Below, piece after piece: positions 1 through 64,000 of a stretch of DNA of 64,000 nucleotides (its first letter is position 1; each line of letters opens with the position of its first letter). The notes under the pieces are model-generated. The model saw only the letters and a list, made by a program, of their open reading frames with translations. It was not told the origin of the DNA and searched no databases. Made by a program: the position numbers and the translations under genes. The stretch comes from Methanolobus tindarius DSM 2278 (GTDB taxonomy: Archaea > Halobacteriota > Methanosarcinia > Methanosarcinales > Methanosarcinaceae): the NCBI RefSeq assembly GCF_000504205.1, contig NZ_AZAJ01000001.1:2268879-2332878 (forward strand), in the 5' to 3' direction.

Positions 1-427
1 TTTTCAGGTAAGTGATGAAGGAAAAGTTACCTCAGGCGCCATTGAAATAGCACACACGCAACTTGCCAGGGAAGCAGGTGTTGACAGGCGTGTTGTAGAT
101 TCCACAACAGAGGTCATACTTTCAGATGATCAGCTAAAAAAGATATTCCAGAATGTAAAATCAATTCCTTTTCTTCGGGATGTCGCCCCTCTCATGGGAC
201 AGGGTGTCATTATCATAACCCCGGACGATGCTTCTAACAAGGGAATTATCTCCGAAGTCTCCACAGTTATCGCACAACAAAATATCAGCATCAGGCAGGC
301 TGTGTCAGATGACCCTTTCTTCACAGACGAACCCCGGCTTACAATAATCACCGATACAAAGGTCCCCGGCAGCATCATTGAGGAACTGCTCAAACTGGAT
401 TCTGTAAAAAGCGTAAATATCGCTTGA
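1..427 (+). CDS. ACT-domain regulator of amino acid metabolism, 3' part
   Basis: Open from the first bases (frame begins at base 2) to a TGA at 425-427; the start lies outside the window. The visible 141 residues begin with a helical stretch (EIAHTQLAREAGVDRRVVDS) that looks like the end of a helix-turn-helix, followed from about base 194 by a beta-alpha-beta fold typical of ACT domains (GQGVIIITPDD, then TIITDTKVPGSIIEELLKLD). This order fits the archaeal HTH-plus-ACT proteins of the COG2150 type, predicted regulators that sense amino acids. The ligand cannot be read from the sequence. The convergent gene that follows ends only 4 bases away. Confidence 0.7.
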   Translation, partial: FQVSDEGKVTSGAIEIAHTQLAREAGVDRRVVDSTTEVILSDDQLKKIFQNVKSIPFLRDVAPLMGQGVIIITPDDASNKGIISEVSTVIAQQNISIRQAVSDDPFFTDEPRLTIITDTKVPGSIIEELLKLDSVKSVNIA

Positions 428-431
428 TATT

Positions 432-1640
432 TCAGAGAACAGCCTTTGCAAAAGCCCTGAATATCTTTAACATATGCACCGATTTAGATGGGTGCAGCAT
501 CTTTTTTATCAGTATTGAAGGATGGTCCATGTCACCGTAGCGTGTTATGGTGTCAAGAATAGCAGGATTGTTCATCGAAGCTATGAGCTCGTCCATCTCT
601 CTATCCCCGAGTCCTGCTGCAAACCTGTGAATTCTCATTCCCATTGCAAGCTCTTTTCCAAGTTTTGCTCTCCACTGTTTATCGTATTCAGAAAGGAATG
701 ATGCAGAACTGTTATTTTTCTCTGCAGCCTTTGCAGCAATTTCACCGGCAATTTTTGCACACACAGCTCCGGTATAGATTCCTCCTCCTGATGTGGGTTT
801 AACCTGCCCTGCTGCGTCACCGACTATCATTACACCGTCTGCATATGTCTTTTCAAGAGGTCCAAGTGGAATTCCTCCCATAACAAGGTCAAGTTTGCCA
901 CCACCATATCTTGAAGCAACATGCTGATTCTTTGTCAGGAGATTTTCAAGAACCTGATGCGCTGACAGTCCACATATGGGATCAACAGCCATACCCACAC
1001 GGGATATGCTTTCATTTACAGGCACAGTCCATCCAAAGAATCCGGGAACCTGTGACCCAATAAACAATTCAACAAAATTGGTGTCATCACTGCGGTAAGG
1101 AACTTCTGCCTGAATTCCCGGCAGCACTTCTGTAACATTTCCAAGTCCTGACCATTTTGCCACCTGGCTCCGAACACCGTCAGCACCAATTACAACTTTG
1201 GTTTTCAGAATATGTTTTTCTCCGTTCTTTACAACTGAAACCTTCTGTTCATTTTGTGAGTTTTCAATACCTGTAACTCTTGAGTTAAGCCAGAGGTCAA
1301 CATCTTCTTCAACAGCCTTCAACGCAAGTTTTCTGTCAAAAATCTTCCTTGAGACAACATAGGCTTTGGTTTTTTTACCGTCAATGGGCAGGTAATCCCC
1401 ATGCATTGGGTGAATAAATGCACCTCTTACTGAGTTCAGGATGGAACTATCCGAAGGGGCAATTTCACACTCATTGAGAGCTCTTGTACTTAGAAGTCCG
1501 GTGCACCCAACCGGAGTACCTATGAATGCGTGGTCTTCCAGTATCAGTGTTTTTGCGCCGTTTATTGCAGCATATCTTGCCGCCACAGAACCGATTGGTC
1601 CTCCTCCTACAACAATAACATCATATTCCGTCATTTTCAC
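432..1640 (-). CDS. Geranylgeranyl reductase family flavoprotein
   Basis: A 402-residue FAD protein. The N-terminus has the dinucleotide-binding motif DVIVVGGGPIGSVAAR, then the PVGCTGLLS segment typical of digeranylgeranylglycerophospholipid reductases, the VIGADGVRSQVAKWSG segment, and the second FAD motif VMIVGDAAGQVKPTSGGGI near residue 275. Family members saturate the geranylgeranyl chains of archaeal lipids or of related isoprenoids. Methanogens carry several paralogues, so lipid reductase is the best guess but quinone-type substrates such as methanophenazine precursors are possible. A second ATG (MTEYD) at 1634 is an equally good start. It overlaps the upstream HAD gene by 4 bases (ATGA), so the two are probably co-translated. 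Confidence 0.75.
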   Translation of the reverse strand: MKMTEYDVIVVGGGPIGSVAARYAAINGAKTLILEDHAFIGTPVGCTGLLSTRALNECEIAPSDSSILNSVRGAFIHPMHGDYLPIDGKKTKAYVVSRKIFDRKLALKAVEEDVDLWLNSRVTGIENSQNEQKVSVVKNGEKHILKTKVVIGADGVRSQVAKWSGLGNVTEVLPGIQAEVPYRSDDTNFVELFIGSQVPGFFGWTVPVNESISRVGMAVDPICGLSAHQVLENLLTKNQHVASRYGGGKLDLVMGGIPLGPLEKTYADGVMIVGDAAGQVKPTSGGGIYTGAVCAKIAGEIAAKAAEKNNSSASFLSEYDKQWRAKLGKELAMGMRIHRFAAGLGDREMDELIASMNNPAILDTITRYGDMDHPSILIKKMLHPSKSVHMLKIFRAFAKAVL

Positions 1641-2326
1641 TTAAGTTCAAGTACTATTTCCAGAACCTCGCGGAAACTGTTGAGTGTTCTGTCAGGTTCG
1701 TATTCACCTGATGTCCTGTCTATTGCGCTGTTGCGATCTCCATATGCAGCATATGCTGCCATCATGCCCAGTTTCTTTGAAGGAGCAATATCCCTTCTCA
1801 GGCTGTCACCAACAAAAAGTGTTTCAGGAGCATTAAGTCCCATTGTTTCAAGAGCATGTTTGAAAGGTGCAAGATCCGGTTTTTTTGCGCCAGTCATATC
1901 ATGGGCTGTAAGTGAATGTATCATTGCTTCCATACCTGTTTTTGCAAGCCTTTTCTTTGCATTATCGCTGTTAGCGTCAGTGACAATTCCAAGGGGAAGG
2001 CCGAGTTTATTTAGTTCTTGTAGTGTTTCCCTTACATCTGGATAGAGCCTTATGTTGTTAATCTTGTGAGTTTCGTAGATGCTGACACATGTCTGGTAGT
2101 TATCAGCAGCATTCATGCCGTTGTCAAGCATATAGTCCCTGATATTCTCCGGGTGTTCAAAACCGTGGGTTTCCCTGCGGAAGTACTCAAACAGCTCTTG
2201 CGGGTCACCTGCACCAAGAAAACTGACAACTTCAGTACAGGCTACCATCTTCGCTTCCACAAAGTCGAAGAGGGTGTTGTCCATATCAAAAATAATGCCC
2301 CTTAAATTCATTCCCATTTCATCCAT
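1637..2326 (-). CDS. HAD-superfamily phosphatase
   Basis: 229 residues. HAD motif I is DMDNTLFDF near residue 15, the motif II region GIVTDANSDN is near residue 117, the motif III lysine lies in GAKKPD, and motif IV is FVGDSLRRDIAPSKKLG near residue 170. A helical cap sits between motifs I and II, as in phosphoglycolate phosphatase/beta-phosphoglucomutase-type enzymes. The substrate is unknown. The stop overlaps the start of the geranylgeranyl-reductase-type gene, which suggests an operon. The true start may be one of the closely spaced internal ATGs (MGMNLRG). Confidence 0.75.
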   Translation of the reverse strand: MDEMGMNLRGIIFDMDNTLFDFVEAKMVACTEVVSFLGAGDPQELFEYFRRETHGFEHPENIRDYMLDNGMNAADNYQTCVSIYETHKINNIRLYPDVRETLQELNKLGLPLGIVTDANSDNAKKRLAKTGMEAMIHSLTAHDMTGAKKPDLAPFKHALETMGLNAPETLFVGDSLRRDIAPSKKLGMMAAYAAYGDRNSAIDRTSGEYEPDRTLNSFREVLEIVLELK

Positions 2327-2388
2327 TATTTTATTATTCTATGCTCTTGTTCTGGATTTAATGCTGTTTTTCTACTTATAATTGGGTA

Positions 2389-3339
2389 CTATTGAAACAT
2401 AATTGCAAGTTCGTTTTCAATATCTTCTGCCATAAGTGGGGAATATCCGTGTGTGCTTGCGTTAATCGGGTAAAGTGCTTTTGGATCTTCTGCCTTATCA
2501 TAAGTACGAAGTGCAAGTTCATACGGAACAATGCTGTCATTTATGGAATGCAGCATAACAAACCTGCGTGGGCTTATCATTCCCAGATAGGTGTCAGGGT
2601 CAATTGACCTGTAAAAGAGATAGGCATCCATGTCAACAGTTTCATCAACGACTATGGAACCAGTATCATAACCACTTGTGCTGATTCCAATTACTCCTTT
2701 TATTTCCGGATCTATTGCGGTTGCTATTATTGCAAACCTGCCACCATTACTAAGACCAAGCATTGCAATGTTGTCATCATCAATTTCAGACTGGTCAGCA
2801 AGAACATTTGCAGCAGCAAGTGCGTCATACACCATCATGTATTCCACAGGTTCTGTCCCATTCATGTAAAGTGCCATGTCACCCTGCGGGTCAATTCCTC
2901 CAAGATTTCTCTGATCCAGTGTTATGGAGGCGTACCCGAGTGATGAAAGCAATTGGGGTACTGCTGTCTGCTGTTCTTTTGAGACTCCTGCTCCTGGAAG
3001 AACTACAACACCAGGAATATTTGTAGCCGATTCCGGAATCCTGATAAGCCCTGCAATTTCAGAACCACGGCTTTCAAAACTGACTTCCCTGATAGTTTCC
3101 TTATCGTTAGCTCCGGAAATGTCATTTGAGCTGTAATCCACATCTGTTATTTCAGGATATGAGAGTATTCCTTCATCTGAAACAGACCACTGTTCATCAT
3201 CGCCTGAACTATATATTATTCCAATAGCTCCGGCTACCATGAGTAGTATTCCCAGTGCAAGCGGGAGAAGTTTGACATTCATCTTATGCTGTTTAGTTTC
3301 AGTCTTTCTTTTTCCTTTAGTGGTATGTTTCTGACTCAT
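2389..3339 (-). CDS. Membrane-anchored alpha/beta hydrolase
   Basis: 316 residues. A basic N-terminus (MSQKHTTKGKRKTETKQHK) is followed by one hydrophobic segment at about 22-45 (LLPLALGILLMVAGAIGII), so the protein is probably anchored with its catalytic domain outside. The hydrolase domain shows the oxyanion segment VVVLPGAGVSKEQ, the nucleophile elbow AMLGLSNGGRFA (Ser in GxSxG) and a late His in NASTHGYSP. It resembles dienelactone-hydrolase/DUF-type peptidase S9 relatives. The substrate is unknown. It lies 60 bases upstream of the HAD gene on the same strand but without overlap. Confidence 0.7.
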   Translation of the reverse strand: MSQKHTTKGKRKTETKQHKMNVKLLPLALGILLMVAGAIGIIYSSGDDEQWSVSDEGILSYPEITDVDYSSNDISGANDKETIREVSFESRGSEIAGLIRIPESATNIPGVVVLPGAGVSKEQQTAVPQLLSSLGYASITLDQRNLGGIDPQGDMALYMNGTEPVEYMMVYDALAAANVLADQSEIDDDNIAMLGLSNGGRFAIIATAIDPEIKGVIGISTSGYDTGSIVVDETVDMDAYLFYRSIDPDTYLGMISPRRFVMLHSINDSIVPYELALRTYDKAEDPKALYPINASTHGYSPLMAEDIENELAIMFQ

Positions 3340-3398
3340 GGGATCGCCGAAATGATTTTGATAGAATGGGAGTTATGGGAATTATTGCTCTAATATGA

Positions 3399-3470
3399 CG
3401 AACCTGCCGGGACTCGAACCCGGGTTCTAAGCTCCGGAGGCTTAAGTGATATCCGCTACACTACAGGTCC
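3399..3470 (-). tRNA. tRNA-Arg (CCG)
   Basis: Minus-strand cloverleaf: acceptor GGACCTG pairs with CAGGTTC (one G-U), D-arm GTG/CAC, anticodon stem TAAGC/GCTTA with loop CTCCGGA giving anticodon CCG, T-loop TTCGAGT in a GGG/CCC-containing stem, discriminator G. No CCA is encoded. Confidence 0.93.
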
Positions 3471-3639
3471 GCATTTGCTTATAATTTTGAACTTAAACTC
3501 ATTTTGCATGTTTCTCATTGGAGATAAATATGCTGTTGATGTGGAATTATTGTTAATTTGTTACTGCTGTTTAATGTATGATATATGCTGATTTGTTTTA
3601 GATTTTCACATAAATATAGATTATTAGTCAATATACGAA

Positions 3640-3690
3640 CGTTATTTTTAAATATCACAATTGTGTATTAGGTATCATCACAATTGTGAT
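3640..3690 (+). promoter_or_regulatory. Promoter with two CACAATTGTG operators upstream of thiS
   Basis: A TATA-like stretch (TTATTTTTAAATA, about 3641-3653) is followed at once by the palindrome CACAATTGTG (3656-3665) and then by the longer perfect palindrome ATCACAATTGTGAT (3677-3690). The two centres are 23 bp apart, about two helical turns, so dimers could bind on one face of the DNA. The expected transcription start, about 25 bp after the TATA box, lies inside this block, which suits repression. The same palindrome sits in front of the HTH gene at 4485-4496. Confidence 0.65.
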
Positions 3691-3826
3691 TTGGCTAAAA
3701 TAGCCAATAACCAGGGCATTGGCACGGCAAAACATTCTCCTGTAAAGTAATGCCGTCCGGTTCGAATCCGGATCCTGGCTTGAGGTTTAACCTCAAATCC
3801 CTAGCAGGAGTCTTCCGGCTCCTGCA
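3691..3826 (+). ncRNA. Structured, tRNA-like leader RNA upstream of thiS
   Basis: Bases 3710-3780 have tRNA-like length and order: acceptor ACCAGGG pairs with TCCTGGC (five Watson-Crick pairs, one G-U, one A-C mismatch), followed on the 3' side by a perfect T-arm (TCCGG, loop TTCGAAT, CCGGA) and one unpaired base. The loop CTGTAAA would give anticodon GTA at 3742-3744, but its stem and the D-stem do not pair. Instead CGGCA (3725-3729) pairs with TGCCG (3751-3755). Two competing 5' hairpins exist: TTGGCTA/TAGCCAA (3691-3697 with 3701-3707) and GCCAAT/ATTGGC (3703-3708 with 3718-3723). Two further stems follow, TTGAGG/CCTCAA (3780-3796) and GCAGGAG/CTCCTGC. This may be a cis-regulatory leader, a degenerate tRNA, or both. 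Confidence 0.5.
3804..3825 (+). terminator. Strong hairpin before thiS
   Basis: GCAGGAG (3804-3810) pairs perfectly with CTCCTGC (3819-3825) around the loop TCTTCCGG and is followed by AGAAAAA. It could stop transcription of the leader RNA or act as the last stem of a regulatory leader; thiS begins 70 bases further on, after the T-rich tract TTTATTTTATTTTTTTC. Confidence 0.45.
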
Positions 3827-3895
3827 GAAAAACGTTTACTTCAAAAACCCTGCGACAATACCCCTTTATTTTATTTTTTTCAAGAAGGTAAAAAC

Positions 3896-4090
3896 ATGAA
3901 CGTAATACTTCCAAACGGTGATATCCAGGAACTGGCCATGGGTCCCTTGACAGTAGTGGAATTACTGCAACATCTGGGCATAAGCCTGGGTGAAGTTCTG
4001 GTATCTAAAAATAAATGTATTATCCCGGAAGACAGCATTCTCGAAAATGGAGATAATGTACGAATAATGCAGGTTATTTTTGGAGGCTGA
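3896..4090 (+). CDS. thiS: ThiS/MoaD-type small sulfur-carrier protein
   Basis: 64 residues with a beta-grasp (ubiquitin-like) pattern and the diagnostic C-terminal diglycine (MQVIFGG). The glycine carboxylate is adenylated by a ThiF/MoeB-type enzyme and converted to a thiocarboxylate that donates sulfur. The sequence MNVILPNGDIQELAMGPLTVVELLQHLGI is ThiS-like in the first strands and helix, but assignment to thiazole, molybdopterin or tRNA-thiolation chemistry cannot be made from sequence; archaea usually make thiazole by the Thi4 route, so another sulfur acceptor is quite possible. An E1-like partner lies 600 bases downstream. SD-like GAAGGT precedes the ATG. Confidence 0.8.
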   Translation: MNVILPNGDIQELAMGPLTVVELLQHLGISLGEVLVSKNKCIIPEDSILENGDNVRIMQVIFGG

Positions 4091-4132
4091 AAGCTCCGAT
4101 AACTCAGGTTTCAGATAAAATGTCAAAGGGCA

Positions 4133-4453
4133 TTAATTGTCATTAGCACATTCCTGACCTTCTTCCCTAAGTTGCCTGCATATTCCGCATATTCTTGAAG
4201 CAAGGTCATCAACCTTGTTTGCTTTCATATCTTCAGCAAGTTCACGTATAGATACCTTCACATTCTCTTCAAGCACAATCCTGTAGCCTCTCTTTTTGGA
4301 CAGGTATTGTGAAACAGCAGATGGTGCCATATCAAGTTCCTTGGCAATTTCCTGTTGCGACAGTCCGCAATTCATAAGTTCTTCTGCGATGGCTGCTCTG
4401 ATGGCAGGCAACACGTCCCAGACGATCATCTGACATGGTAATTTCATAGGCAT
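4133..4453 (-). CDS. Small HTH regulator with C-terminal cysteines
   Basis: 106 residues. The helix-turn-helix is clear at about residues 30-55 (LSQQEIAKELDMAPSAVSQYL), of the XRE-like type seen in archaeal COG2522 regulators. The C-terminal part has CGICRQLREEGQEC, three cysteines that could bind metal or an Fe-S cluster or act as a redox switch; another Cys is near residue 7 and one near 29. Its own promoter carries the palindrome TCACAATTGTGA just after a TATA-like box, and the same palindrome occurs twice at the thiS promoter. It is therefore likely an autoregulator that also controls thiS. It lacks the ThiN ligand domain of the described archaeal ThiR regulators. Confidence 0.75.
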   Translation of the reverse strand: MPMKLPCQMIVWDVLPAIRAAIAEELMNCGLSQQEIAKELDMAPSAVSQYLSKKRGYRIVLEENVKVSIRELAEDMKANKVDDLASRICGICRQLREEGQECANDN

Positions 4454-4484
4454 CCCTTTAATTATTTATTTTCAAAACAAAATC

Positions 4485-4525
4485 TCACAATTGTGAATAT
4501 GTTTTTTATATTTAATATCTTTTAT
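4485..4525 (-). promoter_or_regulatory. Promoter and CACAATTGTG operator of the HTH gene
   Basis: Read on the minus strand: a TATA-like element (TTAAATATAAAAAAC, about 4507-4521), then the perfect palindrome TCACAATTGTGA (4485-4496), then the ATG at 4453. The predicted transcription start falls on the palindrome, the same architecture as at 3640-3690. This supports negative autoregulation by the encoded HTH protein. Confidence 0.6.
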
Positions 4526-4700
4526 TGATTTGTCCAATAATATCCTGCACAGAGCATGATAGAATTCCAAATGAAGTTACAGTTTTTTAATTTTCCAGCA
4601 TCCAGGTCTCCAAACCTCTGGACTTATATTATTTGACAACTTATGATGCATAGTGCACATTCTGTTATTGAGAATTAATCTACATTGAAAGGTTTGTTCT

Positions 4701-5423
4701 ATGTTAAGCGATGATGAACTCGAAAGATACAGCAGGCAGATTATGCTTTTTGGCAAGGAAGGTCAGAAGCGCTTGAGTGATGCTACTGTATTTGTGGCAG
4801 GTGCCGGTGGACTTGGCTGTCCGGTTGCGTTGTATCTTGCAGTTGCGGGAATAGGCCATTTGAAAGTTGCAGATAAGGATCTTGTGGAACAAACGAATCT
4901 TAACCGTCAGGTTCTGCACTGGGAACAGGACATTGGCAAAGAGAAAGTCATTTCTATAGAGGAAAAAATCCTGCAGATAAATCCTCACGTAGAAATTCAG
5001 ACATTTCACCTGACAATTGACGAAACAAATATCATGGACCTTGTGGCTGATGCAGATATAATTGTTGATGCCATGGATAATTATGAGGTCCGCTATTTTC
5101 TGAATAAGGTTGCCCATGAGAAAGGAATTCCCATGGTTCATGGCGCAATTCGTGGTTTTGATGGTCAGGCAATGACGATCATCCCTGGAAAAAGTGCATG
5201 TTTTAATTGTGTATTCCCATCTGAACCGCCATCGGAGATATTTCCTGTGATTGGCACGACCCCTGGTATAATTGCCATGATACAGGCTAATGAAGTCATT
5301 AAATACCTGCTTGGGACCGGTAAGCTTCTGACAAACCGCCTGCTAATATGGGATGGTCTTAATTCTGAAATGGATTATATGAAAGTGTCAAAAAGACCGG
5401 ATTGTAAAATATGCGGTAAATAA
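4701..5423 (+). CDS. ThiF/MoeB/HesA-type adenylyltransferase (E1-like)
   Basis: 240 residues. The Rossmann nucleotide-binding motif is GAGGLGCPVALYLAVAGIG at about 34-52, followed by the conserved DLVEQTNLNRQ segment and DAMDNYEVRYFLN, all hallmarks of the E1/ThiF superfamily. Two CxxC pairs (CFNC near 172 and CKIC at the C-terminus) fit the structural zinc site. Such enzymes adenylate the C-terminal glycine of ThiS/MoaD-type proteins, and the diglycine protein at 3896-4090 is the obvious partner. A TATA-like TTATATTAT about 75 bases upstream suggests its own promoter, without the CACAATTGTG operator. Confidence 0.85.
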   Translation: MLSDDELERYSRQIMLFGKEGQKRLSDATVFVAGAGGLGCPVALYLAVAGIGHLKVADKDLVEQTNLNRQVLHWEQDIGKEKVISIEEKILQINPHVEIQTFHLTIDETNIMDLVADADIIVDAMDNYEVRYFLNKVAHEKGIPMVHGAIRGFDGQAMTIIPGKSACFNCVFPSEPPSEIFPVIGTTPGIIAMIQANEVIKYLLGTGKLLTNRLLIWDGLNSEMDYMKVSKRPDCKICGK

Positions 5424-5594
5424 TAATCCTTCTGGTGCCAGGTTTGTTATTGAGCTGGCTGTTGCAAAACCAAAAGGCAGCTTAAATGCATAATTCGTTT
5501 TTATGGCCTCTTGTAAACTGTCTTATTGTAATACTTATATATTATAACCTCATTTTTATAATAGGTTTTGTGTAATAAATGCGGAGATTACTTT

Positions 5595-7043
5595 GTGGGT
5601 TTACGAAATAGATATGATAAATACTCTGAAGCAACTGTTGTAGCTCTGGCTCTCCTGGCTTTGTATCTTATTAGTCTTGAAAGCTATCTTTTATTTCATA
5701 GTATAGTTGAAGTAGCGAGTATAATAGTCATTGCTGCTGTTTTCCTGATTGCATGGAATTCCAGAAAATATCTGAAGAATTCATATCTTTTGTTCCTTGG
5801 GATAAGTTTTTTCTTCGTATCATGGATAGACTTCCTGCATATAATTAGCTATAAAGGAATGGGTATTTTCCCGGATAATAGTGCAAACTTACCAACTCAG
5901 CTATGGATAGCTGCAAGATACATGCAAAGTATCTCACTTTTGATTGCTCCTGTTCTTATGGGCAAAGAAATCAATTACAAAAAAGTACTTATTGCCTATT
6001 TTGCAGTCACGTCACTAATTATTTCTATAATTTTTATGGGTTATTTCCCTGATTGCTACATTGATGGAAGTGGTCTTACCCAGTTCAAAGTTATTAGTGA
6101 GTACATTATATCCCTGATATTGCTTGTTTCAGCTATATTGCTTCACAAACATAAGGATGAATTTGACAACAGGGTTTACAGTTTGATTATGATTTCTATC
6201 GTTCTCACGATATTTGCGGAACTGGCTTTTACCTTTTATATAGATGTCTATGATTTTTCAAATCTTGTCGGTCACTATTTTAAACTTCTTTCGTTCTATC
6301 TAATTTACAAGGCTATAGTCGTTACAAGTCTTTCAAGACCATATGACTTACTTTATCGGGAATTGAAGATGAGGGAATATGATCTTATTAAAAAGAAAAA
6401 AGCCCAGGAAGATCTGCTGGAAGCACTGGGTCTGGTAAATCAGATACTCAGGCATGATATTCTAAATGATCTAAACATTATTTCCCTATCGATTGAAAAC
6501 CTCAAAGGAAGAATGTCTGAAAAGGAACTTGATTTCTCGGATAAGGCTGTGAACCATAGCATTAAACTTATTCGTGAGATGAAGGATTTTGAGTCACTTA
6601 TGTATATCAGGGAACTTGTGACAGTTGATCTTCGCATACTTGTAACTGAAGTTTCCCAGGAATTTCCGGTAAAGGTAAATATACATGGGTATTGTTCGGT
6701 AAAAGCGGATAGTGGCTTGCATTCAGTAATAGGCAACATTATACAGAATGCTGTTGTTCATGGTAAAGCAGAAATTATCAATGTGTCAATGGAATCAAAG
6801 GAAGATTATTGCGAACTCAGGATTTCTGATAATGGCAGTGGAATACCGGATAAGATTAAAGGCCGGGTGTTTGATGAAGGATTCAAGTATGGCAAGTCCG
6901 GTCACACGGGTCTTGGACTTTACATTACAAAAAGGATAGTTGAAAGATATGGTGATATATCTGTAGAAGATAATCACCCTTCCGGAACAACTTTTATTAT
7001 TAGATTTTATAATATTGAGACCGGTATTGAAGATAAAGAATAA
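5595..7043 (+). CDS. MASE3-type membrane sensor histidine kinase
   Basis: The reading frame is open from a TTG at 5568, but the GTG at 5595 has GGAGAT (5582) at proper spacing and is preferred, giving 482 residues. Seven to eight hydrophobic segments fill the first 240 residues; the WIDFLHIISYKGMGIFP and LPTQLWIAARYMQSISLLIAP segments are typical of the MASE3 sensor domain. A phosphoacceptor box follows (ILRHDILNDLNIISLSIENL, His near residue 285), then an ATPase domain with N-box GNIIQNAVVHGK, G1-box DNGSGIPD and G2-box GHTGLGLYI. There is no PAS or receiver domain and no response regulator next to it. The signal and partner are unknown. Confidence 0.85.
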   Translation: MGLRNRYDKYSEATVVALALLALYLISLESYLLFHSIVEVASIIVIAAVFLIAWNSRKYLKNSYLLFLGISFFFVSWIDFLHIISYKGMGIFPDNSANLPTQLWIAARYMQSISLLIAPVLMGKEINYKKVLIAYFAVTSLIISIIFMGYFPDCYIDGSGLTQFKVISEYIISLILLVSAILLHKHKDEFDNRVYSLIMISIVLTIFAELAFTFYIDVYDFSNLVGHYFKLLSFYLIYKAIVVTSLSRPYDLLYRELKMREYDLIKKKKAQEDLLEALGLVNQILRHDILNDLNIISLSIENLKGRMSEKELDFSDKAVNHSIKLIREMKDFESLMYIRELVTVDLRILVTEVSQEFPVKVNIHGYCSVKADSGLHSVIGNIIQNAVVHGKAEIINVSMESKEDYCELRISDNGSGIPDKIKGRVFDEGFKYGKSGHTGLGLYITKRIVERYGDISVEDNHPSGTTFIIRFYNIETGIEDKE

Positions 7044-7094
7044 TCAAATCAGAAATAAAAAAGAAATTCCCAGTGGATGGGAACTTATTTGCTT

Positions 7095-7460
7095 TTACTC
7101 TTCAGCTGCTCTACCAATCGCTTTTACAAGTGTGAGCATAACTCCCATGCCTTTCTGGAAGTCTTCATCACCCATCTCTTTTATTACGCCTGTGAGGCCT
7201 ATTTTTGGAGGGTTAAGAATTGCTTTATCAAGCTCAGGATCCTGTACTGCTCTTTCCATTACTTCTATCAGGTCAGTACACATGATGGCATTTGTAAGCT
7301 TCAGTACAGTGGATGTGAGATCTGCAATTCCATGGGCTGTCTGGTCATTAATGTAATCCTGCAATATTCTTGCTGTTCGGATAAGGTCTAAGACTGCTTC
7401 AACGTCGCCTGGTCTGATTTCGACACCTGATATCTGGTTCATAAGGTTTTCATCACTCAT
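7095..7460 (-). CDS. DUF1641 protein, partner of the SQR-like flavoprotein
   Basis: 121 residues, mostly helical, with the conserved C-terminal pattern seen in DUF1641 proteins (GLTGVIKEMGDEDFQKGMGVMLTLVKAIG). Its role is not established. DUF1641 genes are often placed directly behind sulfide:quinone-reductase-like flavoprotein genes, as here: the gene starts 12 bases after the stop of the upstream oxidoreductase and shares its operon. It may be a membrane-associated or regulatory subunit of that enzyme. Confidence 0.75.
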   Translation of the reverse strand: MSDENLMNQISGVEIRPGDVEAVLDLIRTARILQDYINDQTAHGIADLTSTVLKLTNAIMCTDLIEVMERAVQDPELDKAILNPPKIGLTGVIKEMGDEDFQKGMGVMLTLVKAIGRAAEE

Positions 7461-7472
7461 TTTCTCATCTCC

Positions 7473-8663
7473 TCAGAACAGTCCTTTTACACTGATGTCC
7501 CAGTGTATGTGGTAATACATGCGGTACAGGAACCACCCCATTTTGGTAGTTGAGAATGCTTCCGGTGGTTTGGAATATTTCCATGTGGCGATGTATCCTC
7601 TACCCGGGGTGGCAGGAGTTTCAAGTTCTGTAACAAGTGGGCATCCCGTTTCTCCTTCATAAGGTGTCTGGATTCCATTTCCATGTATGTCATTCTTAAG
7701 ACTCTGGCTAACTGCAATTGCCTGATAGTGGGCACCTATTCCGGTTTTGAGGATGTCTGCCGGTCCAAGGTCTCCAAGGACATAGACATTATCATGGTTG
7801 CCTGCAGGTCCACGGTATTGTAGTGTGGCTTTATCTGCGGAAAGCCATCCTTTTTCGTCCGTAAGTCCGGCATCTATCAGTACTTGTGGTGCTTTGTGTG
7901 GTGGAACGGTTATCAACAGGTCATAGTTGACTTTCTCTCCACTTTTTGTCGTAATTTCCTTTCTGCTTGCATCTACATTTGAAAGTGGAGAGTTTCTCAG
8001 AACTTCAATACCCTTTTCATTCATCTGGGATGTTACAAATTTATTGAATTCTGGTGGTCCTATTGGTTCCATAGGCCATACAAGTGTTAATTGTACGTCA
8101 TCTCTAACTTTTTTGACGTTGCGCAGGTAGCTTTCCAGCATAAATGTAAATTTAACCGGTGCACCGGGGCAAGGTACAGGCATTGAGGCAACAGAGACTA
8201 CGACTTTTCCCTTTTCTATATTTTTAACAAGGTCTCTCACCTTGAAGGCGTCATCCATGGATGTGTAGAAAGTGTTCAAATCATCTGTAAGTCCGGGAAC
8301 AGCATCAGGATCTGCTCTGCATCCCATGGCTATAACAAGATAGTCGTAAGTATATTTTTTATCACTCTTGACTGTGATCTCTTTGTTTTGAAGATCAACG
8401 TTCATTACTTCCCCGTCAGCTCCGAAAAACGCTTTGACTCTGGGGCTGATAAGTTTCTTGCGGGGTCTTGTGATATCTTCCGGGGTATAAAGTTCAAAAG
8501 GAATGAAGGTGAACCCACCCTGATTTATATTTGTGTCATTCTTGTCTAGAATTGTTACTTCTAATTCATCTTTTGCAATTTTGTTTCTAAACTCTCTTGC
8601 CAATATGTTAGCCACTACCGATCCGGCGTAGCCCGCTCCTAAAATCAATACCTTCTGTGTCAT
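7473..8663 (-). CDS. SQR-like FAD/NAD-dependent oxidoreductase
   Basis: About 396 residues from the ATG at 8663 (MTQKVLILGAGYAGSVVA); an upstream ATG at 8678 would add MGFNI. Two FAD-binding motifs are visible: GAGYAGSVVA at the start and NVYVLGDLGPADI near residue 295; between them lies the NAD-type fold with YLVIAMGCRADP. PVPCPGAPVKFTFML is placed as in sulfide:quinone oxidoreductases, with a cysteine in CPGAP. SQR normally moves electrons from sulfide to quinones; in a methanogen the acceptor could be methanophenazine, but that is inference. It is followed directly by DUF1641. A predicted C-terminal amphipathic membrane helix ends in DISVKGLF. Confidence 0.75.
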   Translation of the reverse strand: MTQKVLILGAGYAGSVVANILAREFRNKIAKDELEVTILDKNDTNINQGGFTFIPFELYTPEDITRPRKKLISPRVKAFFGADGEVMNVDLQNKEITVKSDKKYTYDYLVIAMGCRADPDAVPGLTDDLNTFYTSMDDAFKVRDLVKNIEKGKVVVSVASMPVPCPGAPVKFTFMLESYLRNVKKVRDDVQLTLVWPMEPIGPPEFNKFVTSQMNEKGIEVLRNSPLSNVDASRKEITTKSGEKVNYDLLITVPPHKAPQVLIDAGLTDEKGWLSADKATLQYRGPAGNHDNVYVLGDLGPADILKTGIGAHYQAIAVSQSLKNDIHGNGIQTPYEGETGCPLVTELETPATPGRGYIATWKYSKPPEAFSTTKMGWFLYRMYYHIHWDISVKGLF

Positions 8664-8798
8664 TATATTAAACCCCATATTTTTTATGAGTTACAGGTTT
8701 ACATATATTTTACGGTACTGATAATTTTATCCAGTAGTATTTAAGTAAATGGAAGAACTTTTTAAAATAGATAAATTATTGCAGTTCTGCGTGTGAAT

Positions 8799-8903
8799 CT
8801 TTCATAGCCAGCACTGGCTGGCTAAATGAAAGTTAAGAAGTAGAGTAGGTTACAGATATAATCTGTAACTTAAGGAATATAGTTATTGATAAGCAATAAC
8901 TAT
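8799..8903 (-). terminator. Three tandem hairpins after the ribosomal/elongation-factor operon
   Basis: Three separate perfect or near-perfect stems lie in the 230-base gap downstream of rps10: ATAGTTATTG/CAATAACTAT (8879-8903), GTTACAGAT/ATCTGTAAC (8849-8869) and CTTTCAT..ATGAAAG (8799-8832) with an inner AGCCAG/CTGGCT. Read on the minus strand they directly follow the rps10 stop. They could terminate the operon or protect its 3' end. Beyond them the gap holds only the AT-rich upstream region of the SQR-like gene. Confidence 0.55.
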
Positions 8904-8908
8904 AGTTT

Positions 8909-9232
<324 letters not shown>

Positions 9233-9256
9233 CTAAAAAAGGAAAATTTGAGTGTC

Positions 9257-10525
9257 TTACTTCTGTTTGACACTCATGCACATGCCAGCGGCAATGGTCA
9301 TTCCCATATCACGGATAGCGAATCTACCGAGCTGTGGGATTTCCTTTACAGGCTCAATTACCATTGGTCTGGTTGGCTTGATGGTTACAATTGCTGCGTC
9401 ACCGGCCTTGATGAATGCTGCATTCTCTTCCTTGACCTGACCTGTCTTAGGATCAAGTTTCTTGTCAATGGACATGAGAGTACATGCGGTCTGGGTGGTG
9501 TGGCAGTGGAATACTGGTGTGTATCCTGCTGTGATAGCGGATGGGTGCTGAAGGACAACAATCTGTCCTGTAAACTCGTCTGCTACTGATGGTGGGTTGT
9601 CAGATGGTCCACAGACATCTCCTCTGCGTACATCGTTCTTACCTACACCTCTTACGTTCCATCCGATGTTGTCACCAGGTACTGCTTCCGGAACTTCTTC
9701 GTGGTGCATTTCAATGGACTTAACTTCACCGGTTACGCCGCTTGGGTTGAATGTTACATTCTGTCCCTTCTTCATGACACCAGTTTCTACTCTACCTACT
9801 GGTACAGTTCCGATACCGGAAATGGTGTATGCATCCTGTACAGGGATTCTGAGTGGAAGCTTGTCTGGCTTTTCTGGTTCCTTAAGGTCGTTGAGGCAGT
9901 CAAGAAGTGAAGGACCAGTGTACCATGGTGTGTTTTCGCTTGACTTTGTGATGTTGTCACCCTCGAATGCGGATGTTGGTACGAATGGAATCTCTGATGC
10001 CTTGAATCCTACCATACCGAGAAGGTCACTTACATCTTTCTTCACCTGGTTGTATCTGTCCTCGCTGTATTCAGCTGCATCCATCTTGTTTACAGCAACG
10101 ATAAGCTGGTTGATACCGAGTGTTCTTGAAAGGAAAACGTGTTCCTTTGTCTGAGCCATTACACCATCAGGTGCTGCTACTACAAGAACAGCTGCATCTG
10201 CCTGGGATGCACCGGTGATCATGTTCTTGACGAAGTCACGGTGACCTGGACAGTCTACTACTGTAAAGTAGTACTTGTCTGTGTCGAATCTCTTGTGGGA
10301 GATGTCGATGGTAACTCCTCTCTCACGCTCTTCCTTGAGTGAGTCCATTACCCATGCAAAAGCAAATGATTCTTTACCTTTTTCTTTTGCTTCAGCTCTG
10401 TATTTTTCGATAAGGTGAGCAGGTACTGCTCCTGTCTCGAACATCAATCTTCCGACAAATGTTGACTTGCCGTGGTCTACGTGACCGATAACTGCTAAGT
10501 TCATGTGTGGTTTCTCAGCTGCCAT
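9257..10525 (-). CDS. tuf: Translation elongation factor EF-1A
   Basis: 422 residues. G1 motif GHVDHGKST at about 14-22, G2 region [12 protein letters not shown]3 DCPGHRDF near 91-98, G4 NKMD near 146-149, then two beta-barrel domains ending in [18 protein letters not shown]. It delivers aminoacyl-tRNA to the ribosome as a GTPase. It follows EF-2 by about 110 bases that contain a perfect 22-base palindrome, so its expression may be partly uncoupled from the upstream genes. Confidence 0.97.
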
Positions 10526-10612
10526 TTTAATTACTCCTTATTTAATGTTAGTTTCAATATGATTTGACCTAATTGTTGTTTCTACGTTTAAACCTTTCTG
10601 ACGAAATAGGTA

Positions 10613-10634
10613 TTTTGTAGCTATAGCTACAAAA
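10613..10634 (-). terminator. Perfect 22-base palindrome between EF-2 and EF-1A
   Basis: Bases 10613-10634 form a perfect inverted repeat (half-site TTTTGTAGCTA) starting 4 bases after the EF-2 stop on the minus strand. The RNA would fold into a hairpin with a very tight loop and flanking A/T runs. It may terminate part of the transcripts or mark an RNA-processing site before EF-1A. Confidence 0.45.
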
Positions 10635-10638
10635 CACT

Positions 10639-12837
10639 TTACATACTAAGGTAGTCGGATGCCTGTGGAAGCTCCTTCTTAAGTCCCTTCCTTTCTCTGA
10701 TGCCGCTTACTATTTCACCGGTAAGGTTTGCTGGAAGTGTGTCGAATCCTGCAAATTCTGTGCTCCACATTGCACGTCCTTCTGTTGCAGATCTGATGTC
10801 TCCTGCAAATCCAAAGAGTTCGGATACTGGTGCTCTGGACTCGATTATGGTCATGTCACCTTCGGATGTCATGTTGATAATGATTCCACGACGTCCCTGG
10901 ATTTCCTTGGTTGCGCCACCCATGTTGTCCTGTGGTACCTGAATGAATACCTTCTGATATGGCTCAAGAAGTGTATCGTCAGCCATGAGCATTGCTGCCT
11001 GAATACCCTGTCTGGATGCCGGGATTACCTGTGCTGGTCCTCTGTGGACAGCATCTTCGTGCAACTTCGCATCAACGAGCTTGACCTTTACACCCATGCA
11101 TGGTTCCTTTGAAAGAGGTCCTCCCTTCATGACTTCATGGAATCCTTCAAGGATAAGTTCCATGGTTTCATTAAGGTGCTGGATACCCTTTGTCATGTCT
11201 ATGTAAACATTGCTCTCGAATATATCTACGATGCCCTTTGCCTGGTCTTTGTCAAGACCTGCTTCCATGAGCTTTTCTCTGCGCTCAACTTCAGGCATAC
11301 GCATTGATATCTCGCCAGCTTTGATAAGGTCTCTGACGCCTTCCTCGAGTGGCTCGATCTCAACATAGAATCTGTTGTGTCTGTTTGGTGACTTTCCTTC
11401 TACAGGACCTGCACTGCCACGGATGGTTTCACGGTATACTACAATAGGTGGTGTGGTTGTAATCTCTACTCCCTTGTCACGCTCAATTCTGTGTGCGATG
11501 ACTTCAAGGTGAAGTTCACCCATACCAGCCATCAAGTGTTCACCGGTTTCTTCGTCAAGTGTAATCTTAAGTGTTGGGTCTTCCTTTGCAACCTGTCTAA
11601 GCACATCGACAAGCTTTGGAAGATCCTTCATGTGCTTTGCTTCTACAGCGACTGTAACTACAGGCTCACTTGCGTGAGTGATACTCTCAAAAGGCTCCAT
11701 GCCTTCCAGGGTTGTTACTGTTGAACCGACAATAGCATCTCTGAGTCCGGTTACAGCTGCAATGTTACCAGCAGGGATGTTCTCTACTTCAAGTCTCTTT
11801 GGACCCATGAAAACACCGACTTGCTGAATTCTGTTCTTTCTTGAAGTACCAGATACGAAAGCTTCCATTCCACGTGAAAGTGATCCGCTAAACAATCTTC
11901 CGGTTGCAACTTCACCTGCATGTGGATCCATGGTGATATCTGTTACCATGAAAGCAAGGTCTGCATTAGGGTCAGCATTGATCATTGACTTGTATATCTG
12001 GGATTCCTTGTCTCCATGCCAGATTGCGCCAATTCTTCCTTCCTGTGCCTGAAGTGGTGATGGAAGGAATCTGATTACCATGTCGTTCAGAACTTCATGG
12101 AGTGGACACTTGTCTGCAAGTTCCTTTATCTTTTCAGGATCATCAGCTTTGTTGTAATCATATATCTGCTGGAAACTGACACCTGTCTTCTGCATCATTG
12201 GTACGCTGATAGCCCAGTTGTACAGTGCTGAACCGAAAGCAACGGTACCTTCTGCTGCATCGACTCTCCATCCTGCCTTGTAACGCTCTTCGTTCATACC
12301 CTTGATGAGCTTGTTTACGTGGTCAATGAGTTTTCCGAGCCTGATCTGCATTTCCTGTCCGTCAACCTGAAGTTCGTTGATGAGACGGTCAACCTTGTTG
12401 ATGAAAAGAACTGGCTTAACGTGTTCCTTGAGTGCCTGTCTGAGGACAGTTTCTGTCTGTGGCATTGTACCTTCTACAGCATCAATTACCACTACAGCAC
12501 CGTCTACAGCACGCATTGCACGTGTAACGTCACCACCAAAGTCTACGTGACCTGGTGTATCGATAAGGTTGATGAGATATTCTTTGCCCTCGTACTCGTG
12601 GACCATTGAAACGTTTGCGGAATCAATTGTAATACCTCTTTCCTGCTCTTCCTCATCAGAGTCTGTCCAGCATGCGTTACCTGCAAGCTCTTTTGAGAGC
12701 ATTCCTGCGCCTGCAAGAAGATTGTCTGATAAAGTTGTTTTACCGTGATCAATATGCGCAACAATACCAATGTTACGGATCATCTCTGGTTTTCCCATGA
12801 GCGCTGCCACACGGTCGACCATTTTATCTTTTGCCAT
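10639..12837 (-). CDS. fusA: Translation elongation factor EF-2
   Basis: 732 residues, the usual archaeal length. GTPase motifs: [14 protein letters not shown] near residue 25, [16 protein letters not shown] and NKVDRL. The C-terminal domain IV has [15 protein letters not shown], whose His is the site converted to diphthamide in archaea and eukaryotes. It drives ribosomal translocation. It lies between rps7 and EF-1A in the conserved operon. Confidence 0.97.
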
Positions 12838-12867
12838 ATTAATTACCCTTAATTAAATTGTACAGCG

Positions 12868-13428
12868 TTAACGTGCTGCCTTTGCGACTCTTTCCTTCGC
12901 ATCTTTCCTGTTGATTGAGAAGCATTTTGCATCACGGTTTGAAGCTGCAATAAGCTCTGATGCAAGGCATTCTGCTGCAGTTCTCTTTGATTTGAATGCT
13001 GCCTGGTTTGCACCCTTTGTGATGTATCTGAGTGCAGTGTCAACACGTCTCTGTGGAGCAGTGTCTACAGCTTTTGGTACAGATATTCCACCGTACTTAA
13101 GTCTTACAACTTCTTCTCTTGGGCCTGCATTAGAGATAGCCTCTACCAGTACCTGTACAGGGTTCTTCTGTGTTCTCTTGTTGATTATATCAAAAGCTTC
13201 AGAGACAATCATCATTGCTCTCTGTTTCTTTCCTGTGTTCTGTTCATTGCGCATGACATTGTTAACAAGTCTCTCAACAATGCAGATATCTGACTTGTTG
13301 AATTGCTGTCTTGCATGCTTACCATTTGTATGTGGGATGATTACAGGATCGAGATTTACGTACCTTCTGATTCCCTGGTCCGCAACCTCTACCTCGCTGA
13401 GATCCCATTTACTGAATAATTTATACAT
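12868..13428 (-). CDS. rps7: 30S ribosomal protein S7 (uS7)
   Basis: 186 residues. The core has the uS7 signature [25 protein letters not shown] and the C-terminal [19 protein letters not shown]; the N-terminus is of the longer archaeal type ([15 protein letters not shown]). It nucleates assembly of the 30S head on 16S rRNA. It starts 5 bases after rps12. Confidence 0.97.
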
Positions 13429-13433
13429 CTGGA

Positions 13434-13862
13434 TTATCTCCTTGGTTTCTCTTTACGGCCAATGACCATCTCTCTTAAAGATACGTTGTTAACAGCTGTT
13501 ACCTTAAAGCGCACACCAGGGATATCTCCCATTGCACCACCCATTCGGCCACCAATTCTTTCTACTGTAACTTCGTCGTGTTCGTCAATAAAGTTGATAG
13601 CTCCGTCTCCAGGGCAGAAAGCTGACACCTGACGACCATTCTTGATCAACTGTATTCTTACACATTTCCTGATTGCTGAGTTTGGCTGCTTAGCCTCTAC
13701 ACCCACTTTCTCCAGTACGATTCCTCTACCCTGAGGTGCACCACCAAGAGGGTCTGCTTTTACGTCAAGACCCAGTGTGCGCCTGTTGTAGCGAGGATCC
13801 TTCCACCTTGCATCCTTTCGCATGCGCTGAAGCGTGTGAGCTGCATATTTTCCATTTGGCAT
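13434..13862 (-). CDS. rps12: 30S ribosomal protein S12 (uS12)
   Basis: 142 residues from the ATG at 13862 ([12 protein letters not shown]), which has GGAG 9 bases upstream; the longer open frame to 13916 adds 18 residues that do not belong to the family. The decoding-centre loop is recognisable in [20 protein letters not shown] and the C-terminus has [20 protein letters not shown]. First ribosomal protein gene after nusA in this operon. Confidence 0.97.
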
Positions 13863-13912
13863 ATTATATTCTCCAATTAATGTCTTTGATGAGTATGATA
13901 TTATTCGAACGA

Positions 13913-14338
13913 TCACTGCAATATTACGTCGTCTATGTCGTGATGTCTCTTTGCGACAAGTTTAACCTTTTCAATGTTTTTCCCATTGCGTCCTATGGCA
14001 AGACCCTTGTCCTTATTAGATACTTCTACATAAGCTAATCGCTTATTGTTTCTGCTTGTGATGTTCACTGATTTGACAGTTACCGGACTGAATGCATTTT
14101 TGATGAATACACCGGGTTCGTCCGAATATTCGACAAGATCTATCTGTTTATCCACTGTTTTCTTCATACGGTTGATATGGTCTCCCTTTCTCCCGATAGC
14201 AGCGCCCATGTCACCTGCTTTTATCACATATATTATCCTACCGTCATCGATTATACAATCTTTGACCGCCGCGCCGGTTAATTTTTCAAATAATGCGATG
14301 TATCGGATACCTTCAGTGGATAACTTGATCTCGCCCAA
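13913..14338 (-). CDS. nusA: NusA-like KH-domain transcription factor
   Basis: About 141 residues with two KH-type motifs, [19 protein letters not shown] and [18 protein letters not shown]; archaeal NusA consists only of these RNA-binding domains, without the S1 and N-terminal parts of bacterial NusA. Initiation is probably at the TTG at 14338 ([12 protein letters not shown] follows), 9 bases after AGGAG; the TTG at 14347 touches the SD motif. It links the RNA polymerase genes and the ribosomal genes. Confidence 0.92.
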
Positions 14339-14352
14339 ATATCGCAACTCCT

Positions 14353-14640
14353 TTAAGCGGCAGCCAGAATATCAGACTCACCGCTGTCAATGATTGCCAT
14401 TGCAGCGATAAGGAATGGTTTTCCGCATGCAGGACCAAGTTCTGTTCCTGTGCCTGGGTAGTTGAGTATCGGTACGTTTGTGCTTTCAATCTTGGCTCTT
14501 ACGTCGGCAGGACAGTTTGCAGCGAGTACTACCATTTTTGCATTTTCGCTAACAGCAGCATCGATGGTCCTGTTTGACCCAATGATCACCTTTCCGGTTC
14601 TGATCACTTTGATAAGTGCTTTGTCAATGTTAATATCCAT
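14353..14640 (-). CDS. rpl30e: 50S ribosomal protein L30e (eL30)
   Basis: 95 residues, full length. The L7Ae/L30e fold is recognisable in [20 protein letters not shown] and the [13 protein letters not shown] and [14 protein letters not shown] segments. It sits between rpoA2 and nusA as in other euryarchaea, with an RBS-containing 14-base gap to the next gene. Confidence 0.96.
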
Positions 14641-14744
14641 TTTATATCAACTCATTTATATCGTCAGTTTGAGATTTGTATTAATAAGTGATTCCGTATA
14701 TTTACTTTCTGGTTGTTCTTTATATACTTCTATATAATGAAGCA

Positions 14745-15887
14745 TTATTTTGTAATTAGGTGCACATCTCCGGTTCCAAGCTTAATAGGCTGTCCTACAA
14801 TGATGTTCTCAGTAACCCCATTAAGCTCATCGCGGTCTCCGCGCATTCCTGCATCTAGCAGGTGGTTCACAGTAACTTCGAATGCTGCACGGGCGAACAC
14901 ACTGGCTTTCTCTCCGGAAATACCGTGTCTTCCAATCTGTTTTACTTCTCCGTCACAGCACATAATGTCAGATACAAGCATTATGTGTCTTATATCAACA
15001 GTAAGACCCTGTTCTGAAAGTGTGTTGGTAGCTTCGGTGATGATTGAGTTCCTTGCAGCTTCAATTCCAAATACTTCATAGATCTCTCCAATATTATTGG
15101 TGGATGTCCTTGTAACATCAACACCTTCAATCTGAAGAACGTTCTTAAGCTGTGAACCTTCTGTATAAAGAGTGTATTCTTCACCATCTTTTCTGATAAC
15201 TACTCTCTTGATACCTTCAATTCCTTTCAGGGTAATTGTGTGTATGTTCTTTGCAAGCTGGAGCAGTTCACGGTAAGACGGTGCATTAGGTGTGACAATA
15301 ATCTGGTTTGCAACACTGTCAGATACATTCACCATCACATCCAGTTCTTCACGAAGCTTGTCTGCAATTTCATCTGGAGTAAGTGCTCTGTGAACCAGTG
15401 TTTTCTCATGCAGGTCTATAATCAGGTGCATGTTTGCAAGGTCAGTTGTGATATCTGCAAGATGTTCGATATGAGTTGCTTCAATCTCCCATGCAAGCAT
15501 ACGTGCCTTGTCTCTGTCCTGGGCATATTCCTCTTCCAGTGCGATTGTCATCATTGGCGTGCTTGGTGTCTTTCTTGCATCTACAATCTCGATAAGACGT
15601 GGCAGACCAAGTGTAACGTTAATTTCAGCGACACCCGCATAGTGGAAAGTACGCATGGTCATCTGGGTACCCGGTTCACCAATGGACTGTGCTGAAACCA
15701 CACCTACTGCCTCACAGGGTTCTACACATGCATAATCGTAGCTTTTCATAACCTGCTCTATGATATCTTCGAGCTCTTTCTTTGTAACTCCGACTCTCAT
15801 CACGTCATCTTTTAAGGTTTTCATGATGTTTTTTGGCAGGTTAAGCCCTGCAATCATTGCATCAATAGTAGCTTCACTGATCGTCAT
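14745..15887 (-). CDS. rpoA2: DNA-directed RNA polymerase subunit A''
   Basis: 380 residues, the C-terminal part of the largest subunit, which is split in archaea. It has [20 protein letters not shown] (trigger-loop region) and [20 protein letters not shown], both highly conserved. It begins immediately after the rpoA1 stop, so the two are translationally coupled. Confidence 0.97.
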
Positions 15888-18533
15888 TTAGTTCACCTCC
15901 TTTCCGGTGACTCTCCTGACGATACGATGGATCGCTTCAGGTTTACTATAGTCACTCTTTGTGGAGTCAATTCCATCCTCTCCATACTTGAACTGGACAA
16001 TGACACCACGTGTTTCTCTAACAGAACCGTCATACTGGACTTCAAGATCCTGCAATGCGTTAACAAGTCTCCTCTGCAGGTAACCTGACTGGGATGTACG
16101 GACCGCAGTATCTACAAGACCTTCACGACCACCGATTGCGTGGAAGAAATATTCAGTTGGATTCAGTCCGCTCTTGTAACTTGCCTTAACGAATCCGTGA
16201 GCATCTGCACCAAGGTCACCCTTATCAAAGTGTGGAAGTGTCCTTCCTGCATAACCTCTTCTTATCCTTTCACCACGAACCGCCTGTTGTCCGACACAGG
16301 CAGCCATCTGGGTAAGGTTGAGCATTGAACCTCTTGCACCTGACTTTGCCATGAGCACCGCAGAGTTCTCAAGACCGAGCTGCTTACCGGCAATGTTACC
16401 GGTCTGGTCACGGGCCTTACCGAGTTCCTGCATGATCTTCATTTCAATGGTTTCATCGAGTGTACGTCCTGGCAATGGTTCAAGTTCCTTTGCTTCGTAT
16501 GCTTCGATGAGTTTTGAAACTCTCTCTTCAGCTTCATTCAGGAGGTTTCCTATCTGGATCTTCGCAGTAGGTGGAATATCTTCATCACTGATACCGAAAC
16601 TTAGACCTGTTTTCATCACACCACGGATAGCAAGCCTGGTAAAGTCGTCTACGAACTTAGCTCCTGCTTCTGAGCTGTATTCCTTTACAACCTTGTCAAG
16701 AATCTTACCTTTGAATGCACCAATGGATTGTTCGTCAATTGTACCCTGAAGCATCTCTCCATCTTCAATGACAACATATGCATTGTATTCGCAGTCTCTC
16801 TTCTTGCAGGTCTCACACTTAAAGCAAGCCTGTGCAGGGAACTCAAGGTAAAGTCCCTTTGGAAGAATCTGACTGAAAATCTGTTTACCGTTCCACAGTG
16901 GTTCTCCGTTAGCAGAGTAACTTGCAGGTTCCGGTAGATCCCTAATATCAGATTTCCTCAGAAGTTCAAGAGCCGCGTTCTTTGTGATTGCATTCTCATT
17001 CCTTGTAAGCAGGAACAGACCTGAGATGTGGTCGTGTATACCGCCAATGATAGGTCCTCCGAAACGCGGGGAAAGAATGTTCTCCTGTACCTGCATAAGG
17101 ATGCTGGCTTCTGCTCTTGACTCTTCAGTCTGCAGAACGTGCATGTTCATTTCGTCACCGTCAAAGTCAGCGTTGTATGGTGCACATACTGCCGGGTTAA
17201 GTCTGAAAGTCTTGAATGGAAGTACCTTGACCCTGTGAGCCATGATACTCATCTTGTGAAGTGAAGGCTGTCTGTTAAAGAGGACAATATCGCCGTCCAT
17301 GAGCTGTCTTTCAACAGTCCATCCGACTTCTATCTTCTCGGCAAGTTCTTCCTTATTAATTTCGGAGACTCTGATACGTCTTCCGTCATCACGAATTGCA
17401 TAGTTTGCGCCAGGGTGAACTTCACTGCCACGCTGTACGTACATGCGGAGAAGCTCAATGTTTCTTGTTGTGACCTTTTCAGGAATTGTCATCTGCATGG
17501 CAATTGCAAAAGGTACACCGACTTCATTGATACTCAGGTTTGGATCAGGTGAAACAACAGTACGTGCTGAGAAGTTCACACGCTTACCGGACAAACTTCC
17601 TCTGAAACGTCCTTCCTTACCCTTAAGACGCTGTGTAAGTGTCTTGAGAGGTCTTCCCGATCTGTGTCTTGCAGGAGGCACACCTGATACTTCATTATCA
17701 AAGAATGTTGTAACATGGTACTGGAGCAATTCCCACAGGTCTTCTATAATAAGCTGTGGAGCACCAGCGTCCCTGTTCTCCTGGAATCTCTGGTTAATCC
17801 TGATAATATCTACAAGCTTGTGGGTCAGGTCATCTTCACTGCGCTGCCCGGATTCGAGTGTAATTGAAGGTCTTACAGTTACCGGTGGTACCGGAAGTAC
17901 AGTAAGGATCATCCATTCAGGCCTTGCACTTGAGGGGTCCATTCCAAGAACTTTTACATCCTCATCAGGGATGTTCTCAAAGCGGTCACGGATTTCAGTT
18001 GGAGTGAGTTTGTGGCCGTCTTCTATGTAGTCGCTTGGCTTTTCAAATTTGATTTCAAGCTGTTCGGTTGAACAGTAAGGGCAGGTCTTTGACTTGCGGG
18101 CTTCCTTGAAAACTTCATTGATGATATTATCCGGGAGATGTCCCATTTCCTTGCATGTGTTTAACTGGTCAAGGAACTCTTGTTTCTTACTTGCATCAAG
18201 GAGCAGCCTGCTACAACTGCGGCAGACAGAACGCAGTGTCTTGCGTATTGTCTTGTTAAAACCAACGTGAATTACCGGAGCAACAAGGTCAATGTGTCCG
18301 AAGTGTCCTGGACATTCTCCCGCACGGCTGCCACAGGTCTTACATTTAAGACCCGGATCGATAACTCCAAGTCGAAGGTCCATAAGACCCATGTCAATTG
18401 GGTAACCGTCGTCGTCATATGTGTCCGCTGTGATAATTGCTGTTACACTCATCTTCCTTACTTCTTTAGGAGAGAGTAGACCAAATTTAATTGCTCCAAC
18501 CCTTTTTGGAATAGATGGAATATCATTGTTCAC
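15888..18533 (-). CDS. rpoA1: DNA-directed RNA polymerase subunit A'
   Basis: 881 residues. The catalytic motif APYNADFDGDEMNMH binds the two magnesium ions; the N-terminal zinc site is CKTCGSRAGECPGHFGH, and RFRGSLSGKRVNFSARTVV is the conserved switch/lid region. The bridge helix and trigger-loop start lie near its C-terminus, with the rest in A''. No intein is seen. Confidence 0.98.
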   Translation of the reverse strand: MNNDIPSIPKRVGAIKFGLLSPKEVRKMSVTAIITADTYDDDGYPIDMGLMDLRLGVIDPGLKCKTCGSRAGECPGHFGHIDLVAPVIHVGFNKTIRKTLRSVCRSCSRLLLDASKKQEFLDQLNTCKEMGHLPDNIINEVFKEARKSKTCPYCSTEQLEIKFEKPSDYIEDGHKLTPTEIRDRFENIPDEDVKVLGMDPSSARPEWMILTVLPVPPVTVRPSITLESGQRSEDDLTHKLVDIIRINQRFQENRDAGAPQLIIEDLWELLQYHVTTFFDNEVSGVPPARHRSGRPLKTLTQRLKGKEGRFRGSLSGKRVNFSARTVVSPDPNLSINEVGVPFAIAMQMTIPEKVTTRNIELLRMYVQRGSEVHPGANYAIRDDGRRIRVSEINKEELAEKIEVGWTVERQLMDGDIVLFNRQPSLHKMSIMAHRVKVLPFKTFRLNPAVCAPYNADFDGDEMNMHVLQTEESRAEASILMQVQENILSPRFGGPIIGGIHDHISGLFLLTRNENAITKNAALELLRKSDIRDLPEPASYSANGEPLWNGKQIFSQILPKGLYLEFPAQACFKCETCKKRDCEYNAYVVIEDGEMLQGTIDEQSIGAFKGKILDKVVKEYSSEAGAKFVDDFTRLAIRGVMKTGLSFGISDEDIPPTAKIQIGNLLNEAEERVSKLIEAYEAKELEPLPGRTLDETIEMKIMQELGKARDQTGNIAGKQLGLENSAVLMAKSGARGSMLNLTQMAACVGQQAVRGERIRRGYAGRTLPHFDKGDLGADAHGFVKASYKSGLNPTEYFFHAIGGREGLVDTAVRTSQSGYLQRRLVNALQDLEVQYDGSVRETRGVIVQFKYGEDGIDSTKSDYSKPEAIHRIVRRVTGKEVN

Positions 18534-18546
18534 TTTAAATCACCCT

Positions 18547-20361
18547 TTATACAGCATCCTCAAGTTGCAGTCTTGGAGCCACACCAAGGGATTTGATTTC
18601 GTCAAGCAGCAGTTTGAATGCGTAACTCATCTCTACAGGGTGGATGTCAGTCTCAGCACCACAGTTGGCGCAGTACCTGATATTTCTCTTCCTGTCAAAG
18701 GTTGCGATCATCCCGCAGTGTCCGCATACAAGTTCTACTACCTTGTCAGACTCATCGAGCAGTCTTTCTTTCAGTGTCATTGCAGCACCGTGGCCGATAA
18801 GCACATCACGCTCCATTTCACCGAAACGCAGACCTCCTTCACGGGCACGACCTTCAGTTGGCTGCCTTGTAAGCACCTGTACAGGTCCTCTTGACCTTGC
18901 GTGCATCTTTGATGCTACCATGTGGTGCAGTTTCTGGTAAAGGATAACTCCTACAAACACATCTGCCTGGATCTTCTTTCCGGTAACTCCGTCGAAGAAT
19001 ACTTCCTTTCCTGTGTGTGCGAATCCGTGGGTCTTAAGAGCTGCACGGAGGTCGTCTTCGTTCTCTCCGGAGAATGCAGTTGCATTTACTCTTCTTCCTT
19101 CCATGGATCCGACCTTACCACCAATCATCTCAAGCACGTGACCTACAGTCATACGTGAAGGAATTGCGTGTGGGTTGATTACGAGGTCAGGTACCATTCC
19201 TTTCTCTGTGAACGGCATGTCCGCAAATGGTACTATAAGTCCTATAACTCCCTTCTGACCGTGCCTTGATGCAAACTTGTCACCGATTTCAGGAATTCTC
19301 TGGTCTCTTATCTTGACCTTTGCAAGACGTGTTCCGTTTATGGATTCTGTAAGAATAACTGTATCAACGACTCCTTTCTCGTTGGAACGCATTGTGATTG
19401 CACTCTCTCTGCGTTGCTCAACAGTGATGCCGAAGTCGGACTGTTCCTCAAGGAAACGTGGTGGACTTGTCTTTCCGATAAGTACGTCGTTTGGACCTAC
19501 TCTTGTTTCAGGGTTTACAAGACCGTCAATGTCAAGGTTTGCGTATGCTTCAGGGCTACGTGCACCTCTGAATTCGGAGTCCGGAATCTCGAATTTGTCT
19601 TCCTGTCCACCGGGGTAACGTCTTTCTTCGCCCTCAAAGGTTCTGAGGAAGTGACTTCTTCCAAGTCCTCTCTCAATTGATCCCTTGTTGAAAACCAGTG
19701 CATCTTCAATATTGTGTCCTTCGTAGGACATGACAGCTACAACGAAGTTCTGACCGGCTGGCCTGTCATCGAAGTGAATTGCTTCACAGGTCTGTGTCCT
19801 GACCATTGCACGCTGTGGATAATGTAAAAGGTGTGCACGGGTGTCAGGTCTGAGCTTAGTGTTGGATGTTGAAACGCCGATACACTGCTTGACCATTGCT
19901 GCGCCCATTGTGTTACGAGGGGATGCATTGTGTTCAGGATAAGGTACCATTCCGGTACAAATACCAAGCATAAGTCCCGGGTTGATTTCAAGGTGGGTGT
20001 GGTTCTCTGTGATATGGTCCTTGTACAGTGCAATAAATGCATTCTCTTCTTCTTCAGAGTCAAGGTACTCTATCTTTCCCGCCTTTGTCATTTCCGAATA
20101 TCCCATCTTGCCTTCTGCAAGGAGTTCAATCTCCTCATCAGATACAAGTGATTCTCCGTTCTTTACAATGATCAGCGGTCTTCTTGCACGACCCATGTCA
20201 GTGTTGATCAGCACCTCATGAATGTCTTCATAATATGTTACATTGATCTGTTCTGACATCATTCCTGTTCTGCGCTGCTCTCTGATATTTTCAACCAGTT
20301 CAGCAGGGTCTGTGTGGGTTCCTACGAGTTCTCCGTTAAGGAAAACTTTAGCTTCATTCAT
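18547..20361 (-). CDS. rpoB1: DNA-directed RNA polymerase subunit B'
   Basis: 604 residues from the ATG at 20361 ([16 protein letters not shown]), which has GGGAGG upstream; the open frame to 20382 adds 7 residues. It is the C-terminal half of the second-largest subunit: [34 protein letters not shown] and the zinc site [15 protein letters not shown]. It overlaps the end of rpoB'' by 8 bases. B is split here, as in methanogens and many euryarchaea. Confidence 0.97.
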
Positions 20362-22003
20362 CGAGAAGTCCTCCCATGTCATCTAATGATTCTGAATAGT
20401 TCGTGTACCCGATTGGTTCTGGCTTTTCTTCTTCTGATGGCACTGTGGCTTTCACTTCTATGTCTTCCATATAGTCATCAAGTTCTTCATCATACTCTGG
20501 AAGTGCTTTAAGGGATGAATTAAGAACTGTTTTCACAACTCCAAGATCGTAAAGAATGTTCTTTATTTTCTTCTCTTCTTCGGTGCCTGTGGAAAGCTCT
20601 ACCATTTGTGCAAAGTTCTTCACAAGACCACAGTTAGGACCTTCAGGAGTCTCTGATGGACAAAGTCTGCCCCACTGTGTCGGGTGCAGGTCACGAGCCT
20701 CAAAGTGCGGCTGTGCCCTTGAAAGCGGGGAAATTACACGTCTGAGGTGAGAAAGGGTTGAGATGTAATCTGTCCTGTCAAGCAGCTGTGATACGCCGGT
20801 TCTTCCGCCTACCCAGTTACCTGTTGCAAGTGGGTGCTGAAGTCTGTCTGTAAGTACGTCTGCTCTTACAAGTGTGATAACATTAAGCTCACGGTTTCTC
20901 ATGTTTGCTCTTTCAAGCTGGTATTTTATGTCTCTTGAGAGCCTGTTGAATGCGACCCTGAACAGATCTTCCATAAGGTCACCAGTAAGCTTCAACCTCT
21001 TGTTTGAGTAATGGTCCTTGTCATCCGGATTCCTTCTTCCAAGTGCCAGCTCAAAACATGATTCAGCCATTCTTCCAAGGAAGTTTGCCTTTGCTGCCCT
21101 GTCATGTGGCTCATTTCCAAGGTGTGGTAAAAGGTATCTGTCAATCACGTAGTTTGCACGCTTGATCTGGTAGTCTCTTGCCTGTCCTGATGCAACTCTT
21201 GAACCGATCTTCTCCATTGCATCTTCAATGTTGTCAACCTCTGCTTCTTCAAGGTTCTCGAACATGAACTTCATAATTTCAGGATCTGTAGATACTGCCT
21301 TTACAAGTTCCTCGTCAGTCTCCACACCGAGTGCTCTCATAAGTGTGATAAAGTTAAGACGACCTGAAATGGATGGGAATGAGACTTCAAGAAGTGATTT
21401 TCTACCTCTCTCTACAACTACGAGTGCCCTGTATCCTCTTCTCTGTGAGAATACCTTTGATACCTCAATGGTGTCTCCGTATCTCTCTCCGAATTCAGTG
21501 AGGATCTTGTTAGGAGCAAGGTCTTCAAGTGTCATGACCACACGCTCGGTACCGTTGATAATGAAATATCCTCCCGGGTCGAGTGGATCTTCTCCGTATT
21601 TTACCATCTCGTCCTCAGCAATCTCTGTGAGGTTACAGATATTGGATTTGATCATGACTGGAAGCTGTCCTATCTTTGCTTCCTGTGGTTCTTTCTCTTC
21701 ATCGTTCTCTACAACACTCATCTGAAGGTAGAGTGGTGCGGAATAAGAAAGGTTTCTAAGCCTTGCTTCGTTTGGATAGAGGTTTTCAATAGCTCCGTCC
21801 GCTTCCTTGACAACGGGGTTCTCAACGCGGATATTGCCCAGTTTGATGTATGTGTCTTCAAGGTCTGTTTCGATGATCTTCTGTTCATCGATGATCTTTT
21901 GAAGACCTGTCTCCAGAAACTTGTTATAGGAATCTATGTGATGCTGTACGATCTTATCTTTCGTGAAAAACGAACGTGGGATCTGTCCTTTGGTTAACGC
22001 TAT
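20354..22003 (-). CDS. rpoB2: DNA-directed RNA polymerase subunit B''
   Basis: The conserved N-terminus ([20 protein letters not shown], then [20 protein letters not shown]) extends well upstream of the first in-frame ATG at 21721, up to a stop at 22025-22027. No ATG, GTG or TTG exists in that extension. The likeliest start is ATA at 22003 (or ATC at 22006), just after GAAGGTG, giving about 549 residues beginning [12 protein letters not shown]. The body carries [18 protein letters not shown] and [21 protein letters not shown], standard B'' motifs. The non-standard start is either real or a single-base difference (ATG to ATA). Confidence 0.93.
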
Positions 22004-22075
22004 GATAGCACCTTCTTTATGTGATTATTGTGTTTATTGCAAAAAAGCCCTGTCTGAATAATGTGAATATCGCGT

Positions 22076-22312
22076 TTAAGCGATGACTAGTCGGTAGTAG
22101 AATGCTTCGCCGGCGGTCTGACTGTTGCGTGTAATCTTAACGACATCTCCAACCTGTGCCCCAATTTCCTGAATAACGGGATCAACAACCTTTATCTTAG
22201 GTAATTGTTCCTTCTCAATGGCATATTGCTTTAAAACAGATTTAAGTTCATCTTCCAACATTATCTCATGTTTAGGGATCAACTGATGGTCGAGCAGGCT
22301 AAATTTTCTCAA
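22076..22312 (-). CDS. rpoH: DNA-directed RNA polymerase subunit H
   Basis: 78 residues with the subunit-H pattern: FSLLDHQLIPKHEIM at the start and GAQVGDVVKITRNSQTAGEAFYYRLV at the end, equal to the C-terminal domain of eukaryotic RPB5. It is the first protein gene of the polymerase operon, 72 bases ahead of rpoB'' and 56 bases behind tRNA-Lys. Confidence 0.96.
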   Translation of the reverse strand: MRKFSLLDHQLIPKHEIMLEDELKSVLKQYAIEKEQLPKIKVVDPVIQEIGAQVGDVVKITRNSQTAGEAFYYRLVIA

Positions 22313-22364
22313 TATATTACTCCTCCCTCAAAAATGTGAACGTGAACACTCTTGTGCAAAGTGA

Positions 22365-22441
22365 TGGCGGGCTCGTAGGGATTTGAACCCTAGGCCGTCT
22401 GGTTAAAAGCCAGACGCTCTGCCTGACTGAGCTACGAGCCC
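22365..22441 (-). tRNA. tRNA-Lys (TTT) with encoded CCA
   Basis: Minus strand: acceptor GGGCTCG pairs with CGAGCCC, D-arm GCTC/GAGC, anticodon stem GTCTG(G)/CCAGAC with loop containing TTT, T-loop TTCAAAT, discriminator G at 22368 and then CCA (22367-22365). A TATA-like TATATATAC about 80 bases upstream (near 22520) suggests that the tRNA heads the transcript that continues into rpoH. Confidence 0.95.
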
Positions 22442-22812
22442 AATGTGTTGGGTGGATTTGCTGAGGCTGCTTCACGTTCATCGACTTCGGTGTAGCGGGT
22501 GATAAAAGCACTTTTAGTATATATACTTATCGTATGCCCGCAGTGTGTTCGAACTTCCATTAATTCCAATGACCTACTATTACTTATATTTTATTTATTA
22601 AATTGTCCTTAATTTAATCAAAAACAGAATGTTTATATTCTATTATTCTCTGTTTTTACAAAGTAGCCTACTAATGTGGTTAATTTCTCCCTCTCTACAG
22701 GCCACTCCTGATATATTGGTACTTTATAGTACTTAATATAGCAACAATAAAACCATACCTTCGGTTAGCACTCTGTTATGGTACTGTTTTTGTGAAATGA
22801 AACTGGGACTAA
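22442..22812. promoter_or_regulatory. AT-rich intergenic region with the polymerase-operon promoter
   Basis: 371 bases without a gene. Read on the minus strand, AAGTATATATACT at about 22515-22528 is a good TATA box for tRNA-Lys/rpoH, predicting a start near 22495. The remainder (22540-22800) is AT-rich and shows no convincing reading frame or RNA; it probably contains only the trailer of the S-inosylhomocysteine hydrolase gene. Confidence 0.5.
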
Positions 22813-22861
22813 AAATAAAAAAAGTAACTGGCAGGTTATGTTCCGGTCTCCCAGCCTGCCA
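22813..22861 (-). terminator. Hairpin spanning the ahcY stop codon, followed by a T-tract
   Basis: TGGCAGG (22855-22861 read on minus) pairs with CCTGCCA (22829-22835), enclosing the last codons and the TAA stop; the minus strand then continues AGTTACTTTTTTTATTTTTAG. This has the form of an intrinsic-type archaeal terminator built partly from coding sequence. Confidence 0.5.
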
Positions 22862-24074
22862 TGTACGCTTCCTGTTCATCGGAAAGCTTGTCAATACTTA
22901 TGCCCATTGACATGAGTTTCATTTCAGCAACACCAATATCAAGCTCATGAGGTACAGCGTGCACTCCGTCAGAAAGCTTGTTCTCTGCAATATATCTGAC
23001 ACAGAGTGCCTGGTTTGCAAAGCTCATATCCATAACTTCTGCAGGGTGGCCGTCTCCAGCTGCAAGATTTACAAGTCTTCCGTCAGCAAGTACGTATACA
23101 CGTTTCTCACCAATCTTATATTCCTTAATATTGTTTCTTACAGTCCTAACAGAACCTGCCATTGCCTTAAGGTCTTCCAGATTAATCTCAACATTAAAGT
23201 GACCTGCATTTGCAAGAATTGCACCGTCGTTTATAACCTCAAAGTCCTCTTTCTTCAGGATATCCCTGTTGCCTGTAGTTGTAAGGAATATATCTCCGAT
23301 CTTTGCAGCCTCTTTCATAGGCATGACACTGTTACCATCCATACGTGCTTCAAGTGCTCTTATCGGGTCTATTTCGGTTACAATTACGTTTGCTCCAAGA
23401 CCCTTTGCTCGCATTGCAGCACCTTTTCCACACCATCCATATCCGCCAATAACAACATTCTTTCCTGCTACAAGGAGGTTTGTTGTTCTCATGATACCGT
23501 CCCATGAGGACTGTCCGGTTCCATATCTGTTGTCAAAGAGGAACTTTGTCATAGCATCATTTACTGCAATAACCGGCATCTTAAGAGCGCCATCACGTTC
23601 CATTGCTTTGAGTCTGTGAATACCTGTTGTAGTTTCCTCACAGCCACCAAGAATCTCAGGCAGAAGGTCTGTGCGTTCTGTATGAAGCTTGAAAATAAGG
23701 TCAGCACCATCATCAATTGTGATGTCAGGTTTAAAGTCAAGAACCTTGTCAATAGCTTCGTAGTATTCCTCATTGCAGCAGTCATACTTTGCAAAACACT
23801 GGATGTTGTCTTTGTTGTGTAAAGCCATTGAAACATCATCCTGTGTGCTCAGAGGATTGCATCCTGTAATTGCGACTTCAGCTCCGCCAATTGCAAGTGT
23901 TTCTACAAGTGCTGCTGTCTTAGCCTCAACGTGAAGTGCCATTGCAACTTTGTGACCTGCAAGAGGTTTTTCCTTTGCGAACTGTTCCCTGATGATATTG
24001 AGAACAGGCATGTGATTAAGAACCCAGTCAATTTTCATGTTTCCGGATTCTAACATTTCAGTATCATTCATCAT
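22836..24074 (-). CDS. ahcY: S-inosyl-L-homocysteine/S-adenosyl-L-homocysteine hydrolase
   Basis: 412 residues. The NAD-binding motif is VIGGYGWCGKGAAMRAKG near 215, preceded by the substrate segment DDGADLIFKLHTE and followed by TTTGNRDIL. The C-terminus lacks the long extension of eukaryotic enzymes. In methanogens the characterised family member hydrolyses S-inosylhomocysteine rather than SAH, after deamination by DadD. The dadD-type gene lies directly upstream on the same strand, which supports that route. Product homocysteine returns to methionine and SAM. Confidence 0.9.
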   Translation of the reverse strand: MMNDTEMLESGNMKIDWVLNHMPVLNIIREQFAKEKPLAGHKVAMALHVEAKTAALVETLAIGGAEVAITGCNPLSTQDDVSMALHNKDNIQCFAKYDCCNEEYYEAIDKVLDFKPDITIDDGADLIFKLHTERTDLLPEILGGCEETTTGIHRLKAMERDGALKMPVIAVNDAMTKFLFDNRYGTGQSSWDGIMRTTNLLVAGKNVVIGGYGWCGKGAAMRAKGLGANVIVTEIDPIRALEARMDGNSVMPMKEAAKIGDIFLTTTGNRDILKKEDFEVINDGAILANAGHFNVEINLEDLKAMAGSVRTVRNNIKEYKIGEKRVYVLADGRLVNLAAGDGHPAEVMDMSFANQALCVRYIAENKLSDGVHAVPHELDIGVAEMKLMSMGISIDKLSDEQEAYMAGWETGT

Positions 24075-24152
24075 TTATCTCCAATTTTGAAATAACAGAT
24101 AATAATATTCTTCAGATTATTATGCATCTAATATAAGTATAAGCCTGAATCC

Positions 24153-25451
24153 TTAATTTCCAATTCTATCAAGGAGGTCTTTTGAAGCTTTGATGGCAGT
24201 GTCAATGACTTCCTGCTCATCCATAGAGAGTACTTTTCCATCTTCCATGAGTACTTTCCCGTCAACAATGGTGGTGCTGACATCCTTGCCGTTTGCAGCA
24301 TACACAAGATGTGAAGCAACATCGTATACGGGTGCAAGATGAGCTTTATTCATATCAACAATTATCATATCAGCGTTGTAGCCTTCTTTCAGCATTCCAC
24401 TGTTGATTCCAAGAGCTTTTGCACCGTTGATGGTTGCCATTTCAAGAACCTTGCGTGCAGGAAGTGCAGTTGGATCCATGGTGCTGACCTTTTGCAAAAG
24501 AGCTGCAGATCTCATTTCCTCGAACATGTCAAGGTTGTTGTTGGAAGCACATCCATCTGTTCCAAGACATACATTTGCTCCAGCATCAATGAGTTTTGCA
24601 ACAGGGCATATGCCGGAAGCAAGTTTCATATTACTGTTAGGATTGTGTGAAATGTTCACACCATATTCTGCAAGTATCTTTATGTCGCCGTCAGAGAGCC
24701 AGACACAATGTGCAGCAAGCACGTCAGTTCCCCAGAAATCGATTCCCTTGAGGAAATGAATGGAACACATGCCGAAGTTCTCTTTCATATAGTTAAGCTC
24801 GGCTTCAGTCTCAAGCACATGGATGTGTTGTTTTACACCATCTTTTACAGCCTGCTCTTTTACTCTGATAAGGAAATCCCTTGAACAGGTGTTAGGTGCA
24901 TGTGGGCCGTACATTGTGCTTATCCTGCCACCGGCTTTCCCATTCCACTCTTTAACAAAAGCCCTGCCAACTTCAAGTTCTTTGTCAGCTTTTTCCTTAT
25001 CTCCAAAATCAATCATCCCGTAGGAAAGTGCTGCACGGATACCGGCTTCATCTACAGCCTGAGCAACTCTGTTCTCGTGGATGTACATATCTGCAAAAGC
25101 GATAGTTCCGGAACGTATCATCTCAAGACATGCCAGTTTTGTGCCTGCATAGATATCATCGTCAGTAAGTTTTGCCTCGGCAGGCCATATGTGATTTTCA
25201 AGCCAGTCCTGAAGCTGCATATCATCAGCGTAGCCTCTGAATATTGTCATTCCTGCATGGCAATGAGTGTTAACAAGTCCTGGCATAAGGACCGAGCCCT
25301 TTGCATCGATAACTTTTTCAGCAGTACATTCTGTGGAAGTCCCGACTTCCTTTATTTTACCGTCCTCTACAACAACGATCCCGTTCTCAATGTCGCCTGC
25401 TTCCGGGTCCATTGAGAGGATATAAGCATTCTTTATGATAAGATCCGCCAT
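24153..25451 (-). CDS. dadD: 5'-deoxyadenosine/SAH deaminase, amidohydrolase family
   Basis: 432 residues. Metal-binding residues of the amidohydrolase barrel are visible: NTHCHAGMTIFRG near 60-75, HVLETE near 205, HCVWLSDGD near 245 and GTDGCASNN near 300. The methanogen family deaminates 5'-deoxyadenosine (from radical SAM reactions), SAH and methylthioadenosine. It precedes the S-inosylhomocysteine hydrolase gene, completing a SAM-recycling pair. Its start ATG overlaps the stop region of the upstream HD gene. Generic annotation as chlorohydrolase or MTA/SAH deaminase would describe the same family. Confidence 0.88.
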   Translation of the reverse strand: MADLIIKNAYILSMDPEAGDIENGIVVVEDGKIKEVGTSTECTAEKVIDAKGSVLMPGLVNTHCHAGMTIFRGYADDMQLQDWLENHIWPAEAKLTDDDIYAGTKLACLEMIRSGTIAFADMYIHENRVAQAVDEAGIRAALSYGMIDFGDKEKADKELEVGRAFVKEWNGKAGGRISTMYGPHAPNTCSRDFLIRVKEQAVKDGVKQHIHVLETEAELNYMKENFGMCSIHFLKGIDFWGTDVLAAHCVWLSDGDIKILAEYGVNISHNPNSNMKLASGICPVAKLIDAGANVCLGTDGCASNNNLDMFEEMRSAALLQKVSTMDPTALPARKVLEMATINGAKALGINSGMLKEGYNADMIIVDMNKAHLAPVYDVASHLVYAANGKDVSTTIVDGKVLMEDGKVLSMDEQEVIDTAIKASKDLLDRIGN

Positions 25452-26092
25452 TATCTCTCTCCTGATGTCTCTTCTTTTAGCTCTTCCAGATATTTGCGCA
25501 TAATTGCCAGTCTCTGTTCTGCAATATCTTTAGCTGTTTGTGTATTAAGTCTTTCAGGTATTTTAAAAGGTTTTCTTTCCATGTAATCACAGAATCCATC
25601 GAATGGATCTTCAGTGTAAGCATTCATGGAAGTTTCCTTTACAGTTCCGATGGTCTCTTTCAAAGCCCTCAAAGCTCCCATTGAAACAAGTGACCTGAAA
25701 ATTCCAACCGCACCCAGTGCATCGATCCTGTCAGCATCCTGAAGAATCTGAGCCTCGATGGTCTTTGCCTTCATTCCACGGCTGAAACGATGGGTCAGTA
25801 TACATGATGTCACGTGGTCGATGAGCTTAGCTTCAGCACCATTTTCTGAAAGGAAATCCCTGGCAATCTCAGCACTGTATTCAGCATGGTTTCCTCCTTC
25901 TTTGTGTTCTCTCACGATTCCCACATCATGAAGAAGTGCTGCAAGGCGGATAACCTGTAAGTCTCCTCCTTCCTTTTCCTGGATTCTCATGCAGGTATTT
26001 TCAACCCTTTCAATGTGTGACATATCGTGGGTGCTGGGTTCATTTTCCAGTACCTGAGAAACAAAATCCCTTGTATTCTCTATCAGACACAT
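25451..26092 (-). CDS. HD-domain phosphohydrolase
   Basis: 213 residues with the HD signature: His in DMSHIERVENTC, HD in LAALLHDVGIVREHKEGGNHAEYSA and a later DADRIDALGAVG, the arrangement of uncharacterised HD hydrolases of the YedJ type. It likely acts on a nucleotide or other phosphate ester. It overlaps the dadD start and the phosphopantothenate synthetase stop, so it is in the same operon; a role in nucleotide or SAM by-product salvage is a guess from context. Confidence 0.75.
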   Translation of the reverse strand: MCLIENTRDFVSQVLENEPSTHDMSHIERVENTCMRIQEKEGGDLQVIRLAALLHDVGIVREHKEGGNHAEYSAEIARDFLSENGAEAKLIDHVTSCILTHRFSRGMKAKTIEAQILQDADRIDALGAVGIFRSLVSMGALRALKETIGTVKETSMNAYTEDPFDGFCDYMERKPFKIPERLNTQTAKDIAEQRLAIMRKYLEELKEETSGER

Positions 26093-26853
26093 GTAAGACC
26101 TTTCTCCTCTGCTTTGTTCTTCAGGTTCTCCTGCATGGTGTAAAGGGCATCGGAAATGGTAACATCGTTGTTGAATGAATCAACGATTTCCTGAAGGGAA
26201 TCCCTGTTCTGAGTTTTCATGTCTTTTGTGAACTGAATCATATTCTTAAGAGCTCTGGTAACATTATCTACTATGGTAATGTTAGCTGTCAGTGCAGTTC
26301 TTGAAAGTGGGTTCAGGTCAATGGTGATGACAGTCTTGCCCATTTCAACAAGTTTCTGGCACCTGTCTCCGTCTTCAAGAGGCACCAGCACAACATCCGC
26401 ACTGAATATACCTTCCTCATCTACAATAGCCCTGTCATGGGAAAGGTCAAGTCTTTTGTCTCCTTTCCCTCCAAGGACAACGCCAGATCCATGTGCTTTC
26501 AGGTGGTCTATTATCTTGTGCACCCTGGCATCACTTCTATGGAAAAGATTCACTTCAAGTCTTGCTCCGGTGACATCTGCAAGGGCTGCCATGAGATCGG
26601 GCACAAGTGCAGCAGTATTGCCATTTACAGATATTATGGCATTATCTGCAAGAAGAATATTAGCAACCGCTGCCCTTTCGGCAATGGCTGCTGATTTTGT
26701 TGTCTTTTCCCCTATCATATAATCGAAAGCTTCCCCGCGTCCCTGGGCTACCAGTCCCTGCTTGCTGGTGATACCGATGTTTACGCCTTCAACTATTCTT
26801 TCCCTGGTAATAAGGGACTCATACCGGGGGTGATCTTTAGGGATGTCTGTCAT
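26083..26853 (-). CDS. 4-phosphopantoate--beta-alanine ligase (phosphopantothenate synthetase)
   Basis: 256 residues with the archaeal COG1701 pattern: HPRYESLITRERIVEGV at the start, ISVNGNTAALVPDLMAAL, LFHRSDARVHKIIDHL and VVLGGKGDKRLDLSHDRA. The enzyme joins 4-phosphopantoate and beta-alanine using ATP, replacing bacterial PanC after pantoate kinase has acted. Pantoate kinase and CoaBC are encoded 1.1-3.2 kb upstream on the same strand. Confidence 0.92.
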   Translation of the reverse strand: MTDIPKDHPRYESLITRERIVEGVNIGITSKQGLVAQGRGEAFDYMIGEKTTKSAAIAERAAVANILLADNAIISVNGNTAALVPDLMAALADVTGARLEVNLFHRSDARVHKIIDHLKAHGSGVVLGGKGDKRLDLSHDRAIVDEEGIFSADVVLVPLEDGDRCQKLVEMGKTVITIDLNPLSRTALTANITIVDNVTRALKNMIQFTKDMKTQNRDSLQEIVDSFNNDVTISDALYTMQENLKNKAEEKGLTCV

Positions 26854-26896
26854 TCAGTCCGTTTTCTCCTTATGATTTTATTTTACTTTTCTATTT

Positions 26897-27841
26897 TCAG
26901 TTACTTGCATCCAGTATAATTCCCTGGTCAGTTGGAACAAGCATTGTTTGTATATCCTGCCCCTGCAACATCTGTATGTACTTATAGTTGATTAGGTCAG
27001 GGTTCTTTGCAAGCTGTTCGTTGATTATTCTGAGTGCTTCGGCTTCACCATAAGCCTGTGCAATAGTTGAATTTGCAATACCGTTTGCTTCAATGATCTT
27101 CCTTTCAGCTTCAAGTTGTTCTTTCTGCTTTACGAATATCATTCTCTGAGCTTCCTGGTCTGCCTGGAGTTTTGCTTCAATCGCCTCGGCAACTTTTGTA
27201 GGGAGAACAACGTTTCTGACAAGAACTTCTTCTACAATTATACCATCGCTATCAAGTGCAGCTGCTATGTTACTAAGCATTTCTCCTGCCACAAGCTCTC
27301 TTTCCTCACCATAAACCTGCAGGGCTGTTTTGCTGGAAACAACTTCACGTATAGAGGACCTTATTGTAGGTCTTATAATCTTTTCAGCATAGTTAGTTCC
27401 AAGAGTCTGGTGGACTGTGCTTACACTATCCGGAACAAGTCTGTATCTTACAGTAATGTCAAGTCCAAGCGTAAGTCCTTCTGTGGTGAGTGCTTTGATC
27501 TGATCATCTCCTACAACTTCTCCTTCATTGACCACGCCACTCATGGTGTATGTTTCACTTCTCACAGAGTACTTTGTAACGCTGACCCATGGGGGAACAA
27601 TGTGTAATCCTTCGCCGAGTTCATCTTCTTCCACACCGCCAAACTGGTTGAACTTTACACCAACCTCTCCGGCTCCGACAGATACAAAAATAGAACCAAA
27701 CAGTATCGAAAATACAATCAATATAACAAATATAACTACTATTCCGCGTCCTATCTTGCCAATAATAGGAGCTATTTCGCCTATTGGGAATTCCGGCACC
27801 TTTTTAGGTGGTTCGGGTTCCCATTCGCCTTCAACAACCAT
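26897..27841 (-). CDS. SPFH/band-7 (prohibitin-like) membrane protein
   Basis: About 314 residues from the ATG at 27841 (MVVEGEWEPEPPKK), which has GGAGAGG upstream; a longer frame to 27868 exists. One transmembrane segment at about 25-50 (IVVIFVILIVFSILFGSIFV) is followed by the SPFH domain (VGVKFNQFGGVEEDELGEG, ALTTEGLTLGLDITVRYRL, TIRSSIREVVSSKTALQVYG), then a coiled coil rich in E/K/A/Q (AKLQADQEAQRMIFVKQKEQ). Such proteins form membrane-associated oligomeric rings and often partner with proteases. No protease lies beside it; it sits between CoA genes. Confidence 0.88.
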   Translation of the reverse strand: MVVEGEWEPEPPKKVPEFPIGEIAPIIGKIGRGIVVIFVILIVFSILFGSIFVSVGAGEVGVKFNQFGGVEEDELGEGLHIVPPWVSVTKYSVRSETYTMSGVVNEGEVVGDDQIKALTTEGLTLGLDITVRYRLVPDSVSTVHQTLGTNYAEKIIRPTIRSSIREVVSSKTALQVYGEERELVAGEMLSNIAAALDSDGIIVEEVLVRNVVLPTKVAEAIEAKLQADQEAQRMIFVKQKEQLEAERKIIEANGIANSTIAQAYGEAEALRIINEQLAKNPDLINYKYIQMLQGQDIQTMLVPTDQGIILDASN

Positions 27842-27926
27842 ATAAACCTCTCCAATAAATAATTCCAAACGTATAATTATCAGTTATATCAGGTGGAATT
27901 GATAATATGTTTTCGCTCAGGTAATT

Positions 27927-28820
27927 CTAGACAATTCTGATGCTTCCAGTTCTAATCCTGAATCTGTGCACTTCACCAAATTCTGAAAATAAGTCAACAA
28001 GTTCTTGTGCACAGGTGACTGATGGTATTGAGAATACTGCATTGCCAAGCATCGCCTGTGAAGCTATAACTCCTGATGCCTCTGCTGTTTCAATTATTTC
28101 CATAACCTTATCTCCGGCAAGCCCGGTTTTCATGGTGAATTCCCTGGAGCAAAGCATAAAATTAGAGGCTGTGGGTTTTTCCAGAAGTTTTTTCATTGCT
28201 TCCTTTCCGGCAGCATTTATATTTTTCACCATATCCTTGTTTCCAAGAACTGAACCTGTGGACAATTTACCAAGCACCACGCAACATACCTCTCTCTCCC
28301 TTGTAGGTATCTGGTCTGTCAGAGCTATGGAAGGAGCACCCGGTGTTTTTCTAACCAGGATTCCTCCGTGTGCCTGCCCTGCAACATCTCCAAGCCCACT
28401 TCCATTTTTAACTTCTGCAACGTGTGCGATATCATTGAGCTGCATTGATGTGTATTCCATTGACAGGGCGTGATTGAGTGCATAAGCAGTTCCAAGTGCT
28501 CCGGCCCCAGATGCTCCAAATCCTGATCCAATGGGTATGTCTGAAATACTTTCAACTTTCACAGGCAACTCTGTCATGGATTCAATAACCGATTTGCTGG
28601 TATCTCCTGAAACCTTTTCACCGTTGAGAAATATCTCTGTGATTTCAACGTTATTTCCTGTTGTTACAGTGGTGTAAACTCCGCCATCAAGTACTAATCC
28701 ACAACCAGTTGACCCTTTTTTCATTGGTTCATTATGGTCATGTATCTGAAAAAAACCTGTAATATGAGCCGGCGCGAAAGCCCTGGCAGTCAAAGTGTTG
28801 TTGCAGGATTCAAATTGCAT
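27927..28820 (-). CDS. Pantoate kinase
   Basis: 297 residues of the GHMP kinase superfamily: an early PAHITGFFQI segment, the phosphate loop DIPIGSGFGASGAGALGTAYAL near 100 and a late G-rich VASQAMLGNAVFSI. The archaeal CoA-pathway kinase phosphorylates pantoate before coupling with beta-alanine. Its stop and the coaBC stop/start arrangement (it begins right after coaBC ends) and the nearby phosphopantothenate synthetase support this specific assignment over other GHMP kinases. Confidence 0.9.
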   Translation of the reverse strand: MQFESCNNTLTARAFAPAHITGFFQIHDHNEPMKKGSTGCGLVLDGGVYTTVTTGNNVEITEIFLNGEKVSGDTSKSVIESMTELPVKVESISDIPIGSGFGASGAGALGTAYALNHALSMEYTSMQLNDIAHVAEVKNGSGLGDVAGQAHGGILVRKTPGAPSIALTDQIPTREREVCCVVLGKLSTGSVLGNKDMVKNINAAGKEAMKKLLEKPTASNFMLCSREFTMKTGLAGDKVMEIIETAEASGVIASQAMLGNAVFSIPSVTCAQELVDLFSEFGEVHRFRIRTGSIRIV

Positions 28821-30074
28821 TTATTTTTCGCCTTTTGATGTCAGCAGTTCTGTGATCTCATCCATAAGGATATTTGCAATATGACTTTTGGAACCTTCTA
28901 TACAAATATTGTCTTTGTTGCCGGAGTATAATATAGTAATATTGTTGCTGTCCGTTCCCATGCCACCTTTGCTGACCTCGTTGGCAACGATCATATCAAG
29001 CCCGGAGTTTTCAAGTGTCTGCTTTGCCCTTTTGAGCAGTTCATCTGTTTCAACACCTGCTTCTGCCTTGAACCCGACTATTTTTACCTGCGGATATGCC
29101 TGCCTTGCTTCTTTGATTAGCTTGCGTGTTGTCCTGAAAGAAAGTTCAAGTCCGTTTTCACCGGATTTGATTTTCTGCTCGCTTGCATCCAGCGTATAAT
29201 CTGCAATTGCAGCAGAACTTATGAGGATATCATAATCTTTTGCAAGTTCGCCAAGTACTGCATCGGTCATCTGTTCAGCAGTTTCAGCGAAAATCTCATT
29301 GATGCCGGAACCTGAAAACACAATCTTGTTCCTGTGAACTATAGTTACTTCAGCTCCCCTGCGATATGCTTCAAGCGCCAGTTCATTCCCGGTCTTTCCG
29401 GAAGCCCTGTTAGTAAGAATTCTTATTGGATCAATTGGTTCAGCCGTAGAACCACTTGTGATGAGTATCTTCTTCCCGCAGAGTGTCCTTTTCCCGATCT
29501 CTCTCTCTACTTCAAGCACTATCTCATCATTTCCGGCTATCTTTGCGATTCCTTCCTCGATCTTAGGTCCGATGAAATTGATTCCCCAGCCTTTCATCTT
29601 TTCAATGTTTTCCATCACCGCCGGATGGTTGTACATATCCTCATGCATTGCAGGTACTATCATTACAGGTTTACCTGCACCGATAGCTGTGGTTGCAAAT
29701 GTTGTCACAGGTGTATCATCTATCCCTGATGCGATCTTCCCAAGAGTGTTAGCTGTTGCAGGGGCAATAAGTAAAAGATCTGCTCTGCCAAGATTTCCAA
29801 AGAACTCCACATGTTCCACCTTTCCGGTAATCCCGGTGATAACGTCATTCCCTGTTGCATAATGCAGGGCCATCGGATTGATTATCCACCCGGCAGCCTC
29901 GCTCATAACTGCATGAACATCTGCTCCCCTGCGAATGAATTCACGTGCAAGTTCTATTGTCCTTACAGCAGCAATGCTGCCTGTGACCGCAAGCACTATT
30001 GTCTTGCCTTTCAACGATTCTGATTTTGTGGATTTAATCCAGAGTGTCGGGTGTTCATTTGGAATCTGAGGCAT
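28821..30074 (-). CDS. coaBC: Phosphopantothenoylcysteine decarboxylase/phosphopantothenate--cysteine ligase
   Basis: 417 residues, a two-domain fusion. The N-terminal FMN decarboxylase half has VLAVTGSIAAVRTIELAREF, the active His in PMALHYATGND, ATANTLGKIASGI and the PAMHEDMYNHPAV substrate-recognition clamp; the C-terminal ligase half starts near 185 with KILITSGSTAEPIDPIR and has NRASGKTGNELA, SSAAIADY and KIKSG. It performs steps two and three after phosphopantothenate. Full length, no defect seen. Confidence 0.95.
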   Translation of the reverse strand: MPQIPNEHPTLWIKSTKSESLKGKTIVLAVTGSIAAVRTIELAREFIRRGADVHAVMSEAAGWIINPMALHYATGNDVITGITGKVEHVEFFGNLGRADLLLIAPATANTLGKIASGIDDTPVTTFATTAIGAGKPVMIVPAMHEDMYNHPAVMENIEKMKGWGINFIGPKIEEGIAKIAGNDEIVLEVEREIGKRTLCGKKILITSGSTAEPIDPIRILTNRASGKTGNELALEAYRRGAEVTIVHRNKIVFSGSGINEIFAETAEQMTDAVLGELAKDYDILISSAAIADYTLDASEQKIKSGENGLELSFRTTRKLIKEARQAYPQVKIVGFKAEAGVETDELLKRAKQTLENSGLDMIVANEVSKGGMGTDSNNITILYSGNKDNICIEGSKSHIANILMDEITELLTSKGEK

Positions 30075-30215
30075 ATTCTGTCCTTATTTGATGAATAAGT
30101 GGATTTTAGTATTTAAAAGGGGAAGGTTGTTCAGTTAATTCATCATTCCTGTACTTTTGTGGATTTATTAGTAGCAGGATACAGAAAAAGAAGGCACTAT
30201 TAATAAAAAAGAATG

Positions 30216-30234
30216 TGTGGTGTGGTACACCACA
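30216..30234 (-). terminator. Hairpin after the binding-protein gene
   Basis: TGTGGTGT (30216-30223) and ACACCACA (30227-30234) form an 8-bp stem with a 3-base loop, 34 bases downstream of the stop of the minus-strand binding lipoprotein, followed on that strand by TTCTTTTTTATTAATAG. This fits an intrinsic-type terminator. Confidence 0.6.
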
Positions 30235-30267
30235 ATTTATCCAACAAATATTATTTTTATTCAAAGT

Positions 30268-31503
30268 TCATTCAAAGACTAGTCCGTCATGACAGAAGTA
30301 CCTTGCAGCAAGTTTCCACTGGTAAGTTCCGTCTTCTTCAGTCACTGTCCAGATGTCATAGTTCCAGTGTTCTCTGTCTCCATCCTTATTGAGTTCTGTC
30401 CATCCGGTAACTCCATAATATGACTCTGTAAGAGTATTCATTGCAAGTTTTACACTGTTTTCATTTTCGGGCGTAGAATCCAGATCTACAAATGTAAGTA
30501 TCCAGAGGGCGTCATATGTAGCATATGCATAAGTATCAGGAACTCTTCCTATCTGTTCTTCGATTCTAGTTCCAACTTCTTCATACCTACTGTTCTTTTC
30601 ATCGCTTCCGTATATTGGAGCTTTGAGATTAGTTGCTATAGCAAAACTGGCTGAATCATCATTGTTGACAAGTTCTTTGTTCAGTGCTATTCCGTCACTT
30701 CCATACCAGTTAACTGCTGACAGAGCTGGCTGGTCCTGAGCTAAAGCAAATATCTCTGTTGCTTCTCCATAGGAGCAAAGAAGTACGGCTACGGACTCTT
30801 CACCATATTCTGATGTAGCTGTTGCCACTTTTTCATTGAGTGACTCTACCTCTGCAGAAAGGTCTTCATCATTGCTTTCATATGCAATGCCTTCTAATAC
30901 TGTGCCTCCAAGACTTTCAAAGCTATTTTTAACTTCTTCTGATAGCCCAAGACCCCATACATCATTTCTGTACACCGGGATCACTGCACTGATATTCTCT
31001 TCATGCATGAGTGTAGCTATGCCCATTCCCTGTTCTGTGTCATCAGGAACCAGACGGAACAGGTTGTCTTCAGGAATTGCTAAAGCAGGGGCAGTTGATG
31101 CAGTGCTTAAGAGAACAATTCCGTTTTCAGTTGCATATTCCAGGACTGTTTCTGCTTCATTACTTGCCTGTGGACCAATAACGATCTTAATTCCCATTTC
31201 ATCAAGTTCTTTAAGTTGCTCCAGAGCTTTTTCAGGATTACTTTCGGTATCCTTTACAATCACTTCTACTTTTGTTTCAGAACCAAGTTCTGAGTAATAA
31301 TCGTTAATGTCTGTTCTTGAGATTTCAAGTGCTGCCTGACTTGATTCACCGATAGATGACAGATCCCCTGTGAGTGGTAAAAGGGCACCTATGGTTATAT
31401 CTTCGGATTCACTGTTAACATCTACTTCCGTCTGGTCAACACATCCTGACAGAAAAGTTGCTAAAAGAAGCATACTAATTATTATATAATTTGTTTTTCT
31501 CAT
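30268..31503 (-). CDS. Branched-chain-amino-acid-type ABC binding lipoprotein
   Basis: About 411 residues from the ATG at 31503 (MRKTNYIIISMLLLATFLSGC); a GTG at 31512 is the alternative. The lipobox LSGC gives a lipid-modified Cys near residue 21. The mature part has the LivK/type-1 periplasmic-binding fold: ITIGALLPLTGDLSSIGESSQ, IKIVIGPQASNEAE, VLLSTASTAPALAIPEDN and AVIPVYRNDVWG. No permease or ATPase gene is nearby, so it is an orphan receptor; it may serve a distant transporter or act as an extracellular sensor. The C-terminus WKLAARYFCHDGLVFE contains an extra Cys. Confidence 0.85.
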   Translation of the reverse strand: MRKTNYIIISMLLLATFLSGCVDQTEVDVNSESEDITIGALLPLTGDLSSIGESSQAALEISRTDINDYYSELGSETKVEVIVKDTESNPEKALEQLKELDEMGIKIVIGPQASNEAETVLEYATENGIVLLSTASTAPALAIPEDNLFRLVPDDTEQGMGIATLMHEENISAVIPVYRNDVWGLGLSEEVKNSFESLGGTVLEGIAYESNDEDLSAEVESLNEKVATATSEYGEESVAVLLCSYGEATEIFALAQDQPALSAVNWYGSDGIALNKELVNNDDSASFAIATNLKAPIYGSDEKNSRYEEVGTRIEEQIGRVPDTYAYATYDALWILTFVDLDSTPENENSVKLAMNTLTESYYGVTGWTELNKDGDREHWNYDIWTVTEEDGTYQWKLAARYFCHDGLVFE

Positions 31504-31512
31504 AAAAATCAC

Positions 31513-31695
31513 ATCTAAAAAACACTACAATAATATATTTATTATTGCTTATTTTTATTTGTTGCGGTCTGTATCATATACTTTTTTCTTCTCATGTTGC
31601 AATCTATGAATAGTTTTTACTATCATAAAGCTGGAAAAATTGCTAAATTGATAATATAAGGATAGAAGTATAGATACTGAACAATTACAAATCCT
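31513..31695. other. AT-rich intergenic region, no feature seen
   Basis: Upstream region of the binding-protein gene. It is AT-rich, likely contains that gene's promoter (for example ATAATATATTTATTATTG near 31530-31548) and no supported gene. Confidence 0.4.
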
Positions 31696-31922
31696 TCAGT
31701 GCTGTTTCCTGCAAATTTCTTTCCACGGGATTTGAGGGTAGCTTTCTGTTGTACTTGAAGAAAGATTCTTTGTAGCTTCACCTATAATTTCCAGTTGCCT
31801 TATAACGGCATCCTGAACAAGCCTTTTTCAAGGAACTCTTCAAAAGTCAGGTATTCTGTGTATTCTTCTATCTGGTTAATAGCATCAAGAATGTGGTTGA
31901 GAAATGCAGAGTCATCCTTCAC
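31696..31922 (-). pseudogene. Decayed HepT-like HEPN toxin
   Basis: Minus strand from a GTG at 31922. The translation reads KDDSAFLNHILDAINQIEEY, TEYLTFEEFLEKGLF and, after a one-base frameshift near 31825, QDAVIRQLEIIGEATKNLSS and SYPQIPWKEI, a clear HepT/DUF86 HEPN sequence. It then ends in CRKQH and a stop where the family has the catalytic RX4-6H segment, so the RNase/AMPylation-target site is lost. With the remnant upstream it is the toxin half of a dead MntA-HepT pair. Confidence 0.75.
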
Positions 31923-32261
31923 AATAGATTTTCCTAAGTTCGTTTCTTACAATGGGGGATATATATGGACTTAATGACCTTTCAGTAACCAGATCTACCT
32001 TTTTTCCCAGAAGAGTTTCGAATTAATTTTCTATATTTATATGATCAATAAGACTTTTTCCTTTAGAAAATGTCACCAGAAGATCAATATCATTCTCATC
32101 ATTCTGTTCCCCTCTTGAAAAAGAACCGAAAAGTCCCAGAGAAGCTATATCATTCTGCCTGCAAAGCTCCATCAGGTCTTTTCCTATTTCTCTATCAAGA
32201 CCCAGGGATTGTACAAGATCAAAAGCATCGTTGATTTCAATGGTATTCTTCTTTCTGACAT
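31923..32261 (-). pseudogene. Decayed MntA-like nucleotidyltransferase antitoxin
   Basis: Minus strand from ATG at 32261 (MSERR, then a one-base frameshift into NTIEINDAFDLVQSLGLD). The catalytic motif is intact: LGLFGSFSRGEQNDENDIDL, with GSFSRG and the D-x-D pair of MNT nucleotidyltransferases. The frame then meets an in-frame TAA after INIEN and resumes as FETLLGKKVDLVTERSLSPY before a TGA. MntA AMPylates and silences its HepT toxin; the adjoining remnant is that toxin. Both are inactivated by several lesions. The 200 bases between this and the next gene contain no supported feature. Confidence 0.75.
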
Positions 32262-32470
32262 ATTGATCTCTGTATTATCTTTGTTTTCTCTAGTTTCAGA
32301 ATGGTCGTCATATTTAATGTAATATACTAATTAGCTATCATTCTTATTATATTTTACAGGAATCTATTCTGTACATTGTCAAAGGTAGTAACATCCCGCC
32401 GAAGGCGGCACTTTCCAAGAACAATATGCTTATTATGTTGTTTATTTGTTTAATGTAAAATAAGTACATT

Positions 32471-33109
32471 CTAACTCAATATAGATTTTAACGCAGGAAG
32501 CACAAACAACCCATAGATTGCATACTGAATAAACAATGCGACAAAAGCGATCGAATATCGTTTAACCGCGTTTGTGCTCACACCTGAAAATCTCTTCTCA
32601 TTTAGCATGTGAGTAAGCATTGGAAAAATACCGTAAACGAACATAATGATGATAACATAGAGCAATCCAAATACAGGAACTGTGAACATTCTCAGGAACA
32701 CCTGTCCCGTTTCTTCGACAAATATGCCGTAGATTCCTGTTATCAAGAATACATCCCTGCCTGTGTACTTTATTTTACGCAGCAGTAAGTACCACGCAGA
32801 GATAATAAAAAGATAGTAAACAAACCCAAAAACAACGTCATTTACCGGATTCTGACTCAACAGTATTCGCTCACCAGCAGGCTTCGGGAGGTTTTCTACA
32901 ATTGCAAACACTTCTGTCAAAAGCCCAAACAGCACTCCTGCTCCGATAAAAGATGTATGCAAAGGTAGTTTTTCAAGTACATTAATTAAATTGTCTTTGA
33001 ACAGATAAGTAAAGATCCACATTGGAAATATCAGATTCATTGGTTCATTTAGTCCGTGTATTGTCAAAATGATACCAAGAATGACTAAGAGTGCTCTTTT
33101 CCAATTCAT
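32471..33109 (-). CDS. Unknown multi-spanning membrane protein
   Basis: Not recognised. 212 residues with about six hydrophobic segments (start MNWKRALLVILGIILTIHGL, then segments near 50-68, 88-110, 122-140, 145-165 and 188-210). Conserved-looking polar positions inside or near membrane segments include HGLNEP, EVFAIVENLPKP and GIFVEETGQVF, with acidic residues that could form an active site or transport path. AT-rich, monocistronic, placed between the dead toxin-antitoxin pair and a divergent lipoprotein gene. Confidence 0.6.
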   Translation of the reverse strand: MNWKRALLVILGIILTIHGLNEPMNLIFPMWIFTYLFKDNLINVLEKLPLHTSFIGAGVLFGLLTEVFAIVENLPKPAGERILLSQNPVNDVVFGFVYYLFIISAWYLLLRKIKYTGRDVFLITGIYGIFVEETGQVFLRMFTVPVFGLLYVIIIMFVYGIFPMLTHMLNEKRFSGVSTNAVKRYSIAFVALFIQYAIYGLFVLPALKSILS

Positions 33110-33232
33110 CTTGCTGTTATATGGGCTTTTCTGATATTCTATTTTGTGTGTTTAAAAAGTAAAGTTTTTATTTGAAATTAAACAAGTATGTATGAAAAAT
33201 TTTACTAAAAAAGAAATTTCAATGGTTAAGAA

Positions 33233-34036
33233 ATGAGAACAAAAATAATTGTTGTAACGATATTCTTATTGCTTGTTCTTAGTGCCGGTTGCATTGGTTC
33301 CAGTTTCAAAAATGCAAAAAAATTATATGCAACTGCAATGCACTACTATAATAATGGGGAGTATGAGCTTTCATTGGCAGCATGTGACAAGGTGCTTGAC
33401 ATTGATTCTCAAAATGCAGATGCATGGTATCTGAAAAGTATGTGTTATTACTATCTGGGTGATTATGACGAAGGTATCAATTCTGTAGATACTGCTCTGG
33501 AAATTGATTCACAACATGCAAATGCTTGGGTTATGAAAGGAACTTACTGTGCTGCATATGAAGACTATGAGGGGTCACTCGAAGCAGTTGATAAAGCCCT
33601 TGAGTTTGATTCCGAAAATGAAAATGCATGGCTGTTGAGGGGTATGTGCTATTACTATTCCAATGATTATAATGAATCTCTGAATTCTATCGATAATGCT
33701 CTGGAGTCAAATCCTGGAAAAGTCACTGCATGGATATGGAAAGGGAAGCTGCATGAGTCATTAGAACAACATGAAGAGGCTCTCAATGCTTACGATAAGG
33801 CCCTTGAACTTAATCCTAATGATATTGAAGCGTGGATGTTGAAAGGGATTACGTACGATTCTTTAGAGCAGTATGATGATGCTATAAATGCTTATGATAA
33901 GGTCTTAGAATTAAATCCTGCTTCCAGTGAGGCTTGGGAATTGAAAAGAAACCTCCTTTATAAGTTAGACAGAACAGAGGAAGCAGATATCTGCTATGCT
34001 AAAGTTGATGACCTATTAGACTGGGATAATTTCTAA
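33233..34036 (+). CDS. TPR-repeat lipoprotein
   Basis: 267 residues. Signal peptide with lipobox VLSAGC (Cys near 20). The rest is about six tetratricopeptide repeats of the form AWYLKSMCYYYLGDYDEGIN..ALEIDSQ, each with the W/L/G/Y/A/P spacing of TPRs. Such surface lipoproteins act as protein-binding scaffolds; the partner is unknown. The neighbouring plus-strand genes also encode membrane or lipoproteins, but spacing (56 bases to the next) does not prove an operon. Confidence 0.85.
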   Translation: MRTKIIVVTIFLLLVLSAGCIGSSFKNAKKLYATAMHYYNNGEYELSLAACDKVLDIDSQNADAWYLKSMCYYYLGDYDEGINSVDTALEIDSQHANAWVMKGTYCAAYEDYEGSLEAVDKALEFDSENENAWLLRGMCYYYSNDYNESLNSIDNALESNPGKVTAWIWKGKLHESLEQHEEALNAYDKALELNPNDIEAWMLKGITYDSLEQYDDAINAYDKVLELNPASSEAWELKRNLLYKLDRTEEADICYAKVDDLLDWDNF

Positions 34037-34092
34037 TTGACCTGATTTTGTTCTTGTAGACACATCTAAAATAAAAGTTAAAACAGAGTATC

Positions 34093-35130
34093 ATGGAAAA
34101 AGAGTTTGATTATTACAGGATTCTGAAAGTAGATTATGTTACTTATTTTGGATTCTGGATAATGACTGTTCCGTGGTTGATTTATTTAACAGGATTACAT
34201 GTAGATTCCAAAATATCAACTTTTAGTTTGATTATGATGTCGCTAATTCCAAGCTCCATTGGATTAATTTTGATGGTTCGAAGAATGCGTTTCCTAAAAT
34301 ATCTGTATTTCAATGGAGTGGATTCCATAGGCCATATCATTTCAGCAGACCATATGAATAGATACGATCATTCAATGATTGAATTGGAACATGTATATCA
34401 GGCTCAAAAATTTAAGATATTGACTGATTTGAGACGTTCTGCATTCTATAAATATCACTTTCGCAAAGGTGACAATGTAATCATTCGTTTTAATCCTAAA
34501 AAACCAACTGATGTTATAATTAGAGATGCTTATTTTTTTCTGAATAATAGTACGACTTCTGTAGTTGTTTCTCAACTTTCCGAATCAGTTGCAGAAAATA
34601 ATTTAACATATATGGATAATCGTTTTCTGCGAAGTGAATTCGTATTTGCTGATGTCTGGTTGTCTGATAGAATTGATACAGTTCTTTCATATCAGCAATT
34701 CATGGATACTATAATGGAGTTTGCTCGGAATAATCACCTTTTGGATGAAAAAAGAAACAGGATTGTTCTAAGAAACAATTTCATTCTGAAAACAAATGCC
34801 TCCAAATTTGCGGATAAAGATATTTTCTCTTTGGAATTCCGTAGGTACTATCATCGAATTTATGCTGTATATGTTCCAATTGCATTTATAATGTCATTAA
34901 TTGTTGGTTCTTCTATTTCTCCTCTATGGGAAGGAATTAGAGGTGAAGCTTTCACCACGATACTTCTATTGATGTTGTTTTTGCTCCCTGTTTTTTTAGT
35001 ATGGATGGCTTATGAGATTGCAAGAGGCATTAGAAACATAAAAACAATCGATTACGGCAAGGAAGCCGAGAGAGTTTATTCTGAGATACTGGATGCTGTC
35101 AGAGAAAAAGAGAAAGATATTGTAAAATGA
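34093..35130 (+). CDS. Unknown membrane protein with DUF3592-like domain
   Basis: 345 residues. Two transmembrane segments near the start (17-40 and 45-63) and two near 262-310 (AVYVPIAFIMSLIVGSSIS, TTILLLMLFLLPVFLVWMAY). Between them a soluble beta-rich part has the pattern GHIISADHMNRYDHS..YHFRKGDNVIIRFNPKKP, similar to DUF3592-type domains that carry a small beta-barrel. The function is unknown. The gene is visibly more AT-rich than its neighbours, which may reflect acquisition. Confidence 0.6.
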   Translation: MEKEFDYYRILKVDYVTYFGFWIMTVPWLIYLTGLHVDSKISTFSLIMMSLIPSSIGLILMVRRMRFLKYLYFNGVDSIGHIISADHMNRYDHSMIELEHVYQAQKFKILTDLRRSAFYKYHFRKGDNVIIRFNPKKPTDVIIRDAYFFLNNSTTSVVVSQLSESVAENNLTYMDNRFLRSEFVFADVWLSDRIDTVLSYQQFMDTIMEFARNNHLLDEKRNRIVLRNNFILKTNASKFADKDIFSLEFRRYYHRIYAVYVPIAFIMSLIVGSSISPLWEGIRGEAFTTILLLMLFLLPVFLVWMAYEIARGIRNIKTIDYGKEAERVYSEILDAVREKEKDIVK

Positions 35131-35178
35131 ATCCTTCTTTTAATAACCTTTATCAAATCTCCAGTCCAACTTACAATC

Positions 35179-36237
35179 ATGAACCATCGACATCTCTTCA
35201 TCCTATTTCTCACCACACTCATCCTCCTGACATCCGGCTGCTCAGACAACAGCACAGACACTCCCGACACAATCGAAACTCCTGAAGTATCTGAACCCAT
35301 AAACACACATTCCCAAAACACTGCTGATGAATCCCCTTCAGAAATAAACTACCGCCAGCAAATGCGTGATTTTGTCGTCAGCATCAGCACTTACTCAAAA
35401 CAGAAGAACCCGGATTTCATAATAATTCCCCAAAATGGTCAGGAACTTTTGACGTCTGGCGGAGATCCTGATGATCCGGTTGCACAGGATTACATTGCAG
35501 CAATTGACGGGGTTGGCAGGGAAGACCTCTTCTTCGGTTACGATGATGACAACGTGGCAACCGATAAAGAAGATGCGGAATATATGGCATCATTGCTGGA
35601 TATTGCCAGGGATAACGGTGTAGTTGTACTGGTCACTGATTACTGCAGGACTAAATCTTATGTCGATGCTTCATATCGTGAAAATGCAGATAGGGGTTAC
35701 ATTTCCTTTGCTGCCGACAGCAGGGAGCTAGATACTATCCCTGAGTATCCGGCAGAGCCGTACAATGTCAACAGCAACGATATTTTATCACTATCTGATG
35801 CCGGGAATTTCCTGTACATCATCAATCCCGAGGAATTTGAAAGCAAAGAAGAGTTTCTGGAACGCTTGCAGGAAACCGACTATGATGTAATTCTTATCGA
35901 TCTTTTCTTTTATGATTTGCCTCTGACATCTGATGATATTGCTTCCCTGAAAACGAAATCAAATGGCGGTTCACGGCTGGTAATCGCTTACATGAGCATC
36001 GGCGAAACAGAAAGCTATCGTTACTACTGGGATGAATCATGGAGTGCAGGCTCCCCGGAATGGATTGAAGCTGAAAACCCTGATTGGGAAGGAAATTACA
36101 AGGTACGTTACTGGGATAATGAGTGGCAGGATGTTATCTATGGAAATGAAGATGCGTACCTGGACATGATAATTAATGCGGGATTTGATGGAGTTTATCT
36201 GGATATAATCGACGCCTTCGAGTACTTTGAAAATTGA
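35179..36237 (+). CDS. TM1410/MJ1477-type glycoside-hydrolase-like lipoprotein, halves in swapped order
   Basis: 352 residues with lipobox LTSGC (Cys21) and a Thr/Ser/Pro-rich linker to about 58. Residues 60-190 (DFIIIPQNGQELL, IDGVGREDLFFGYD, VVVLVTDYC) match what is normally the second half of GH114/TM1410 barrels, whereas 230-352 (DVILIDLFFYDL, VIAYMSIGETESYRYYW, NPDWEGNYKVRYWDNEWQ, GFDGVYLDIIDAFEYFEN) match the first half. The protein ends just after the YLD..DAFEYF strand where the usual family continues. The order is therefore circularly permuted, or it represents two half-domains. Relatives cleave galactosaminogalactan-type polymers; the substrate here is unknown. The 5' codons are unusually C-rich. 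Confidence 0.75.
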   Translation: MNHRHLFILFLTTLILLTSGCSDNSTDTPDTIETPEVSEPINTHSQNTADESPSEINYRQQMRDFVVSISTYSKQKNPDFIIIPQNGQELLTSGGDPDDPVAQDYIAAIDGVGREDLFFGYDDDNVATDKEDAEYMASLLDIARDNGVVVLVTDYCRTKSYVDASYRENADRGYISFAADSRELDTIPEYPAEPYNVNSNDILSLSDAGNFLYIINPEEFESKEEFLERLQETDYDVILIDLFFYDLPLTSDDIASLKTKSNGGSRLVIAYMSIGETESYRYYWDESWSAGSPEWIEAENPDWEGNYKVRYWDNEWQDVIYGNEDAYLDMIINAGFDGVYLDIIDAFEYFEN

Positions 36238-36302
36238 GATAAACAAGCATAGATATCTTTTAATAATATTATGCCTGAAAAAACTAACAGCGAGGACGTT
36301 TT

Positions 36303-37145
36303 ATGCGGATAGGTATAAAAAAGACAATTGCAATTCTGGCAGTGCTCCTGATTGCAATCTCAGTAACAGGATGCACATCAGAAGACAATGGTAGTGATAA
36401 TGGCAATGATGCAGGCAGTTCATCTGCTGGTGCAGCCAGCCCGACAGGTAACGAGTACACAAACTCCATAGGTATGCAGTTCCAGCGCATTGATGCAGGA
36501 ATATTCGACATGGGTACATCCAAGTATGCATACTCACAGCCAATTCATGAAGTAAGAATTGGTGATGCATTCTACATTGGAACGTACGAAGTAACTCAGG
36601 CTCAGTGGGAAGAAGTAATGGGCAGCAATCCTTCTGAGTTCAGCGGTGACGATAATCCAGTTGATAGTGTTTCATGGAATGAGGTTCAGGAATTCATAAG
36701 CAAGCTCAATGAGATTGAAGGAACCACAAGTTACAGGCTCCCAACTGAAGCAGAATGGGAATATGCTGCAAGGGCAGACACAACAACTCTCTATTCATTT
36801 GGTGAAATCGATGAGGACGAAGGTCCATTCCTTAAGGACTATGCATGGTATCAGGAAAACTCCTACGAGAAGACCCACGAAGTAGGTCAGAAACTTCCAA
36901 ACCCATGGGGACTTTATGATGTCCACGGCAATGTCTGGGAACTGGTACAGGACAGCTGGGTGGATAACTATGGCAGTGCAAGTGAAGATGGCAGTGCAGT
37001 AGATAAGGGCGAAGGCTCCCTCAGAGTTGCCAGAGGTGGCAGTTACTCGAGTAAGGAAAACGCACTCTACACAGCATACAGAAGGAAGCAGGATCCACGT
37101 GATGGAGATCCGGCAATAGGTTTCCGTCTTGTAATGGATGCATGA
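36303..37145 (+). CDS. SUMF1/FGE-fold lipoprotein without catalytic cysteines
   Basis: 280 residues; lipobox SVTGC (Cys24) followed by a low-complexity S/N/G/D linker to about 48. The formylglycine-generating-enzyme fold is complete: NSIGMQFQRIDAGIFDMG, FYIGTYEVTQAQWEEVMG, YRLPTEAEWEYAARA, NPWGLYDVHGNVWELV and ARGGSYSS..AIGFRLVMD. Cys24 is the only cysteine, so the two active-site cysteines of true FGE are missing; a binding or structural role outside the cell is more likely than sulfatase activation. A hairpin terminator follows. Confidence 0.85.
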   Translation: MRIGIKKTIAILAVLLIAISVTGCTSEDNGSDNGNDAGSSSAGAASPTGNEYTNSIGMQFQRIDAGIFDMGTSKYAYSQPIHEVRIGDAFYIGTYEVTQAQWEEVMGSNPSEFSGDDNPVDSVSWNEVQEFISKLNEIEGTTSYRLPTEAEWEYAARADTTTLYSFGEIDEDEGPFLKDYAWYQENSYEKTHEVGQKLPNPWGLYDVHGNVWELVQDSWVDNYGSASEDGSAVDKGEGSLRVARGGSYSSKENALYTAYRRKQDPRDGDPAIGFRLVMDA

Positions 37146-37180
37146 TGAGTTCGAGTTTAATAAACACAAAACAAAAGAAG

Positions 37181-37213
37181 CTAAAGTCATTTTGGCTTTA
37201 GTTCTCTCTATTT
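37181..37213 (+). terminator. Hairpin with T-tract after the SUMF1-like gene
   Basis: CTAAAGTC (37181-37188) pairs with GGCTTTAG (37194-37201, one G-U) around ATTTT and is followed by TTCTCTCTATTTTTC, an intrinsic-type terminator 35 bases after the stop. Confidence 0.6.
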
Positions 37214-37333
37214 TTCGTTGTAATCTGCAGTATTTTATTGCCTTAAACCCGGATTTTCTTATTCTCTATTTCCTTATTCTTATCAGAACAAATCGACAGG
37301 TTATTTATCAGGTAAGTTTCTATTTCAGATGAA

Positions 37334-38359
37334 ATGATAGAAAAGGACAAAGTTGTTGGCAACATCAGCAATCTCTTCAACAGGTATTCCGGAAAAGAGG
37401 AGCTTGAAAATGAAATAAACCGTCTTCAATCCCACATTGTTGAGCTTGAGCTGGATGTGAGGACTGCTAACATCAGATATGAGAAAAACATCGAGTCTGA
37501 GAAAAAAGCCATTGCAGCAAAACAGGAAGCTGAAGAAAAACTAAATGCTCTTGAAGTTAAACTTAAAACCCTGGAGCATGAAGTAGACAAAGAGAGAACT
37601 GATACTCCTGCATCTATTTCATTCACCTGCAATGACCAGTTCAGCAAACAGCGCACCGAAGATTTTCTCAAATCTCTGTCAACGATTACATATAGTGACT
37701 CTTCACTTGTATCTTTATATATTGCAGCAGGCGAAAGTCCTGCCAGCATAAAGGAATACGAGCTTTTAGCAGAACGTGTTGACAGCGAAACCCTTGCACT
37801 GTGTGAGAAAGTAGAGTCTACTACAGGTTTTGTGTTGTTCTATTCTCCGGATAGCATGATAAATGAGATATTGATTCCACCATTGCCATTGGATAGATCG
37901 ACATGGAGTACAGATAGTAAATTTGATATTTCAATCATGTCAGAGCTCTTGAACAGGGACGCAGCTGTTTGCGTACTTGTGGCTCATGCCGGTGAATCTT
38001 TCACAGGTTTTTCTCTTGATTCTCAGGAATTTGATTCTTTCCAGATGATAAAAACAAGTGTCAAGGCCAAACATGCAAAAGGAGGTTTCAGCCAGAGACG
38101 CTTTGAAAGGTTGCGGGATGAGGATATTGCACATCATATCGATAAAGTCAAACTTGCTCTGAAAGACCTGCTTGATGAGTTTGGTGGCAGCATTGACTAT
38201 ATGCTTATGGCTGGTGACCTTCTGCTTGCAAAGGAAATAGCTATGGATATTCCCCTTGATGTCACTCAGGTCTGCCTGTCGTCTGATGTCCGTATCGAAA
38301 AACATAATATATCTGGCATAATGAAACAATTAATGACCTGTCGCAGATACAGGCTATAG
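37334..38359 (+). CDS. Vms1/ANKZF1-like peptidyl-tRNA hydrolase (VLRF1-type release factor)
   Basis: 341 residues. Residues 20-92 are a long coiled coil (EELENEINRLQSHIVELELD onward). The remaining domain has the eRF1-related fold of Vms1-like release factors: VLFYSPDSMINEILIPPLPL, AAVCVLVAHAGESFTGFSLD and the catalytic-loop motif KGGFSQRRFERLRDED with Gln254 in GxxQ, followed by DYMLMAGDLLLAKE. Relatives cleave nascent chains from tRNA on stalled 60S/50S subunits. Two downstream genes on the same strand, one unknown and one rRNA methyltransferase RlmE, support a ribosome-linked role. Confidence 0.82.
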   Translation: MIEKDKVVGNISNLFNRYSGKEELENEINRLQSHIVELELDVRTANIRYEKNIESEKKAIAAKQEAEEKLNALEVKLKTLEHEVDKERTDTPASISFTCNDQFSKQRTEDFLKSLSTITYSDSSLVSLYIAAGESPASIKEYELLAERVDSETLALCEKVESTTGFVLFYSPDSMINEILIPPLPLDRSTWSTDSKFDISIMSELLNRDAAVCVLVAHAGESFTGFSLDSQEFDSFQMIKTSVKAKHAKGGFSQRRFERLRDEDIAHHIDKVKLALKDLLDEFGGSIDYMLMAGDLLLAKEIAMDIPLDVTQVCLSSDVRIEKHNISGIMKQLMTCRRYRL

Positions 38360-38398
38360 ATACAGGTTAATAATTATATGACAATATGAGGTTACTTT

Positions 38399-39007
38399 AT
38401 GCTAAGTAAAGAGGGACTTTGCGGAATAATTGATGCCTTGGGTGCTCTTAATCTGGAAGAGATATATCACATAACAAAGGAGCTTTCCTTGCTCAAAGGT
38501 GGAATTCCTCCGCTTATGCCTACTATAAAAGAACTCTGCGAGGAAGCTGAAAAGGAACATCTAATTGTTGCTGTTTCGGCTGAAGAAATCACAGGTGGGG
38601 AAGAAAACAGGATAAAATCTCCAAAGAGTTCAGATGAAGGTGAAGAGGACACTTTTTTGTATTACATCTCCGGCCCAAATGCATTTCCAGAAGTTCCTTT
38701 CGAATTAAGTGAGGTTATCGATATTCTAGAATTGCATAAGAGGGAAGTGGATCTTAGCAGTGTGGCTGCCAGGCTCAGCAAGAATCTTCATCGCAGGATT
38801 AAGAGCCTTGAGAACAAAATAGACTCAGTCAGTTCTACAAAGGTCCATGAAAAAGATCTTGAAAATCTGGAATTAAGGTACAGTGACATACTAAACCAGT
38901 ATTATGATTATACATTCTGGCTATCTGACGATATGCCAGGTATTGAAGATGAGATTCAGGAACTCAGTTCAAGGATAGAATCCCTGAAGTCGGCACAAGG
39001 TATTTGA
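38399..39007 (+). CDS. Unknown helical protein between Vms1-like factor and RlmE
   Basis: Not recognised. 202 residues, no signal peptide or membrane segment. The N-terminal 55 residues look like a small helical domain (GIIDALGALNLEEIYHITKE), the middle is acidic and probably disordered (EEITGGEENRIKSPKSSDEG), and the end is a predicted coiled coil (RRIKSLENKIDSVSSTKVHE and DEIQELSSRIESLKSAQ). It starts 39 bases after the Vms1-like gene and ends just before rlmE, so the three are probably one operon. A ribosome or RNA-quality-control link is only inferred from position. Confidence 0.6.
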   Translation: MLSKEGLCGIIDALGALNLEEIYHITKELSLLKGGIPPLMPTIKELCEEAEKEHLIVAVSAEEITGGEENRIKSPKSSDEGEEDTFLYYISGPNAFPEVPFELSEVIDILELHKREVDLSSVAARLSKNLHRRIKSLENKIDSVSSTKVHEKDLENLELRYSDILNQYYDYTFWLSDDMPGIEDEIQELSSRIESLKSAQGI

Positions 39008-39033
39008 ATTTTAGGTATTATCAGGTACATATT

Positions 39034-39798
39034 ATGGCAAGAGACAGGCGTGACAAATATTACTGGAAAGCCAAAGAAGATGGTTTTCGCTCCAGGGCAG
39101 CCTATAAGCTTTTTCAGATAAACAATAAGCACCACATTATAAATGAAGGCGACATCGTTGTGGATTTGGGTGCTGCACCAGGTGGCTGGTGTGAGGTTGC
39201 CAAAGAACTTTCAGGTGCACGTGTTGTTGGTGTTGATCTCAGGAGAATATCACCAATAGAAGGCGTAGAAACTATAGTTGGCGACATAACTTCTGACAGG
39301 ACCATTTCAAAAATATTTGACATGGTTGGTGAGGCTGGGGCAGATGTTGTAATATGTGATGCAGCACCAAACCTGAGTGGAAACTGGAGTTATGACCACG
39401 CACGTTCTATAGACCTTACAAGATCAGCCCTTGGCTGTGCAAAAAAGATTCTCAAACCCGGTGGTCATTTTGTAGTAAAAGTTTTCCAGGGTGATATGTT
39501 CAAGGATTTCCTGGAAGAAGTAAAGGATAATTTTTCTTATACTCACTCTTATTCTCCAAAAGCTTCAAGATCCCAGAGTGCTGAGATATATGTTATTGGT
39601 AAGAAATTCCTTACAGCTCCTGTAAGACGCGGGGATGTGTTTGAAGTTGATATCACAGAACTTGGTTCCAGTGGTGATGGTGCGGTTCTAATTGATGAGT
39701 TTGTTGTTTTTGTCAAAGGTGTGCAGCTTGGTGATCATGTAAAGATCAGAATAAACGATGTGAAACCAAACTTTGCATTCGCAGAAGTCATCAATTAA
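39034..39798 (+). CDS. rlmE: RlmE/FtsJ-type 2'-O-methyltransferase with C-terminal TRAM domain
   Basis: About 254 residues from ATG 39034 (MARDRRDKYYWKAKEDGFRS), the usual start; the open frame reaches 39004. The SAM site is DLGAAPGGWCEVAKEL, followed by VVICDAAPNLSGNW and KPGGHFVVKVFQGD, giving the K-D-K-E catalytic set of RrmJ/FtsJ enzymes that methylate U2552-type 23S rRNA positions. Residues from about 195 (VRRGDVFEVDITELGSSGDG) form a TRAM RNA-binding domain, an archaeal addition. Same operon as the Vms1-like gene. Confidence 0.93.
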   Translation: MARDRRDKYYWKAKEDGFRSRAAYKLFQINNKHHIINEGDIVVDLGAAPGGWCEVAKELSGARVVGVDLRRISPIEGVETIVGDITSDRTISKIFDMVGEAGADVVICDAAPNLSGNWSYDHARSIDLTRSALGCAKKILKPGGHFVVKVFQGDMFKDFLEEVKDNFSYTHSYSPKASRSQSAEIYVIGKKFLTAPVRRGDVFEVDITELGSSGDGAVLIDEFVVFVKGVQLGDHVKIRINDVKPNFAFAEVIN

Positions 39799-39971
39799 TC
39801 TATTTTTTGTTTATGATATTTTTAATATGAAGTGGCAATAAAATGTCACTTGTACTATATCATCCTCAATTATATATTTATGCAATAAAGTAATGTAGTT
39901 TATATAGTGCGTATGCAGTTATACTACTATTACTTGCAGTACTTTCTTAAACAGAAAAACTTGCATGGGCA
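39799..39971. other. Intergenic region with a small hairpin
   Basis: AAGTGGCA/TGTCACTT (about 39831-39848) forms a stem after rlmE and is a candidate terminator. TATATAGTGC near 39900 may be the TATA element for the following TPR gene. Confidence 0.35.
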
Positions 39972-39989
39972 TTGATTAAACTCCGGAAC

Positions 39990-41012
39990 ATGTCTATGAA
40001 CTGTGAAATACCTGAACCTGAATCTCGTCCGCAAAAAAAAACGTTAATATATGCAGGCGTTGGTATTCTTATTCTCCTTATCGCGGGATATGTTGTTTTT
40101 GGAGATTACATCCAGCAGCAGAGGACCTTGAACCAGATTGATTCCTTATGGGAGCAGGCATCCCAGCTGCGTGATGAAGGAAACTATGACAGTGCACTTG
40201 AAGTGTATAATTCTGTTTTTAGTTTAATATCCTCTAAGGATTTTCCACTGGAATATGGAATGAATCATTACTACCGCGGAAAAACATATGAGGAAATAGC
40301 ATCCTCTGATATGGGAAATGCCTCAAATCATCTTCAGAACAGTATTTATGCTTATGATTATTCCCTGAAATTCATTACAGAAGAAGAATATCCGGCAGAA
40401 TATTTCAGGGTCCATTACGGTCTGGGTGATGCTTATCTTAAACTATATGCTTCAAGAGGGGATGTAAGTGATCTTGATACTTCAATTGACTATTATGAAA
40501 CTGCGTTAAGCTACTATTCCATTGCAGTTGACCCTATTTATTTTGCTTCTATTAACAATAAACTTGGTAATGCATGGAGAAAAAAGGGCAATATTGAAAA
40601 TAACATGGCCTTCCTGCAGACTTCACTTTCATCATATGAGCAGTCACTCCGGGTATTCAGGGAAGATGTATATTCCCTGGAATATGCAGGTGTGCAGAAT
40701 AACCTTGGAAATCTCTATCTTGAGATGTCCTCTTACGGAAGTGAAAAGAGCAATGTTGAGAATGCTATCACTTCATTTAACAATGCTCTATGTGTGTATA
40801 CTATAGACAGTCGACCAATAGAATATGCTACAGTCCAGAACAACCTTGGAAATGCATGGTTTGAACTATCTGAGCTGGAAAATAAAGAAAGTAATGTGGA
40901 AAAGGCGGTTTCAGCTTACAACGAAGCATTAAAGGTATTTACGATAAGCCTCTTCCCGGTTGAACACGACGGTGTTATTCACAACATCGCACGTGCGTAT
41001 AAAAGTCTTTAA
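39990..41012 (+). CDS. Membrane-anchored TPR protein
   Basis: About 340 residues from ATG 39990; a TTG at 39972 would add six residues. A single transmembrane helix lies at about 18-38 (TLIYAGVGILILLIAGYVVF), after which the whole chain is TPR-like with repeated blocks ending in sequences such as EYATVQNNLGNAWFELSELE and EYAGVQNNLGNLYLEMSS, about 55 residues apart. The larger repeat length with NNLGNAW/LY suggests tandem TPR pairs, as in Tpr12-type proteins. The function is a protein-interaction scaffold facing outside or inside; the partner is unknown. Confidence 0.8.
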   Translation: MSMNCEIPEPESRPQKKTLIYAGVGILILLIAGYVVFGDYIQQQRTLNQIDSLWEQASQLRDEGNYDSALEVYNSVFSLISSKDFPLEYGMNHYYRGKTYEEIASSDMGNASNHLQNSIYAYDYSLKFITEEEYPAEYFRVHYGLGDAYLKLYASRGDVSDLDTSIDYYETALSYYSIAVDPIYFASINNKLGNAWRKKGNIENNMAFLQTSLSSYEQSLRVFREDVYSLEYAGVQNNLGNLYLEMSSYGSEKSNVENAITSFNNALCVYTIDSRPIEYATVQNNLGNAWFELSELENKESNVEKAVSAYNEALKVFTISLFPVEHDGVIHNIARAYKSL

Positions 41013-41057
41013 CATCTGCATCCTGCAAGGATACAGATATTTTGTCCGAATATTTTT

Positions 41058-41348
41058 TTATCTCTCCTGCAAGGTCTGTACTTCTTCTACCAGACGCTTT
41101 CCTGCAGCAATTTCATCAATACTATGGACTACTGCACCCAGATTCTCGATGGCCTGTTTGATTTCCTCGTAATCCAGGTTCTCTCCTTCAACTGTGATTT
41201 TTACAGTTTCGGTTTGCTGATCTACTTCATATAAGCTCAAATTTACTCCGTGCACCCCCGGAAGCACACTAAGTGTCTTGGACAACTCTACAATTGATGG
41301 ATGATGGGGTTTAAGCACATCCAGAACCAATCTTCTAATTCCTGTCAA
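41058..41348 (-). CDS. DUF211 family protein
   Basis: 96 residues matching the archaeal DUF211 pattern: [40 protein letters not shown] and [24 protein letters not shown]. The fold is ferredoxin-like and known family members form oligomers, with metal binding suggested; the physiological role is not established. Convergent with the TPR gene. Confidence 0.88.
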
Positions 41349-41564
41349 TGTTTATCCTTCCTGATTAGAAAGCCATAATTCTGTGAATATCAAATACTAA
41401 ATCTGATACTGAATTTAATTTTATGTCAAATACTAAATATCGGACTTATGAACATTGCCTATAAACATTATATTATTTTTGTTTTCCTATGAATGGCTTT
41501 ATCTAATTTCAGTACATAATAGGTTTCATTCCAAGATTCATTCTCAATCCAATGAGGTATTTTT

Positions 41565-42200
41565 ATGATTGACATGCATACTCATTCTATTTTCAGCGAT
41601 GGTGAGCTTATACCCAGTGAACTCGTTAGAAGGGCCGTTGTTCACGGTTACAGGGCAATAGGTATCACTGACCATGCAGATTTTACAAATGTAGAACACA
41701 TTATCAAGAATGTGAGCAAGGCAAAGTACCTTGAAGATGAGCTTGATATTAAGGTAAAGGTAGGTGTGGAAATTACCCACGTTCCACCACGTAAGATTGC
41801 CCCTCTTGCAAAAATGGCAAAGGATCTCGGGGCAGAGATCGTGGTTGTTCACGGTGAAACAATAAATGAACCCGTAATGCCAGGAACTAATGCTGCATCA
41901 GTTGAGCTTGCAGATGTTGATATACTTGCACATCCCGGTTTTATCACTATCGAAGAAGCTGAAACAGCTCGCGAGAATGATGTTTGTCTTGAAATAACCG
42001 CAAGGAACGGTCACAACAGGACAAACGGACATGTGGCGAGGATTGGTATGGAAGCCGGTGCAACTCTTGTTGTTGATACGGATGCACACAGCCCAAACAA
42101 CCTTATTACCAGGGAATTTGCCCTGAAAGTTGCAATGGGTGCAGGACTATCTGAGAATCAGGCACAGGATGTACTTAATAACTCTATACGCTTCCTGTAA
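41565..42200 (+). CDS. PHP-domain phosphoesterase, histidinol-phosphatase-like
   Basis: 211 residues. PHP motifs: MIDMHTHSIFSDGE at the start, GITDHADF near 45, VKVGVEITH near 70, DILAHPG near 125 and a final VVDTDAHSP near 168. These residues hold the di- or trinuclear metal site. Similar archaeal proteins are annotated as histidinol-phosphatase-like, but no his genes are near. Its small size excludes polymerase-associated PHP proteins. The next gene starts 20 bases later on the same strand. Confidence 0.85.
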   Translation: MIDMHTHSIFSDGELIPSELVRRAVVHGYRAIGITDHADFTNVEHIIKNVSKAKYLEDELDIKVKVGVEITHVPPRKIAPLAKMAKDLGAEIVVVHGETINEPVMPGTNAASVELADVDILAHPGFITIEEAETARENDVCLEITARNGHNRTNGHVARIGMEAGATLVVDTDAHSPNNLITREFALKVAMGAGLSENQAQDVLNNSIRFL

Positions 42201-42220
42201 TTACTTTCTTTTTTTAATCG

Positions 42221-42877
42221 ATGCAGTTTAAAATTATTGATATCACTACCGGAATATCCGAAAAAACTCCGGTCTATGACGGCGATCCTGTTCCTGTATT
42301 TGAAAAAGTATCTTCCATTTCGAAAGATGGCTTTACGGTTACCAGAATAAGTATAGGAACTCATACGGGTACACATGTTGATGCACCTTTACATTTGTAT
42401 GAAGATGGAAAATCAGTTGCTGATATTGACCCAAAGTCACTGATGGGTAAAGCTGTTCTTCTGGACCTCTCATCAGGCAGTGGTCCTATTACAGATATCG
42501 AACTTGAGAATGCCTATGAGTTGTATTCAGGTGAAAATGCAGATATTATTTTGATAAAGACGGATAATTGTTCATCAGTTTGCCCCGCTGAAAGTCCAAG
42601 TTCAGGCAGGGTGCTTGTGGCAAGTGCGGGAAAATGGATATTTGAAAATGGGTTCAAGGCAGTTGGTGTTGATACACTTTCAGTTGATGATGATAGTTCC
42701 CTGCCCAACCATCACCTTTTTTTGAAAAACAAAATCAACATTGTAGAGTATTTGAACTTAAAAGATGTTAATCCGGGTGTTTATTTCTTTATTTGTCTTC
42801 CTTTAAAGCTGGATGGATGTGATGGTGCACCTTCACGTGCTATTTTGATGGATATCCAATCAGTTAACGTGTTATAA
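42221..42877 (+). CDS. Cyclase-family (kynurenine-formamidase-like) metal hydrolase
   Basis: 218 residues with the family signature SIGTHTGTHVDAPLHLYEDG (HxGTHxDxPxH) near 46-65 and the later GVDTLSVDDD. Members are Zn/Mn hydrolases acting on amides or cyclic esters, kynurenine formamidase being one example. No tryptophan-degradation genes are near, so the substrate is open. Starts 20 bases after the PHP gene and is likely co-transcribed. Confidence 0.85.
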   Translation: MQFKIIDITTGISEKTPVYDGDPVPVFEKVSSISKDGFTVTRISIGTHTGTHVDAPLHLYEDGKSVADIDPKSLMGKAVLLDLSSGSGPITDIELENAYELYSGENADIILIKTDNCSSVCPAESPSSGRVLVASAGKWIFENGFKAVGVDTLSVDDDSSLPNHHLFLKNKINIVEYLNLKDVNPGVYFFICLPLKLDGCDGAPSRAILMDIQSVNVL

Positions 42878-43094
42878 TGAGTTATTCTTCAATTTTACAG
42901 GATGATTTAAATATAAGTATAATTATATTTGGTTAAGCAATTATTCTGTGATGTTACTAGCATGATATCTATATTAACTAGTCAAAAATATTAAATAACA
43001 GAATTAATATAGTATAACTCGCAATATAAACCTGTAACACGATTGCTAAAACGTTTCATGAGGGAATCGCACGAAAGCAAATCAGAGACATTTA

Positions 43095-43964
43095 ATGCAC
43101 AGGGATGACCGTGCACAGGTAGGTATAGGTACCCTTATCATCTTTATATCCATGGTACTTGTGGCAGCCGTAGCGTCTGCCCTTTTGATCAAGACCTCAG
43201 GAGTGCTTCAGCAGAAAGCATCTCAAACCGGCCAGGAAACGACCCGCGAGGTTGCATCCAACATGCGTATTGACCGTGTGGAGGGTGAACGTGCCAGCTA
43301 CACGACGGTTACTGTTACAAGTGGTACGCCTTCGTCGACTGCTTTAAATTGTTCCAAAGGTGGAATGATTGAATGGATATCTTCTTCAGGGGCTTTCAAT
43401 ATTTCTGTTGATGGCGGAGATGAGACTGCAGTTGATGATGGTTCTTATTATGAATATCGTTTTTCACGTGCAGGTTCACATAATTTTACTATAGATGGTA
43501 CAACAACAGGAACTGTAACTGTTAGCGATGCTGTGGATTATGGTGAGATTGCAAAATTGCATATTTCTGTATCGCTTGGACCTGGTAGTGAAGATGTTGA
43601 TCTGTCACAGCTTATCATTTATCTTTCAGATGGAAATCATGTAGCTAATGTCAGGTATGATACTGCTGATGAGGATGACGAAATTCATCTTCCGACTCAC
43701 GAGTATTTTTCAGTAAGTCCTATTCGTACTCGTGATCAAACCGTATTCAAGGCTACTCAACCTGTATTGAGAACAGGTGACATCATGGAAGTGGTAGTTG
43801 ATATCAGAAGGGTTTTCCTGGAAGATGATGAGGAATATGAAGGTCTTGAACCAAGGACAGAAGTATCATTCCAGGTGAGGCCTGAAGCTGGATCTTTGGT
43901 AGTTTTCGACTTCACAACTCCGGGTGCATACTTCGATGAAAAGTACATCCTTCTGAGGTACTAA
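43095..43964 (+). CDS. Archaellin (archaeal flagellin) with inserted domain
   Basis: 289 residues. The N-terminus [20 protein letters not shown], then [19 protein letters not shown], is diagnostic of archaellins; prepilin peptidase would cut close to residue 7-8, leaving the hydrophobic helix that packs the filament core. The outer domain resumes with [20 protein letters not shown] and ends in [14 protein letters not shown]. Between them, about residues 66-146, lies an extra Thr/Ser/Gly-rich beta-domain with three N-glycosylation sequons (NCS, NIS, NFT). It has a private promoter region (TTTAAATATAAGTATAATTA near 42907) and no other archaellum gene beside it. Confidence 0.88.
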
Positions 43965-44070
43965 ATACCTAATTATAAGAAAAAATTAGAATTATCAGGA
44001 AATAAACATGAGCTTAATTTGAGCGTTATGCAACCTTCCTGATATGATTTTATTTCTATTTTTTGTCTTT

Positions 44071-46119
44071 TCACTTTCCTGAATATGATCCTTCGGCAGA
44101 GCGCGAGCTGATGGCTTTTTTGCGCATGTAATCCGGGATTACATCTTTTTCCACGACAAGTTTGGATGTACCGATACCCACTACAATTACTTTAGTCTCA
44201 ACAGGTTCCTCTCCTTCCCTAACCATGAGTTCCTTTCTGGTAACTTCAATTTCGACTTCATCCTTACCATAGCCGGCAGCTTTCATGTAATCCATTATTA
44301 TTTCCTTACCGGTATTTCTGGCATAATCAAAAGCCTGGATGTAGTCCGGGAAGATCTCCCTTCCATCCGGGGTAAACACAAAGTAGCTGATAACTTCTTT
44401 TGCATTCTTCAGTTCCTCATCGGTTACATCTTCTCCTGTGATTGGAGCAAAGTCTTTCTTGATAAGTACCTCTACACGCTTAATGCCCTTGCCAACAAGC
44501 GCACCAACAGCATTTCCAACGCTGGCATGCTCAGGGACTACAATATTTGCATCAATGAGTTTTTCCATCTCTTCCTTGTATGCAACAACAGGTCCTCCAA
44601 GCAGGATAACCGGTGTTTCGACCTTAAAGCGTGTATAATTATCGCCTGTAAGCATCTGGTCAATAACAGGTTGGGTTATGCCATCCACAAGATAAGATAC
44701 AAGGTCTGATGCCATATTCTTTGCAACCTTTTTCTTAAGCATGGTGGCAACTTCTTCCTTGGTCATTCTCAGTTGTTTTGCAATCCTTTCAGCTCCCAGT
44801 ATGGAAGCTTCTGTGTCCCATTTATTAAATTCACCAAGTACATGCAGCGCATCTGTAGGTGTGAATCCAATGGATTGGACAAGACGTTTCTGTATAAGAC
44901 CGTCAAGACCACGTACACTCGGTTGCTTTTTCAGGCGCTGGAAAATGTCGACATATGAAACTGGTGTCCCCTGGATCACATCGAATATTTCTTCCTCGGT
45001 TCTGGTAAGTTCAAGAGGCTTAAGACCGGTACGAACAAAGAATTTTGTTGGTTGTACATTTTCGCAGAGCAGTTTTCTTGATGGTGATTTACATTCTTTG
45101 AACCTGTCAAGAAAACCCTGGTACAGGGTTGCAGCACGACAAAGCGGGATAACTCTCCTGGGACCAATGTAGAATTTCTGGTCCTGAATCCATACATGGC
45201 TATCTCCACCAGTTGCGGAAGTTTCCATCCTGATGGCTTTGACCATTGTCTTCCAGCCACCAACTACAGCACCCTGGTCACTGAGTTCCGGAACTCCATT
45301 TCTGATAAGTGCTACATCTGTACTGGTTCCACCAACATCGACCATTGCACATGTATCATATTTTGTCAGGAAAGACGCACCTACAAGACTTGCAGCCGGT
45401 CCTGAGAATATGGATTCGATAGGCCTTTCAAGTGCTTCTTCCATTCCGACAACAGAACCGTCACACTTGAGCATAAGCAGGTTTGCATCCATGCCTCTTG
45501 ATTTTATGTCCTGCATGATTGACTGGATGAATTTGTGTGTGATTGGCAGAAGCTGTGCATTCAGGTAAGCAGTGATAGCCCTATCGTAAGCACCAACTTC
45601 CTGGGAAAGTTCGTGTCCACATACAACCGGGAGTCCGGTAAGCTCACGGATTATTTCCTTTACCCGAAGCTCATGTTCTGAATTACGGTTGCTGAAGAAT
45701 GATGAAACTGAGAAAGCAGCAACATGATCTTTTACTTCAAGAGCAAAAAGCTTGACACCATCCTCATCAAGAGGTGCGGCTTCTTCACCGTTGCTGGTGT
45801 GACCACCATCTAGCTGGACATAGTATTTTGCCGGGAATCCCTCTTTCGGAATAACATAATCACCAACAAGGATAACTCCTACCGGGAAACCTGTGTCTTC
45901 GAGGATAGTATTTGTAGAGAGGGTAGTTGAGACTGAAACCAGCTTAACATCCCGCAAGTATTCGGAGTTCAGCGAATCTATTACTTGCTTTATTCCACCA
46001 ATAGGGTCAGGATAAGTGGTAAGCATTTTTGAGGCATCCATTATCATACCATCCGAATCACGGATAATCACACCGTCTGTAAAAGTTCCTCCGGCATCAA
46101 TGCCCAGACTGTATTGCAT
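44071..46119 (-). CDS. Hydantoinase/oxoprolinase family ATPase
   Basis: 682 residues from ATG 46119 (MQYSLGIDAGGTFTDGVIIR), with AGGAGTG upstream; the open frame to 46197 is longer but unlikely. Actin/ASKHA-type phosphate motifs: GIDAGGTFTDGV, SVSTTLSTNTILEDTGFPVG and CAMVDVGGTSTDVALIRNG. This is the HyuA/OPLAH-A fold that drives ATP-dependent ring opening; methanogen homologues are unassigned and the usual second (HyuB) subunit is absent here. The C-terminus SRSAEGSYSGK is poorly conserved. Single gene with its own promoter. Confidence 0.82.
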   Translation of the reverse strand: MQYSLGIDAGGTFTDGVIIRDSDGMIMDASKMLTTYPDPIGGIKQVIDSLNSEYLRDVKLVSVSTTLSTNTILEDTGFPVGVILVGDYVIPKEGFPAKYYVQLDGGHTSNGEEAAPLDEDGVKLFALEVKDHVAAFSVSSFFSNRNSEHELRVKEIIRELTGLPVVCGHELSQEVGAYDRAITAYLNAQLLPITHKFIQSIMQDIKSRGMDANLLMLKCDGSVVGMEEALERPIESIFSGPAASLVGASFLTKYDTCAMVDVGGTSTDVALIRNGVPELSDQGAVVGGWKTMVKAIRMETSATGGDSHVWIQDQKFYIGPRRVIPLCRAATLYQGFLDRFKECKSPSRKLLCENVQPTKFFVRTGLKPLELTRTEEEIFDVIQGTPVSYVDIFQRLKKQPSVRGLDGLIQKRLVQSIGFTPTDALHVLGEFNKWDTEASILGAERIAKQLRMTKEEVATMLKKKVAKNMASDLVSYLVDGITQPVIDQMLTGDNYTRFKVETPVILLGGPVVAYKEEMEKLIDANIVVPEHASVGNAVGALVGKGIKRVEVLIKKDFAPITGEDVTDEELKNAKEVISYFVFTPDGREIFPDYIQAFDYARNTGKEIIMDYMKAAGYGKDEVEIEVTRKELMVREGEEPVETKVIVVGIGTSKLVVEKDVIPDYMRKKAISSRSAEGSYSGK

Positions 46120-46353
46120 TTTGTTCACTCCTTTTAAGTAAGAATTAACTTCATAATTGATAATGTAAAAAACAATGGTTTTGCAATATTTAAGCATTAC
46201 CGTTTATTCTCAAAGGATGTCTTATTGGATTTGATGGTGAAAAGTGTGTAATACTTCTTCATAAATCTTATATAATATACATGAGCATGGTTGCACATAT
46301 ATTCCCATCTATTTATATAATCATGAAGAGCGATTACCTTGAACCTGTCAAAA

Positions 46354-48330
46354 ATGACAAAACGATCTATATTGCTTGCAATTCTTCTTCTTGCGATACT
46401 CGCATCTCCTGTAAGTGCAATGAACTGGCAGACAGAAACGGTGGATGACGGTTCCAGTTATATTAATCCCACTTGGGACCACCTTACTGGAAAGTATACC
46501 TCCCTTGCCTTCGATTCTTCAGGCAATCCGGCAATCAGTTATCAATATTATAATGCCCAGGACCTCAAATTCGCACACTACAATAACTCAAGCTGGGAAA
46601 TAGAAACAGTGGACGATGTAGGACAGGTTGGATACTACACTTCCCTTGCCTTTGATCCTTCAGGCAATCCTGCGATCAGTTATTTAGATTACATAAATCG
46701 TACAGTCAAATTCGCAGACTACAATGGTGTAAACTGGGAATCAGAAACGGTAGAGAGCAGTTGGGGTGCTGGGCTCTATACTTCCCTTGCCTTTGATTCT
46801 TCAGGCAATCCGGCGATCAGTTATTACGACGAGTACTGGCGCAACACCAGCCTCAAATTCGCATATTACAATGGTGCAAGCTGGGAAACAGAAACAGTGG
46901 ACAATATAGGAGATGTTGGAAAGTATGCTTCCCTTGCCTTCGACTCTTCAGACAATCCAGCTATCAGTTATTATGATTTCAATACCAGCTACGATCTCAA
47001 GTTCGCCCATTACAATGGGGCAAACTGGGAAATAGAAACAGTGGACAGTGCGGCAGGTTTGAACACAGCCGGAGGAGAGTACACTTCCCTTTGCTTCGAT
47101 GCTTCAGGCAATCCGGCGATCAGTTATAATGATGGTAATAACGACTACCTTAAATTTGCATATTACAATGGGGCAAACTGGGAAATAGAAACAGTGGACA
47201 GCGCAGGTGCTGCTGGTGAGTATGCATCCCTTTGCTTCGATTCTTCAGGAAATGCAGGGATCAGTTATTACGATTACACCGACTCCCATTACACATACCT
47301 CAAATTTGCTTTTTGTATGATAGGTACGTTGCCTGTGAATTCCTCTGTGCTGGATACCTGGGTATATGTGGATGGGATCAACCGATCAGTGCAGGCCAAT
47401 ACAACCCTGTATCTCTGGCCGGGTACATACAATATCACTGTAGTGAAGCAGGACTATGAGACACCTGTAATTCAGACTGTAAACGTTACTGAAGGGGCAA
47501 ACCCGGAAATTGATTTCATTCCTGAACCTGCACCACCAGTTGCTGGCTTTGTAGTTAATACAACATCAGTAACAGCAACACAGGATATAGCCTTTACCGA
47601 CCATTCCACAGGTTTGATCAGCTCGTGGTTATGGGACTTCGGTGACGGGATAACTTCTACTGAACAGACACCTACGCATAATTATATCGCTACAGGAATC
47701 TACAACGTCAGTTTGGTACTGACAAACCCATCAGGCAGCAGTACACGTGTAAGAACTTCATACGTCACAGTCGTAGATTCTCCGGATGCCGGCTTCAGTG
47801 CCAATGTGACCTCAGGTGCGGTTCCGCTTTCCGTAGGCTTTACTGATTCATCGACAAACAGCCCTACCTCATGGTTATGGGATTTCGGCGACGGGAACAC
47901 TTCAACTGATCAGAATCCTATTCATACTTATTCAGCCGTGGGGACCTACAATGTGAGGCTTAATGCAAGTAATGATCAGGGAAGCAATATCAGCACAAGG
48001 ATTTCTTACATTATCGTATCTACCGTCAATACGGGAAGTTCTGAATCAGGAAGCTCAAGTAGTTCCAGTTCCAGCTATCGTTTATCTATGATAACAAGTC
48101 AGGAGCAGGATGCTGCAACAATCACTGATAATGTCAGTGAGGAAATACTTGAAGAAAGCGTTCAGGCAGAAGAAAATGTATCGGTAATTTTTGATGATGA
48201 AAAAACAGAAGAAACGGATACTAAAGAAACAGATGCCGGGCATATAAAGGGCACACCAGATTTTAGTGCACTGGCAGGAATTGTCTTTTTTTCACTTGCA
48301 ATACTTGTGCTAGAAAAAATAAATAATTAA
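46354..48330 (+). CDS. Repeat- and PKD-domain surface protein
   Basis: About 658 residues from ATG 46354 (TTG at 46339 is possible). A signal peptide ends near ASPVSA. Six repeats of about 47 residues follow, each built like YTSLAFDSSGNPAISYYD..LKFAYYNGASWETETVD, suggesting a six-bladed propeller. Then comes a PEGA-like domain (YLWPGTYNITVVKQDYE) and two PKD domains (SSWLWDFGDGITSTEQTP and TSWLWDFGDGNTSTDQNP), a Ser-rich then acidic linker, and a final membrane segment (FSALAGIVFFSLAILVLEKI) preceded by GTPD, a probable surface-anchoring tail. Most likely a cell-surface adhesin or S-layer-associated protein. Confidence 0.85.
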   Translation: MTKRSILLAILLLAILASPVSAMNWQTETVDDGSSYINPTWDHLTGKYTSLAFDSSGNPAISYQYYNAQDLKFAHYNNSSWEIETVDDVGQVGYYTSLAFDPSGNPAISYLDYINRTVKFADYNGVNWESETVESSWGAGLYTSLAFDSSGNPAISYYDEYWRNTSLKFAYYNGASWETETVDNIGDVGKYASLAFDSSDNPAISYYDFNTSYDLKFAHYNGANWEIETVDSAAGLNTAGGEYTSLCFDASGNPAISYNDGNNDYLKFAYYNGANWEIETVDSAGAAGEYASLCFDSSGNAGISYYDYTDSHYTYLKFAFCMIGTLPVNSSVLDTWVYVDGINRSVQANTTLYLWPGTYNITVVKQDYETPVIQTVNVTEGANPEIDFIPEPAPPVAGFVVNTTSVTATQDIAFTDHSTGLISSWLWDFGDGITSTEQTPTHNYIATGIYNVSLVLTNPSGSSTRVRTSYVTVVDSPDAGFSANVTSGAVPLSVGFTDSSTNSPTSWLWDFGDGNTSTDQNPIHTYSAVGTYNVRLNASNDQGSNISTRISYIIVSTVNTGSSESGSSSSSSSSYRLSMITSQEQDAATITDNVSEEILEESVQAEENVSVIFDDEKTEETDTKETDAGHIKGTPDFSALAGIVFFSLAILVLEKINN

Positions 48331-48376
48331 AAATAAATGACGGGATATCTGTCCTGTCAGCTCTTTGTTTTTCAGG

Positions 48377-49516
48377 TTATTTCTTAAACATCAGGGCCAT
48401 TATTCCTGGCTTTGAAGGCTTCATAGGGTTCTGGAAGAAATCCATTTCCATGCTTGGTCCACCGAACATCTCATTATTAACTCTTTCAGTTATTTCGTCG
48501 AGTATCATCTTGTAGGAAATGCAGTGTGGATCAACGTCCTTTATTTCTCCACCTGTTGGGGTTATGGCATTGTAAGGGCAGCCGCCTCTACAATATTTTA
48601 TATGGGAACAGTCCTTGCAGTTTTCATCTACGTAATCCTTGTAATCGAACATGAGCTTCCATGCATCGGATTTTGAAAGTTCTTCAATGCCTGGATTATC
48701 ACGAACATTACCCATTACATATTCTGGCATACCTACAAAACGGTAACATGGGTATATGCCACCATCAGGCCCTATGGCCAGAACATCTCCCATGCAATCT
48801 ACGAAAGTACATACAGCACCTCTACCACTAAACACTCCTTTACAGAGGTGGTCAATGTTCATTACCTCGATACTGTCTATGTTTTCGAGATATTTGTCCA
48901 GGAGGTAGATAAGAAGCCTGCCGTATTCTTCCGGATCAAGAGCCCATTTTTCAGGTTCATTGCCACGTAATGAGGGAAGGGCAGGATGGAATTTGAGAGT
49001 CCAGCCGTTCTCCAGGTAAAAATTGAAAATCTCTTCTCTGAATTTTTCGGAATGGGAGGTGAAAGTAGTAATGAATCTTACGGAAAGTCCGTGTTCCTTT
49101 GCTATCTCATAGCCACGCATGGTCTTTTCAAAATAGCCCTCACCTCTCTGGAAATCATTAAGCTCTTTTGGACCATCAAGACTGGAACCGATGGGAATCT
49201 CATACTCCGCAAAGATCTTAGCAATTTCATCTGTCATCTTCCAGAGGTTGGTCTGTATTGCAAAAGCCACTTTCTTTGGTTTTGCTCCTTCAGCAAGCAT
49301 TGGTAAAGCTTCTCTGTAGAAATCAGCACCTGCTAAAAGTGGTTCTCCTCCGTGAAAGGTAAAAGTAACTGAATCATCTTTGAAGTTTTTGAGCCACTCA
49401 ACTACTTCTTTTATGGTATCGATGCTCATTACAGGGGATTTTTCTTCAGAACTCCAGCAGTAATTACATTCTCCGGGACAGCCCAGGGTGGGGATTAGCA
49501 TCACGTGAAAAGACAT
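48377..49516 (-). CDS. Radical SAM/SPASM peptide-modifying enzyme next to mcr
   Basis: 379 residues. The radical SAM cluster motif CPGECNYC (CX3CX2C) is at residues 13-20 and FTFHGGEPLLAG is the SAM-binding loop. The C-terminal SPASM part has CYRF, then CKDCSHIKYCRGGCP and a last C in DPHCISYK, enough for two auxiliary Fe-S clusters. It resembles the methanogen-specific putative peptide-modifying family (Mhun_1560 type) and anaerobic sulfatase maturases. It lies 236 bases downstream of mcrA on the same strand but behind a terminator, probably with its own promoter (TTTATAATA near 49640). Modification of MCR is suggested only by position. Confidence 0.8.
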   Translation of the reverse strand: MSFHVMLIPTLGCPGECNYCWSSEEKSPVMSIDTIKEVVEWLKNFKDDSVTFTFHGGEPLLAGADFYREALPMLAEGAKPKKVAFAIQTNLWKMTDEIAKIFAEYEIPIGSSLDGPKELNDFQRGEGYFEKTMRGYEIAKEHGLSVRFITTFTSHSEKFREEIFNFYLENGWTLKFHPALPSLRGNEPEKWALDPEEYGRLLIYLLDKYLENIDSIEVMNIDHLCKGVFSGRGAVCTFVDCMGDVLAIGPDGGIYPCYRFVGMPEYVMGNVRDNPGIEELSKSDAWKLMFDYKDYVDENCKDCSHIKYCRGGCPYNAITPTGGEIKDVDPHCISYKMILDEITERVNNEMFGGPSMEMDFFQNPMKPSKPGIMALMFKK

Positions 49517-49573
49517 TTTAATAGCACCTTGTTTTTAAGGGTTTTCAAGGTTTCAAGTTATTAGTAGTTTTCT

Positions 49574-49612
49574 AAGAACCATCATTCATGGTGCAGTGGA
49601 TGAATGGTTCTT
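49574..49612 (-). promoter_or_regulatory. Large hairpin in the presumed 5' leader of the radical SAM gene
   Basis: AAGAACC..ATTCAT (49574-49589) pairs with ATGAAT..GGTTCTT (49600-49612) with a 3-base bulge and a 10-base loop. It lies just downstream of a TATA-like element for the radical SAM gene and about 60 bases before its start codon, so it would form the first structure of that mRNA. Confidence 0.45.
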
Positions 49613-49704
49613 CGAATGAGTGAATAATTTTGAATTATTTTATTATTATAAAGCAAGCGAATAATGAATCACTATAAAATCAAAAACAGAAAAACAGTAC
49701 TAAT

Positions 49705-49738
49705 CCAAAAAAGAGTAAGTAGCAGGCATTAAGCCTGC
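49705..49738 (-). terminator. Terminator of the mcr operon
   Basis: On the minus strand, GCAGGC (49733-49738) and GCCTGC (49722-49727) form a stem 13 bases after the mcrA stop, followed by TACTTACTCTTTTTTGG. This is an intrinsic-type terminator placed exactly at the operon end. Confidence 0.75.
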
Positions 49739-49751
49739 ACTTGTTTTAAAA

Positions 49752-51470
49752 TTATTTTGCTGGAATGACGAGTGATCTCTCACCAGCAGGCTCGAACTCT
49801 CTGAGAGCTCCTCTTGCGAATTCCTTCCTTGGCTTGGAGAAGTCAAATGGAAGGAGATCGTCTGCGAAACAGACCTTGACAAGTGGGTTGACTGCGTATG
49901 CATCTCCACGTCCTGCGTGAGCAGCGGATGCAATAGCTGTGTAACCACCCTGGTGACCTACGTTCATTGCGTAGTTAGGGTAGTTTGGTCCACGGAGTTC
50001 AAGAGCAAGACCTTCGTCGGACTGGTATGAGAGTACGTTTGTAGCACCACACTGGTCCTGCAGGTCGTATCCGAAGAAACCGAGACGGCCGTGTGATTCC
50101 TTGTGGAGGTACATACAGAGATACCATCCGGAAAGACCAGCGTTTCCGTTTCCTGTTGCCAGGGATACAGCGGAACCTGCTGCTGCGGAAAGGCTTGTTG
50201 CTCTCTGGGATCCACCGAAGTGGTCTTCAAGGGTTGTTGGGTATTTCTCGTAGTTCTCAAGACCGTAGATTGTGGACTCTGTTGCGATGTCCTTTACTAC
50301 TTCGAGGTTTGCCTTTACCTTGTTGTCTGTACCTGTTGTTGCTGCACCATCGTACTTGTCGTTGATGTAGTCTACGTTGTAGTAGAGGTTGTCATCAAGG
50401 ATGTTGTTACAGTATGCTGCTGTTGCGTACTGGGTGAAACCTACACCACCGGACATGTATGAACCGAGCCAGATCTGGTCGTAAAGCATACATGCTCCAC
50501 CAACTACCTCAAGGGTTACGTTTGCTGGGTCTTCTGGTGTCTTACGGCTGGTCTGGATGATATCAGCCATGTGACCGAATGGAATTCCTCCAGGCTCGTT
50601 TGGTGCACGTGCACGTCTTGCTGGAAGCATTTCTCCCATCTGAACAACACCAGCGTGCTTTGCTGCGTATGAAAGATCAGCTACTGCTGCTTCACCAGCA
50701 CACATGCTGTATGCTGAAATGAATGACATACCGACCTGCATAGCCATCCATCTGCTTGTCTGACCACCATCTGTGGTTCTGCTGACAATTGTTGGGATGT
50801 GTGCTGCCTGGAATGAGTTCTTGCCGATAGCTGCTTTGAGCTGCTCTGCCTGCTCTTCTGGGAATGCCTTGTTGATGTCAATAAGGAACTGGCTGTCAAT
50901 CTCGTCTGCGAGTTCATCGTCACCGGTGAACATCTTGACGTAACAGTCATCTACAAGAGCTGGGTGTGTTTCGACCATGTGTTCCTGGACAACTGCTCCA
51001 CCAGGAAGTGCGTGGTTGAGTGTCTCAAGGTAGTGGTTGATTGTTTCTGGTGTGACTTCAATACCGAGCCTCTTCTCGAGTGTCTCGTGTGCCATGTCCA
51101 GACCGACAATTACGGTCCTTCTGATGTCATCCCACATCTGCTGCATTGCAGCGTTGTTGACGTAGTGAAGGTCATCGATTTCGACCATGTCATCTGTTCC
51201 GGAAAGGAAAGATGGTGTGAGTGCTCTCTGACCGAGTGGGATACCACCACAGTGCATCATTGGGTTGTAACCGACAAGTCCTCTCTTCTTTGCGAGTTCC
51301 TGACCTGCCTTTTTCATTTCTAATTTACGTGGGTTCTGATCGACACCAAGTCTGTAGTACTCTACAGTCTTGTCGGTGATCTTTCCACCTTCCATTTTGT
51401 TAGTACCGTGCTCTTTTGTGTACTTAATTTCCATGTGTTTTGCAAACATTCTCTTTCTATCGTCTGCCAT
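49752..51470 (-). CDS. mcrA: Methyl-coenzyme M reductase alpha subunit
   Basis: 572 residues from ATG 51470 ([20 protein letters not shown]) with GGTGAT upstream. Catalytic and modified positions are all recognisable: the Ni-F430 ligand Gln162 in [11 protein letters not shown], His272 in AAKHAGVV (N-methyl-His in relatives), the Arg in LPARRARAP (285-286, C-methylated by Mmp10), Gln422 in GGSQRA, the thioglycine position Gly467 in [11 protein letters not shown], Asp472 and Cys474. The enzyme joins methyl-CoM and CoB to release methane in the cytoplasm as an alpha2beta2gamma2 hexamer. No sign of the divergent ACR-type sequences. Confidence 0.98.
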
Positions 51471-51480
51471 TATAATCACC

Positions 51481-52230
51481 TCAGTTCTCCGGCTTGAATC
51501 CGTATGTGGTTCTCTGGTCGAATACTCTGTGTACCCACTCGATGACCTCTGCGTCATCTCTGAATGCCACATTGTCGACACGGTAGATGGTTGTCCTCTT
51601 TGCTGCCTCTTCTGGGGACATTGGCTTGCCGAGGTTTACCTTCTTGTCGATAGGTCTTCCTACCTGGTCCTTGTGCATAATGATTGAGTCGCCTTCTTTT
51701 CTGCACCTGTCGAGCATGTCGAACATTACACCGTCTTCAGGAAGTCTGAGTGAGTGACCGTGTACTGTTGCACCTCTAAGACTTGCGAGTGCTGGGCAGG
51801 TCATTTCAGTTTCCATCTGGAACTTTGCAACTTCTTCCATGTCTCTCTCACGAGCTTCAACGACCTGACGACCGGAAAGTGTTCCTGGGTCGACACCTCT
51901 GAAGTTGATAGCTGCACTGTATGATCTTACGTATGGTACTGATGGACCGTTGTACATTGAGTCAACGAACTGTACGTACCTTACCCTGTCACCAGCTTTT
52001 GCGCCTGGTGTTGGTTCTACCATTTCTCTGACTGAACACTCTGGCTCGCCCATTTCTGCGAGTGGTGGGTGGGTGCTTGGGTAGTCACTACCTGGTGCAC
52101 GGTGTCCGAGAACAAGTGTCAGGTCATCGTCGGAGATCTCTCTGAGCTTCTCGACTTTACCAGACATGTGTTTTCTTCTGTTTTCAGCAACGGATGTTGC
52201 TCCTGGATAATATTGTAGTTCATATGCCAT
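51481..52230 (-). CDS. mcrG: Methyl-coenzyme M reductase gamma subunit
   Basis: 249 residues of the standard gamma-subunit length, with [37 protein letters not shown] and [20 protein letters not shown]. It completes the active-site channel with alpha and beta. It begins 12 bases after mcrC and ends 10 bases before mcrA. Confidence 0.98.
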
Positions 52231-52242
52231 AATTATTCACTC

Positions 52243-52845
52243 CTAATTCTCTAATGATCTCATTGTGGTTTTCACGGCTTTCACGAGTTCGTTCAGTTTT
52301 TCCCTTGAACATGATTCGCCTCGTGTAACTCCTGTCACAATTTCCATTACCCTTCCTTTTGCCAAAATATCACTATCTTTAGGTTTAACAAGCCGTGTTC
52401 TAACTCCTGCCATTGCGAAATCCTCGAAATCAACGAGGGTCTGGCAAACAACTACTGCAGGAATATCGGCCTGCTCAAGAATTGCCTTTACTTTTCTGAC
52501 CACGTGGTCCCTGATATTTCCTGTGTGGATCACAGCAACTTTGTGCCTGTTGATCTGTGCTATTTCCTCAGGACTAATTCCAAAGGAACCGGAACCCATA
52601 TTTGTGTCCGGAACACCTGAACCGGTGTTAAGCACAAGCACACTAACCTGAATTTCCTCACGGCGCATGCCATATGTGAGTTCACATACTGGTTTTGTGA
52701 TATGTCTTCTTCCCGGGCTCATTGCAACTGCTATGACATCAGGTCTTCCGGTTTCTGAAAGAGTACCGCGCTGTGCAAGTCCTCCTCCACGGCCAAGACC
52801 CATTCCGTGTCTGCAATCTACAACCTGTGTTTCCCGGTCAAACAT
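52243..52845 (-). CDS. mcrC: MCR operon protein C
   Basis: 200 residues with the McrC pattern RHGMGLGRGGGLAQRGTLS at the start and SPGRRHITKPVCELTYGMRR. McrC is not part of the mature enzyme; homologues belong to the ATP-dependent MCR activation complex. Starts 8 bases after mcrD, inside the conserved order B-D-C-G-A. Confidence 0.95.
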   Translation of the reverse strand: MFDRETQVVDCRHGMGLGRGGGLAQRGTLSETGRPDVIAVAMSPGRRHITKPVCELTYGMRREEIQVSVLVLNTGSGVPDTNMGSGSFGISPEEIAQINRHKVAVIHTGNIRDHVVRKVKAILEQADIPAVVVCQTLVDFEDFAMAGVRTRLVKPKDSDILAKGRVMEIVTGVTRGESCSREKLNELVKAVKTTMRSLEN

Positions 52846-52853
52846 CTAATCAC

Positions 52854-53348
52854 TCATTCCATATCGTCAGGTTTTAGGATACATATTGGATTATTCTTCA
52901 GTTTTCCTTTCGGGTCGGTCATTCCGGTCATGAGGGGGTCAGCATTTGGGCCACGTCTTGCATAGTCACTGACTGTCTGCCTCGTAGGAATGAAGCGTCC
53001 TTCCCTGAATTCGAAAGGAACTGTGAGAACTTTTTCACAAACTTCCCTGACCTGCTCTTTTACATCTACGTCTACAACTTCCATACGGATGCTGCCAACG
53101 GATACGGCAAGTTCTATTGCCTGACCTGCAACCTCGATTACAGCATTCCCAGGATGGTTCACAGGCATTCCTGTGGCAGGTCCGTAAGGAACGGTCTGGG
53201 GAAGTCTTGGGCCATGGACAAACAGCCTGATAATTCCTTCTACTTCAGCGATCTCACTGAGTAAGTTCTGGGCTGTTTCGGGTTTGAGCAGCCTTGAAGG
53301 GAATATTTCAAGCTGCACATAGTTTGCTTCTGAAAAAGTATCGGACAT
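52854..53348 (-). CDS. mcrD: MCR operon protein D
   Basis: 164 residues matching McrD (YVQLEIFPSRLLKPETAQNL, RLFVHGPRLPQTVPYGPATG, a late DYARRGPNADPLMTGMTDPKGKLKNNP). McrD associates with MCR assembly and cofactor F430 loading but is absent from the active enzyme. Placed between mcrB and mcrC. Confidence 0.95.
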   Translation of the reverse strand: MSDTFSEANYVQLEIFPSRLLKPETAQNLLSEIAEVEGIIRLFVHGPRLPQTVPYGPATGMPVNHPGNAVIEVAGQAIELAVSVGSIRMEVVDVDVKEQVREVCEKVLTVPFEFREGRFIPTRQTVSDYARRGPNADPLMTGMTDPKGKLKNNPICILKPDDME

Positions 53349-53398
53349 TTTTGTTACCTTTATGATTATCTGTGATATTTTAGGAGGGGTGTTGTGTC

Positions 53399-54703
53399 TT
53401 AGAGTGCACCTGCCACTGCCTTGATTGGCTCCTTGAATTCTGGGATTGACCCGAATACATTACCGACAAGTGTGGAGGTCTTCTCGATGGTTGTCATCTG
53501 TGTACCAGCGTCAAGTGAGACTGCTGCACATACACAAGGAATTGCGAAACCTCTGGAGTGCCTGGTTACAACGTGGTTACCGTTGAAGATACCTGGTCCA
53601 CCGCCACCATAGATGGAGTGACTGAAGAATGAGAATCCTACTGCAGTACCCTGTGCTCTACCCATGTCTGTACCTGGAAGACCTGTTTCCTTCTCAAGTA
53701 TGTCGTTGTAGTAGAGGATGGTTGATGATACGTTCTGAGCTGCTCTTCCTGCTCCTACGTTTACCATAGTTGCTGCAAGCTGACCTGCTGCTGCGCATGC
53801 GTTCCACATTGAAACATCGTTTGCCTTGTAGAAGTTGTATCCGGATGGAGCTGTCTTGTCGACTGAGATGATACCTGCTTCAAGAGCTCTGTCAACTGTT
53901 GACTGAATAACAGTACCGATTGTACCGTCCTTTCCGTTCTCTTTTACAATGTCGTAAACGTAGTTGCCTGCGTTAAGACCCTGGTATGCAAGACCGAGTA
54001 ACTGGTGTCTCTCGAATGGTCCTACAGCGTTACCCATCTCGTACATACCTACCTGCTCGAAGATTGATGAGAGTGCTGCTGCATTCATTGCCTTCTTGCC
54101 AGTGATTGCTGCTACGTGGTTTGTTGTGATGTTTCTCAGGGAGTAACCAAGACCTTCGTTGTTCTGTGGAATGCTGAGAATTGATGCAATGTTTGCGCCC
54201 TTCATGTCCATTGTCTGTGGGTAGCTTCCCCATACAGCGGACTTTACGATTGGTGCATCGAACATGTCAGTGTTGAACATGTCAATGATGGTCTGTACGA
54301 CTGCTGCACCTGTTACGGTACTTGCAGATACGAAGTCAGCACCTATCTGTGTCCTTACGCTTGGGATCTGGACAAGAAGCTGCTTTCCACCACTAAGTTC
54401 TGTTACTGCTGTGTCGTCATCATCGCTGACCTGAATGAGCTTCTTTACTGCATCACAGATAGCACCTGAGTTGCCTACAATGTCGTAGTCAAGTTCTCTA
54501 CCAAGGATCTGCTTTTTAGCTCCACCCATAGAACCTGTCTTGAGTGCTTTGTCGATACCTGCGAGGTTTACAGCAACTGTCCTCTTTGTATCTTTGATGA
54601 TGTTTTGAATCGCTGCGTTTCTAGTTGGCGCAATAGCTGTAAGATCAACGCCGCTTTCCAACAGTTTACCTCTGTCGTCGTAAATGTCTATTTTATCAGA
54701 CAC
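53399..54703 (-). CDS. mcrB: Methyl-coenzyme M reductase beta subunit
   Basis: 434 residues. It starts with GTG at 54703 behind a strong AGGAGG, giving [20 protein letters not shown]. Conserved segments include [22 protein letters not shown] and [20 protein letters not shown], part of the coenzyme B channel. First gene of the operon, with a long untranslated leader (about 200 bases if the TATA box near 54927 is used). Confidence 0.98.
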
Positions 54704-55116
54704 GTATATTTTCCTCCTATGTTTCTATTCAGAAATCACCCATATTGGAAATGTACAGATGAGTGAATGAAAGTCAATTACTTTGTACCACATAGTAATT
54801 TTCCTGTACGAATACTTTCCACTGGGAATTCTCGGATTTATTAAGCAACGATGACGTTTAAACCTTTTGCATCGTTCCGAGACAATTTCGCAATCATCAA
54901 CCGCAAGCAAAATTTCGATGTGTATATAAATTACAGTGGTATTAATTTATCATGGTATTAGATACATTTAAATAGAACAAAGAGGGCACAATAAATGTGC
55001 ATTTTCTCATAAATGTTATAATTACGTCTTATCATCATGTATATGATTATTTATTAAAAATATCATTTATGTGAGCCGCAAACCTTTAAGTACCTATATA
55101 ATATGTATCTCGTTCT
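54704..55116. promoter_or_regulatory. Divergent promoter region of mcr and mmp10
   Basis: 413 bases between divergent genes. For mcr (minus), AATTTATATACA at 54922-54933 is a TATA box predicting a start near 54900 and a 5' leader of about 200 bases. For mmp10 (plus), TATATAATA at 55095-55103 lies so close to the ATG at 55117 that the mRNA should be leaderless or nearly so. The middle part is AT-rich with no gene. Confidence 0.65.
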
Positions 55117-56340
55117 ATGGAGATTACTGCTGACGTGGGAGGCAATCCCGGAATAGATTGCAAAGGCTTCTGCACATATTGTTATTTCAAGAAAGTTAAA
55201 GAGACCCCTCCATTTGGATGCAAGTACTGTTTCCCTTTCAAAAAGGGTTGTGACTATTGCACCAGAGGTGTCAGGGAATCTTATTCCGGATTTAAACCCG
55301 GACAATATGTTTTCCAGGATCTATACCAGCGTCTTATGATGGCAGGTGACGATATTGAGAAAATCACTATTAGCGGTGGAGGCGATGTAAGCTGTTATCC
55401 GGATCTTATGGAGCTTGTAGCCAACATTGCCCAATTCGGTCTTCCGATACATCTGGGTTATACCAGTGGAAAAGGTTTCAGTAATGGAGATGAAGCAGAG
55501 TTCTTCATAGAATACGGAGTCACCGAAGTATCGTTCACAGTATTTGCAACGGATCCGGAACTCAGAAGAAAATACATGCGAGACCCTGAACCGGAAGCTG
55601 CACTTCAAGTATTGCGTCAATTCTGTCAGCATTGTGATGTTTATGCAGCTATTGTTCTCATTCCCGGAGTTAACGATGGTGAAGTACTTGACAAAACCCT
55701 CAGTGATCTTGAAGAAATGGGTGCAAAAGGTGCAATTCTCATGCGCTTTGCCAACAAAACAGAGGAAGGCCTCATACTGAACAATGCTCCTGTAATGGAA
55801 GGAATTGAAACACACAGCATTGAAGAGTTTGTAAACATTGTAAGGAATGCAGATTCAAAATATAATCTCCGTATAACAGGAACACCTCTTGAAGATCCAC
55901 TTATCGGCTCTCCATATGCAATCAGAAATGAACCCGAAGCTCTTGCCAGGCTTCCTGAAATGCGCAAGGATGTAACAATCCTCAGCAGTCGAGCTTCTAA
56001 AGACAGGCTTCAGGAAGTTTTCACAAAACTTGGAAGTGCTGTAAACGTAGTTGCCGTGGACAAGGATATAGGCTGTCTTATAACCATTGAAGATGTGGAA
56101 AAACTGGACCTTGCGGATGTAAAGGAAACTGTCATAATTCCGGGAAGAGCATTTGTGCACGACCCTGAAGTAACTTCAGTTTTATCCCGTGACGGAGTAT
56201 CCCGCTTTGTACGCAGGGGACCGGAAATGCTGACCTATGATGGTGAAATGTCAATTGGTCACAGCAAAGAAGAGGTTCTTGAATTTGAGATTAAAGAGTT
56301 CACAGAACTTATTCACGAAATAAATGCAATAGGTCTGTAA
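55117..56340 (+). CDS. mmp10: Mmp10, radical SAM arginine methyltransferase for McrA
   Basis: 407 residues. The start [20 protein letters not shown] and the run of cysteines [35 protein letters not shown] are the hallmark of methanogenesis marker protein 10, followed by the SAM-binding [14 protein letters not shown]. Mmp10 is the cobalamin-dependent radical SAM enzyme that C-methylates the McrA active-site arginine (Arg285 in Methanosarcina). It is divergent from the mcr operon and within 413 bases of it, so enzyme and target share a control region. The predicted leaderless transcript is notable. Confidence 0.95.
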
Positions 56341-56411
56341 ATCGATGAATAGATAAAATCAAAACCAGGAGTTTAAACAGGACTAATATTGATTATCAAG
56401 GCACCGGATGC

Positions 56412-59400
56412 TCACATGAATTCCAGCAGTCCGGTCTGTTTTGATTTATCATTTTCAAAGAGTGACTGCATGTCCAGGCCCAGCAGTTCTATTCTCTGTT
56501 TTGTATAACTGGAAACATTGTATTCATGAGCGACTTTCTTTGAGACCTTAAGATACTTTTTCACAGCACCTTCATGAACCGTAAGTATGACCCTTCCTCC
56601 GCATTTCGGACAAATTCCCGTAAGAGGCGGCCTGCGGAATTTAGCAGCGCATTTTAGACATCGGGTCCCCTGTCTTGAAAACGCCCTTAGATTACCGAAC
56701 ATATCTGGCAGGAAGTGTGAAATAAGAACCCTTTCAGCCACATCAGAAGCATCAACTGCACGGATTTTATCTGCAAGGGCAAGCTGTGCATCCATTTTCT
56801 CCACCATGCTTCCCAGTGTCTTGTAAGCGCTGTTAAGCGGACCTGCAGCAATATCGGTCGTATCATGGGTGTACATAAAGTGCTCGTACTGGTCAGGAGT
56901 TCCAAGCCTTGCACTTATAAGGTCAAAAGTGGATTCAAGTTCCTTTGGATTTGTATAACTCTGTGTAGCTTCATAGAATTCCAGTGGATAGTGATCACAC
57001 ACGTCTATATTGTGTGCTTCCTTGTCAACCTCACTGGGGTCTAGGCGTGTGGTAAGTACAAGAGGTGCATCCATCTTACCTCCCCTTTTCTCTGGCAAGT
57101 AGTCCCTTGAGAAATTAATGAGACCATCCATCAGCAGCATGACACAGTCTTCATCCCCGTCACAGTTTCTTCTTTTAGCTGCATGGAAGAATGGATGTGC
57201 ATAGCCAACAGATGCTTTTGTAAAACCAACAAGTCTTCCAAGAACACCTGCAGAAGTGTGGGGTGCAAGTCCCATAAGCATAACTCCAACAAGATCCTCA
57301 AGCTTCTCTGCTTTGTAATATGGTTCCTCTCCATAGTATTTCTCAAGCAGGTCATCAATATATTTCGTTGTTCTCAAAAGGTATTGTCCACAATCATAGG
57401 AGACTACAAGATCCTGAACTTTAAGACAGACAACCTGATCGTCCCTTTCCAGTTTATTTCCGTAGATGTCTTCTGTATACCCGATTCCAATTAATTTTTC
57501 AACTTTAATTCCCAGCTCATCGGCTCTGATATGTGTAAGCGGAATATCGGACATATCGTACCTGACAGTTCCGTCCTTGAAGGTATAAAGGTCATGTTTT
57601 GCCCGAAGAATTCCTTTTTCAAGAGGTTCCGGAGTCATGGTTCCTGACATCATTCTCTTGACACCTTTCACTTCGATGTTCTCACGCTCACCGACTTTTG
57701 CAAAGGCTGCCTGATAAATTTCCTTAAAATTTATATTCTGCATTTTCACGCATGTGGTCTTTGAACCACATTTCGGGCATTCTTCTTTCTGTGCTGAAAT
57801 TCCACATCTTGGACAGAATAGTTTTGGTACGGTAAACTCACCGCAGTCACAGCGATAAAGGAAAGTGTCCATTCCGCAGGCCGGGCATACTCTGTTACCT
57901 ATTTCAACACGTATCTGTCCGACTTTGCTGTTCATTGAGGAAATATATCCAGCTGCTGCCTCCATCTTACGCGTATTTCCGGCAGAATCCCCGATTGGGA
58001 ACAACACATGAGGAGCAGGAGACATTTTTCTTTTATTGGATTTTTCAGGACGTCCCATCCTGGCTCCGATTCGTATTGGTGCGCGCTCCCTTACAATAAG
58101 ACCGCTGAGTTCATTGACTACCTGCACAGTTTCTGTAAGTTCTTCCGGCAAAGAATTCCATTTTTTTTTCAGTTCGCTGTCCAGTCCCATGCATCTGATA
58201 AATGGTAAAGGATTTTCGATTATTATCTTCTCGTCATTTATTTTATGAAGAACAAGGAGATGTTCAAGGATTGTTTTAATTCCGGAATCTGTAGTTAGAT
58301 TGAGTGGAAGTTCAAGTATTTTTGAGTCATGTGAAAGAACTCCATTCTCGGATATGAATGTTGAAAGTTTTTCGTATTCCTGCACAGATATGTCATGCCA
58401 GAGATGAGTATGTGCAGGATGAAGTGGGATATTGTATTTTTCGCATAAATCCAATGCAAGTTCCTGTGACGGATTTTTAAGTTCATCCCTTGTGTAGGGC
58501 AGATTTTCGACCGCTTTTTCAAATTCCTGTATCCACCATTCAAAACAATAAGAAGAAGGTACAAGCGGATGGTTGTTCTCCAGGAAGTCACCGTAGTTGA
58601 TAAGAATCTCGCCAATATCAATTATGGCTTCAACTTCAGGATGGATTTCAATAGCTTCCTGCTCATCATCAACTCTTATTAAATCACCAGATTTCAGTCT
58701 GACAGTTGGTCCTTCCAGGCTGTCAACTGGTGCCATTCCAGCGGCTTTACCGGGTCTCTCAACTTTAAGTTGTGTGCCTGATACGATGAAGCTGTCCATT
58801 ATATACATGCTGGCAGGACTGATTCCTGCTGCGGCAAAGGATGTGTTTCTTGACCTGCCATAACGGAGCCTGAAACCACCAGGCCGCATGGGGTGTGAGA
58901 ATACGGGTCTTCCTGCAATCAGGTCACGTAAATACTTATCTTTGGGTTTGACACCTACAAAACCACCTTCATCGTCACCTGAACTTTTTGCTCCGGCTAT
59001 AAGTGTATTGAGCCAATCCCAGCCGTCCATTTCAAGTTTATTGACATGCTTCAGGACTTTTGGAGCTTTCAGCGCCAGACCTTCTGCAAGCACAAGACAC
59101 ATACCACCACGTACCCTGTTTGTTTCTATCCTGTCAAGGTTCCTGTAACCTTCAACTTCCTCAGCTTCAGTGGGTTCACCATCAATGCATATCGGGCAAT
59201 TATCTACAATAAGCCTGATTTCGTCTTCTGAGGGCGTATACTGCAAAGTTGCAACACGCCTGTAAAGCAGGATTTCTTCCACGTATCTTTCGACTTCTTC
59301 CTTTCGCGGCTTATATCTTTCAATTCCCACGGCACGACGAACATAATCTCCAACGAGAACGGACAATGCCTGGGCTGTACCTCCTGCACTGCGTATTGGT

Positions 59401-59837
59401 CCTGAATAAAAGATCCTGATGTATTCGCTTCCGTCATCGTTTTTTCCAAGGGTTACCTTATCGATTCCCTCAATCGGAGCAGCTACCACGCCTTCTGTGA
59501 GCATTGCAACGGATACACGAATGGCGGCTTCGATTGCTTCTTCCTTTGAATCAAACTCACCTACGACGCCTTCTGCAACAGCTTTTCCTATGGCCAGAGC
59601 GCCTTCTTCACGTGACATGGTCTCGTCAAATATGCGTATCTGCTCTGCAACACCTTTTACACCTATGAGATTCTCCACCCTGTCGGCAAGGTCTTTTGCA
59701 AGGGGAATTTCGATGTGTGGCTTTGGGTCCCTGCCTCTGGAACGTGCACGGTTGGCAATTTCTATTTCTTTGTGGAGATTGGACTCAAGCTCTTCAAAAT
59801 AATCTCTCATGGCATCGCTTACTACAATCTCACCCAT
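56412..59837 (-). CDS. polC: DNA polymerase D large subunit (DP2)
   Basis: 1141 residues, normal for an intein-free DP2. It has the conserved start [40 protein letters not shown], the catalytic region [20 protein letters not shown] with its Asp pair, [20 protein letters not shown] and zinc-binding segments [20 protein letters not shown] and [10 protein letters not shown]. PolD is the replicative polymerase of euryarchaea, two barrels in the large subunit resembling RNA polymerase. The small subunit gene (DP1) is not in the window. Convergent with mmp10. Confidence 0.97.
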
Positions 59838-60073
59838 TAGAAATCGCCCTCTTGAAGATGCAATTATGCTTATGTTCTTAAAACAGTTTTCCTGAAATTA
59901 AGTCTTTTTACAGTTTTTTATATATAATTTACAGACAACTATAACTATAATTGTATTCAATATATATTTGGTGCAATATTCTGATGGGCATATGAATGAA
60001 AATAGCACAATATGTGCGGGTCATTAATCCAACACTCTGTCAATAAGAATGCATCATGCGCGGGAGGAAGGAA

Positions 60074-60532
60074 ATGAAAAAAATAGTAATTCTTATAATG
60101 CTACTGACATTGCTCATGCAGGTAGCAAGTGCGGATATAGTTAATGATCTCGAAATAAAAGTCAATGAGTACAATGAAAATACAGAGTACCTGCCTTCCT
60201 ATCTCAAGAGCCTGCTTGGGGATGAGGTAATTAAACTTGTCATCGTGGCTGATTCAGGTGATGAGATTTATATAAAAGCAGTTACTGAAAATGCATATGT
60301 TACAACTTTTGAGGAAGTTTCAGAAGATGCTGAATTTGAAGCTACTATGATCATCGGTGCCAGTGAGGCCACTGTAAGAAGTGTAATGGACTCTGAAACA
60401 CCACTTGAAACTTTTGTAGAAGCAAAAGATAATGGTGATATTGTTATTGAGCCCGTAGGACTCGTGAACAGTGTTACCTACACAGTGGCAAATGTTGTCC
60501 TCAAAATCTCACAGTTACTTGGTCTTATATGA
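60074..60532 (+). CDS. Small secreted protein of unknown function
   Basis: Not recognised. About 152 residues from ATG 60074 (MKKIVILIMLLTLLMQVASA), which has GGAGGAAGG upstream; the frame is open from 60056. The signal peptide is cleaved probably after VASA. The rest is acidic, with ENTEYLPSYLKSLLGDEVIK, a strand-rich middle (VTENAYVTTFEEV, ATMIIGASEATVRSVMDS) and a hydrophobic C-terminal helix VTYTVANVVLKISQLLGLI, resembling a small lipid-binding (SCP2-like) fold. Single gene. Confidence 0.7.
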   Translation: MKKIVILIMLLTLLMQVASADIVNDLEIKVNEYNENTEYLPSYLKSLLGDEVIKLVIVADSGDEIYIKAVTENAYVTTFEEVSEDAEFEATMIIGASEATVRSVMDSETPLETFVEAKDNGDIVIEPVGLVNSVTYTVANVVLKISQLLGLI

Positions 60533-60606
60533 AAAGCAATCTTTGATTGATTTGATTCCAGGTTCTACAGTTGTAGTAATTATGTAAGTAAACACGTAAC
60601 AAGATG

Positions 60607-60894
60607 TCAGCGAATATCAAGTTCGCTGGCCATGTCTTTATACATTCTGCCTTTGTCCGTAGTAACAAAGATATTCCCTTTGTGTTCTATGAGCTGCTTT
60701 TCTTCAAGCCTTGCAAGATATTTGTTTGCAATTGTTGAATTTAGGTTTGCTCCGTAAACGATCTGCGTCTTTTTTGCTCCATCCATTGCTATTTTCAGAA
60801 TGGCTATTGTAATATCCAACCTACTCCGCCTAATAGTATGCCCCCTGCATTCTATTTTAGTACCACATATTCCAGTAATATAATAATGTATCAC
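60607..60894 (-). CDS. Winged-helix transcription regulator
   Basis: 95 residues as opened from ATG 60894; the conserved part starts at RRSRLDITIAILKIAMDGAK, with the recognition part NSTIANKYLARLEEKQLIEH and a wing GNIFVTTDKGRMYKDMA, typical of archaeal COG3432/HTH_45 regulators. Family members usually begin directly before RRSRLD. Here AGGGGG (60841-60846) sits 6 bases before an ATT codon at 60834, so a 75-residue product from a rare start is possible. It is convergent with the secreted-protein gene. Confidence 0.75.
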   Translation of the reverse strand: MIHYYITGICGTKIECRGHTIRRSRLDITIAILKIAMDGAKKTQIVYGANLNSTIANKYLARLEEKQLIEHKGNIFVTTDKGRMYKDMASELDIR

Positions 60895-61087
60895 TGGTAT
60901 ACCACTATACTCTTAATTTTGTATATCCTATATTTAACTTGATCGATTTGTAGTAATACTCAGTAAATATGTTCCTGAACTTATATTACTGTTTATTTGT
61001 TGCATAATTATACAGATGATAAGTGTCGTATTTGACAACAGTTAAATTTATAATAAATACGGCAATACTGGTATCGTTAATCTCGTA

Positions 61088-61173
61088 TGCGGGAGTAACC
61101 AAGTGGCCAACGGTGGCAGACTCAAGATCTGCTCGCGCAGGCGTTCGGGGGTTCGAATCCCTTCTCCCGCACC
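61088..61173 (+). tRNA. tRNA-Leu (CAA) with encoded CCA
   Basis: Type II tRNA: acceptor GCGGGAG pairs with CTCCCGC, anticodon stem GCAGA/TCTGC with loop CTCAAGA giving CAA, a long variable arm (TCGCGCAGGCGTTC), T-loop TTCGAAT, discriminator A at 61170 and CCA at 61171-61173. Confidence 0.95.
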
Positions 61174-61324
61174 ATTATTCAAAATAAATCGATGTTTTTC
61201 AGGATATTATATAGTTGAAGTAGCTACGCTTTTCCGATTAAAAGATACATAACTTGATAACCAGTCCTGATTCAATTACTGGTAAATAAAAAAAGAATTA
61301 GGGATACCCCTAATTGCGAAAATT
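61174..61324 (-). terminator. Intergenic region with terminator of the PEF-CTERM gene
   Basis: AATTAGGG (61296-61303) and CCCTAATT (61308-61315) form an 8-bp stem with a 4-base loop 10 bases after the PEF-CTERM stop. On the minus strand it is followed by CTTTTTTTATTTACC, an intrinsic-type terminator. Nothing else is seen in this gap. Confidence 0.65.
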
Positions 61325-62074
61325 TTACTCTTTCCTGCGCTGGAAGAGGAACATCATTCCAATTATTCCTGCCATTGGGATAGCAACGGTTGGGAACTCA
61401 GGAATTTCGTTGTTGTTATTGTTGACTTGTTCTTTTGTTCCAATGGTAAAGTCATCGAATCCAAAGTAGTCGTATCCTGGCATAGTATTATCGAATGTGA
61501 TTTTTGTGAATGGATGATCCAGATCAATGAAACCATAGTAGATTACAGCTCCACCATAGGCATTTGTTGTGTGGGGAATGGTAAGTGTCTGAGTGGTTTC
61601 ATCTTCGTATACTACTGTAAGTTGTCCATCAAAGTCACCTACATCGACACCATAAAATCCGAATGCAACCTGGGCCTCTGAGAATTCTATGGAGAAATCA
61701 CCAGTTGCTTCCCAGAAGTTGTCCCCGGATATTGGATACCTGCCAGAACCGATATTGGTTTCAATTTCACCTGTACCGTTCAATGTTGCGGTTCCTGCTG
61801 CTCCAAAGTCCACTGTTAGTGGTGCCTCATCACCGTCTTTAAAGCTTTCCAGATCCTCTACACCTACACCATTGAGGTGTGAAAGGAAGTCATCTTTTGC
61901 TGCATCAGCATTAGGCCAGCTTGAAAGGGGTGTACTTTCCCCAAGTCCTGCGTCTTCTCCGAAAAATGTCATTGGAGCTGCGGCACTTATTCCTACAAAC
62001 ATCATAATGATGAATGCTGCAGCCAGGGTTTTTGTGAATACTCCGGAAAGTATTCTGTTTTCTAAATATTTCAT
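61325..62074 (-). CDS. PEF-CTERM surface protein
   Basis: About 249 residues from ATG 62074 (MKYLENRILSGVFTKTLAAA). A signal peptide ends near ISAAA. The mature part is beta-rich (YPISGDNFWEATGDFSIEFS, FDGQLTVVYEDETTQTLTIP, FGFDDFTIG), like a carbohydrate- or collagen-binding jelly roll. The tail IPEFPTVAIPMAGIIGMMFL then FQRRKE is the PEF-CTERM signal recognised by archaeosortase C: PEF motif, membrane helix, basic end. A poly-Asn stretch precedes it. Secreted and anchored after processing; ligand unknown. Confidence 0.85.
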   Translation of the reverse strand: MKYLENRILSGVFTKTLAAAFIIMMFVGISAAAPMTFFGEDAGLGESTPLSSWPNADAAKDDFLSHLNGVGVEDLESFKDGDEAPLTVDFGAAGTATLNGTGEIETNIGSGRYPISGDNFWEATGDFSIEFSEAQVAFGFYGVDVGDFDGQLTVVYEDETTQTLTIPHTTNAYGGAVIYYGFIDLDHPFTKITFDNTMPGYDYFGFDDFTIGTKEQVNNNNNEIPEFPTVAIPMAGIIGMMFLFQRRKE

Positions 62075-62328
62075 ATTATATCGCACCTTTTACTATTTTG
62101 TAGTTTAACTACAATGGCCGATAGCAACAAAAACACTGAATTAAAAAAGCTAAGATATCTAAATTATCTACCAAGCAAGCTATTTAATCATTATCGTTTT
62201 TACCACCATAAATACCAGCCGTTTCCCGTAATGGCCGAATGATATTTAATAAAACCTCTTTTTTCAATAGTCATACAAAAGTTTAAGTTAGTCAATTCCG
62301 TAGTTACCCTAATTAAAGGTGATCTTTT
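62075..62328. other. AT-rich divergent promoter region
   Basis: 254 bases between two divergent genes. No gene is seen; GATATTTAATAAAAC near 62240 is a possible TATA region for fumarase, whose TTG start is preceded by GGTGAT (62318-62323). Confidence 0.4.
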
Positions 62329-63168
62329 TTGTCAAGTCAAATTGATTATGATACTGTTGTATCTGCTGTTGTTGATATTTTAGAAGAGGCGGAGACTGTA
62401 TTGCCCTGGGATGTTGTTGATGCACTGCAAAAAGCCGCATCCGGGGAATCATCTCCTATTGCAAAGGAACAGCTTGAAGCTATACTGAAAAACATTGAGA
62501 TTGCAGCAAAGAATAAAGTGCCCATGTGTCAGGATACTGGCATACTTATATTCTTTGTTGAACTCGGCCGTGACTGCAGAATGGATTTCAGGCTAGAGGA
62601 TGCTATTCTTGAAGGTGTGAAAAAGGCAACCGAATCAATACCACTGCGTCCAAATGCTGTTGACCCTTTAACCAGAAGCAACAGTGGAAATAATACCGGA
62701 GACGGAATTCCGGATATAAAATACGAACTTGTGGACGGCAGCAGTATTAAGATCACCGTGGCTCCAAAAGGTGCAGGTTCTGAGAATATGAGTTCCATAA
62801 AAATGCTCAATCCTACTGAAAAGGACAGTATACGCAATTTTGTACTGGAAACTGTCCTTAATGCAAGTGGAAAACCATGTCCTCCAATTGTTGTAGGTGT
62901 AGGTATTGGTGGCTCATTTGACAAATCTGCAAGACTTGCAAAGTCAGCCCTGCTTAGGAAAGTTGATGAAATGGATGAAGAAGAAAAAGCTCTGCTTGCA
63001 GACATAAATTCACTTGGAATAGGGCCAATGGGACTTGGAGGAAAAACAACCGCCCTGGCAATTCACATCAAAAAAGCACACTGCCATACAGCATCACTTC
63101 CGGTTGCTGTAAATATTCAATGCTGGGCAAATCGACATGCTTCAGTTGTTCTGGGTGGTGATAAGTAA
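62329..63168 (+). CDS. fumA: Fumarate hydratase class I, alpha subunit
   Basis: 279 residues from a TTG start. It shows the class I fumarase/tartrate dehydratase alpha pattern: [19 protein letters not shown] (Cys ligand of the labile 4Fe-4S cluster), [26 protein letters not shown] and [18 protein letters not shown], with further Cys in GKPCPPIV and HCHTA. It interconverts fumarate and malate; the beta subunit follows with a one-base overlap. Confidence 0.93.
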
Positions 63169-63743
63169 TGGAATACAAACTCAATACACCGCTAACAAAG
63201 GAAGATGTTGATAAACTAAAATCAGGTGATATTGTTTATCTCAGCGGAACTGTTTTCACTGCAAGAGACGAAGCCCATGCAAGGATTCTTGAAATGGCAG
63301 AGGAAAAAAAGCAACTTCCATTTGACCTTGAAGGTGCAGTAATTTATCACTGTGGTCCTCTCATGAAAGGAAAAGACGGTGAGTGGAAAGTTGTCGCTGC
63401 CGGACCGACCACCAGTGCAAGAATGTCAAAAATGACACCTTCACTTCTGGATATTCATGAAGTGCGTGCATTTGTTGGAAAAGGCGGTATGGATAATGTG
63501 ACAGAATCCATGAAGGGCAAATCAGTCTACCTTGCATTTACAGGAGGATGTGCAGCCCTTGCAGCCATGAGTATTGCAAAAGTAACCACAGTCCACTGGT
63601 TAGACCTTGGAATGCCAGAAGCTGTGTGGGAACTTAAAGTGGAGAATTTCGGTCCTCTGGTTGTGGGGATTGATTCTCACGAAAACGATCTTTTTACAGA
63701 TGTAAGAAAAAAAGCACTGGAAGCTTATTCTAAAATCGAATAA
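63168..63743 (+). CDS. fumB: Fumarate hydratase class I, beta subunit
   Basis: 191 residues, matching the C-terminal part of class I fumarase: [52 protein letters not shown] and [20 protein letters not shown]. The ATG overlaps the alpha stop, typical for these two-subunit enzymes that function in the partial TCA pathway of methanogens. Confidence 0.93.
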
Positions 63744-63783
63744 GCCTTCCTTAAATCTTTTTGATCTTGTCTTGTTCATTTGT

Positions 63784-64000
63784 TTAGATAACAAATGTGA
63801 ATACCATCCATGCTATAAGAGTAAGGATGATAGAGTGTTTCAGTCCCTGGAATACAGAACTTTCTCCCATCTGTCCTGCCACAAGTCCGCTCATAAATCC
63901 CTGGATTACACCGGTATGCATCATTAGGCGCGTATATTTTGCCGGGTCAAATGAACCGATAAACTGACTTCCGGCACCAGCAGCCTGTGCAGCTTTTCCG
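63784..64000 (-). CDS. TadC/ArlJ-type pilus or archaellum membrane protein, C-terminal end
   Basis: Only the last 72 residues are in the window. They read GSFDPAKYTRLMMHTGVIQG, FMSGLVAGQMGESSVFQGLK and HSIILTLIAWMVFTFVI, which is the conserved C-terminal membrane region of archaeal type II secretion F/TadC proteins (FlaJ/ArlJ and pilus homologues). The gene continues beyond the right edge. Partner ATPase and pilins are not visible. Confidence 0.75.
   Translation of the reverse strand, partial: GKAAQAAGAGSQFIGSFDPAKYTRLMMHTGVIQGFMSGLVAGQMGESSVFQGLKHSIILTLIAWMVFTFVI

Follow-up and report, generated by a model that had tools for sequence, protein, structure and literature searches.

The leader of thiS, a sulfur-carrier gene of Methanolobus tindarius DSM 2278, contains what comparison with its congeners identifies as a degenerate tRNA-Cys. 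In sister species a tRNA-Cys still opens a regulated tRNA-Cys-thiS stretch, as this one probably once did, and the remnant leader is perhaps used. The window analysed here is a 64,000 nt stretch of NZ_AZAJ01000001.1 (2,268,879-2,332,878, forward strand; the window genome is G000), and positions below are counted within it. For comparison 60 related genomes were searched, and the genus is represented by 27 Methanolobus species.

The thiS leader and its locus

A TATA-like box, TTTTTAAATA (3645-3654, plus strand), appears to be the promoter of the leader and thiS, with transcription predicted to start near 3678-3682. Two operators accompany it: operator 1, TCACAATTGTGT (3655-3666), which is kept in most leaders across the genus, and operator 2, the perfect palindrome TCACAATTGTGA (3678-3689). 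Only two perfect copies of the latter occur in the 3.15 Mb genome, one before the leader and one before the regulator gene (operator 3, 4485-4496), so that the arrangement looks like a local regulon. thiS itself (3896-4090, plus strand) encodes a 64 aa ThiS/MoaD-type sulfur carrier ending in GG (Pfam ThiS above cut-off), and is followed on the minus strand by an HTH regulator with C-terminal Cys residues (4133-4453; HTH_24 and HTH_3 above cut-off), a probable repressor judging from the operator at its own promoter. A thiF/moeB-type activating enzyme (4701-5423, plus strand; Pfam ThiF E = 8e-75) lies beyond, and is found in the same locus of congeners. In most congeners the locus can be recognised by its synteny with a tRNA-Arg(CCG) gene, found in the window at 3397-3471 (minus strand). 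Apart from one weak bacterial match, a search of contigs with ThiS returned just two loci, both of M. vulcani.

The leader RNA, all of whose elements lie on the plus strand, begins with the 5' hairpin P1, TTGGCTA-AAA-TAGCCAA (3691-3707; strands 3691-3697 and 3701-3707). An alternative hairpin P2, GCCAAT..ATTGGC (3703-3723; strands 3703-3708 and 3718-3723), contains CCAGG in its loop (3711-3715) and shares 3703-3707 with P1, so that the two are mutually exclusive, as the first-pass annotation of this DNA had described. Synteny and sequence match place the decayed tRNA-Cys body, from the acceptor 5' strand to the discriminator base, at 3710-3780. Its perfect T-arm, TCCGG-TTCGAAT-CCGGA (3756-3772), is invariant at 13 of 15 sites in six species; its acceptor helix, formed by ACCAGGG (3710-3716) and TCCTGGC (3773-3779), makes six of seven pairs, the first being A-C. 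Both arms are thus where that annotation had placed them. Between them a central stem P4, ACGGC/GCCGT (3724-3756), runs from the former D-loop to the variable loop in the RNAalifold consensus of six species, in which the acceptor helix closes P4 and the T-arm. Next come the two further stems that had been noted downstream, hairpin H1, TTGAGGTTTAACCTCAA (3780-3796), and hairpin H2, GCAGGAGTC-TTCC-GGCTCCTGC (3804-3825), then a motif AGAAAAACG (3826-3834) that is near-invariant genus-wide, and finally a U-rich tract upstream of thiS (3865-3880), a possible archaeal terminator with a similar counterpart in most leaders that have H1 and H2.

Folding of 3691-3836 gives -54.1 kcal/mol (z = -4.7), a stability equalled by none of 200 shuffles; z falls to -2.8 for 3691-3779, from which H1 and H2 are excluded, and much of the fold stability is thus supplied by these hairpins. 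For this shorter part the z-scores of the other clade members tested lie between +0.1 and -1.8. In the leaders of G002, G004, G009, G015, G017 and G024 the sequence GAAAAACG(T) stands just 3' of operator 2, before the tRNA, and returns as AAAAACGT after H2, like a direct repeat bracketing the tRNA-H1-H2 block.

Orthology to tRNA-Cys and its coupling to SepCysS2

At the syntenic site, between the CACAATTGTG operators and thiS, seven of the 27 species have an intact tRNA-Cys(GCA) (G004, G009, G012, G015, G019, G021, G026). Eleven have a decayed copy (G000, G001, G005, G007, G022, G025, G010, G017, G024, G002, G020), and the leader tRNA is absent from G003, G006, G008, G011, G013, G016 and G023. 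Synteny and BLAST establish the orthology of the window leader to the intact gene, the remnant matching bases 48-72 of the genome's own tRNA-Cys. Neither ARAGORN nor Infernal/Rfam calls a tRNA at 3691-3826, where the acceptor has six of seven pairs and a single central stem replaces the D and anticodon arms; the earlier view that valid D and anticodon stems are missing is thereby borne out. Its argument that the element should not be a degenerate tRNA did not survive the seven intact orthologs. By hand alignment, five of the six closest copies have GTA where the anticodon was GCA, and the anticodon of G025 differs from the other clade members. An att-site tRNA fragment of an integrated element, considered because only the 3' half is tRNA-like, is ruled out by the intact full-length tRNA-Cys in the same synteny. 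The anticodon loop, read by hand, suggested a tRNA-Arg(CCT), which the tRNA-Cys match excludes.

On an EF-2 tree the intact and decayed states interleave, from which, if no regain is assumed, we count at least five decay events. The leader tRNA-Cys is an extra copy in complete genomes; the window genome has three further tRNA-Cys genes, which adjoin what resembles 5S rRNA.

Integrity of the leader tRNA is coupled to a second gene for SepCysS, the Sep-tRNA:Cys-tRNA synthase. It is intact in all six loci with SepCysS2 versus one (G015) of 19 without it (Fisher p = 4e-5, uncorrected for phylogeny). G015, with an intact tRNA and no SepCysS2 in the locus, is thus the exception, and in G002 fragments of SepCysS2 remain beside thiS and the tRNA is mostly deleted. 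The fullest locus, that of G004, G009 and G012, starts with operators-tRNA-Cys-thiS, continues on the other strand with fdhD, a cysteine desulfurase and the HTH regulator, and ends with operators-SepCysS2-thiF-moaE; fdhD, desulfurase and moaE are our own names from the sequence, given without a family search. G019, G021 and G026 have the same gene set up to thiF, with an insertion in the fdhD of G019; the stretches read showed no moaE. These six species thus combine SepCysS with an intact tRNA-Cys and sulfur genes. The link of the leader to tRNA and sulfur chemistry that had been suggested from the window alone is a real one. The window locus retains only thiS, the regulator and thiF; SepCysS2, fdhD, csdA and moaE are gone.

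Several other arrangements were seen in the genus. In G005 (C1:2499000-2509000) an operator-SepCysS2-thiF-moaE module with fdhD and desulfurase, possibly acquired again, lies far from thiS, whose leader is decayed. A second cluster, in G006 (C6:283500-293500; L181:744-7121), follows the architecture of the thiS locus: each of four tRNA-Cys genes immediately precedes a protein gene on its own strand, one for SepCysS2 and the other three for B12-binding_2 proteins of ~124 aa that have Cys or Cys-Cys at their end. Three of the four tRNAs come directly after a CACAATTGTG-like site, and inside the cluster lie a gene for a tRNA-Thr-editing domain and one for a paralog of the HTH regulator. In G006 and G023 (L183:2044-2467, L184:2074-2498) a tRNA-Cys without operator lies ~100 bases before what we read from the sequence as a TusA-like carrier gene, a third kind of sulfur gene behind tRNA-Cys. 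In G008 (L182:2338-2409) one without operator directly precedes a non-sulfur gene, a DEAD-box helicase-like frame. G001 (C1:3254500-3274400) has kept the operators, leader, H1, H2 and U-tract and lost thiS, and its leader and regulator are ~13 kb apart, as after an inversion broken just past the U-tract.

Conservation of the remnant and its alternative stems

Mean pairwise identity among five clade members is 0.65 upstream of the promoter and 0.67 at thiS third codon positions. Against this background the old D and anticodon arms drift freely (0.70), as does the stretch after H2 (0.69) apart from the motif that directly follows the hairpin, which is at 1.0 over 3828-3835. The promoter/operator stretch (3640-3691) stands at 0.89, the T-arm at 0.90, the acceptor 3' strand at 0.88, H1 at 0.94 and H2 at 0.92. 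Among six species the acceptor strands and T-arm have 24 invariant sites out of 27, the central region 12 out of 34 (p = 2e-5). The tRNA body as a whole thus does not evolve without constraint as a pseudogene would, its acceptor and T-arm being more conserved than its centre. All eleven decayed leaders keep at least five of seven acceptor pairs, and acceptor positions 1, 2, 5 or 7 are altered on both sides in different species; the first pair is broken in all six clade members. A simulation of neutral decay finds such retention only modestly unlikely per lineage. The genus as a whole has no need of the minihelix, since G024 and G002 have lost the T-stem.

Hairpins H1 and H2 are strongly conserved as well. 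Within the clade H1 is invariant at 16 of its 17 sites, and it is paired in most of 16 species. H2 covaries genus-wide: over 16 species 141 of 144 cells are paired, a value that only 0.0002 of arm-swap shuffles reach, and in four pairs both sides have changed. The picture first drawn from the window, of a structured and conserved tRNA-like leader behind two operators and before a sulfur-carrier gene, is upheld by these results. Its expectation that the stems would be conserved in homologous leaders holds for the acceptor and T-arm, for H1, for H2 and largely for P2, and fails for P1. P2 is kept in five of six aligned clade members; across six species 14 of the 19 sites of CCAAT..ATTGG do not vary. 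P1 (TTGGC/GCCAA) has six to seven pairs in four of seven clade members, while G005 and G025 have four each and in G001 the stem is broken. The 5' strand of P1 evolves at the background rate. Among six species both sides of two P4 pairs have changed, which is not significant alone, and covariation within the clade (six species) is not clearly above shuffles, there being too few changes. The proposed P1/P2 switch was rejected for want of conservation in the outer 5' stem; switching between alternative stems is possible.

A riboswitch-like RNA had also been proposed, and was not supported. The leader matches no Rfam family, which disposes of a known riboswitch or other known RNA family. Searched with a covariance model of H1-H2, 16 of 27 genomes yield a single site each, always at this locus, which speaks against a new dispersed riboswitch class; structure conserved before several genes of one pathway, as in riboswitches, was not found. 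A role as decoy or tRNA mimic, which the same annotation had raised, is conceivable.

Proposed explanation and its alternatives

In species with the intact gene, the HTH repressor would bind the operators at the TATA box and start site, and its release would yield a single RNA of tRNA-Cys, H1, H2 and thiS, cotranscription being suggested by the gene layout. Cleavage of this tRNA-mRNA dicistron by RNase P and tRNase Z would separate the tRNA from the mRNA; both enzymes cut artificial tRNA-like elements in Haloferax (PMC4946936). The released tRNA-Cys would give SepRS and SepCysS2 an additional scaffold on which to make cysteine, and the thiS mRNA left after cleavage would have its 5' end at H1. 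Upon loss of SepCysS2 the tRNA would be without use and decay. In the window leader, where as in t-elements an acceptor and T-arm minihelix adjoins an mRNA, the minihelix may still signal RNase P/tRNase Z cleavage, and H1 and H2 may act on the stability, termination or translation of the thiS mRNA, perhaps as a protector of its 5' end. The linked genes suggest a programme of cysteine made on tRNA-Cys together with Mo/W-cofactor sulfur. That the remnant is still used has partial evidence in its favor. Counting against the explanation are the two T-stem losses, the first acceptor pair broken throughout the clade, the modest improbability of acceptor retention under neutral decay, and the cases of G015 (tRNA kept, no SepCysS2) and G005 (SepCysS2 elsewhere, leader decayed). 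We would put forward tentatively, as an idea that may well prove wrong, that a tRNA-Cys is here in transition to a cis-acting leader, a tRNA-like 5' UTR (acceptor, new central stem, T-arm, H1, H2) kept in one clade to control the maturation or expression of the sulfur-carrier mRNA.

The recurrence of decay in at least five lineages, some without the T-stem or most of the tRNA, the modest P values for acceptor retention and the three other tRNA-Cys genes of the window genome would also fit a tRNA part that is a functionless pseudogene here, with only the operators, H1, H2 and the thiS start of importance. We regard this as somewhat unlikely, since the excess of invariant sites in the acceptor and T-arm over the D/anticodon region and the identity profile argue against it. 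A less probable and altogether doubtful case is that of a re-used cis-regulatory RNA, in which the P1/P2/P4 junction would switch thiS, e.g. via a tRNA-handling protein or a small molecule; the lack of conservation of P1, clade covariation not clearly above shuffles, the lack of an Rfam family and the single site per genome all weigh against it, although P2 with its CCAGG loop is conserved in five of six species, two P4 pairs have changed on both sides, H1 and H2 are conserved as leader hairpins, and G001, from which thiS is gone, has both P1 and P2 broken.

The same genome bears on a quite improbable reading, that operators, leader and U-tract make up the gene of a stand-alone small RNA and thiS is transcribed by read-through only. 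Its retention of operators, leader, H1, H2 and U-tract despite the loss of thiS is as this would predict, and most H1-H2 leaders have a U-rich tract before thiS; however, G001 is a single genome whose thiS loss may be recent, and clade identity of the U-tract is only 0.72. It is very improbable indeed that the element is a functional if unusual tRNA with anticodon GUA missed by automatic callers. The T-loop is intact and a CTGTAAA-like loop is common to most clade members, but ARAGORN and Infernal make no call in the clade leaders, the first acceptor pair is broken in all six, the D and anticodon stems are not conserved and the anticodon of G025 differs. The reading that we prefer, and consider fairly likely, is a decayed tRNA-Cys that once headed a regulated tRNA-Cys-thiS stretch.

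This arrangement recalls several known systems. T-boxes are bacterial and bind tRNA in trans. Like T-box and riboswitch leaders, the present element is structured, lies 5' of a metabolic gene and has a tRNA link; unlike them it has a tRNA remnant in cis, no Rfam family and one occurrence per genome. The mascRNA/MEN-beta RNAs are tRNA-like, non-decoding, and excised from a longer transcript. There is no homology to these (RF01684), the Rfam match falling only over the neighbouring tRNA-Arg and not the leader. With t-elements, found in plant mitochondria and made artificially in Haloferax (PMC4946936), the leader shares a tRNA-like acceptor/T-arm fold adjoining an mRNA; however, it is natural, archaeal and derived from a dated tRNA gene, and its cleavage is a prediction. 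Plants also have dicistronic transcripts that join a tRNA and a protein gene (PMC8166872), from which the archaeal case differs in its putative local repressor, its recurrent tRNA decay and a cotranscription that is likewise predicted. Similar in gene content are the clusters with clade VII SepCysS reported by Mukai et al. 2017 (PMC5424206). These clusters likewise place tRNA-Cys beside SepCysS and sulfur genes, and G006 and G019 also have the tRNA-Thr-editing-domain gene; in the present locus, however, tRNA-Cys follows operators of an HTH regulator and precedes the gene of a ThiS/MoaD-type carrier, and in many species it has decayed alongside the loss of SepCysS2, which the window locus lacks. 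No description of the thiS leader, its operators or the decay series was found in the literature searched.

An apparently regulated tRNA-Cys gene is thus tied directly to a ThiS/MoaD-type carrier and a second SepCysS, which suggests that tRNA-Cys may be made on demand in these methanogens as a scaffold for cysteine synthesis. ThiS, ThiF, the cysteine desulfurase, FdhD and MoaE become candidate sulfur-supply partners of the tRNA-dependent cysteine pathway, and the putative repressor, operators and hairpins offer simple experimental handles. The genus provides a natural series from intact tRNA to decayed leader in several lineages, in which one may ask which parts of a tRNA are retained by an mRNA leader.
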